This document shows positions 1 through 35,511 of a DNA stretch of 35,511 nt, one piece after another (position 1 is the stretch's first letter; each line of letters starts with the position of its first letter). The position numbers were made by a program, and so were the translations under genes. The stretch lies in assembly GCA_018816345.1 (NCBI GenBank), contig JAHIWG010000059.1, positions 1-35,511 on the forward strand, in the 5' to 3' direction. Under the pieces are notes generated by a model. It worked only from the letters and a program-made list of their open reading frames with translations, was not told the DNA's origin and did not search any database. This DNA comes from Spirochaetota bacterium. Lineage in GTDB: Bacteria > Spirochaetota > Spirochaetia > Treponematales > UBA12059.

Positions 1-607
1 CGGCGGGTAATGAGAGGGCCGTATGCACCCGGTTCATCCCCGCGTCCGCGGGGAACACTTACCGAGGTTCACCCCGGTGAACCCGGACAGCGGTTCATCC
101 CCGCGTCCGCGGGGAACACGAGGCCAAGGCAGATGCCGCAGAGATATCGATCGGTTCATCCCCGCGTCCGCGGGGAACACCTTTGCGGCGGTCTTGCTCC
201 GGCGCTCCGGCACGGTTCATCCCCGCGTCCGCGGGGAACACTACCCGAGCCGCCACTCGAGAAGATCATGGAACGGTTCATCCCCGCGTCCGCGGGGAAC
301 ACGGGGATGGGCTCCCCCGTACCCTCTGTAGACTCGGTTCATCCCCGCGTCCGCGGGGAACACAGTACCGCACGCGCAGTATCACAACGGTGATACGGTT
401 CATCCCCGCGTCCGCGGGGAACACTCCTGTAGGCGAAGTAGCGATTGAAGAATGATCGGTTCATCCCCGCGTCCGCGGGGAACACTTGTCGAGGTCGCCC
501 TTGTCGCCGGGGGTCGGCGGTTCATCCCCGCGTCCGCGGAGAACACGCTTCTTCGATGCGGATTGCCGCCTCGTCGGCCGGTTCATCCCCGCGTCCGCGG
601 GGAACAC
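1..607 (-). CRISPR. Type I-E CRISPR array, 10 repeats, open at left edge
   Basis: Ten 29-nt repeats start at 30, 91, 152, 213, 274, 335, 396, 457, 518 and 579, with an exact 61-nt period and nine 32-nt spacers. On the plus strand each repeat begins CGGTTCATCCCC and ends GGGGAACAC. On the minus strand it begins GTGTTCCCCGCG, which is the E. coli type I-E repeat class, with a GC-rich hairpin (CCCCGC, four-base loop, GCGGGG) for Cas6e cleavage. Bases 1-29 look like most of a tenth spacer, so the array continues outside the window. Transcription should be on the minus strand, from the leader at 608-705 towards position 1, so spacer 547-578 would be the newest. Nine repeats are identical; the one at 518-546 has a single change. 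Confidence 0.98.
518..546 (-). repeat. Variant CRISPR repeat with one substitution
   Basis: This repeat, second from the leader, differs from the other nine by G to A at position 540 on the plus strand (C to T on the crRNA strand, repeat position 7). The change lies in the 5' arm of the repeat hairpin and turns a C-G pair into a U-G wobble, so folding should be kept. The repeats on both sides are of the common type. Confidence 0.95.
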
Positions 608-705
608 CCTTGAGTATAACTAGAACTATGGCAACAACTTATTGGTATTGCTACATTCCACCACTTTTTTTGTCAAAGATCGTCCACAGCGTTTAGTGTC
701 TGAAC
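608..705 (-). promoter_or_regulatory. CRISPR leader with candidate promoter
   Basis: This AT-rich stretch separates the cas2 stop from the first repeat, which is the usual place for a type I-E leader. On the minus strand it has a perfect -35 hexamer TTGACA (671-676), a 17-nt spacer and a weak -10 TAGCAA (648-653). Transcription would start about 35 nt before the first repeat. No open frame of note crosses it. The leader position is well supported; the exact promoter is inferred from hexamer match and spacing only. Confidence 0.75.
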
Positions 706-1908
<1,203 letters not shown>

Positions 1909-1912
<4 letters not shown>

Positions 1913-2559
1913 ACAGTACCTTCGACGGCCGGCGCTACCGATAGCAGCCCGAGGCCGAAACCCTTGCCGTGGCCGAAGCCGCGCCCGATAGCGTCCCATA
2001 GCGCATCGCCGTCCGACACGAATATGGTTCCATTAAACCCCGTCGCGGCCAGCCGAATGTCATTGCCTGCTCGTCCGTTCCTGGCAACGATAGGCTCGCG
2101 CTTTTCCACCGTAGCGCGCTCTACTATGAATCCCGCTTTCTTACCTTGCCCATCGAGCCAGGCGCGGAGCTGGTCGTCCCTTATGAGCGGGACTCTTACG
2201 CTCTTAGGCTTGCCTTGACCGTCCGTCTTGCCGTGCGCGTCGGCTATGGTCTTTACGGCGTTCGCGACGAGCTTGAAGCGGTAGCGCGTCCCATTATCAA
2301 ATCTTGGCTTCATGATTTGTTTGGATTCAACGGTGGCCCTCGCGCCGGATAGGCGCAGCGCTCGCTCCCAGTCCGGTTCTACGAGGCCCTGCGCGATGAC
2401 GGCGATGCCTCCCAGTCCCGCCTCTACACGGTAGAGCGGGCGAGCCGCCTTTGCGTCGACGTAGGCGGCGAAGACGAAGCGGTGGGCCTCGTAGGCGTCG
2501 GCCGCGACGGCGAGACTCGCCCTGTTCGATAGGTCGAGGATTACGCGACTAAGATACAT
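1909..2559 (-). CDS. cas6e: CRISPR pre-crRNA endonuclease Cas6e
   Basis: Cas6e (CasE, Cse3) cuts the repeat hairpin in the pre-crRNA and stays bound to the 3' end of the crRNA in Cascade. The 216-residue protein begins MYLSRVILDL, like E. coli CasE. It has a candidate catalytic histidine at H26, a conserved PLIRDDQLRAWL segment, and a C-terminal glycine-rich loop (GFGHGKGFGLGLLSVAP) typical of this RAMP family. A strong GAGGAGG lies 6 nt before the ATG. The start overlaps the cas5e stop by 11 nt, and the stop shares ATGA with the cas1 start. Confidence 0.96.
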
Positions 2560-3235
2560 GCCGGGCCTCCTCGAAGAACGCGCCTTTTGGGAACATGGCG
2601 GCGTTTACGTACTCAGTTCGTACTGGACGGGCCGCATAGTCCCGTCCAGTTATCGCGAAGCTCAGAGGTTCGTCGTAGCGCAAGGCGTTTCCGCGGCCGC
2701 CGGCATCGTACTCGACGCGGATGAAGTCGTCTGGATCATGGCCGACTATGAGCGGGCGCGAAAGCAGGGCGGCTCTCGGGCTATCCGCGTCCAGGGGCCC
2801 CGACGTATCGTAGGGCGGTAGCGCCGGAACGTACGAGCGGCGTCCGAGGAAGGGCTGCCATACCGGCGCCCTGAGCGCGGCGTACGCCTCGTCGACGAAT
2901 GCCGCATCGCCGCCTATCGCGGCTACGAAGACGGCGTCAGCGAGGTAATACCGCGTCGAGACCTGCGGGTTCTTGTCGACCTTGCCGTCCGCGGTCGCGA
3001 CGTCGAGGGCGGTCTGGAATTCTCGTCGCAACGCGCCTTCTCGTTCGCAGCGGACGGCGAAAGACAGCGCGCGGAAGCGAGAAAGATCGGCGTCCCGTCC
3101 GAGCCCCATCGCGGCGGCGACGATGCCGGCGACGCCGCTCTTCGTCGGCGTCCGCTCGCAATCTCTGTCGGTAAAGCGGCTGCGAGAGCCCCAGGACTGC
3201 ATCGGCCCGACGAGGGGAATGCAGAGCGTTCTCAT
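2549..3235 (-). CDS. cas5e: Cascade subunit Cas5e
   Basis: Cas5e (CasD) caps the 5' handle of the crRNA in Cascade. The 228-residue product starts MRTLCIPLVGPMQSWGSRSR, the family hallmark, followed by TPTKSGVAGIVAAAMG and the WQPFLGRRSYVPALP segment. The ATG at 3235 was chosen because it matches homologs, has GGAG 6 nt upstream, and lies one base after the cas7e stop. An earlier in-frame ATG would add 17 unrelated residues from inside cas7e. The 3' end overlaps cas6e by 11 nt. Confidence 0.95.
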   Translation of the reverse strand: MRTLCIPLVGPMQSWGSRSRFTDRDCERTPTKSGVAGIVAAAMGLGRDADLSRFRALSFAVRCEREGALRREFQTALDVATADGKVDKNPQVSTRYYLADAVFVAAIGGDAAFVDEAYAALRAPVWQPFLGRRSYVPALPPYDTSGPLDADSPRAALLSRPLIVGHDPDDFIRVEYDAGGRGNALRYDEPLSFAITGRDYAARPVRTEYVNAAMFPKGAFFEEARHVS

Positions 3236-3236
3236 G

Positions 3237-4442
3237 CTAGGCTCCGAACTCGGCCGATAGCGTCTGCTCGAGTCGGGCGAGCGCATCGGCGAGGCTCGGC
3301 GACGAATCGTCGGTGACGTCTATCTCGATATCGAGCGCGAGGTCGTCGGAGCCATAGACCTTGGCGAGCCGGTCCCGGTGCGTCTTGAGGGCTTCTATAG
3401 ACAGCTTCTCGATAGAAGGCTCGCCGTTATGGGTCGGACGTATCTCCTGAGAGAACGCACCGGCGAACGATAAAGGCGCCGAGTCCCTGCGAACGACGAA
3501 ACGGATGTAGGATGGCCTAGTTGCGGCCGCGGTGGAATGCTGCTTGCCGGATGGAACGGCGAGGACGGCGGCCTCGGCGAAACCGACGAGGGCGGCTGTC
3601 GCCATCGCGGCGTCGCCTCCGAGGCCTTCGAGCAGGGCAGACGCGCAGACGTTGGCGTAGCGGTAGTAGCAAGCGCTGTTATACTCCTGGATACCTAGCA
3701 TGCCGGCGCCGGCGTCCGCGGTATTCTTGTCGTCGACGGCGGTGTAGTAGTCGAAGGTCGTGTCTACGCGGTGCGTCGATATAGCGTGGGCCACCTGGCT
3801 CGCACCGTCGACGTTCATGTCCTTGTCGTCCGCGATCATCCTTCCGAATAGGGCGATGTCGGCCGCGTAGCCTTTATGGTCCTTGCGATGCGACCCGATG
3901 ATAGCCGAGAACTCGTTCTTGAGGTTCTTGTCTAGATCCAGCCCTTTCTTGCTTTTCTCATTGTCCCCTTCGGAGTCGTCGCCGGACTTGCTTTTCTTGT
4001 CCGTCTTCGCGGCCGCGGCCATGACTGCTTCCCGTTTGTCCGCGTTCATGAGGAGTTCCGCGAGTTCTACGATCTCCCGCTTCCCGAGGTAGAGCAGGTA
4101 TTGCGTCTTATCCGCGTTCTTCTTGTCGAAGCCGAACCCGAGCGCCAGGATGCCGGCATTGGCCGCCGTCTTTGCCGTCTCGGCGTCGAGGCCCCGGTTT
4201 GTCAACTCGTTCGACAACTCATTGAGCAGGAATTTCGTCCTCACGCCGACGTCGCCGCCAGCCCGTTCGACGCGGGTCGCGAAGGCGGGATGCAAGCGTA
4301 TCGAGCGCTTGACGCATTGGCTCGATACGCGGGCGCGGCGGCTGCCGCCGACGATGCAGTCCTTGGGGCTTCCCGTGTCGTCGCGATTCAGGTTAGAGAC
4401 CGGATAGCTCTGGATGATGTGGGTGTCCAGGATAAGGTTCAT
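3237..4442 (-). CDS. cas7e: Cascade backbone subunit Cas7e
   Basis: Cas7e (CasC, Cse4) forms the six-subunit backbone that holds the crRNA spacer. The N-terminus has LDTHIIQSYPVSNLNRDD and SRRARVSSQCVKRSIR, as in E. coli CasC; later come ISTHRVDTTFDYYTAVDD and GMLGIQEYNSACYYRY. At 401 residues it is longer than E. coli CasC (363). Most of the excess is a lysine-, aspartate- and serine-rich segment at about residues 146-176 that looks like a flexible surface insert. The start at 4442 has AAGGAGG upstream and forms an ATGA overlap with the cse2 stop. Confidence 0.96.
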   Translation of the reverse strand: MNLILDTHIIQSYPVSNLNRDDTGSPKDCIVGGSRRARVSSQCVKRSIRLHPAFATRVERAGGDVGVRTKFLLNELSNELTNRGLDAETAKTAANAGILALGFGFDKKNADKTQYLLYLGKREIVELAELLMNADKREAVMAAAAKTDKKSKSGDDSEGDNEKSKKGLDLDKNLKNEFSAIIGSHRKDHKGYAADIALFGRMIADDKDMNVDGASQVAHAISTHRVDTTFDYYTAVDDKNTADAGAGMLGIQEYNSACYYRYANVCASALLEGLGGDAAMATAALVGFAEAAVLAVPSGKQHSTAAATRPSYIRFVVRRDSAPLSFAGAFSQEIRPTHNGEPSIEKLSIEALKTHRDRLAKVYGSDDLALDIEIDVTDDSSPSLADALARLEQTLSAEFGA

Positions 4443-4954
4443 TGTTTTCCCTCCTTGGCGTTCGTATCGGCTTTTTTCTTGGATTTCGAATCGTGTCCGT
4501 AATAGTCCTTGGCCCATGCGAGCTGTACATGCCTATCGTCGCTCGCCCAATCGCGAATATGGTGCGCGAGCAGCTCGTAGTCGATATGGATTCCCTTGCG
4601 ATCGGCCCGCTTGGCGACGCCTACCAGATCGACGACGAGGCCGTCTCTATCGGCCGAGAGGAGCCGGTTGAAGCGTCGTTCCGCCGCGTCCTCGCTCTCG
4701 TCCCTCGCGAGCATCGCGCAGGCCGAACCTATGCTCGTCCTCTCGGAGTAGTCGTGGAGCGGATTGTGGCCGAACAGCGCGGCCACGAGGGCGACGTCCT
4801 CGAGCCTGTCTCCCTGCTCCACGGACGCATGCAGGTACCGGTAGGCTCCTACGATGCCGTCCGGGTCGAGCGCCCGGCGTAACCGGGCCAGGGCGGCCCG
4901 GTCTTCCCTGCAGGCAAGATCGTTTAGTGTCTTTACCAGTGTTTCAGCGCTCAT
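4439..4954 (-). CDS. cse2: Cascade small subunit Cse2 (Cas11e)
   Basis: Cse2 (CasB) forms the dimer along the belly of Cascade that stabilises the R-loop. The 171-residue protein is mainly helical. It is recognised by position between cse1 and cas7e, by size, and by the HNPLHDYSERTSIGSACAML region, since this family diverges quickly. Its C-terminus (about 20 residues) is lysine-rich, resembling the charged insert in the neighbouring Cas7e. The ATG has GGAGG 6 nt upstream. It shares ATGA junctions with cse1 before it and cas7e after it. Confidence 0.93.
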   Translation of the reverse strand: MSAETLVKTLNDLACREDRAALARLRRALDPDGIVGAYRYLHASVEQGDRLEDVALVAALFGHNPLHDYSERTSIGSACAMLARDESEDAAERRFNRLLSADRDGLVVDLVGVAKRADRKGIHIDYELLAHHIRDWASDDRHVQLAWAKDYYGHDSKSKKKADTNAKEGKQ

Positions 4955-6525
4955 CCTTCGCCTCCTTTCGATCGCGGCAGTATTTTCGCTAGTCCCGATT
5001 CGAGGGTCTGCTTGCCGGCTGCGAGCGCGGCGTAGAAACGCGTCCCCGAGGCGGATCTAGATTCTATGCAGGTCGAGTAGGCATCGAGCGCCGCGGAGCG
5101 GATCGCGTCGCGCCATGCTTCGTCCGATCCGCCTAGCGACGCGAGGTGGAGCTTGAACGGGGGTTCGAGGGCGGCCCAGTAGAGAGCCTCCGCGCCCGTC
5201 GACTTTCGAAGGTTCGAGACGTCAGATCCCGCCGGGTTGTTTCCGAGGCTCGTCCTGGCGAATGCCGAGATCGCCGCGAAGACGCACGATCCCGCGGAAT
5301 CCGCGAGATCTATGCTCACGCCTATCGTCCTCGCCGTGTTGGCGTCGGATAGCGCGGTCTCCGGGAAGGCGAGGCGATCGTTCCGCCAGAGTAGCGGGCT
5401 CGCCTTGTCGTTGAGGAGGGCGAACGACTCGCACCCGAGGGGCATCGAGCCGTGTCGCTTCTTGAAGGCCGAACGCAGGTGCGCGAACTGGCTAAACGAT
5501 TTCGGGCGTTCGCCGTGGTTATCCGGGTTTTCGTCCGCGAGGCTAGCGAACGCGAATAGCGCGGCGCTTTCGCGCCAAAGGGCCTTCTCTTCGGAGGCCT
5601 TGGGAATATAGAGGCTCTTGTCCTTCTTGCTACGCGCCTTGTGGAACATCGGTTCCAGCGCCTCGTGCTTGAAAGCCGTCCCCTGGGTGACGTGTATGGC
5701 CCTGACGACCGTCTTATCCCCGGAGGCTTCCGGTACGAGCCTGGCGTGCCGTGAAATCGGCACGAGGTAATCGAGGTAGCCGGACGCTTGGCGATTACCC
5801 GAGACGAAAGACGGTTCCCGTTCCCATGCCGGCGCATCGCTATCAGGATCGATGCCGGCAAGTGGCTCAGTATCGTTATAAATGACGAGGTTGAGGCAGA
5901 GCGTCTCGAAAAGATTGGGCCCCGAGAGCATCGTGGCGATGCCGGGTAGTAGCGGCGCCGTGAAGAAACTGTACTGTTCGCCTATCGATCCTATATTTAC
6001 CTTTTTCTTGGCGAGACCGGGCAGGCCGTAGTACTGTAGCATGAGGAGTACACGGAGCGCTTCCGCCGGATCGAGCTCCAGCGGCCGGGCGTCGGAATGA
6101 TGGTTGAACAGTGTCTTGTTAATGATCGAGTCCGGTATGACAGTCTCGACGGGAAGCGGCGACTCGAGGCCGAATTTGTCGACGACCGAAAGGCCCGGCG
6201 TCTGCAGGAAAGGATGAAGCGCGTCGAAGAGTCCGAAGCGATCCTTCCATCGCTCGAAGTACGAGTCTACGAGCGAGTGGTCGAAGGATCCCCGTTCGTA
6301 TATCGATTGACGCTCCTTCACATCCCTCGGGCCTCCGACGATTCCGTGGACGGCGGCGAGGAGGATCCTGTAGATCGAGATGGCCTCGAGGGGGCGTGAC
6401 GTCTCTATCGCCTCGATATCGGTCGCCTCCCGCAACGCGTCCCGAAGGCTAACGAGTCGCCATCGGCCGTCGACGGCGCGGCAAGGTATCCACGGATCCA
6501 GCGCGACGTCGAAATCATGCTTCAT
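4951..6525 (-). CDS. cse1: Cascade large subunit Cse1 (Cas8e)
   Basis: Cse1 (CasA) recognises the PAM, starts DNA unwinding and recruits Cas3. The 524-residue protein starts MKHDFDVALDPWIPCRAVDG, matching the family opening, and is close in length to E. coli CasA (502). Recognisable segments include YERGSFDHSLVDSYFERWKD, FDALHPFLQTPGL and a C-terminal helical bundle. The ATG at 6525 has an excellent AAAGGAGG upstream. A much longer in-frame reading to 6873 lies antisense-like within cas3 coding sequence and is not part of the protein. The gene overlaps the cas3 3' end by 11 nt. Confidence 0.96.
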   Translation of the reverse strand: MKHDFDVALDPWIPCRAVDGRWRLVSLRDALREATDIEAIETSRPLEAISIYRILLAAVHGIVGGPRDVKERQSIYERGSFDHSLVDSYFERWKDRFGLFDALHPFLQTPGLSVVDKFGLESPLPVETVIPDSIINKTLFNHHSDARPLELDPAEALRVLLMLQYYGLPGLAKKKVNIGSIGEQYSFFTAPLLPGIATMLSGPNLFETLCLNLVIYNDTEPLAGIDPDSDAPAWEREPSFVSGNRQASGYLDYLVPISRHARLVPEASGDKTVVRAIHVTQGTAFKHEALEPMFHKARSKKDKSLYIPKASEEKALWRESAALFAFASLADENPDNHGERPKSFSQFAHLRSAFKKRHGSMPLGCESFALLNDKASPLLWRNDRLAFPETALSDANTARTIGVSIDLADSAGSCVFAAISAFARTSLGNNPAGSDVSNLRKSTGAEALYWAALEPPFKLHLASLGGSDEAWRDAIRSAALDAYSTCIESRSASGTRFYAALAAGKQTLESGLAKILPRSKGGEG

Positions 6526-9169
6526 AGGGCTTCCCTCCTTTACTGAATCGCAGTCCGATCTCACGGTCGTACTCGAGCGTCCACGCACCGTCGGACCAGG
6601 CCCCGTTCCTGAAGCGTAGCGGTACGACGCGCCGTAACGGGCCGATGTCCTTCCATACGGAAGTGTCCAGTCGTTTAAACAGGTGGAACGCCAGCGCATC
6701 GTTCGATATCCTGACGGTAGCGTCCAGCGCGCGCCTTTGGTACGAAACGCTCTTTTCGTATTCAGGTTCTTCGTCGAGAACGGCGATATCGACGCCGAGC
6801 CGGCCCAGCCTCGTGCCGACGATAGCTTCGTCATCGATGCCGGTATCCATGTATTCGAAGGCCGACCAGTCACCTTCTACCCTCGTCGGTCGCGGCAGGC
6901 TCGCGTTGAGCGCCTGGAAGAGCGACGCGGCCGCCTTGCCCTCGGCGCCGTTTCGCCATTCGTCTATGTACGAAGCGGCGGACTCGGCTCCGTCGTCCAT
7001 GTCAAAGTCGTAGACCTCGTCTATAGCCGCCTGGACGTCGTCCGGGATCCTGAACTCCGATCCTCCTTTCCGGAGGAAATCAAGCGTACGCGCGAGTACG
7101 ATGGGCTCGTAGACGTAGCCGGAATCGCCGAAGCAGCGCGCTCCCATCGCTTCGGGCGCGAAAACGACTGCGGTCGGCTTGTCCTCGTCCGGCCGCCCGC
7201 GGACATGACGCATCACGCGCCCGAGCCTCTGGAGCAGCAGGTCGAGAGGTGCGATTTCCGTTATCAGAACGTCGAAATCCAAATCGAGGCTCTGCTCGAG
7301 GACCTGCGTAGCGACGACCACGGCCCGATGCGGCCGCGAGACGTCGGGGCCGAACCGCGCCTTGAGCGTATCCTCCGCCGCGGTACGGTCCGCGCGGGTA
7401 TAGCGGGAATGGAGTAGCGAGACAGCGCAGCCCGGATCCAGCACCTTAAGGGCGGCGTATACGTCCTGGGCCCTGCCTACGGTGTTGCAGACGCAGACTA
7501 CGCATCGTTCCGTCGATAGCGCCGCGGCTTCCGCGGCTATCGCCTCGGTCGTCGAGGCTTGGTCCGCGTGGCGTAACCAGAACCGCGCGGTCTTCCGGCT
7601 ACGGCGAGTGTCGAGGCTCGCGGCGATGACTGCCGGAGCCTTGCCGGGCTCGAGCCTGACGATCGAGGGATATGGGACGTCGACGGGCCGCGAAGACCCA
7701 AGATAGGCCTCGGCCAACTCTTCCCTCCACTGCCGGCCTAGCGTAGCCGATAGGAGAATAACGGGACAGCCTAGGGCGCGTAGCCAAGCGAGGAGAGTCT
7801 TTATCAACTCGCGCATATATCTATCGTAGGCATGGATCTCGTCGAGTACGACGACCTTGCCCGAGAGGCCATAGAGGCGTACGAAGAAATGCCTGCGCTT
7901 GAGGGCGGCCATAATAGCCTGGTCTATGGTTCCTACCGAGTAAGCTGCGAGGAGTCCCCGCTTTGGTCCGCAGAACCAGTCCGTCGCGACGATGCCCGAG
8001 TCCGGCTCTTTTGGCGAGGTCAGCGATACGCGAAGCGCTGCGTACTCGTCGTTGAGGAACGACGATGCGAATAGGAGATGTGATTCTACGGCGCGGTAGT
8101 CCGAGTCGCGTCTAAGGTAGGCGTTGACGCGGCTATAGATTGCTGAGCTTGTCGCTTGGGTCGGCAAGCCGTAGAAGAGGCCGGCGGGACGCGCCTTCGT
8201 TAGCGCGCGATGGGCGAGTAGGGCGGCCTCGGTTTTTCCCTCGCCAGTAGGCGCTTCAATAATGATCAGGCAGGGCCCGCTCGCGGCGTCGGCCGCGTCG
8301 ATGGCGGCGCGTTGCAGTGGGTTGAGCGTAGCGCACTTTGGGAGGCCGATGATGGACGCTGCGGTCTCGGGGGCGCAACTGGGTCTAGCCGGGAGCGGCG
8401 CCAGGTGAAGCCGTTTAACGGCCTCGCGGGCCGTTTGCGACCGTTTACCGACGTATTGCCCGAGGTCCTCGGGCACGGTCGGGACGAGATCGAACAGTTC
8501 GGCGTTAGACGCGAGCCAATCGGCGACCGATATCATGCCGGCGAGCGTTACGAGGGCGCCGGGATCGCCTCGTTCTAGTCCGAAACCGTCATCGGGTCCG
8601 AGCGACGAACCGAACGCCTCCGCGACGATGGACATCGCGTCGGAACGAGCCTCTTCCCATTTATCGTCGTCATCGGCTCCGAATGCGCTCGAGCCGATGA
8701 CCGTCCCGTGGTGGCATGACGCGACGCTCGCCGCGATGTCGGCCGATTCGGCATCGAAGCCGACTGCGCTCCAATACCGTGTTAAGAATTCCCGAGACAC
8801 GACGTCATGGGCCTGCACTGCGCCGCTTGGGAAGTAATAGCCCGCGTTAATTAATACTCGTCTCGCGCTATCTAGCTTGGCCTGGAATCCTGGGCATATC
8901 TTGCCTATATCGTGGCTTGCCGCGAGCAGGCACAGGAAGGCCCTGCCTTCATGAGGGGGGAAGCGCTTCACTAGCCGGTACAGCCTAGTACGAAGAGTCC
9001 TCGGAGAGGCTGATAGTATTGCCGAGAATACGAGTCCGCAATCGACGAGGTGCAGGATGGCGGCATGGTACGCCCCGGGTTCCGATCGCCCGGTTTCCGT
9101 CTTCGCCCAGAAAAAGGATTGGTCCTTCAGTCTTCGTAGCCTACTCGCCTCACGATCAGATTGGTTCAT
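6515..9169 (-). CDS. cas3: CRISPR-associated nuclease-helicase Cas3
   Basis: Cas3 is recruited by Cascade and degrades target DNA. The 884-residue protein has an N-terminal HD nuclease domain with H40, H86-D87 (SHDIGK), H121 and H153-H154, all candidate metal ligands. A superfamily 2 helicase follows: Walker A APTGEGKT (K312), DEIH box (443-446, followed by AYDRYM), SAT motif at about 474, VATQVLEQSLDLDFD, and motif VI QRLGRVMRH. No key residue is missing, so interference should work. The ATG at 9169 has AGGA 9 nt upstream. Unlike E. coli, cas3 is not split off by a separate promoter; it overlaps cse1 and heads the operon. Confidence 0.97.
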   Translation of the reverse strand: MNQSDREASRLRRLKDQSFFWAKTETGRSEPGAYHAAILHLVDCGLVFSAILSASPRTLRTRLYRLVKRFPPHEGRAFLCLLAASHDIGKICPGFQAKLDSARRVLINAGYYFPSGAVQAHDVVSREFLTRYWSAVGFDAESADIAASVASCHHGTVIGSSAFGADDDDKWEEARSDAMSIVAEAFGSSLGPDDGFGLERGDPGALVTLAGMISVADWLASNAELFDLVPTVPEDLGQYVGKRSQTAREAVKRLHLAPLPARPSCAPETAASIIGLPKCATLNPLQRAAIDAADAASGPCLIIIEAPTGEGKTEAALLAHRALTKARPAGLFYGLPTQATSSAIYSRVNAYLRRDSDYRAVESHLLFASSFLNDEYAALRVSLTSPKEPDSGIVATDWFCGPKRGLLAAYSVGTIDQAIMAALKRRHFFVRLYGLSGKVVVLDEIHAYDRYMRELIKTLLAWLRALGCPVILLSATLGRQWREELAEAYLGSSRPVDVPYPSIVRLEPGKAPAVIAASLDTRRSRKTARFWLRHADQASTTEAIAAEAAALSTERCVVCVCNTVGRAQDVYAALKVLDPGCAVSLLHSRYTRADRTAAEDTLKARFGPDVSRPHRAVVVATQVLEQSLDLDFDVLITEIAPLDLLLQRLGRVMRHVRGRPDEDKPTAVVFAPEAMGARCFGDSGYVYEPIVLARTLDFLRKGGSEFRIPDDVQAAIDEVYDFDMDDGAESAASYIDEWRNGAEGKAAASLFQALNASLPRPTRVEGDWSAFEYMDTGIDDEAIVGTRLGRLGVDIAVLDEEPEYEKSVSYQRRALDATVRISNDALAFHLFKRLDTSVWKDIGPLRRVVPLRFRNGAWSDGAWTLEYDREIGLRFSKGGKPYEA

Positions 9170-9707
9170 TTTTTGATCCTCTATAATTGCTTATAGGGTA
9201 CCACGGTTTTTCCTCTCTATGAATGCATTATGGATGATCAAGTGTCTCTGGTGTCTATGAGTATGCCTGTTTAAGTCGGTCTAAACTTGCCTGTCTTATT
9301 TTACCGTTTCGCGTCACTTAATCGGACGTCTAGCCTAATGATTCAATAAGAGCCTCTGTGAGATATCAAGTCCACGCGCTCGGCCCTTCGCGCGGATAGA
9401 CTTAACTAACGATACGCACGAGCCGGTTGTGATTATAGGGAAATGGCCTAGCCTCGTTATCGTCTGCGACATGTCAGGCGCGTGTTAAAGAAGATTTGAT
9501 GTTCCAGCATAGGCGTGTCTATGAGGTCCCCGAGACATACCACTGTGTGAAGGTACTAAGGATTCGTCGCCTTATGTTTAAACAAAATGGCTTTCAATGG
9601 GAGTATTCTAGCGTAGAGCGCGAGTGAACCGTATTTGTAGTGATAAAGCGGAAGGTTCCGCAGAGCGTGGCCGCGAACGGGCTTTTTTAATGTGCCTGGC
9701 CCGCCCC
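9170..9707. other. AT-richer intergenic region without a gene
   Basis: This 538-nt gap between cas3 and the GNAT-like gene has no credible coding sequence. The reading frame at 9556-9912 mostly lies antisense to, or out of frame with, the next gene and has no family signal. The gap is visibly richer in A and T than its flanks and has scattered short dyads near cas3. It probably carries the cas promoter and marks the edge of the CRISPR-Cas module. No tRNA, transposon end or direct repeat that would suggest an insertion junction was seen. Confidence 0.6.
9181..9196. promoter_or_regulatory. Inverted repeat just upstream of cas3
   Basis: CTATAA-TTGC-TTATAG is a perfect 6-bp inverted repeat 12 nt upstream of the cas3 start codon. 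It contains a TATAAG/TATAAT-like hexamer that could be a -10 box on either strand, so it may be an operator over the cas promoter. No convincing -35 was found at 16-18 nt. Another imperfect inverted repeat (GTTTA...TAAAC) lies at 9269-9286. Both are seen in the sequence; their regulatory role is inference. Confidence 0.4.
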
Positions 9708-10832
9708 TCATAATCCCTTCTCGTATACCCTGTACGTCTTGATAGCGGCCATGCCCAGCTTCTCGAGGGCGTTGCGTATCCTGAGGTTGTCCTCGAGTAT
9801 GTAGTTGGCCTCGAGGCGGACCTTCCTCGGGGCGAGGGCGTCGGAGAGGCGTAGGTACAGGAGCACGTCGAGGCCGAGGCTCTGGTACTCGGGCATCACC
9901 GCGAGGCCCCATAGCCGGTAGTCGCGCAGGCGCCTGGCGCCGAAGAGGAGCTTGAGGGCGCCGGTCGGGAAGAGCCGGCCTCCGGTTTCCTTGAGTATCA
10001 CGTTGATATCCGGGAAGCCGAGGCAGCAGCCTACGGGCACGCCCTTGTCCTCGACGAACCAGACGGCGTCCGGGTCTAGGATGGGCTTCAGGTCCTTGAC
10101 GACGGCGGCCATCTCCTCGCGTCCGACGGGCACGAAGCCCCAGTTGCCGTCGACGCCTATGTTGAGGATGTTCCTGATATGCTCAGCGTCCCGCTCGAGG
10201 CGCTTCAAGTCTACGCGACGCGTCGTAATCGACGGCCTCCGCGCGGCGACGATGGCCTCGAAGCGCTTGAAGCGATCGGGCACCTCGTAGCCCTTGGCCG
10301 CGTCGGCCTCGTAGGCCAGTAGGTCCTTGACGCCTTCGTAGCCGGAGGCGCGCGCCAGGCCGTCGTAGTACGGGGGGTTGTAGGGCGACATGTAGACGGG
10401 GGGGGCGCCGAAACCGTCGACGAGGAAGCCCCAGCATTCGGCGACCGGGTTAATCGGTCCACGGACCCTGTCCGCTCCGCGCGCCGAGAACCAGGCTTCC
10501 GAGGCCGAGAAGAGGGCGGCCGAGACCGCGGGATCGTCCACGCTCTCGAACGAGCCGAAGAACCCGGTCCTAGTCCCGAAGTGGGCGTTGAACTGAGGGT
10601 CAATATAAGCGACGACGCGCCCGACGACGCGGTCGCCGTCGTAGGCGACGAGCAGCTCCCGTTCCGATCGGTCGAGCACGGCGTTGTTGCCGGGCTTGTA
10701 GGCGGAGCGCTCCGCGGCCAGGATGGGCGGTACCCAGCGATCGTCGCCCGAATAGAGTACGGAGGGGAACCCGACGAAATCCCGCATGGCGCGTCCGCTT
10801 CGGACCGGCCGTACGTATATGGTGGTATCCAT
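9708..10832 (-). CDS. GNAT-like acyltransferase family protein
   Basis: The 374-residue soluble protein has no signal peptide or membrane segment. Its C-terminal part (about 270-370) looks like a GNAT fold: RLWGLAVMPEYQSLGLDVLLYL resembles the acetyl-CoA-binding motif A region, followed by LEANYILEDNLRIRNALEKLG, a typical GNAT closing motif. The N-terminal half contains RGPINPVAECWGFLVDGF, found in conserved bacterial hypothetical proteins of the YghO type. The canonical Q/RxxGxG/A loop is weak (YQSLGLD), so catalysis is uncertain. It is divergent from birA with 140 nt between them. The substrate is unknown. The ribosome site is weak. Confidence 0.75.
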   Translation of the reverse strand: MDTTIYVRPVRSGRAMRDFVGFPSVLYSGDDRWVPPILAAERSAYKPGNNAVLDRSERELLVAYDGDRVVGRVVAYIDPQFNAHFGTRTGFFGSFESVDDPAVSAALFSASEAWFSARGADRVRGPINPVAECWGFLVDGFGAPPVYMSPYNPPYYDGLARASGYEGVKDLLAYEADAAKGYEVPDRFKRFEAIVAARRPSITTRRVDLKRLERDAEHIRNILNIGVDGNWGFVPVGREEMAAVVKDLKPILDPDAVWFVEDKGVPVGCCLGFPDINVILKETGGRLFPTGALKLLFGARRLRDYRLWGLAVMPEYQSLGLDVLLYLRLSDALAPRKVRLEANYILEDNLRIRNALEKLGMAAIKTYRVYEKGL

Positions 10833-10937
10833 ACCTAGATTGTCGACGGCGCCTATTTAGGCCGTGAGCGGAAACGAGGCCGACCCGGTCCTTCCTTTCG
10901 CTTGACGCGATACGGGCTCCCGTGAGAGATTGTCTTT

Positions 10938-10971
10938 ATGTTAACCCGGAAGCATGTTAATCGGTTTACGA
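10938..10971 (+). promoter_or_regulatory. BirA operator upstream of birA
   Basis: GTTAACC (10940-10946), 16 nt, then GGTTTAC (10963-10969) form an interrupted dyad matching the known BirA binding consensus of the TTGTTAACC-N15/16-GGTTTACAA type. It ends just before the birA ATG at 10973 and so must overlap the promoter or transcription start. It is followed by birA and the biotin importer genes, which fits biotin-dependent autorepression. It could also affect the divergent gene ending at 9708, whose start is about 105 nt away. Confidence 0.82.
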
Positions 10972-10972
10972 A

Positions 10973-11980
10973 ATGACGATGAAGCGCGTGAAGCCTGGGT
11001 CGGTATCGCCCGATGAGCTAGACGGGTACGTCATCGGGCGTCTGCGCGCCGCGGGCGAGCCCGTCTCGGGCGAGGCGCTCGCCTCGGAGCTGGGCATGAG
11101 CCGAGTCGCGCTCTGGAAGCGGGTAGAGTCCCTAAAGGCCTGGGGCTACGGGATAGAGGCGTCTCGCAAGGGCTACGAGCTGGCTCAAGACGACGGCTTG
11201 GCGGGCTGGGAGCTCGAGGCGCCCGGCCCGGTAGTACTCTACGATAGCGTCGGGTCGACCATGGACGAGGCGAGGTCCCTGGCCCTGGCCGGGGCGCCTT
11301 CAGGCGCGACGGTGCTGGCGCTCGGGCAGAGCTCCGGCAGGGCCCGGAACGGCGGGACGTGGGAAAGCCCCTCGGGCGGTCTCTATCTCTCGGTCGTCCT
11401 GCGCTCGGCCTTGCCTCCTTCCCGCGCTGGGGCTCTGTCCCTCGAGGCCGCTGCGGCTACCCTCCGGGCCCTCGGCGCGAACGGCCTCGGATCCGTCGAG
11501 TTCCGATGGCCCAACGAGATCGTAGCCGCCGCCGGCGACGGGCCGGCGAGCCCCGTCAGGCGCAAGGTCGGAGGCATACTCGTAGAGGCGTCCGGCGACC
11601 TGAGCGCGGCGGACTTCTTCGTAGTGGGACTGGGCCTCAATATCGCGCCTTCCGCCCTGGCCGGGTCTCCCTCGTCGGCCTCCGTCGGCGGGCTAACGGC
11701 GGAGGTCCGTACCCCGACCGCGGCTCGCAGGGCGGCTATAGCCGCGCGTATCGTCCGCGAGCTGGCCGAGTGGGCCGCGGCGCCCTCCCTCGACCCGGAG
11801 CGCTGGCGCCACCTCGTCCCGGCAGGCGGGCCCGCCTATTCCATCGAGCTGTGGAACGGCGAGCGGCGGCGTTTCGCGCCTGCCGGTTTCGACGCGCGCG
11901 GCGACCTCCTGCCGGCGGGCGGCGGTCCCGGGCTATCTATCGGCGAATGCCGACTCGTGCATATAGAAGGAGAACCATAA
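10973..11980 (+). CDS. birA: Biotin-protein ligase and biotin operon repressor BirA
   Basis: BirA makes biotinyl-AMP, transfers biotin to carboxylase carrier proteins, and represses biotin genes when the adenylate accumulates. The 335-residue protein has an N-terminal helix-turn-helix (about 14-70; ASELGMSRVALWKRVESLK), then the ligase core with GSTMDEAR (94-101), GRARNGGTW (122-130), FRWPNEIV (177-184), RKVGGILVE (197-205) and GLGLNIA. Compared with E. coli, GRGRRG becomes GRARNG and WPND becomes WPNE; these changes are worth noting but the fold is clear. No Shine-Dalgarno precedes either nearby ATG (10973, 10979), and the operator abuts the start, so a leaderless message is possible. It is the first gene of an operon with bioYMN. 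Confidence 0.93.
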   Translation: MTMKRVKPGSVSPDELDGYVIGRLRAAGEPVSGEALASELGMSRVALWKRVESLKAWGYGIEASRKGYELAQDDGLAGWELEAPGPVVLYDSVGSTMDEARSLALAGAPSGATVLALGQSSGRARNGGTWESPSGGLYLSVVLRSALPPSRAGALSLEAAAATLRALGANGLGSVEFRWPNEIVAAAGDGPASPVRRKVGGILVEASGDLSAADFFVVGLGLNIAPSALAGSPSSASVGGLTAEVRTPTAARRAAIAARIVRELAEWAAAPSLDPERWRHLVPAGGPAYSIELWNGERRRFAPAGFDARGDLLPAGGGPGLSIGECRLVHIEGEP

Positions 11981-12546
11981 TGAAACGCGACGCCCTCAGG
12001 CTCGTACTCGTATCTCTGTTCGCCGCCATGATCTCGGTCGGCGCCGTCTTCTCCCTGCCCTTGCCGCCGCCGCTCTTGCCGGTGACGCTGGCCGTGTTCT
12101 TCTCGTTGCTGGCCGGGCTGATGCTCGGGCCCGCGTGGGGATTGGCGGCGACCGGGCTCTACCTCGCGCTGGGCTCGGTAGGCCTGCCTGTCTTCGCCAA
12201 CGGCGCGGGCGGCATAGGCCAGTTCGCCGGGCCCTCGGGCGGGTTCCTCCTCGGGTACGCCGCGGCCGCGGCCGCGGCGGGGCTCGTCGCCGACAGGAGG
12301 TCCTGGGGCTTCGCGAGGGCCCTCCTGGGCGCGCTGGCCGGGGTGGCGGTCCTGTACGCGCTGGGGCTCCCGTGGTTCCGAGCCGTCCTGGACGCGAGGC
12401 CGGACAAGGACGTGTCGATGGTAACGGCCTTCCTGATCATGGCGCCCTACCTCGCGGGCGACGTCGTCAAGGCCGTCGCGGCGGCCGCGCTCGTCAGGGC
12501 CTTGAAGCCGCTCCTCGCGCAGTACCTCCCGGCCAAGGCGCGATGA
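11980..12546 (+). CDS. bioY: Biotin ECF transporter S component BioY
   Basis: BioY is the membrane protein that binds biotin for uptake with the ECF module. The 188-residue product is nearly all hydrophobic, with about six membrane segments. It has the family pattern VTLAVFFSLLAGLMLGPAWG and a glycine-rich GGIGQFAGPSGGFLLGY segment with PSGG, characteristic of BioY, plus APYLAGDVVKAVAAA near the C-terminus. The ATG overlaps the birA stop (TAATG) and has GAAGGAG upstream. The stop overlaps the bioM start (ATGA). With birA upstream and ATPase and EcfT-type genes downstream, the biotin assignment is firm. Confidence 0.94.
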   Translation: MKRDALRLVLVSLFAAMISVGAVFSLPLPPPLLPVTLAVFFSLLAGLMLGPAWGLAATGLYLALGSVGLPVFANGAGGIGQFAGPSGGFLLGYAAAAAAAGLVADRRSWGFARALLGALAGVAVLYALGLPWFRAVLDARPDKDVSMVTAFLIMAPYLAGDVVKAVAAAALVRALKPLLAQYLPAKAR

Positions 12547-13298
12547 GGATAGAATTCCGCGCCCTCAGGAAGACCTTCCCCGACGGCGCGGTCGGCCTGG
12601 ACGGGGCGAGCCTCTCCCTCGAGACGCCGTCGTTCACGGTCCTGTCCGGCCGCAACGGCTCCGGCAAGTCCCTGCTGGTCAGGCACGCCCTCGGCCTGGA
12701 AACGGCGGACTCCGGCGAGGTACTCGTAGACGGCGCGCCGCTCGGGACGGCCCTCGCCGCGACGAGGCGCCGCGTCGCCCTCGTGTTCCAGGAGCCGGAG
12801 CACCAGATCCTAGGCGTGACGGTACGCGAGGACGCTGAATTCGGGCCCCGCGCCGCGAGAGAACGGCCGGACGCCTACTCCGCCAGGGTCTCCGCCGCCC
12901 TCAAGGCCGCCGGCCTCGCCGGTTTCGAGGGGCGCCTCTGCGCCGGGCTCTCGGGCGGGGAGAAGCGCCGCCTGGCGGTCGCGTCGGCCCTGGTCTCGGA
13001 GCCGGAGCTGATCGTGCTCGACGAGCCGTTCAACGGCCTCGACCTGGCGGGGGCCTCGGACCTGCTAAGGGTGCTCCTAAGGCTCAACGCCGCCGGCGTG
13101 GGCGTCCTCGTGGTGACGCACGACCTGGAGAAGTGCCTGGCCCACGCGGACAGGCTCGTCGTCCTGGGCTCGGGCCGCGTCGTCCGCGAGGGCAGCCCGG
13201 CCTCGCTATGGGAAGAGCTACCCGCCCTGGGGCTCAGGCGGCCTCCGGGGGGCTTGGATCGGCTCGCCGAGATGAGCTGGCTGGAGACCGCGCCGTGA
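12543..13298 (+). CDS. bioM: Biotin ECF transporter ATPase BioM
   Basis: This is the ATP-binding subunit of the biotin energy-coupling factor importer. The 251-residue protein has Walker A GRNGSGKS (36-43), the Q-loop FQEPEHQ with Q83 typical of CbiO/EcfA proteins, signature LSGGEKRR (136-143), Walker B LIVLDEP (D160, E161) and H-loop H193 (THD). Only one ATPase gene is present, as in bioMNY systems. The start shares ATGA with the bioY stop, and its own stop shares GTGA with the bioN start. Confidence 0.94.
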   Translation: MRIEFRALRKTFPDGAVGLDGASLSLETPSFTVLSGRNGSGKSLLVRHALGLETADSGEVLVDGAPLGTALAATRRRVALVFQEPEHQILGVTVREDAEFGPRAARERPDAYSARVSAALKAAGLAGFEGRLCAGLSGGEKRRLAVASALVSEPELIVLDEPFNGLDLAGASDLLRVLLRLNAAGVGVLVVTHDLEKCLAHADRLVVLGSGRVVREGSPASLWEELPALGLRRPPGGLDRLAEMSWLETAP

Positions 13299-13978
13299 TA
13301 GGGCGAGCTCCGTCCCCGGCGAGTCGGTCCATAGAACGGCGGTCCCCGGCTCGGCGCCTCGTCGGGGCGCCTCGCTTCGTAGCCTACCTGGCCTTGCAGG
13401 TCGCGGTGTTCTCCTGCCCCTTCCCGTGGCTGGCCGCCCCGGCCCTCGCGGCGCTCGGCCTCGGATGGTCGGAAGGGCGGCGTTGGTCCGCTTGGCTCGT
13501 CCGCTCGGGGCCGCTGGTCATCGCGGCTTGCCTGCCCGCCCTGGTCGGGTTTCCCTGGGCCGAGCTGGTCGGATGGCTCGGGGGCGCGGAGGTCCTTCGG
13601 GCGCTCCTGGCTGGCTGGGAACCTTCCCTCCTGCGGAGCGCCCGCCTGGCACTCGTGCTGGCCTCCGCTTCCTGGCTATCCGAGGGCATGAGCCCGGTGG
13701 AGCTCCGCGAGGCGCTCGTCGTCTTGCTCCGCCCCCTGGGCGCCCGTGCCGGCGGCCGAATCGCTAGGGCGGCTTCCTTGACGATGGCCTTCGTGCCGTG
13801 GACCGCGGCCGAGCTCCGGCGCGCCGACGAGGCCGCTAGGCTCCGCGGCTCCGATCCCGCGCGAAGCCCCGCCGGGCACCTCGGCGCGCTGTCGGTGCCG
13901 CTCGTCTCGAGGGTGCTGGACAAGGCGAAGAAAGGCTCGGAGGCGCTGACGCTCCGCGATCCCGGCTTCGGGGACTAG
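13295..13978 (+). CDS. bioN: Biotin ECF transporter transmembrane subunit BioN (EcfT family)
   Basis: This is the scaffold membrane protein linking BioY to the ATPase. The 227-residue product has hydrophobic segments at about 30-100 and 120-150, a cytoplasmic helix region containing the EcfT-like coupling motif AARLRGSD, and a hydrophobic C-terminal stretch. The start is a GTG overlapping the bioM stop (GTGA), which is the only start consistent with operon packing; the preceding in-frame sequence is bioM coding DNA in another frame. The stop overlaps the stop of the convergent minus-strand gene by 4 bp (CTAG). Confidence 0.88.
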   Translation: MIGRAPSPASRSIERRSPARRLVGAPRFVAYLALQVAVFSCPFPWLAAPALAALGLGWSEGRRWSAWLVRSGPLVIAACLPALVGFPWAELVGWLGGAEVLRALLAGWEPSLLRSARLALVLASASWLSEGMSPVELREALVVLLRPLGARAGGRIARAASLTMAFVPWTAAELRRADEAARLRGSDPARSPAGHLGALSVPLVSRVLDKAKKGSEALTLRDPGFGD

Positions 13979-14487
13979 GCCTCGCGCCCGCCGCCGCGGG
14001 ATCGCGGCCATCTCATTACGAGGGACGTCAAGACGTTGAGCGCCATGGCGACGAGGCACCCGAACACGACGCAGGCCATTCGCTCGAGGCCGGTTATCCA
14101 GGTCGCGGGGCCGCTCACGGTGACTATGACGAGGGCCGCGAGCGCCGACCGCGTCGCCTTGCCGAGCTTGATAAGCTGGCAGAGGGCTAGCGTGGCTACG
14201 ACGGAGAGGCAGAGCGCGGCTAGCCTGACGCGGCCGAACGCGAGTATGGCGGCCACGCCCACGGCCGCGCCGGCGATATTCGCCTTCATCCTCGCGTACG
14301 ATAGCCTCATCGACTCCTTCTCGTCCGGATCGAGGACGAGCAGCACCGAGATTATGCTCCAATAGAGGGGGTAGCGCGGGAAGGCGACGTACAGGCTGTA
14401 CGATACGGCGGTTCCCGCGAGGCATTTTACGACGTATAGGATCGTATCCCTGCCGCCGGTATCTCCTCGCGCCTTAGACGTATCCAT
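13975..14487 (-). CDS. Small FUSC-like (aromatic acid exporter-like) membrane protein
   Basis: The 170-residue protein has about five hydrophobic segments. The opening VVKCLAGTAVSYSLYVAFP followed by YWSIISVLLVLDPDEKESM and ARMKANIAGAAVGVAA is the pattern of the FUSC/ArAE_1 family, whose full-length members export organic acids. It is a half-size form without the usual C-terminal cytoplasmic domain. It starts 33 nt after csoR on the same strand, so it may be read with the copper genes, though the biochemical link is not evident. No clear ribosome site precedes the ATG. It is convergent with bioN. Confidence 0.72.
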   Translation of the reverse strand: MDTSKARGDTGGRDTILYVVKCLAGTAVSYSLYVAFPRYPLYWSIISVLLVLDPDEKESMRLSYARMKANIAGAAVGVAAILAFGRVRLAALCLSVVATLALCQLIKLGKATRSALAALVIVTVSGPATWITGLERMACVVFGCLVAMALNVLTSLVMRWPRSRGGGREA

Positions 14488-14520
14488 GGGTCGAGGGTAC
14501 GGGATTTTAGGGGGCCGCGG

Positions 14521-14832
14521 CTAGAGGTTCCTGGCTATGCTGTCGATCAGCTCGTCTACTATGGCGTCGTCCCCGGCGCGGACCCGGTCGATGAGGCAGT
14601 GCTTCATGTGGTGCTCCAGGACGACTATCGAGGCCTTCGCGAGCGCCCCGCGGGCCGCGGCGATCTGGGCCATCACGTCATCGCAATACGCGTCCTCCTC
14701 TATCATGCGCTTGACTCCGCGTACCTGGCCCTCGATCCGCGCCAGCCTGCCGGCGATCGAGCGCTTCAGCTCCTCCGGCCGCATCGTCTTCTTGCACCCG
14801 CAGGTCGCGTCCGCCTTTTTACACGTATCCAT
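14521..14832 (-). CDS. csoR: Copper-sensing repressor, CsoR family
   Basis: CsoR-type repressors bind operator DNA as apo-tetramers and release it on Cu(I) binding. The 103-residue helical protein has RLARIEGQVRGVKRMIEED and the full Cu(I) ligand pattern: C50, H75 and C79 (C-x24-H-x3-C). This favours CsoR over the nickel and formaldehyde sensors of the same family. The N-terminus carries three extra cysteines (C4, C11, C13), which may bind metal. The ATG at 14832 has GAGGAG upstream; an earlier in-frame ATG would add a hydrophobic stretch without family support. It lies downstream of copA, and a perfect CsoR box sits before the first gene of the cluster. Confidence 0.93.
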   Translation of the reverse strand: MDTCKKADATCGCKKTMRPEELKRSIAGRLARIEGQVRGVKRMIEEDAYCDDVMAQIAAARGALAKASIVVLEHHMKHCLIDRVRAGDDAIVDELIDSIARNL

Positions 14833-14990
14833 GATTGACTCCTCGGCTAATGCTAACGAAGGACATAAGAGCATTGGTGGATAAGTGAGCAGTGGGAGGA
14901 AGGAAGGCGAAGGGAAGCGCTATGGCTTTTTATCCCTTAATAATCTTCCCGTTCCTACATCTTGCTCTCTTATCCTCTTTATTGTCCTTC

Positions 14991-17459
14991 TTACTTAGGC
15001 TTCCAGCTCCTCAAGCGCAGCGCGTTCGTGACCACCGAGACCGACGACATCGACATCGCCACGGCCGCGAATATGGGATTGAGGAGCGGGCCCCCGAAGA
15101 GGAACAGCGCTCCGGCCGCTATCGGTATGCCGAGTATATTATACCCGAAGGCCCAGAAGAGGTTCTGCTTGATATTGCGCATGGTGGCCCTGGATAACGA
15201 CAGCGCGGCGACCGCGTCGGCGAGGTCGCTCCGGGCCAGCACTATATCCGCCGACTCGGCGGCTATGTCGGTGCCCGAGCCTATGGCGATGCCGACGTCC
15301 GCGGCGGCCAGGGCCGGCGCGTCGTTGATGCCGTCGCCGACCATGGCGACGAGGCCGCCCGATCCCGCGAGGCCCGCCTGCAGGCCGCGTACGGCCTCGG
15401 CCTTGCCCTCGGGGAGGACCTCGGCCACGACCTCGTCCACGCCGACCTCTCGGCCTATCGCCTCCGCGACCGCGCGGGAGTCGCCTGTTATCATCGCCGT
15501 CCGTATGCCCAGCTTCTTGAACGTCGAGATGGCGGCCGCGCTCGTCGGCTTGACGACGTCGGCTACCGCGACGAGGCCGCGTACCGTCCCGTCCACCGCG
15601 ACGAGCATCGCCGTCCTGCCCGCGAGGGCGAGCCGTTCGACGTCGGCGAGCGCGGCGCCGGCGAGCGCCGCGCCGCGTTCCGCCATCAGCCTCTTGTTGC
15701 CGACGAGCACCGTCCGGCCGAGGATGGAGGCCTCGATGCCCATGCCGGGCTCGGCGGCCGCCCGCTCGGGCGACTCGAGGGCCAGGCCGCGCCTCTCGGC
15801 TTCCCTGACGATGGCCGCTCCGAGAGGATGCTCGGAGCCCTTCTCTACCGAGGCGGCGAGCGAGAGCATCTCGTTCTCGGGCAGGCCGTAGGAGACGACC
15901 TCGACGACCTCGGGCTTGCCCGCGGTTATGGTTCCCGTCTTGTCGAGGACTATGGCCTTGACGCGGTGGGCGTTCTCCAGGGCCTCGCCGCCCTTTATGA
16001 GTATCCCGAGCTCGGCGCCCCTGCCGGTGCCGACCATGATAGCCACCGGGGTCGCGAGCCCGAGCGCGCAGGGGCAGGCTATCGTCAGCACGGCGACGAA
16101 GACGCGGATCGCGAACTCGACGCTCTGTCCCCCGAGTAGCCACGCCGCCGCCGAGACGAAGGCTATCGCGACCACGACCGGCACGAAGACTCCCGAAACC
16201 CTGTCCGCGAGCGCGGCGATCGGGGCTTTCGATCCCTGGGCGTCCTCGACGAGCCTGACGATGCGGGCCAGGGCCGTGTCGGCGCCGACCGCCGTGGCCC
16301 GGAAGGTGAACATGGACTGGCCGTTGACGGTCGCGCCGGAGACCTTGTCGCCCGGGCCCTTGTCCGACGGCATGCTCTCGCCGGTCAGCATCGATTCGTC
16401 GAGCGTGGCCCTGCCCTCCGCGATGACGCCGTCGACCGGCACGCGCTCTCCGGGGCGGACGCGGATGACGTCGCCTACGGATACCTCGTCAATGGGCAGT
16501 TCTATGTCGCCCGAGGCGGATACGACCACGGCCGTCTTGGGCGCGAGGCCCATCAGCTTCTTAATGGCCTCGGACGCCTTGCCCTTCGAACCGGCCTCGA
16601 GGTACTTGCCTAGCAGTATGAGGGCTATGATTACGGCGACCGTCTCGAAGTACAGGTGCTCCGTCCCCGACGGATCGCCTAGCGCGACCTGGGCGGTGGA
16701 CCACAGGCTATAGAACATCGCGGCGCCCGTGCCTATCGCTATGAGGCTGTCCATATTAGGCGCGCGCCTGAGCAGGGCCTTTACGCCTACCGAATAGAAT
16801 TTCCGGCCCGCCCAGAGCGCCGGCATGACGAGCGAGGCCTGGACGAGGGCGAAGGCGAGGGGGTGGTCCATAGGGTGGAGGGCGGAAGGCAAGGGCAGGC
16901 CGAGCATGTGTCCCATCGAGACGTAAAGAAGCGGTAGGGCGAAGCCTAGCGCGATCATGAAGCGCGCCCTCAAGGAACGGGCCTCGCGCTCCTTGGCCGC
17001 GGCGTGCTCGTCGACGGCGGCCGGCCCGGCGTCTGCGGCGAGGGCCTCGTACCCGGCCGCCTTCACCGCCAGCTTTATCTCCGAGAGCCTCGTCGCGGAG
17101 GGGTCCCACGAAACCGAGAGCCGCTCCGTAGCGAAATTGACCGAGGCTGACGACACGCCGTCGACCTTGGAGACAGATCTCTCCACCGCCGCGGCGCAGG
17201 CCGAGCAGGTCATGCCGCCGATGGGCACGAGCGCCGACTTGGAGGCGACCGGGAGCACGGCCTCGTACCCGGCCTTGGCTATCGCTTCTGCGACTGCCGC
17301 GAGGCCGGTGGCCGTCTCGTCGAATTCCACCGTTAGTGCCTCGGTGGCGAAGTTGACCGAGGCCTTAGCGACGCCGGGCACCCCGGCGGCGGCCCGCTCG
17401 GAGGCGCGGGCGCAGGCGGCGCACGACATGCCGCGGATCTCCATCGTATCTATCCTCAT
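14991..17459 (-). CDS. copA: Cu(I)-exporting P1B-type ATPase CopA
   Basis: It pumps Cu(I) out of the cytoplasm using ATP. The 822-residue protein has two N-terminal heavy-metal-associated domains with MSCAAC (C13, C16) and MTCSAC (C85, C88), eight predicted membrane helices, an actuator loop with TGES, the membrane CPC motif (462-464), the phosphorylated aspartate D506 in DKTGT, an SEHPLG motif, TGDS, and [19 protein letters not shown] in TM7 and [16 protein letters not shown] in TM8 give the YN and MxxSS pattern diagnostic of Cu(I) specificity. The start at 17459 has GGAGA 8 nt upstream. It follows the SafE fusion gene by 36 nt and precedes csoR by 158 nt. Confidence 0.96.
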
Positions 17460-17495
17460 AATCGCGTTCTCCTCTGCTTCATGGCTCGTACGTCG

Positions 17496-18917
17496 TCATC
17501 GCCGGGCCTCGAGCCTCGGGTCGTTAGGCTCGACGACCTCTATCGTCGAGCGGATCATGCCCATCCAGCACGAGTACGGGATGACTCCCGTGGCCTCGGG
17601 CGTGAATTCAATCAAGTTATCGCCGGGCGCCAGCTCCTTCGTCACGCCGTAGGCCGGAATGACGACGGCGTTATTGCAGCCGTTGATGCTACGGGAATCG
17701 GCGCGTATCGTCAGCCTTACGGGGACGCCCGAGGCCACGAGCAGCCGCGAGTAGGAACGCGGCGCCAGGTCGAACGATACTTCCTGGAACCCGTCCTTGG
17801 CGACTGCGACGACGGGCGATGCGCCTCGCGCCGCGACGGTCTGCACGGCGGACGGCGCGATGCCCGCGGCCGGCGCGGCCGGCGCGGAGACGGAAACGCT
17901 CGAGTCGAGCCTGATTCCCGAGAGCGCCCAGGCCCGGCCGAAAGCCGAGAGCCCGAGGAACAGGACGAGGACGCCGCCGGCCCGGGCCGCGACGGTCCTG
18001 AAGCGAGCCGATAGCAGCGAGCCGCCGGCTCCGAAGACCAGCATCAACGGCACCGTGCCGAGGGAGAACGCGAGCATCGACAAGGCTCCGGCGAGGGCGG
18101 ACCCGGAGGCGAGGGCGAAGGCTTGCGCGGCCTGCAAGGGCCCGCACGGCATCAAGGCGTTCGCGAGGCCTACGACGAATGGCCCGAGCCCGATAGCCTT
18201 CGCCCCGACGGCGTCGCGGAAACGCCCGAAGGCCGTCCGCCCGCTAGAGCGGCGCGCGGGCAGGACGCCGGCGAGGCGCAGGCCCATGAACGTCATGAAG
18301 GCCGCCGCGACGAACATGACTATCGAGCGTCCGCGCTGGCCTAGGTCGAGCGCGCCGCCGAGCGCTCCTACGAGCGCGCCGATGGCCGTGTACCCTACCA
18401 CGCGTCCGGCGTTATACGCGACGGCGGACTTGAGCGACGCGTATCGGGAGGAGCCTCCCGATACGGGCTGAGCTACTTCCCCGATCGCGGCGCGAAGCGA
18501 TTGCGAGAGCGCGATCCCGCCGCACATCGAGACGCAGTGGAAGGATGTCAGGAGGCCGCTCGCGGCGAGGGCCGCCGCCGTCGCTCCCTGTCTCGGGGCG
18601 AAGGCTACGAGTCCCGAATGGTCGAGCGCGTAGAAGGCGGCCGCGAGGCCGGTTCCCACGGCCGCGGCCAGGACGCCGTCGCGCCACGGCCGCGGGGCGT
18701 CCTGGCCGGCGGGATAGCCCGCGACGCTCAGGGCCCTCCCGATGCGAGCCGTGACGTCGATAGGATCCGCGCCCGGCTCGAGGAGCGCGGTCAGCTTGCC
18801 CTTCGCGGACTCGGCGTTGGCGGAATAGACGCCCCCGATGGAGCGGGCGACCGACTCGACGCGCTTCTCGCACGAGTCGCAGGTCATGCCCGCGACTCGA
18901 AGGACGATGCTAGTCAT
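17496..18917 (-). CDS. HMA-SafE-cupredoxin fusion, probable copper-handling membrane protein
   Basis: The 473-residue protein has three parts. Residues 1-70 are a heavy-metal-associated domain with MTCDSC (C13, C16). Residues about 75-340 are a six-helix TauE/SafE (DsbD/UreH-like) domain with SFHCVSMCGGIAL and ANALMPCGPLQAAQAFALA, each holding a conserved cysteine. Residues about 370-473 form a cupredoxin-like domain with possible copper ligands C414 (INGCNN) and C450 with M452/M454 (SCWMGM). This suggests passing copper or electrons across the membrane. It heads the operon with copA and sits directly under a CsoR box. The ATG is 7 nt from the operator, and no standard Shine-Dalgarno is present. 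The transported species is inferred, not shown. Confidence 0.85.
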   Translation of the reverse strand: MTSIVLRVAGMTCDSCEKRVESVARSIGGVYSANAESAKGKLTALLEPGADPIDVTARIGRALSVAGYPAGQDAPRPWRDGVLAAAVGTGLAAAFYALDHSGLVAFAPRQGATAAALAASGLLTSFHCVSMCGGIALSQSLRAAIGEVAQPVSGGSSRYASLKSAVAYNAGRVVGYTAIGALVGALGGALDLGQRGRSIVMFVAAAFMTFMGLRLAGVLPARRSSGRTAFGRFRDAVGAKAIGLGPFVVGLANALMPCGPLQAAQAFALASGSALAGALSMLAFSLGTVPLMLVFGAGGSLLSARFRTVAARAGGVLVLFLGLSAFGRAWALSGIRLDSSVSVSAPAAPAAGIAPSAVQTVAARGASPVVAVAKDGFQEVSFDLAPRSYSRLLVASGVPVRLTIRADSRSINGCNNAVVIPAYGVTKELAPGDNLIEFTPEATGVIPYSCWMGMIRSTIEVVEPNDPRLEARR

Positions 18918-18923
18918 GCGTTA

Positions 18924-18942
18924 TATACCCCCAGGGGGTATA
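18924..18942. promoter_or_regulatory. CsoR operator
   Basis: TATACCCCC-A-GGGGGTATA is a perfect 19-bp inverted repeat with one central base. It matches the G/C-tract type of CsoR/RcnR-family operator known for CsoR. It lies between the -10 of the copper operon promoter and the start codon at 18917, where a bound repressor would block transcription. Confidence 0.92.
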
Positions 18943-18970
18943 ATATACTGGCGACGCGCCCCTTTTGCAA
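18942..18970 (-). promoter_or_regulatory. Promoter of the copper operon
   Basis: On the minus strand TTGCAA (18965-18970), a 17-nt spacer and TATATT (18942-18947) make a plausible housekeeping promoter. It would start transcription near 18936, inside the CsoR palindrome. The -10 edge touches the operator. The -35 matches the consensus at four of six bases and the -10 at five of six. Confidence 0.65.
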
Positions 18971-19043
18971 GCGAGCGAACCTAATTAGTGATACTATAGA
19001 AAAGCTCCGGCCTACGTTCGAATCGGTCTTGCGGAGGAATCGC

Positions 19044-20978
19044 ATGGAATCCATTCGTTCGATTAGTTCCGTACTGAAGGCGGCCATCGCGGCCTTGGCG
19101 ATATGCTCGATAGCGAGCGCCTGCGGCGGAAGGAATTCGAGGCCGGAACCTACCGCGACCTCGGCCGCGGTCTTACCGTCGTCGGCGCCGGCTCCCGAAC
19201 CCGCTTCCGAGCCCGCTTCCGAGCCCGCCGCCGCTATAGAGCCGTCGGCGCCGGCGGCCGTACTGGCTCTCGCCAAGAAGGCCGAGTCCCTGGGCGACGA
19301 GGCGGCGCTAGCTGATTTCGAGTCCGGCCTGGCCGCCCTGTCGCCGGCGGAGCTCGACGCCGTGGAGGCGATGCTCGAGACCGCGGTCGCCGAGGCGGAG
19401 CTGGCGAAGCGTCCCGCGCCCTCGCTTCGCCTGGCGCTGTCCGCGTGCTACGGCCGTAAGGGCCTGTCGGGCAAGGCCTACGCGGCGGTGCTCTCGGCCG
19501 AGAAGGAGGCCAAGGCTCCCGGGGTATCCTTCGGCCTGGCGGTCATATACGGCAGGAAGGCCCTGCTCGCGCCGGCCGTCGACGAGAAGCCGTGCACGCT
19601 GGTCGTGGAGTCCGTCCCGACCGGCGCGACGATCATCGTGGACGGGGTCGCCGCCGGCGCGGCCCCGGCGCGGCTCGAGGCCGTGCGTCCCGGGCGGCAC
19701 GAGCTTCGGGCGGTACTCGCCGGTTACGACGAGTACGTAGGGATCGTCGAGGCCGGCCCGGGCGTCGTCATCGCGGGCAAGGCGATCCTGGTACCGGCTC
19801 GCGTGCCGTGCCGCGTGGACGCCGAGCCGGAGGGCGCCGAACTATGGATAGACGGCAGCCTCGTCGGGAAGACGCCGTGGAACGGCGCGCTACGGCCGGG
19901 TAGGTACTCGATGGAAGCGAGGATGGAAGGATACGAGCCGGCGGCAGAGACGGTCTCGGTCGCGTTCGCGTCGGCGATGGGAACAAGCCTGAGGCTTTCT
20001 CCGAGACCGGCCGTCCTCGTAGTCGAGAGCGAGCCCCTGGGCGCGCTCGTCGACCTAAACGGCGAGCAGCTAGGCAGGACGCCCCTGAGGATCGAGACCA
20101 AGGCCTTCGAGGCGCGCTACGTCTCGCTCAGGCCGCCCGATTTTATATACGCGGCCTCCGATCCCGTGCCTATCGAGCTGCGGCCCGGCGAGGAGTCGAA
20201 GGTTTCGCTGCGCTTCGCGAAGAAGAGCGCTCCCCTGGGCTTCAAGCCGTCGGTCGGCTTGCCGGCGGGAGCCGTCGTGCTCGTGGACGGAGAACGATTC
20301 GATACGGTCCCCACGGGTGATAAGGCGCTCGAGTTCGGCGCGCATGACATCGAGATCCGCGCCGATGGATACGACGCTATTTCCCAGAGCGTTTCCTGGG
20401 ACGGGCTCTGGGGCAGGCGGCTCGCCATGACGCGGCGACTGCCGAAGGTGGCCGTCGACGGGATTAAGGTGGATGGGGCCATAGCCGATTGGGCGGGCAT
20501 CGCGCCTATCTTCATCGATCCGGCGGGGGACGACAAGTCGCCGAAGGTGAGCGGAACCGATCTCGTGGCCGTATACGCCGCGTCCGACGGGCTCTACCTG
20601 TACGTCAGGATGGACTTCGCCGACGGCGTCTTCAGGGCCAACGGGAGCGATTGGCGAGAGCAGTGCCTCAAGATACACGGCGATCGCGACGGGTCGTCCC
20701 AGTACTTTATTTACCTGTCCCTCATCGCCGAAGGAACGACCCTCGAGCCGAGGATCAGGGTCAACAAGGCCGGCCCGTCGGGCGAGCCCAACGTTAAGAA
20801 GGTAACGTCGGGCTGCTCGTTCCGCAACGGCGACGGGCTCGTCGAGATGCGCTTCCCGCTGTCGGCCTTCTCCGCCTACGTCAAGAACGGAGACGTGTTC
20901 AACTTCTGGAGCCACGTGGGCCCCGACTATCCCAAGGGGACCGACGAGACGGAGAGGATAGACGTCAGGATACGCTGA
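19044..20978 (+). CDS. PEGA-repeat lipoprotein with C-terminal carbohydrate-binding-like domain
   Basis: The 644-residue protein has a signal peptide and a relaxed lipobox ending ASAC (C27), which suits spirochaetal lipoproteins. An Ala/Pro/Glu-rich linker follows (30-72), then a helical region (73-180). Four PEGA-type beta repeats lie at about 184-250, 256-318, 322-392 and 400-455 (for example SVPTGATIIVDGVAAG and AEPEGAELWIDGSLVGKTPW). Residues about 468-644 look like a DOMON/CBM9-type beta-sandwich (VDGIKVDGAIADWAG). It is probably anchored in the envelope and binds cell wall or sugars; the exact role is unknown. GGAGG precedes the ATG at 19044. A candidate extended -10 (TGATACTAT) lies at 18989-18997. 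The longer frame upstream is antisense to the copper gene. Confidence 0.85.
   Translation: MESIRSISSVLKAAIAALAICSIASACGGRNSRPEPTATSAAVLPSSAPAPEPASEPASEPAAAIEPSAPAAVLALAKKAESLGDEAALADFESGLAALSPAELDAVEAMLETAVAEAELAKRPAPSLRLALSACYGRKGLSGKAYAAVLSAEKEAKAPGVSFGLAVIYGRKALLAPAVDEKPCTLVVESVPTGATIIVDGVAAGAAPARLEAVRPGRHELRAVLAGYDEYVGIVEAGPGVVIAGKAILVPARVPCRVDAEPEGAELWIDGSLVGKTPWNGALRPGRYSMEARMEGYEPAAETVSVAFASAMGTSLRLSPRPAVLVVESEPLGALVDLNGEQLGRTPLRIETKAFEARYVSLRPPDFIYAASDPVPIELRPGEESKVSLRFAKKSAPLGFKPSVGLPAGAVVLVDGERFDTVPTGDKALEFGAHDIEIRADGYDAISQSVSWDGLWGRRLAMTRRLPKVAVDGIKVDGAIADWAGIAPIFIDPAGDDKSPKVSGTDLVAVYAASDGLYLYVRMDFADGVFRANGSDWREQCLKIHGDRDGSSQYFIYLSLIAEGTTLEPRIRVNKAGPSGEPNVKKVTSGCSFRNGDGLVEMRFPLSAFSAYVKNGDVFNFWSHVGPDYPKGTDETERIDVRIR
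19200..19223 (+). repeat. Short tandem repeat, 12-bp unit, in the linker of the PEGA lipoprotein
   Basis: Two perfect copies of CCCGCTTCCGAG plus a partial copy on each side encode the repeating linker sequence EPAS/EPA. The unit is a multiple of three, so slippage would change linker length without breaking the frame. Confidence 0.8.
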
Positions 20979-20987
20979 TCGAGCGAC

Positions 20988-21009
20988 GCCGCTCCGCTTG
21001 CGGAACGGC
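20988..21009 (+). other. Intergenic stem-loop after the PEGA gene
   Basis: GCCG-C-TCCG-CTTG-CGGA-A-CGGC can fold into a hairpin with a CUUG tetraloop and one C/A mismatch, 10 nt after the stop at 20978. No U-tract follows, so a classical terminator is not supported. It may be an mRNA processing or stabilising element between this gene and the cyclophilin-FKBP gene 66 nt further on. Confidence 0.45.
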
Positions 21010-21044
21010 CGGGCCTCGGCTTAGTATCCACCCCGGAGGAAACC

Positions 21045-22094
21045 ATGACCGTGACCGCTACCCGCGCCGCCCCAGGCGCCTTGCTCCTGCTGTGCTGCGC
21101 GGCGCTCGCAGGTGCTCAGCCCCAAGCCGTTTCCAAGGGCCAGGATCCGACCGCGGCCCTGCCCGACGGCCTGTACGCCGTGATCGCCACCGCGAGGGGC
21201 GACATAGTGCTGGAACTCTTCGCCGACAAGGCGCCTATAGCCGTGACTAGCTTCGTAGGCCTGGCCGAGGGAACCATGTCGCCCTCCGGCAAGCCGTTCT
21301 TCGACAATATAGTCTTCCATAGGGTGGAGCCGGGCTTCGTGATCCAGGGCGGCGACCCGACTGGCTCGGGCCGCGGCGGGCCTGGCTACCAGTTCCCCAA
21401 CGAGATAGACCCCTCCCTGAGCTTCGGCGCCGCCGGGGTGCTGGGCATGGCCAATGCCGGGCCCGATACCAACGGAAGCCAGTTCTACATAACGCTCGGC
21501 CCCGCCAAATTCCTGGACGGCAACTATACCGTCTTCGGCCGCGTGGCCTCGGGCATGCCGGCCGTGCTTGCGATCCGCAAGGGCGACGCGATGAATAGCG
21601 TCAGGATAGTCCGCAAGGGCGCGGGGGCCGCCGCGTTCAAGGCCGATAAGACTCGCTTCGACGCCGCCGTCAAGGCGCATTACGCGGGGGCGGGGGACCG
21701 CGCGAAGGCCGCCTCGGAGGCCCAGGTCGCGGCCGTCAAGGCCCGTATCCCCGGCCTCGGCCCCGGCGGGGACGGCCTGCTGCATAAGGTCCTCAAGACG
21801 GGCGCCGGATCCAGGCCCGCGAAGGGCTCCCAGGTACGCATACTCTATACCCTGACCCTGTCGGACGGGAGGAAGGTCGATTCCACGGCGGACCGCGGGA
21901 ACGAGCCCTTCGAGTTCAAGCTCGGGGCCGGGCAGGTGATACCGGGCTTCGACGCCGCCGTCGCGGCCATGGCCTACGGGGAGCGCCGCGTGGTCGTCAT
22001 ACCGCCGGAGCTTGGCTACGGGGCTCGCGGCGCTGGCGGCGCCGTTCCAGGCAACTCGGTCCTCGTGTTCGAGATCGAGCTGCTCGCGCCCTAG
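21045..22094 (+). CDS. Secreted cyclophilin-FKBP fusion peptidyl-prolyl isomerase
   Basis: Both halves catalyse cis-trans isomerisation of prolyl bonds and would help fold exported proteins. The 349-residue protein has a signal peptide with likely cleavage after AGA (about 24). A cyclophilin domain follows at about 43-195: VFHRVEPGFVIQGGDPTG with the catalytic arginine, GMANAGPDTNGSQFYIT, and LDGNYTVFGRV. After a helical linker (200-245) comes an FKBP domain at about 250-349: FKLGAGQVIPGFDAAVAAM, VVVIPPELGYGARG and SVLVFEIELL. GGAGGAAA precedes the ATG. Dual-family immunophilins of this order are known from treponemes, which supports a spirochaete host. Confidence 0.93.
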   Translation: MTVTATRAAPGALLLLCCAALAGAQPQAVSKGQDPTAALPDGLYAVIATARGDIVLELFADKAPIAVTSFVGLAEGTMSPSGKPFFDNIVFHRVEPGFVIQGGDPTGSGRGGPGYQFPNEIDPSLSFGAAGVLGMANAGPDTNGSQFYITLGPAKFLDGNYTVFGRVASGMPAVLAIRKGDAMNSVRIVRKGAGAAAFKADKTRFDAAVKAHYAGAGDRAKAASEAQVAAVKARIPGLGPGGDGLLHKVLKTGAGSRPAKGSQVRILYTLTLSDGRKVDSTADRGNEPFEFKLGAGQVIPGFDAAVAAMAYGERRVVVIPPELGYGARGAGGAVPGNSVLVFEIELLAP

Positions 22095-22098
22095 GCCG

Positions 22099-23382
22099 CT
22101 AGGCCCCTAGGACGCCGTCGGCGGCCTGCGCTGCGGCCGTCTCGGCGGTTTTGGAGGCGGCCTTGGAGGCCGCCCGCGAATCGTGCGCCGCCCCGGCCAG
22201 GTAGAGCAGGGCGCCGCCGGCGAGGGCGAGCCCGGCCGCGCCCACGAACACCGCCCGGCCGCCCGCCGCCTGCATCAGGAAACCGGCGGCGGGCGCGGCC
22301 AAGGCGAGGCCGAGCTCGCTGAACGAGTTAAGCCCCATGTAGCGGCCTAGCAGGCGCGGGTCCGCGTGCTCCGGCACGAAGCGGGTCTGCACCGCCGAGC
22401 CCCACACTTCCCCGAACGACAGTACTAGCATGGCCGCGACGATCGCCGCGGGGGATCGGAAGAACGCGAAGCCCAGGAACCCGAGGGCGAATGCGAGCTT
22501 CGACGCGCCGGCTGACGGTCCTATGCGCGATACCCGTAGCCTCCGGCTGACGGGCAGCTGGGCGAGCACGCATACCAGGGCGTTCGTAGTCAGCAGCGCG
22601 CCGTAGACCCATAGCGGCAGGCCCCCGTTCTTCAGGTGCAGGGGCAGGAAGCTCTGGATGAGGCTGTACGCGCCCCAGGTCAGGGACATACCCGCCATCC
22701 ATAGCCAGAATACGCCGTCCTTCAGTATCTCCCGCCAGGCCCGGTGCGAAGCGGCGGCTCCTCCCTGGGTTTCCGCCGGAGTCTTCAGGCCGGCCGACGA
22801 CTCGGGTATCGCGATCGCTATGAATAGCCCGACGACCAGGTTGAGGGCGCCGCCGACGATGAAGCCGGTACTCGGGCCGGCCGCGAAGAGCGCCACCCCT
22901 ATCAGCGGCCCCCAGCCGTACGCCGCGTTTATCCCGATGCGGTTCAGCGCGTAGGCCTCGGAGCGCCGGTCGCGGGGACAGAGGTCGGCGAGCGCGGCGT
23001 TGGTCGCCGGCCGGTAGAAGGTTCTCGTCATACCGTTCAGGAAATTGAGGAGGCCGAGCACGTAGACGTCCGTGCCAGCGAAGGCGAAGCCGAAAAGCGC
23101 GAGCCCGCTAGCCGCGACGCCTAGTATCTGCACCGGCTTGCGGCCCCAGCGATCCGCGAGATGGCCGCCCCACGCGCCGAACGCCACGCTCGCGAACGGG
23201 GCCGCCCCGAGCACGAGCCCCAGGGCGCCCAGGCTCACGCCGGCGCCGCGCATATAGAGGCTCAGGTACGGCACGACCATGAAGCGCCCCGTCGACTCTA
23301 TGACGGTGGCCGCGACGAGGAGCCAGACTGGCTTGGGGAAGCTCCTGGCGTAGGCGAGGGCGCGATCCTTGAGGCTGGGCAT
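22099..23382 (-). CDS. MFS transporter, drug/metabolite efflux type
   Basis: The 427-residue protein has about twelve membrane helices. The loop 2-3 motif A is GHLADRWGRKPV, the major facilitator signature, and TFYRPATNAALADLCPRDRRSEAYALNRIGIN (about 125-160) resembles the DHA1/MdtH-like group. A small Ala-rich cytoplasmic tail ends the protein. The substrate cannot be told from sequence. It is convergent with the cyclophilin-FKBP gene, with four bases between the stops and no clear terminator. The ribosome site at 23382 is weak. Confidence 0.88.
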   Translation of the reverse strand: MPSLKDRALAYARSFPKPVWLLVAATVIESTGRFMVVPYLSLYMRGAGVSLGALGLVLGAAPFASVAFGAWGGHLADRWGRKPVQILGVAASGLALFGFAFAGTDVYVLGLLNFLNGMTRTFYRPATNAALADLCPRDRRSEAYALNRIGINAAYGWGPLIGVALFAAGPSTGFIVGGALNLVVGLFIAIAIPESSAGLKTPAETQGGAAASHRAWREILKDGVFWLWMAGMSLTWGAYSLIQSFLPLHLKNGGLPLWVYGALLTTNALVCVLAQLPVSRRLRVSRIGPSAGASKLAFALGFLGFAFFRSPAAIVAAMLVLSFGEVWGSAVQTRFVPEHADPRLLGRYMGLNSFSELGLALAAPAAGFLMQAAGGRAVFVGAAGLALAGGALLYLAGAAHDSRAASKAASKTAETAAAQAADGVLGA

Positions 23383-23470
23383 GGTCCGGCCACTATATCC
23401 CCTAACGGAGGTCGTCGGCTACGCGGCGGCGCGCTATAGTCTAGTGCCTATCGTATTGGAGGTATAACGA

Positions 23471-25915
23471 ATGCACGCAAGGATAAGCGCGGCGCCGAGA
23501 TCGGCCCTGCTCCCGATAGCCTTGGCCGTCGCCGTACTCGGGCTCCACGCCCAGGCCGCCGGCCTCGCCGACCCCGTCACCGTATGGGACAACGCCGACA
23601 ACCCGGCCTCGTGGGGCTTCTTCCCCGACGCGATGGCCGTCGGGCTACGGGGGACTACCCCGCTCGGCTCGCTCGCCTCGCTCGGCTCCGGCTCGGCTCC
23701 CTCCGGCGAGGTCGACCTGCTGTATAGCCTGGGAGGGCTGAGCTATCGCATGAGGACCGACGGCTCCGCGTACGAGCATTACCTGACGAGCTCGGCCGCC
23801 TTCGGCGACGCCGTGAGCCTCGGGCTGGGCTTCCGCTGGGACGATACCTCGTCCGCGTCCCCGCTCGGCTGCTACGTGGACGCCGGGGTCATGGTCAGGC
23901 CGACCGACTTCCTGTCGATCGCGGCGGGACTCGCCGAGAGGCGCGACGCCGCCGGCGCGCTATCGTTCGACTATAGGCTCGGCGCGGCGGTGCGGCCGCT
24001 CTGGCTCGTGCCCGGGCTCGAGTCCGCCCTGACCGTATCGGGCGACGCCGAGATAGTAGGCGGCTCGTTCGCCTTCACGGCGGTTGGCGCCCGGCTCATG
24101 CTCGACGAATGGCTCAGCGTTAACGGTAGGTACTCTCTCGGCGACTCGTCCTTCGGCGTCGGCGTCTCGGTGAGCCTGTCGGGGACCGAGACCGGGGCGT
24201 CCTACTCCGCACCCGTATCGGCCGCCGCCGACGGCGCGGCGGGCTTCGGATCGGCCGTGCGGGTCGGCCGGGCGACCAGGCAGGCCGCCAGGGTCTTCGG
24301 CAAGGCCACCCTGGTCGTCGACGGGCCCGGAGCGTTCGCCGATGTCCCGCCCCGCTTCGATTTCGATACCGGGATAGGGAACGAGACCGACGTCTGGTTC
24401 GGCCAGGCCGTAGCGGCGATACGGAGGGCGGCCTCGGACCGCTCCATCGGCGCCCTCGTCATGATCGATCCGCCCGGCTTCGCTTCCGACGCCAGGGCCC
24501 AGGAATTCGGCCGGGCCGTCGGGGCGTTCAGGGCGGCGGGCAAGCCCGTCTACGTCTACGCCAGGGGCATGGGCCGCCTGTCGTACGTCTACGCGGCCGC
24601 GGGCGCCGAGCTCGTCGCGCTCGATCCCAACGGCAGCCTGGCCGTCGTCGACGCGGCGTCGGTAGGGCTGTACTTCAAGGGCCTGCTGGCCAAGCTCGGC
24701 GTGGAGACGTATAACCTGCAGTCGCACGATACCAAGACGGCGTATAACGCCTTCAGCGAGTCGGGCATGACCGGCGCGGAGCGCGCGATGCTGGAGCGCT
24801 ACGTGCGCGGGCTCGCCGCGCAGTCGTACGAGGCGCTCGACGCGGCGCGCGGCGCGAAGCTGCCCGGCGGCGCCGCGGCGGCCATAGGCGGCGGCCCCTA
24901 CCTGGACCCGCGCCGCGCCGTCGAGGCCGGCCTGGTCGACGCGCTGATGTACCGCGACGAGTTCGACGACGCGGTCAAGGAGAAGACGGGCGACGCCCCG
25001 ACGGTCGACCTCCGCGGCTACGCCCGCGAGCGCGGCCTGTCGTGGGGCGCGCCCCTCGCCAAGAAGGTGGCCGTCGTCTACCTGTCCGGGAATATAATTG
25101 AAGGCGAGGGAGTCGCGGGGCGGTCCATAGGCGATTCCGCCGCCGAGCTGCTGGCCGGCCTGCGCGACGACGAGGCGATAGCGGGCGTCCTGCTCCGCGT
25201 CGATTCGGGCGGCGGCTCGGCCCTGACCAGCGACCACATCGCCCGGGAGGTCAAGAAGCTCAGGGAGAAGGGCAAGCCCGTCGTCGTCTCGATGGCCAGC
25301 TACGCCGCGTCGGGCGGGTACTACATCTCGGCGTACGCTGACAGGATCGTCGCTGAAGCCGGCACCGTTACCGGTTCCATCGGCGTCACCGGGTTGAACT
25401 TCAGCTTGATCGGTACGCTGGAGAAGCTCGGCGTAGGCGCTGACGGCGTCAGCGCGGGAGACTCGGGCCTGTTCGGCAATCCGTTCCTGCCCCACCGCGA
25501 AGGCGACGACGCGGTCCTCCGATCCAGCATCGAGTACGTCTACGGCCGCTTCGTCGACGTCGTGGCCGAGGGCCGCGAGCTTGACAGGGCCAGGGTCGAC
25601 GAACTGGGCAAGGGCCAGATCTGGCTCGGGAGCGAGGCCTTCGCGAACGGGCTCGTCGACGGGATCGGCGGCCTGGACGAGGCCAAGGCCGCGATGGCCG
25701 AGCTCCTGGGCTCGTCGCCCCGCTTCGTGGAGTACCTGCCCGGCGAGGCCGAGACCGGTCCCCTCCTGTCCATGCTCGGGGCCTCCTCGGTCGCGCTACC
25801 CTCCGGGGCCGCGTTCGAGGCGCTCGGCGCGGCGGCTAGCCTGGTCTACGAGATATCTGCCATGGGGAACGGGCTCCTGTACCTGGCCCCGGAGTATATG
25901 TACAGGAATCGATAA
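23471..25915 (+). CDS. sppA: SppA-like S49 peptidase with N-terminal envelope domain
   Basis: The 814-residue protein has a signal peptide (about 1-30). Residues 31-250 have alternating aromatic/hydrophobic strands (for example DAVSLGLGFRWDD, LSVNGRYSLGDSSFGVGVSVSLSG) that look like part of an outer-membrane beta-barrel. Two S49 protease repeats follow, at about 270-500 and 530-760. The catalytic dyad of 67-kDa SppA is present: K422 (HDTKTAYNAFSESGM) in the first repeat and S614 (SYAASGGYYIS) in the second. SppA degrades leftover signal peptides in E. coli; here the extra domain suggests another envelope role. TTGGAGG precedes the ATG, and TATAGT upstream may be a -10. Confidence 0.87.
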   Translation: MHARISAAPRSALLPIALAVAVLGLHAQAAGLADPVTVWDNADNPASWGFFPDAMAVGLRGTTPLGSLASLGSGSAPSGEVDLLYSLGGLSYRMRTDGSAYEHYLTSSAAFGDAVSLGLGFRWDDTSSASPLGCYVDAGVMVRPTDFLSIAAGLAERRDAAGALSFDYRLGAAVRPLWLVPGLESALTVSGDAEIVGGSFAFTAVGARLMLDEWLSVNGRYSLGDSSFGVGVSVSLSGTETGASYSAPVSAAADGAAGFGSAVRVGRATRQAARVFGKATLVVDGPGAFADVPPRFDFDTGIGNETDVWFGQAVAAIRRAASDRSIGALVMIDPPGFASDARAQEFGRAVGAFRAAGKPVYVYARGMGRLSYVYAAAGAELVALDPNGSLAVVDAASVGLYFKGLLAKLGVETYNLQSHDTKTAYNAFSESGMTGAERAMLERYVRGLAAQSYEALDAARGAKLPGGAAAAIGGGPYLDPRRAVEAGLVDALMYRDEFDDAVKEKTGDAPTVDLRGYARERGLSWGAPLAKKVAVVYLSGNIIEGEGVAGRSIGDSAAELLAGLRDDEAIAGVLLRVDSGGGSALTSDHIAREVKKLREKGKPVVVSMASYAASGGYYISAYADRIVAEAGTVTGSIGVTGLNFSLIGTLEKLGVGADGVSAGDSGLFGNPFLPHREGDDAVLRSSIEYVYGRFVDVVAEGRELDRARVDELGKGQIWLGSEAFANGLVDGIGGLDEAKAAMAELLGSSPRFVEYLPGEAETGPLLSMLGASSVALPSGAAFEALGAAASLVYEISAMGNGLLYLAPEYMYRNR

Positions 25916-25958
25916 TGCGCTGAGCCGCGCCGAGCCGGACGGGGGATGGCCGCGGGCC

Positions 25959-27677
25959 TCAGGCCTCGACGAAGCCCCTGTTCCGCCCGGCCGACTTGGC
26001 CCTGTACATCTGCATGTCGGCGGCGTTCACGAGCTCGGCCGGGCTGGAATGGCCGGACGCCTTCGCGATGCCGTAGCTGATGGTCTTTCCCGCCCTCGCG
26101 GGGCCGGCCGCGAGCGAGGCGGCCTCTACCGATACGCGGATCTTCTCGAGGAGGCTGGCGGCCTCCCGGGCTTCGGTGCCCGGGAGGATTATGCAGAATT
26201 CCTCGCCTCCGTAGCGCGACACGGTATCGGTCTTGCGGACGCTCTCCTGCAGTATCCCGCCTATGCTCTTCAGGGCCTCGTCCCCGGCGGCGTGGCCGAG
26301 GGAGTCGTTCAGGTCCTTGAATCGGTCTATGTCGACGAGGGCCAGGCAGAAGCCGTGACCGTAGCGCGTCCACCGGTCCCATTCCCGTTCCAGGAGCTCC
26401 CAGAAATGCCTGCGATTGATAAGGCCCGTGAGCGAATCCATCCTGGACAGCCGCTCCAGCTCGCCCGTTCGCTCGGCTACCCTCCGCTCGAGGTTGGCGT
26501 TCAGGTCCTTGACCTCCTTGAAGCTGAGGGCGAAGCGCCTGCCGAGCACGAGCGACTGGCTGAAGAGGAAAGCGAACAGGCCGAGGCCGATCGAATAGAA
26601 CGTATAGATGATCTTCAGGTCGTGGAGTATGTCGTTGACCGTCGAGGCGATGAGGATAAGGACGCCCGCGAGCATCAGCCTCGCGCCTGGCGATCGTTCC
26701 CTCAACTCTCGCGCGAGGACCGCCATGACGTAGGCGGCCGCCAGCAGGATTGCGGCCTGGTACGGCAAGAACCACGACTGAACGAAGCGGACGGGGGCGA
26801 CTACCGAGAATACGGCCTGGGCAGTCCCGAGCGCGACGAGGCCGCCCATCGCCGCCGGGTTCCTGTGCCGGGGGAACATTGCGTACAGGTACGCCAGGAA
26901 GGTGATAGGAAGGAGTATCGTCGCGACGTAGGCCGTCCTCAGGCCCGCGGCCCCGTCGAGGGCGGGTACGAGCGTCGCGAGCAGTTGTTGGTCCGATAGC
27001 CCCGTCTTCACCACGGTAACGAGGCAGAAGAGCGCGAAGTAGAGGGTCGAGCGCTCTTCGCGGCGCATGGCGAATAAGGCGAGGTGGTAGAGGGCCATCA
27101 TTACGATCGACCCCGTTATCATGATGTCGACGAATCTCCCGAGGAACGACGAGCGCTCAACGGCGTCGGCCTCGCCGAACCAGACGGGCATCCAGAGGCC
27201 GCCCGTCGCGTGCTCGGTGTTCTCTACGGCTACGGCGAGGCTGACCGTCTCCCCGCTCGGCACGAACCGGTAGGTCCTGGGGGCGTAGGTCGTCTCCGGC
27301 AGGCCCCAGTCGCCGATCGCCCGCCCGTCGACGGAGACGATCCCCGCGGAGCTGATTCCCATGAACCGCAGGGCGTAGAGCCGCCCGGGCGCCAGGCCGG
27401 CGAGCCGGAGCCGATACTCTCCCGAGGAGAGCCCGGGCTGGATGGAATTCCAGACTCGAGGGACGCCCAGGGCGACGGGCGAGGACGAGCCCCCCGGCGT
27501 GAACAGCCAGTCGCCGTCGAGGCGGGCCGCTACCCCGGGAGCCGGGGCGGTCGCCTCGCCGTCGCGTACCCGCAGCCCGTGGCGACCCGGCGAGCAGGCC
27601 GACAGGGCCGCGACGACGCCGAGGACGAGGAAGAGCGGGGCGGCCCGGCGCGCGGGCATCAGCGAGGGTCGTTCCAT
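25959..27677 (-). CDS. 7TM-DISM diguanylate cyclase (GGDEF) with extracytoplasmic sensor
   Basis: It is predicted to make c-di-GMP from two GTP. The 572-residue protein has a signal sequence with a lipobox-like LSAC (C28). An extracytoplasmic jelly-roll-like domain lies at about 50-170 (7TMR-DISMED2-like, possibly binding a carbohydrate), and seven membrane segments at about 182-380. A short coiled coil (385-410) leads to a GGDEF domain (412-572). The active-site loop is YGGEEF (490-494), and the product-inhibition I-site RKTD (481-484) is five residues before it, so the enzyme should be active and feedback-controlled. The start is 6 nt after the SAM hydrolase stop; it is the last gene of the ABC operon. 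It is convergent with sppA. Confidence 0.9.
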   Translation of the reverse strand: MERPSLMPARRAAPLFLVLGVVAALSACSPGRHGLRVRDGEATAPAPGVAARLDGDWLFTPGGSSSPVALGVPRVWNSIQPGLSSGEYRLRLAGLAPGRLYALRFMGISSAGIVSVDGRAIGDWGLPETTYAPRTYRFVPSGETVSLAVAVENTEHATGGLWMPVWFGEADAVERSSFLGRFVDIMITGSIVMMALYHLALFAMRREERSTLYFALFCLVTVVKTGLSDQQLLATLVPALDGAAGLRTAYVATILLPITFLAYLYAMFPRHRNPAAMGGLVALGTAQAVFSVVAPVRFVQSWFLPYQAAILLAAAYVMAVLARELRERSPGARLMLAGVLILIASTVNDILHDLKIIYTFYSIGLGLFAFLFSQSLVLGRRFALSFKEVKDLNANLERRVAERTGELERLSRMDSLTGLINRRHFWELLEREWDRWTRYGHGFCLALVDIDRFKDLNDSLGHAAGDEALKSIGGILQESVRKTDTVSRYGGEEFCIILPGTEAREAASLLEKIRVSVEAASLAAGPARAGKTISYGIAKASGHSSPAELVNAADMQMYRAKSAGRNRGFVEA

Positions 27678-27683
27678 GCGGGC

Positions 27684-28541
27684 CTATTCGTACACTATCC
27701 TGGGCGCCTTGCGGATGGATATCTTCCACGAGAGGCCGGTGCCTATATTGTAGGCGCGGGCGAACGAGCCTTGGTTTATGGCTACGGCTACGTTGAGGAC
27801 GGAATTGATGTACACCAGCGGCTCGCCCATCGAGACGTCGGCGAACGAGCGGGCGTACACCATCGTGTTGCGGTAGACCTCCCGCGTATCGTTCCTGATG
27901 GAGACCTCGACGCGCTTGCCGTAATCGACTCCCAGGCTGATGAAGAGCGAGTGAGGGATGTTCGACCAGAGGCTTCCGAACCTGACGTCGAGCACGTCTA
28001 TCGTGCCCTCGAGGGCGTCGGCCACGTGCTCCGCGTCGACGTGGGGCAGCTCGACGAGGCTCGGCACGTCGACCGGCTCGCCGAGAGAGTCGAAGGATAG
28101 CTGGCCGGAGGCGAGCCTGGCCCCCGTATACGCGTATACGTCCCGGCCGTGGAAGGTATACGAGAGCTCCGAGCCGGAGAGGCGGTGCGCGTCCTCCCTG
28201 AGGAGCCTCGCCTCGTCTATTCCGAGGAGCAGCTTGACGTGAGTCAGCGTGCCGTTATCCGGGGTGACGATGACCTGACCCGCCTTCGTGCGGACCACGA
28301 CGCTGCGCCGCGACGTCCCTACCCCCGGGTCCACCACCGACACGAAGACCGTTCCCTCGGGCCAGTACTGCACCGTCTGCACGAGTCGGTACGACGCCTC
28401 CCAGATGCTGTACTGCGGTATGTCGTGGGTAAGGTCGAAGATGGAAAGCGCCGGGTCAACCTTGAGCGCGACGCCGTACATCGCTGAGACGGCTCCGTCC
28501 GAGGTCCCGAAATCTGTCTGGTACACGAGCGCTCGCGCCAT
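27684..28541 (-). CDS. SAM hydroxide adenosyltransferase (SAM hydrolase)
   Basis: Family members (DUF62) split S-adenosylmethionine with water into adenosine and methionine; a few relatives use halide instead. The 285-residue protein has QTDFGTSDG near the N-terminus, VVDPGVGTSRRSV, TPDNGTLT and FHGRDVYA. The Asp-Arg-His set of the hydrolase group is present as D71, R78 and H131, which favours hydrolase over fluorinase or chlorinase. No signal peptide is seen, so it acts in the cytoplasm. GGAGG precedes the ATG. It sits 16 nt after the ABC ATPase and 6 nt before the GGDEF gene, inside one operon; the pairing with an amino-acid importer hints at methionine or adenosyl compounds. Confidence 0.92.
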   Translation of the reverse strand: MARALVYQTDFGTSDGAVSAMYGVALKVDPALSIFDLTHDIPQYSIWEASYRLVQTVQYWPEGTVFVSVVDPGVGTSRRSVVVRTKAGQVIVTPDNGTLTHVKLLLGIDEARLLREDAHRLSGSELSYTFHGRDVYAYTGARLASGQLSFDSLGEPVDVPSLVELPHVDAEHVADALEGTIDVLDVRFGSLWSNIPHSLFISLGVDYGKRVEVSIRNDTREVYRNTMVYARSFADVSMGEPLVYINSVLNVAVAINQGSFARAYNIGTGLSWKISIRKAPRIVYE

Positions 28542-28557
28542 TGCTGCCTCCGTCGCG

Positions 28558-29319
28558 CTATAGGATGTGCCGAATGAAGTCGCGCGTGCGCTCTTCCTTC
28601 GGTTCCGTGAATATCCGGTCGGGCGATCCCTGCTCGACTATCTTGCCCCGGTCCATGAAGACGACCCTGTCGGCGGCCGCCCGCGCGAAGCCCATCTCGT
28701 GGGAGACGACCATCATCGTCATGCCCTCGTCGGCGAGTCCCGTCATCACGTCCAGGACTTCCTTTATCATCTCCGGGTCCAGGGCGGACGTAGGCTCGTC
28801 GAAGAGGAGCGCCTTGGGGCTCATCGCGAGCGCCCTGGCGATGGCCGCGCGCTGCTGCTGGCCTCCGGAGAGCTGGCGCGGAAGGCGATCCAGCTTGTCT
28901 GAGAGGCCGACCCTGTCGAGCAGGGCCGCGGCCTCGTCCCGCGCCCGAGCCGCCGGCGTCTTGCGGACGAGGCGCGGGGCGAGGGAGACGTTCTCGAGGA
29001 TGGATAGGTGGGCGAAGAGGTTGAAGCTCTGGAAAACCATGCCCGCGTCCTCCCGTATCCGTCGCAGGTCGGCGCGGCGGGCCGTCACCGAGTCCTCGCC
29101 TATCCATATCTCGCCCGAGTCCAGACGCTCCAGCCTGTTGACCGCCCTGAGCAGGGTACTCTTCCCGGAGCCCGAGGGGCCGATCACGAGCACCACCTCG
29201 CCCCGATCGACGTCGAGCGTGACGCCGTCGAGGGCTCGGACTACCTCGCCGGGGCGCGCACCCTTGCCCGGCGAGCCGAAAGTCTTGACCGCGTCCCTAA
29301 TGCGTATGAACGCGCTCAT
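28558..29319 (-). CDS. Polar amino-acid ABC transporter ATPase
   Basis: The 253-residue protein is a GlnQ/HisP-type ATPase: Walker [11 protein letters not shown]-loop [16 protein letters not shown] (the PAAT family form), signature LSGGQQQR, Walker [15 protein letters not shown] and H-loop [10 protein letters not shown]. It powers the neighbouring permease. The ATG at 29319 overlaps the permease stop (ATGA); an upstream extension to 29388 would run inside the permease gene and has no family match. The specificity is not decided by this subunit. Confidence 0.94.
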
Positions 29320-30128
29320 CGCCGCGCCTCCCGGCCCAGCCTGCGCTCCAGGGCGCGCACGAGCATGGAGAGGCTCACGGTCAGGCATAGGTAGAAGAAC
29401 GCCACGACGTTATAGGTCTCGAAGAACTTGAACGTGCTGGCCGCGTAGACCTTGCCTATCTGGGTGATGTCCTGGACGCCGAGCACCGAGACGAGGGCGG
29501 AATCCTTGATTATCGCCACGAACTCGTTGGCCAGGGCCGGCAGGACGTTGCGCACGGCCTGCGGGAGCACTATCCTGAAGGTCGCCTGCGAATGCGACAT
29601 GCCCAGCGCGTAGGCCGCCTCGACCTGGCCCCGGTCGACGCTCTCTATGCCCGCGCGGAATATCTCCGCTATGAAGGCGGCGTAGCCGAGCGTCAGGGCG
29701 AGCACGGCGCGAGTCGCGAAGCTGAAGCTCCTCGACTGGAACGGCTCCATGGCGCCGAGCCTGATGAGCGGGGACATGAGGGCGTTGAGCGCCCCCGCCA
29801 GGGCCGGCGCGCCGACGAAGGCTATGTAGTAGAGGATGACGAGCATCGGCAGGCCCCGTACCAGCTCGATGTAGAACGTTGAGGCCTCGCGCAGGGGCCG
29901 CAGGCGCGACGCCCTGGCGAGCCCCAGCGCGAGCCCCAGGAAGAGCGACGCCGCGTACGACACGACCGCGACGGTCATGGTTACCCCGAAGCCCTTGGCC
30001 ACCGCGCCGAAGATGACGCGGTACGAGGCGTCCGCGAGCGCGGTCCCAACGGAGATGACGCCGAGGCCGATCAGCAGCACGAGCCACCAAGGCACGCCGC
30101 CGAGGGCGGCGGCTACCTTATTCTTCAT
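29316..30128 (-). CDS. Polar amino-acid ABC transporter permease
   Basis: The 270-residue membrane protein is a HisM/GlnP-type permease. It has about five membrane helices, the [20 protein letters not shown] segment typical of the family, and the cytoplasmic EAA loop [20 protein letters not shown] that docks on the ATPase. Only one permease gene is present, so it probably works as a homodimer. GAGGGA lies upstream of the ATG, 23 nt after the binding-protein gene. Confidence 0.93.
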
Positions 30129-30151
30129 TCTGCGTCATCCCTCGCCCCCGG

Positions 30152-30991
30152 TCAGGGCTGGTATTCGAAGAACCACTTGGTGTTGAGCCTCTCGAGGGTC
30201 CCGTCGGCCTTCATCGCCGCGATGGCCGCGTTGAAGGGCGCTACGAGGTCGGAGCCTTTCTTGAAGATGAAGCCGAATTCCTCCGTGCCAAGGGGGCCGC
30301 CGACGGTCTTGAGCCTGCCTGGGTTGGCGCCGATGAAGCCCTTGCTGGAGGAGGCGTCCATCAGGACCATGTCTACGTCGCCGGCCAGGAGGGCCTGTAC
30401 GGTCGCGCCGAAGGTCTCGAACAGCTTGATGCGCTTGTTCTGCTCGTCGCCGTCGAGCACGTTGTAGACCGCGACGTAGAAGTTTGTCGTGCCCGCCTGG
30501 GCTCCCACGAGGAGCTTGGGGTCGGCGGCGAAGGCCTTCTCGTCCGAGAAGCGCTTCTCGTCGGCCCTGACCAGCATGAACTGCTGCGACACCATGTACG
30601 GATCGGAGAAGTCTACCTGGCCCTTGCGCTCGTCGTTGATGGTGATGCCGTCCATGCCGACGTCGAACTGGTCGTCGCGGACCGACTGTATCATCAGGTC
30701 CCAGCTGGAAAGCTTCCATTCGACCTTGGCGTTTAGGCGCCTCGCTATCTCGTTGACGGCGTCGTATTCCCAGCCGACGGACTTGCCGGTCTTGGGGTCG
30801 ACGAAGTTGAGCGGCGTGTAGGCGTTCTCCGTCACCGCGACGATGGTCCGGCCCCTGAGGTCGGGTAGGCCCGCGGCGCTCATGGTCGGGGCCGACGGCT
30901 TCGAGGCGGCGGCCTCCTTATCGCCGACGGCGAACGCCTGGCTTACGGCGAAGGCCGCGATCAGCGAGAGCGCGATCGTTAGCTTTTTCAT
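30152..30991 (-). CDS. Periplasmic amino-acid-binding protein of the ABC importer
   Basis: The 279-residue protein has a signal peptide with likely cleavage at AFA/VGD (about 21). The SBP_bac_3 core has NAYTPLNFVDPKTGKSVGWE, D77 and the ligand-carboxylate-binding region MDGITINDERKGQVDFSDPY with R122, a hallmark of amino-acid binding. The true ligand is open; polar amino acids are typical, and methionine or a SAM-related compound is possible given the operon. The ATG at 30991 has AAGGAGGA; the earlier in-frame ATG is unsupported. It is the first gene of a five-gene operon and divergent from the hemerythrin fusion gene. Confidence 0.92.
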   Translation of the reverse strand: MKKLTIALSLIAAFAVSQAFAVGDKEAAASKPSAPTMSAAGLPDLRGRTIVAVTENAYTPLNFVDPKTGKSVGWEYDAVNEIARRLNAKVEWKLSSWDLMIQSVRDDQFDVGMDGITINDERKGQVDFSDPYMVSQQFMLVRADEKRFSDEKAFAADPKLLVGAQAGTTNFYVAVYNVLDGDEQNKRIKLFETFGATVQALLAGDVDMVLMDASSSKGFIGANPGRLKTVGGPLGTEEFGFIFKKGSDLVAPFNAAIAAMKADGTLERLNTKWFFEYQP

Positions 30992-31031
30992 ACCGATTTC
31001 CTCCTTAGTGGTTCTTGGACGCGTATCCCTA

Positions 31032-31060
31032 TTTGTACACCGCATCGTCGGCCGCTACAA
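31032..31060 (-). promoter_or_regulatory. Candidate promoter of the ABC/SAM hydrolase/GGDEF operon
   Basis: On the minus strand TTGTAG (31055-31060), 17 nt, and TACAAA (31032-31037) fit a housekeeping promoter, with four of six consensus bases in each box. It would give a leader of about 35 nt before the ATG at 30991. No clear operator or riboswitch-like fold was recognised. Confidence 0.5.
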
Positions 31061-31144
31061 GGGCGCGCCCGTAGCGGCTTGCGGGCCGGGGGAATCGCCG
31101 CTATGCTTTATACGGATTCAAATAAAGGCAAGCGGGGCGTGACC

Positions 31145-33727
31145 ATGACGAAGATCGAATTGTGCGAGGGCGTCAGCGTCGTCGACATCCCCGGGGCGGG
31201 CCTCTCGGTGCTCTGCGCGTGCCCTGAGAACGTCGTCAAATTCCTGTTCAAGTCCGGCGCCATAGCCCGGGCCAGCCGTGGCGGGGTCAGCTACGAGACC
31301 GGCCCTAACGCCATACTCCTCTCGGAGATACCCGTGCAGAACGGGCGGTTCTCCAATCTCGCGGAATTCCCGGTGCTCCAGATGCTCTATCGCCAGGGGC
31401 TCATAATCCCCGGCCATCCGATGAATACCGGGGCGCGGCCCATGCTCATAGGCCTCCGCGACCAGGTCGAGGCCCAGGCCAGGTATATCTACGCCGGGAA
31501 CTACGGCGTAACCGACCCCGAGGAGCTCGACCCCGACGACCCGGCCGCGGCCGCCGAGATAATACGGATGAAGCGCAAGTTCTCGTTCGGCTCGTTCAAG
31601 TCGACCGAGGAGCTCCTCGACGTCAGGGTCATCGACGCGCCTATCGTCGAGCTGCGCGGTGGGGCCTACCTACGGCGGCTAGGGGTCAACAGGTACGAGT
31701 TCATAGCCGGCGGCCGAGCCGTCGACGTCGACCTGAACCTCGGGCCCCGCGGCCGCTACGAAGTCCCGTACGAGCTGCCCCGTTCCGAGCCCGTCCGCGA
31801 CTTCTTCTCGGTCGTCCATATAGGGGAAGGCGACGGCTGGGATCCCGAGCGGCCGTGCATGGGCAGCCTCGTCGTCCACAAGGGGAAGCGCTACCTCGTC
31901 GACGCGGGCCCGAATATAGAGGAGAGCCTGGACGCGGTCGGGCTCGGCGTCTGCGACGTCGACGGCGTCTTCCATACCCACGTCCACGACGACCACTTCG
32001 TCGGGCTCACGAGCCTCATGCGGTCCGACCGCCGCATAGCCTACTACGCCGTCCCCATGGTCAGGAGGTCGGCGACGGCTAAGCTGCGCGCTCTCTGCGG
32101 CGTCGGCGAGGGCGATTTCGCGAGGCTCTTCGACGTCGTGGACCTGGAGGAGGGGCGCTGGAACGACGTCGACGGCCTCGAGGTCATGCCCATTCTCTCG
32201 CCTCATCCCTTGGAGACGACTATCTTCCGTTTCCGCGCCGCCGGTCCCGACGGCCCCCGCGTCTACGCCCACTACGCCGACCTGAGCTCGTTCTCCGTCA
32301 TAGACTCCATGGTCGTACCTCCGGGGGTGGAAGGCTCGCCCGCGGCCGCGGGCATAAGCGCCGAGGAAGCGGCGCGGGCCAAGGCCGCGTACCTGGAGCC
32401 CGCCGACGTGAAGAAGGTCGACGTAGGCGGGGGAATGATACACGGCGCGGCGTCGGACTTCTCGGGCGACGCCTCGGGCGACCTGCTCCTCAGCCACGGA
32501 GACCGCGCGGACGCGTTCCGATCCGTCGGCTTCGGTCGGGTCGCGTCCTTCGGCGAGCGAAGCGTCCTTGTCCCGTCGATCGGCGACTGGGGCGCGCTCG
32601 CGGCCTTCGAGTCCCTGAGCCGCTATTTCCCCGGAGCCCCCGAGGCGGACCTCGCGGCGCTCGCGTCGAGCCCCCGGCGCGCCTTCCGAGCCGGCGAGCC
32701 CTTCGCGGCCGGGCGCGCCGGCGACGGCTTCGCGTACCTGACGCTAAGCGGGTCTGTGGAGCGGCTAGACGAGAGAGGAGGGCCCGCCGCGCGCTACGAC
32801 ACGGGCGCGCTCCTTGGCGCGTTCCGCCTTTCCAGCGGGGACCAGGGCGAGGAGCGGTTCCGGGCGGTCCGGGATACCGAGGCCGTAGCCGTGCCCGCGA
32901 GGGATTTCCGGCGCTTCGCGCTGAGGAACGGGCTGGATACGGAGCTCGAGCGAGCCGGGGCGGCCGTCGGCGAGCTCGAGGCTATTCCCGCGCTCGCGGG
33001 AATACGATCGCTATCGTGCCTCTACGAGATGGCCCGCGTCTCGAGCGCGCTGGAGCTAGCGGCTGGAGAGGAGCTAGGCGAGCCGGGCTCGGGCCTGTAC
33101 GCCATGCGAGCCGGGAGCGCCTCCGTGCTCTACTGCGACGCGCCGGTAGAGGAGATAGGGCCCGGCGGCGCGTACGGCGAGGAGTCCGTGGTCTACGGAT
33201 CGCGCAAGCTGTTCGGAGCCAGGTGCTCCGTCCCGTCCATCGCGCTATTCATCCCGTCCTCGGCGATGGAGGACAAGCCCGCCGTCCTATGGCGCCTGCG
33301 CGAGGGGCTCGAGCGGAGGCTGGCCCTCGTGAAGGCCTCCTTCGACTTCTCGTGGCGGCCAGAGTACTCGCTCGGCCTACCGGATATCGACGCCCAGCAT
33401 CGCCTCATCTTCGACGAGATGGGCTCGATCGAGGACGTCGCGGGCGGTCCTCCCGAAGAGCTTGAGAAACGGATGTCGGCGCTCGCGGCCTCGCTCGCGG
33501 AGCACTTCGCCTTCGAGGAAGACCTTCAGGGCCGAGCGGGCTTTCCCGGCCTCGGGGAGCATTCCGACGAGCACGAGTCGCTCCTGAGGGAGCTCGACGG
33601 CTTCTCGCTACGCGTACGCTCGGGAGGGAGCGCCCAGGGGCTGGTGGGCTTCATGAAGGATTGCTTCGTCAGGCATACCCTCCTCTCGGATAGGCAGTAC
33701 CTATCGTGGACCGAGCCCGGCGCGTAG
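31145..33727 (+). CDS. Metallo-beta-lactamase fold / cNMP-binding / bacteriohemerythrin fusion protein
   Basis: The 860-residue cytoplasmic protein has an N-terminal region of about 220 residues with no clear family. A metallo-beta-lactamase fold follows (about 220-460) with HxHxDH at 279-284 and further candidate ligands H354, D379 and H451. Two degenerate cyclic-nucleotide-binding-like domains lie at about 505-600 and 630-715. A bacteriohemerythrin domain (735-855) has all seven expected iron ligands: H752, H787, E791, H806, H810, H844 and D849. It probably senses or handles oxygen or NO. The ATG at 31145 is the best start, though the ribosome site is poor; an ATG at 31104 is an alternative. 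It is divergent from the ABC operon, 153 nt apart. Confidence 0.85.
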   Translation: MTKIELCEGVSVVDIPGAGLSVLCACPENVVKFLFKSGAIARASRGGVSYETGPNAILLSEIPVQNGRFSNLAEFPVLQMLYRQGLIIPGHPMNTGARPMLIGLRDQVEAQARYIYAGNYGVTDPEELDPDDPAAAAEIIRMKRKFSFGSFKSTEELLDVRVIDAPIVELRGGAYLRRLGVNRYEFIAGGRAVDVDLNLGPRGRYEVPYELPRSEPVRDFFSVVHIGEGDGWDPERPCMGSLVVHKGKRYLVDAGPNIEESLDAVGLGVCDVDGVFHTHVHDDHFVGLTSLMRSDRRIAYYAVPMVRRSATAKLRALCGVGEGDFARLFDVVDLEEGRWNDVDGLEVMPILSPHPLETTIFRFRAAGPDGPRVYAHYADLSSFSVIDSMVVPPGVEGSPAAAGISAEEAARAKAAYLEPADVKKVDVGGGMIHGAASDFSGDASGDLLLSHGDRADAFRSVGFGRVASFGERSVLVPSIGDWGALAAFESLSRYFPGAPEADLAALASSPRRAFRAGEPFAAGRAGDGFAYLTLSGSVERLDERGGPAARYDTGALLGAFRLSSGDQGEERFRAVRDTEAVAVPARDFRRFALRNGLDTELERAGAAVGELEAIPALAGIRSLSCLYEMARVSSALELAAGEELGEPGSGLYAMRAGSASVLYCDAPVEEIGPGGAYGEESVVYGSRKLFGARCSVPSIALFIPSSAMEDKPAVLWRLREGLERRLALVKASFDFSWRPEYSLGLPDIDAQHRLIFDEMGSIEDVAGGPPEELEKRMSALAASLAEHFAFEEDLQGRAGFPGLGEHSDEHESLLRELDGFSLRVRSGGSAQGLVGFMKDCFVRHTLLSDRQYLSWTEPGA

Positions 33728-33797
33728 CCTGAGGGCCGCCGCGGAGCGCCCGGTCCCGAGGATGACTACTCGGCGGCATCCGGGCTATGTTATGCCC

Positions 33798-34880
33798 ATG
33801 TCCGATACCGTCGATATCCTAGGGCTGACCTTTCCCTCGTTCGCGGCCGCGTCCGGCCTCGGCCGCGGCAAGGCGCCCGGCCTCCGCAAGGCCTACTCGC
33901 GCGCGCTGCGGGAAGGGCTTTGGACGCCGTCGCTTTTCCTATCGCGGGCGGACGCCGAGTCCTTGCTGCCGCGCTTCCGGGCGGGGCTCCTGGAGCCGGT
34001 CCGTTGCGCCGCGGAGGAGGGCGAGCTGGGCGCCACGAGGAAGGCGTCTCTGCGCCTGTCCGACGGGGCGACCGTGGAGTGCGTGCTGATTCCCTCCCCC
34101 GGGGGCAAGTCGACGCTCTGCCTGTCGTCCCAGGTCGGGTGCCGCATGGGCTGCGCCTTCTGCGAGACCGGGCGCGCGGGGCTGGCGAGGAACCTTTCCG
34201 TAGCGGAGATAGTCTCTCAGGCCGTGACAGCCCGCGCCTCGCTAGGCTGGGATTTTAAGAACGTAGTCTTCATGGGCATGGGCGAGCCGCTCGACAACTT
34301 CGGGGGCCTGTCCGGGGCTCTCGCGGTACTGCTCGGACAGGAAGGCCCGGGCCTGGCCCAGGAGCGCGTTACGGTCTGTACCGCGGGCCTGCCCGACGGG
34401 ATCGCGCGCCTGAAGGCGCTCGGCTACCGGAGGCTCGGCCTATCCGTAAGCCTCAACGCTCCCGACGACGAGACCAGGTCCCGCCTCATGCCCATTAACC
34501 GCGCCTTCGGGCTGTCGGCTCTCGCGGGCGCGCTCGCGGAGTATCCGGCCAGGCGGAACTTCGCCCTAGGCGTCAACTATTGCCTGGTACCGGGCGTCAA
34601 CGACGGTCCCGGCGCAGCGGCCGGGGTGGCGGCCTTCGTCGCCCTCGCGGGCCGGGCCCTCGTCAACGTCATACCGTACAACCCGGGCTCGGCGCCTATC
34701 TCGAGGGCTCCCTCGGAGCCGGAGGTCGATCGCTTCGTGGCCGCCCTCCGGGCCCGGGGCCTGGACGCGCGGGTCAGGGCGCCTCGGGGCCGCGGCCTCA
34801 TGGCGGCCTGCGGCCAGCTCGGCGGCGCGAGCCCGGGCGCGCTCGATCAGGCCTCTTCCTCCTTCTCTACTTTGCGCTGA
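33798..34880 (+). CDS. rlmN: Radical SAM rRNA methyltransferase, RlmN/Cfr family
   Basis: RlmN methylates C2 of adenosines in 23S rRNA and some tRNAs. The 360-residue protein has the radical SAM cluster motif CRMGCAFC (C115, C119, C122), FCETGRAGLARNLS, the SAM-binding segment VVFMGMGEPLDN, SVSLNAPDDETRSRLMPIN, and the C-terminal catalytic cysteine C338 in MAACGQL. RlmN is more likely than the resistance enzyme Cfr, since this looks like a housekeeping context, but sequence alone does not settle it. The start is uncertain: ATGs at 33762, 33792 and 33798 all lack a good ribosome site, and 33798 best fits family length. The 3' end overlaps mgsA by 34 nt in convergent orientation. Confidence 0.88.
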   Translation: MSDTVDILGLTFPSFAAASGLGRGKAPGLRKAYSRALREGLWTPSLFLSRADAESLLPRFRAGLLEPVRCAAEEGELGATRKASLRLSDGATVECVLIPSPGGKSTLCLSSQVGCRMGCAFCETGRAGLARNLSVAEIVSQAVTARASLGWDFKNVVFMGMGEPLDNFGGLSGALAVLLGQEGPGLAQERVTVCTAGLPDGIARLKALGYRRLGLSVSLNAPDDETRSRLMPINRAFGLSALAGALAEYPARRNFALGVNYCLVPGVNDGPGAAAGVAAFVALAGRALVNVIPYNPGSAPISRAPSEPEVDRFVAALRARGLDARVRAPRGRGLMAACGQLGGASPGALDQASSSFSTLR

Positions 34881-35338
34881 ATATAGGCGCTGTAGTCCTT
34901 GACGATAGGCTCGTAGGCGCGGTCGAAGAGGGGGCTGGAAATCATGAAATCGGCCGTCGAGCGGTTGCACGCCATGGGGATGTTATAGACTACGGCGATG
35001 CGCAGGAGCGCCTTCACGTCTACGTCGTGGGGCTGGGGCGACATGGGGTCCCAGAAGAATATGACCGCGTCCACGGTGCCCTCGGCTATCATGGCGCCTA
35101 GCTGCTGGTCGCCACCGAGGGGGCCCGACTTCAGCAGCTTGATATTAGACTTGGGGGCGCTGGCCCCTCCCTCGGTCGCCCGCTTCCGCTCGATCGTCTC
35201 CGAGACGAGCCTTCCCGTCGTGCCCGTGCAGACGAGGTCGTGCTTGAGCAGGGAGCGCCAGTTATACTCGACCCATCCTACCAAGTCCATCTTCCTGAAA
35301 TCGTGCGCCACGAGGGCTATACGTTTCTTCGCTAGCAT
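34847..35338 (-). CDS. mgsA: Methylglyoxal synthase
   Basis: MgsA turns dihydroxyacetone phosphate into methylglyoxal and phosphate, a bypass of lower glycolysis. The 163-residue protein starts MLAKKRIALVAHDFRK and has TGTTGRL (phosphate binding), LLKSGPLGGDQQLGAMI with catalytic D77, FFWDPMSPQPHDVDVKALLR and STADFMISSPLF, matching E. coli MgsA closely. It is about 11 residues longer, partly from a short insert at about 52-64. AAGGAGG precedes the ATG at 35338. The 3' end overlaps rlmN by 34 nt, so convergent transcripts would be complementary there. Confidence 0.95.
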   Translation of the reverse strand: MLAKKRIALVAHDFRKMDLVGWVEYNWRSLLKHDLVCTGTTGRLVSETIERKRATEGGASAPKSNIKLLKSGPLGGDQQLGAMIAEGTVDAVIFFWDPMSPQPHDVDVKALLRIAVVYNIPMACNRSTADFMISSPLFDRAYEPIVKDYSAYIQRKVEKEEEA

Positions 35339-35381
35339 CGTCGTCCTCCTTGCTGTCAGCGTTCTGGGATTACCGCCCGGC

Positions 35382-35511
35382 CTAGCCGAGCGCCAGCCCG
35401 TCCAGCGGGCGGTCGCGCGCGTCGGTCGGCACCGCGTCCACAAGCTGCGACTCGTAGCCGTACCCGATGGCCGCGAACGGGGAGGCCGTCGGCCCGAGCC
35501 CGGCGCGGGCC
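35382..35511 (-). CDS. 5-formyltetrahydrofolate cyclo-ligase, C-terminal part (partial)
   Basis: The last 42 residues of a minus-strand gene enter the window. They end in YGYESQLVDAVPTDARDRPLDG, which resembles the conserved C-terminus of 5-formyltetrahydrofolate cyclo-ligase (FxxQLVDxxPxxxxDxPLD). The enzyme converts 5-formyl-THF to 5,10-methenyl-THF. The stop is at 35382-35384, 43 nt before the mgsA start, so both may be in one operon. The call rests on a short segment. Confidence 0.65.
   Translation of the reverse strand, partial: ARAGLGPTASPFAAIGYGYESQLVDAVPTDARDRPLDGLALG

Follow-up and report, generated by a model that had tools for sequence, protein, structure and literature searches.

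A spirochaete metallo-β-lactamase protein with two CNB domains and a C-terminal hemerythrin domain, a possible redox-switched phosphodiesterase

The stretch of DNA analysed here, 35,511 nucleotides of the Spirochaetota contig JAHIWG010000059.1 and hereafter called the window, belongs to a 3.8-Mb genome that is 96% complete. At positions 31145-33727 on the forward strand, it contains a single intact open reading frame of 860 codons, which encodes a protein of 860 residues. An alternative start codon, TTG, is located upstream at 31079; in the alignment of homologues, these begin at the ATG at 31145. The domains and the putative functional residues are listed below.

31145..33727, forward strand: whole gene, 860 aa, ATG start; the homologues share the start residue
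31145..31792, forward strand: N-terminal domain, residues 1-216, probably of a degenerate MBL type, without metal ligands
31793..32578, forward strand: metallo-β-lactamase (MBL) domain, residues 217-478, from Pfam and a VIA-align Z of 16.1 to Apyc1 (7u2r)
31979..31996, forward strand: HxHxDH motif, H279, H281, D283 and H284, invariant in 80/80 aligned relatives
32204..32206, forward strand: H354, metal ligand, 80/80
32279..32281, forward strand: D379, bridging metal ligand, 80/80
32441..32443, forward strand: H433 in GGGxIHG, likely the catalytic His (presumed role), 77/78
32495..32497, forward strand: H451 in LLSH, likely the last metal ligand (presumed role), 75/75 with a determined residue
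32579..32980, forward strand: CNB domain 1 (CNB1), residues 479-612, from Pfam, fold and cassette count; phosphate-binding Glu and Arg lost
32981..33340, forward strand: CNB domain 2 (CNB2), residues 613-732, from hhalign to CNB1 (probability 98%) and fold; Glu kept, Lys at the Arg position
33341..33709, forward strand: hemerythrin domain, residues 733-855, from Pfam, TIGR02481 and the structure match to DcrH-Hr
33398..33691, forward strand: span of the seven diiron ligands, H752 to D849, from the sequence and the alignment of relatives

The Pfam matches above cut-off were Lactamase_B at residues 237-293 (3e-9), cNMP_binding in two stretches (1e-10) and Hemerythrin at residues 747-854 (8e-9). 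An earlier note, made from the sequence alone, had placed an MBL fold, two cNMP-like domains and a hemerythrin domain in one protein, and the Pfam and NCBIfam matches above curated cut-offs bear this out. The search for the same domain order that it had proposed returned relatives with the full order, including the hemerythrin domain. The domain matches, the ligand positions and their conservation are not the result of chance.

The HxHxDH motif of the MBL domain was found intact, as the earlier note had claimed, and H354, D379, H433 and H451 are also present; the metal site of this domain is complete. The four residues of the motif, H354 and D379 are invariant across 80/80 aligned relatives, while H433 is kept in 77/78 and H451 in 75/75, in a set that reaches down to 20-25% identity. 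From what is known of RNase Z, we take H354 and D379 to be the third His and the bridging Asp, H433 to be the catalytic His that RNase Z has in its HEAT motif, and H451 to be the last His ligand. All seven iron ligands reported for the hemerythrin domain were recovered at H752, H787, E791, H806, H810, H844 and D849 (five His, one Glu and one Asp), and the idea of two metal centres in one chain thus holds in that both ligand sets are complete. Judged by its residues, the MBL ligand set is of the RNase Z/Apyc1/class II phosphodiesterase kind and not of the flavodiiron (reductase) kind.

We compared the MBL domain of the second model with solved structures using VIA-align. The top match was Apyc1 (7u2r, Z 16.1), followed by PqqB (Z 15.0), the flavodiiron protein TM0755 (14.5) and YhfI (13.0), and further down by tRNase Z/RNase Z (12.8-12.9), the AidC lactonase (12.8) and PhnP (12.6); the lead of Apyc1 over PqqB and the flavodiiron proteins amounts to 1-3 Z units. 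Apyc1 belongs to the class II phosphodiesterases; it is a homodimer with an HxHxDH motif and two Zn2+ and cleaves cyclic mononucleotides (PMC9117128). Both Apyc1 and YhfI (PMC9117128) share the MBL fold and the HxHxDH motif with our protein, but they are single-domain homodimers without CNB or hemerythrin domains and with about 20% identity to its MBL domain. Since the score against the Pfam Apyc1 family (PF23023) was 18.5 bits, far under the cut-off of 50, the protein is not an Apyc1, and the NCBIfam model for cyclic nucleotide-degrading phosphodiesterases (NF041851) gave 21.3 bits versus a cut-off of 400. RNase Z-type profiles matched the metal motif. We nevertheless rejected an identity as tRNase Z, since the RNase Z equivalog TIGR02651 gave 33.3 bits versus a cut-off of 292.95, and a separate, true RNase Z scored 336 bits elsewhere in the genome.

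The earlier note could name no family for the first 220 residues. This stood insofar as they gave no Pfam match up to an E-value of 10 and no PDB sequence match, but the segment is conserved, belongs to the enzyme core and is probably a degenerate MBL domain. The N-terminal and MBL domains were 75-79% identical to those of the closest relatives, as compared to 40-55% for the CNB and hemerythrin domains; in the comparison with one of them (L032), the identities were 76% for the N-terminal domain, 79% for the MBL domain, 47-48% for the CNB domains and 55% for the hemerythrin domain. The slow evolution, in step, of the first two domains and the faster evolution of the others fit a catalytic core with regulatory modules, and we assign the N-terminal domain to the core because its conservation equals that of the MBL domain.

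Residues 1-240 were not resolved when the full chain was modelled with AF2. For residues 1-482, run on a six-row alignment, AF2 yielded one resolved model with a mean pLDDT of 67.6, the other four being at 47-50, and in the resolved model the order of strands and helices in the N-terminal domain parallels that of the MBL domain behind it. Long-form tRNase Z consists of a degenerate N-terminal MBL domain and an active C-terminal MBL domain. Foldseek aligned the whole 482-residue model, and thus both the N-terminal and the MBL domain, with the human mitochondrial RNase Z ELAC2, which is of this long form (E 5e-6); the rmsd was 19.9, and therefore this is not one rigid match. The RNase Z profile score, far under cut-off, also sets the protein apart from this group. 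Using hhalign, we obtained a weak match of the N-terminal domain to the MBL domain, in which the strand-helix-strand segment around the conserved motifs CPPE and TEFPL is placed opposite the strand-helix-HxHxDH segment. The register was identical in several profile-comparison runs, but all shuffles were beaten in just one of three comparisons (0/40, 5/40 and 10/40 shuffles scored higher), while the CNB2 profile scored similarly weakly against the N-terminal domain. The model and the profile comparisons are suggestive of a second MBL domain that has degenerated, as in long-form tRNase Z, and this is probably what the N-terminal domain is.

Relatives were identified in 42/393 sampled genomes of the phylum (E <= 1e-20) and in 57/395 genomes of the class (E <= 1e-30). 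We sorted them into three tiers. Tier A has the full domain order with hemerythrin and includes the protein from the window, L003-L007, L009, L016, L032, L033, L057-L059, L076 and L077; the last of these bears a hemerythrin domain without CNB1 (755 aa), and its genome carries L059 as a second copy. Tier B has the same order without hemerythrin (about 730 aa), and tier C is a remote group with 20-25% identity, also without hemerythrin (about 720 aa). Without hemerythrin, this architecture is common across the phylum. Some homologues (L083, L023/L106 and L107) are split by a stop or a change of frame, which may reflect assembly errors or decaying genes.

Gene neighbourhoods were not conserved across 25 loci, the neighbours varying by genome, and we therefore discarded an operon-based argument. 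A gene for an RlmN-like radical SAM protein is located directly downstream (33762-34880, forward strand) and is shared at this position by the window, L032 and L033 alone. On the other side and divergent from the studied gene, the window encodes an ABC importer permease with a family 3 solute-binding protein (29316-31045, reverse strand), and, farther from the gene, a SAM hydroxide adenosyltransferase (27684-28541, reverse strand) and a 7TMR-DISM receptor with a fused GGDEF diguanylate cyclase (25959-27677, reverse strand). A phage or plasmid origin was also rejected, since the viral scan was empty and no full-length match to a plasmid or phage was obtained.

In the structure comparison, the fold of the CNB pair matched PKA regulatory subunits with a Z of 16.5. 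The layout, an MBL domain with two CNB domains behind it, is that of GbpA and GbpB from Dictyostelium, which are phosphodiesterases activated by cyclic nucleotides on two CNB domains (PMC11988041). The likeness to these intracellular proteins is one of layout, and there are two differences: no hemerythrin domain is described for GbpA/GbpB, and their CNB domains bind cGMP/cAMP and activate (PMC11988041), whereas ours have lost the binding Arg. The earlier description of the nucleotide-binding domains as degenerate applies to the lineage of the window, in which the phosphate-binding cassettes have been lost (in the protein from the window, Glu and Arg of CNB1 and Arg of CNB2), while those of the remote sister group are intact. 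In tier C, the CNB1 cassette has Glu in 14/16 and Asp in 2/16 proteins with Arg in 16/16, and the CNB2 cassette has Glu in 16/16 with Arg in 15/16 and Lys in 1/16. No protein of tier A or B retains the Arg of CNB1, and that of CNB2 is not conserved among them. Tier C thus looks cNMP-binding; in the protein from the window, binding looks lost, at least that through the usual contact, so that a GbpA-like activation by cNMP is unlikely here. The intact cassettes in the sister group make the family plan consistent with cNMP gating. The tier C proteins (L024-L031 and relatives), which have the same MBL site, are better candidates for cNMP-activated phosphodiesterases than the protein from the window.

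The hemerythrin domain scored 70.9 bits against TIGR02481 (cut-off 51.75) and 60 bits against the bacteriohemerythrin subfamily NF033749, which is under its cut-off of 84. Its four-helix fold matched DcrH-Hr with a Z of 18.4 and an rmsd of 1.7 Å over 127 residues, and the Methylococcus bacteriohemerythrin with a Z of 17.6. It shares the fold and the seven ligands with both, but these are fused to a chemoreceptor or standalone, whereas the domain studied here is fused to a hydrolase. Among 15 alignable full-length relatives with a hemerythrin domain, eight have the full ligand set and four more differ by the single change H806Q; two ligands are changed in L059. In L068 and L069, about 110 C-terminal residues form a relic of the hemerythrin fold in which hardly any of the iron ligands are left; the MBL site is intact. 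These two proteins offer a natural means of asking whether the hemerythrin domain has a structural role.

The distribution of the hemerythrin domain on the tree requires at least five gains or losses, yet a single clade was not rejected (p-AU 0.22), and we did not retain separate origins of the fusion. Most relatives lack the domain, and L068 and L069 have it without ligands; the core reaction can therefore do without it. An accessory domain that is mostly maintained and sometimes decayed is as expected of a regulatory input.

A complete enzyme core of a type known to cut nucleotides and RNA, two domains resembling nucleotide sensors and an iron-based sensor domain for oxygen or redox state in one chain probably make this an oxygen- or redox-switched enzyme. 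This agrees with the term sensor-effector in the earlier note. The architecture without hemerythrin resembles the Dictyostelium phosphodiesterases. We give an even chance to a reading in which the protein acts in the cytoplasm as a class II (MBL-class) phosphodiesterase and the C-terminal hemerythrin domain, as a redox/O2 sensor, controls its activity, the most likely substrate being a 3',5'-cyclic mononucleotide. Here we infer the substrate, the direction of switching, the fold of the N-terminal domain and the coupling between domains.

In the mechanism that we propose, the MBL domain would hold two metal ions via H279, H281, D283, H284, H354, D379 and H451, and H433 would act as the general acid in the cleavage of a phosphodiester, most likely that of a 3',5'-cyclic mononucleotide. 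The N-terminal domain, as a probable degenerate MBL domain, would stand in for the second subunit of RNase Z/Apyc1-type homodimers, with long-form tRNase Z as the parallel. In the ancestor, the CNB pair may have gated the enzyme by binding cyclic nucleotides, as in GbpA/GbpB; with the phosphate-binding cassettes decayed in the lineage of the window, the CNB domains would now pass on the signal of the hemerythrin domain that follows CNB2. By analogy with Bhr-HD-GYP from Ferrovum and Bhr-DGC from V. cholerae, the activity would change when the diferrous site is oxidised by O2 or perhaps NO. In these proteins, a bacterial hemerythrin domain is fused to a second-messenger enzyme and acts as a redox switch, the diferrous form being active and oxidation lowering or abolishing the activity (PMC9388753). 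They differ from ours in that the hemerythrin domain is N-terminal, the effectors are HD-GYP or GGDEF domains acting on c-di-GMP rather than an MBL domain, and CNB domains are lacking. The complete scheme, a hemerythrin-gated MBL cyclic-mononucleotide phosphodiesterase that couples O2/redox to cAMP/cGMP breakdown, with CNB domains turned into a relay after the fusion and a dead MBL domain as pseudo-dimer partner, is offered tentatively, and as a whole it is somewhat doubtful.

Domains of class III nucleotidyl cyclases were found at 17 places in the genome, several of them in open reading frames of 800-1000 codons, and the second messenger could therefore be made. These cyclases were present in 42/42 genomes that carry the family and equally in 20/20 genomes that do not; the co-occurrence therefore does not discriminate and we discarded it as evidence.

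An MBL hydrolase of the same superfamily could instead act on another substrate, such as RNA or DNA ends, pApA or a comparable nucleotide phosphodiester, a lactone or a phosphonate ester, in which case the hemerythrin and CNB domains would still be regulatory and the protein would not take part in cyclic-mononucleotide signalling. The structural scores of PqqB (15.0), RNase Z (12.8), AidC (12.8) and PhnP (12.6) near that of Apyc1, the RNase Z-type profile matches to the metal motif and the missing binding Arg in the CNB domains of the window's group all speak for this. Cyclic nucleotides are, however, indicated by the two-CNB layout and its intact cassettes in the sister group, and the genome already has its own RNase Z; we consider another substrate rather unlikely. 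It would be less probable still, and in our view improbable, that the hemerythrin domain is not a gate at all and serves in O2 or iron storage or scavenging, or is a passive fusion to an enzyme that works independently. Its absence from most relatives and the ligand-free relic in two of them would fit such a role, but the ligand set is complete in 8/15 alignable full-length bearers and altered only by H806Q in four more, and fusions of hemerythrin to signalling enzymes are redox-regulatory where tested (PMC9388753).

A further possibility is that the MBL domain reduces O2/NO or senses O2 at a diiron site, as do the flavodiiron proteins or the Treponema ODP, which would place two gas-reactive diiron sites in one chain. 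These proteins share the MBL fold, the similarity to TM0755 reaching a Z of 14.5, and ODP is already known as an oxygen-binding diiron protein of spirochaetes (PMC7666581). The defining features of a flavodiiron core, however, are a flavodoxin domain that carries FMN and a Glu among the iron ligands (PMC6033852), and here no flavodoxin was found among the Pfam matches and the position of the Glu ligand is taken by H281. The pattern of HxHxDH, a catalytic-type His (H433) and a final His (H451) is that of a hydrolase or phosphodiesterase, and neither a flavodoxin nor another electron-transfer domain is present. The reductase function that the earlier note had offered as an option was dropped for these reasons, and we regard a gas-reactive diiron MBL site as very improbable.

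As far as open-licence papers show, the MBL-CNB phosphodiesterase-like proteins are a known kind and the hemerythrin cap may be the new part, no description of a hemerythrin-capped MBL-CNB protein having been found in these papers. A 2022 review knew of no bacterial sensor phosphodiesterase with hemerythrin other than Bhr-HD-GYP (PMC9388753). If the protein is a hemerythrin-gated phosphodiesterase, a second, unrelated enzyme class would be under hemerythrin control, and there would be a direct link from oxygen/redox to the turnover of cyclic mononucleotides in spirochaetes, where class III cyclases abound. The family, with its intact and decayed CNB cassettes and its intact and decayed hemerythrin domains, is a natural series in which a swap of regulatory inputs may be tested.
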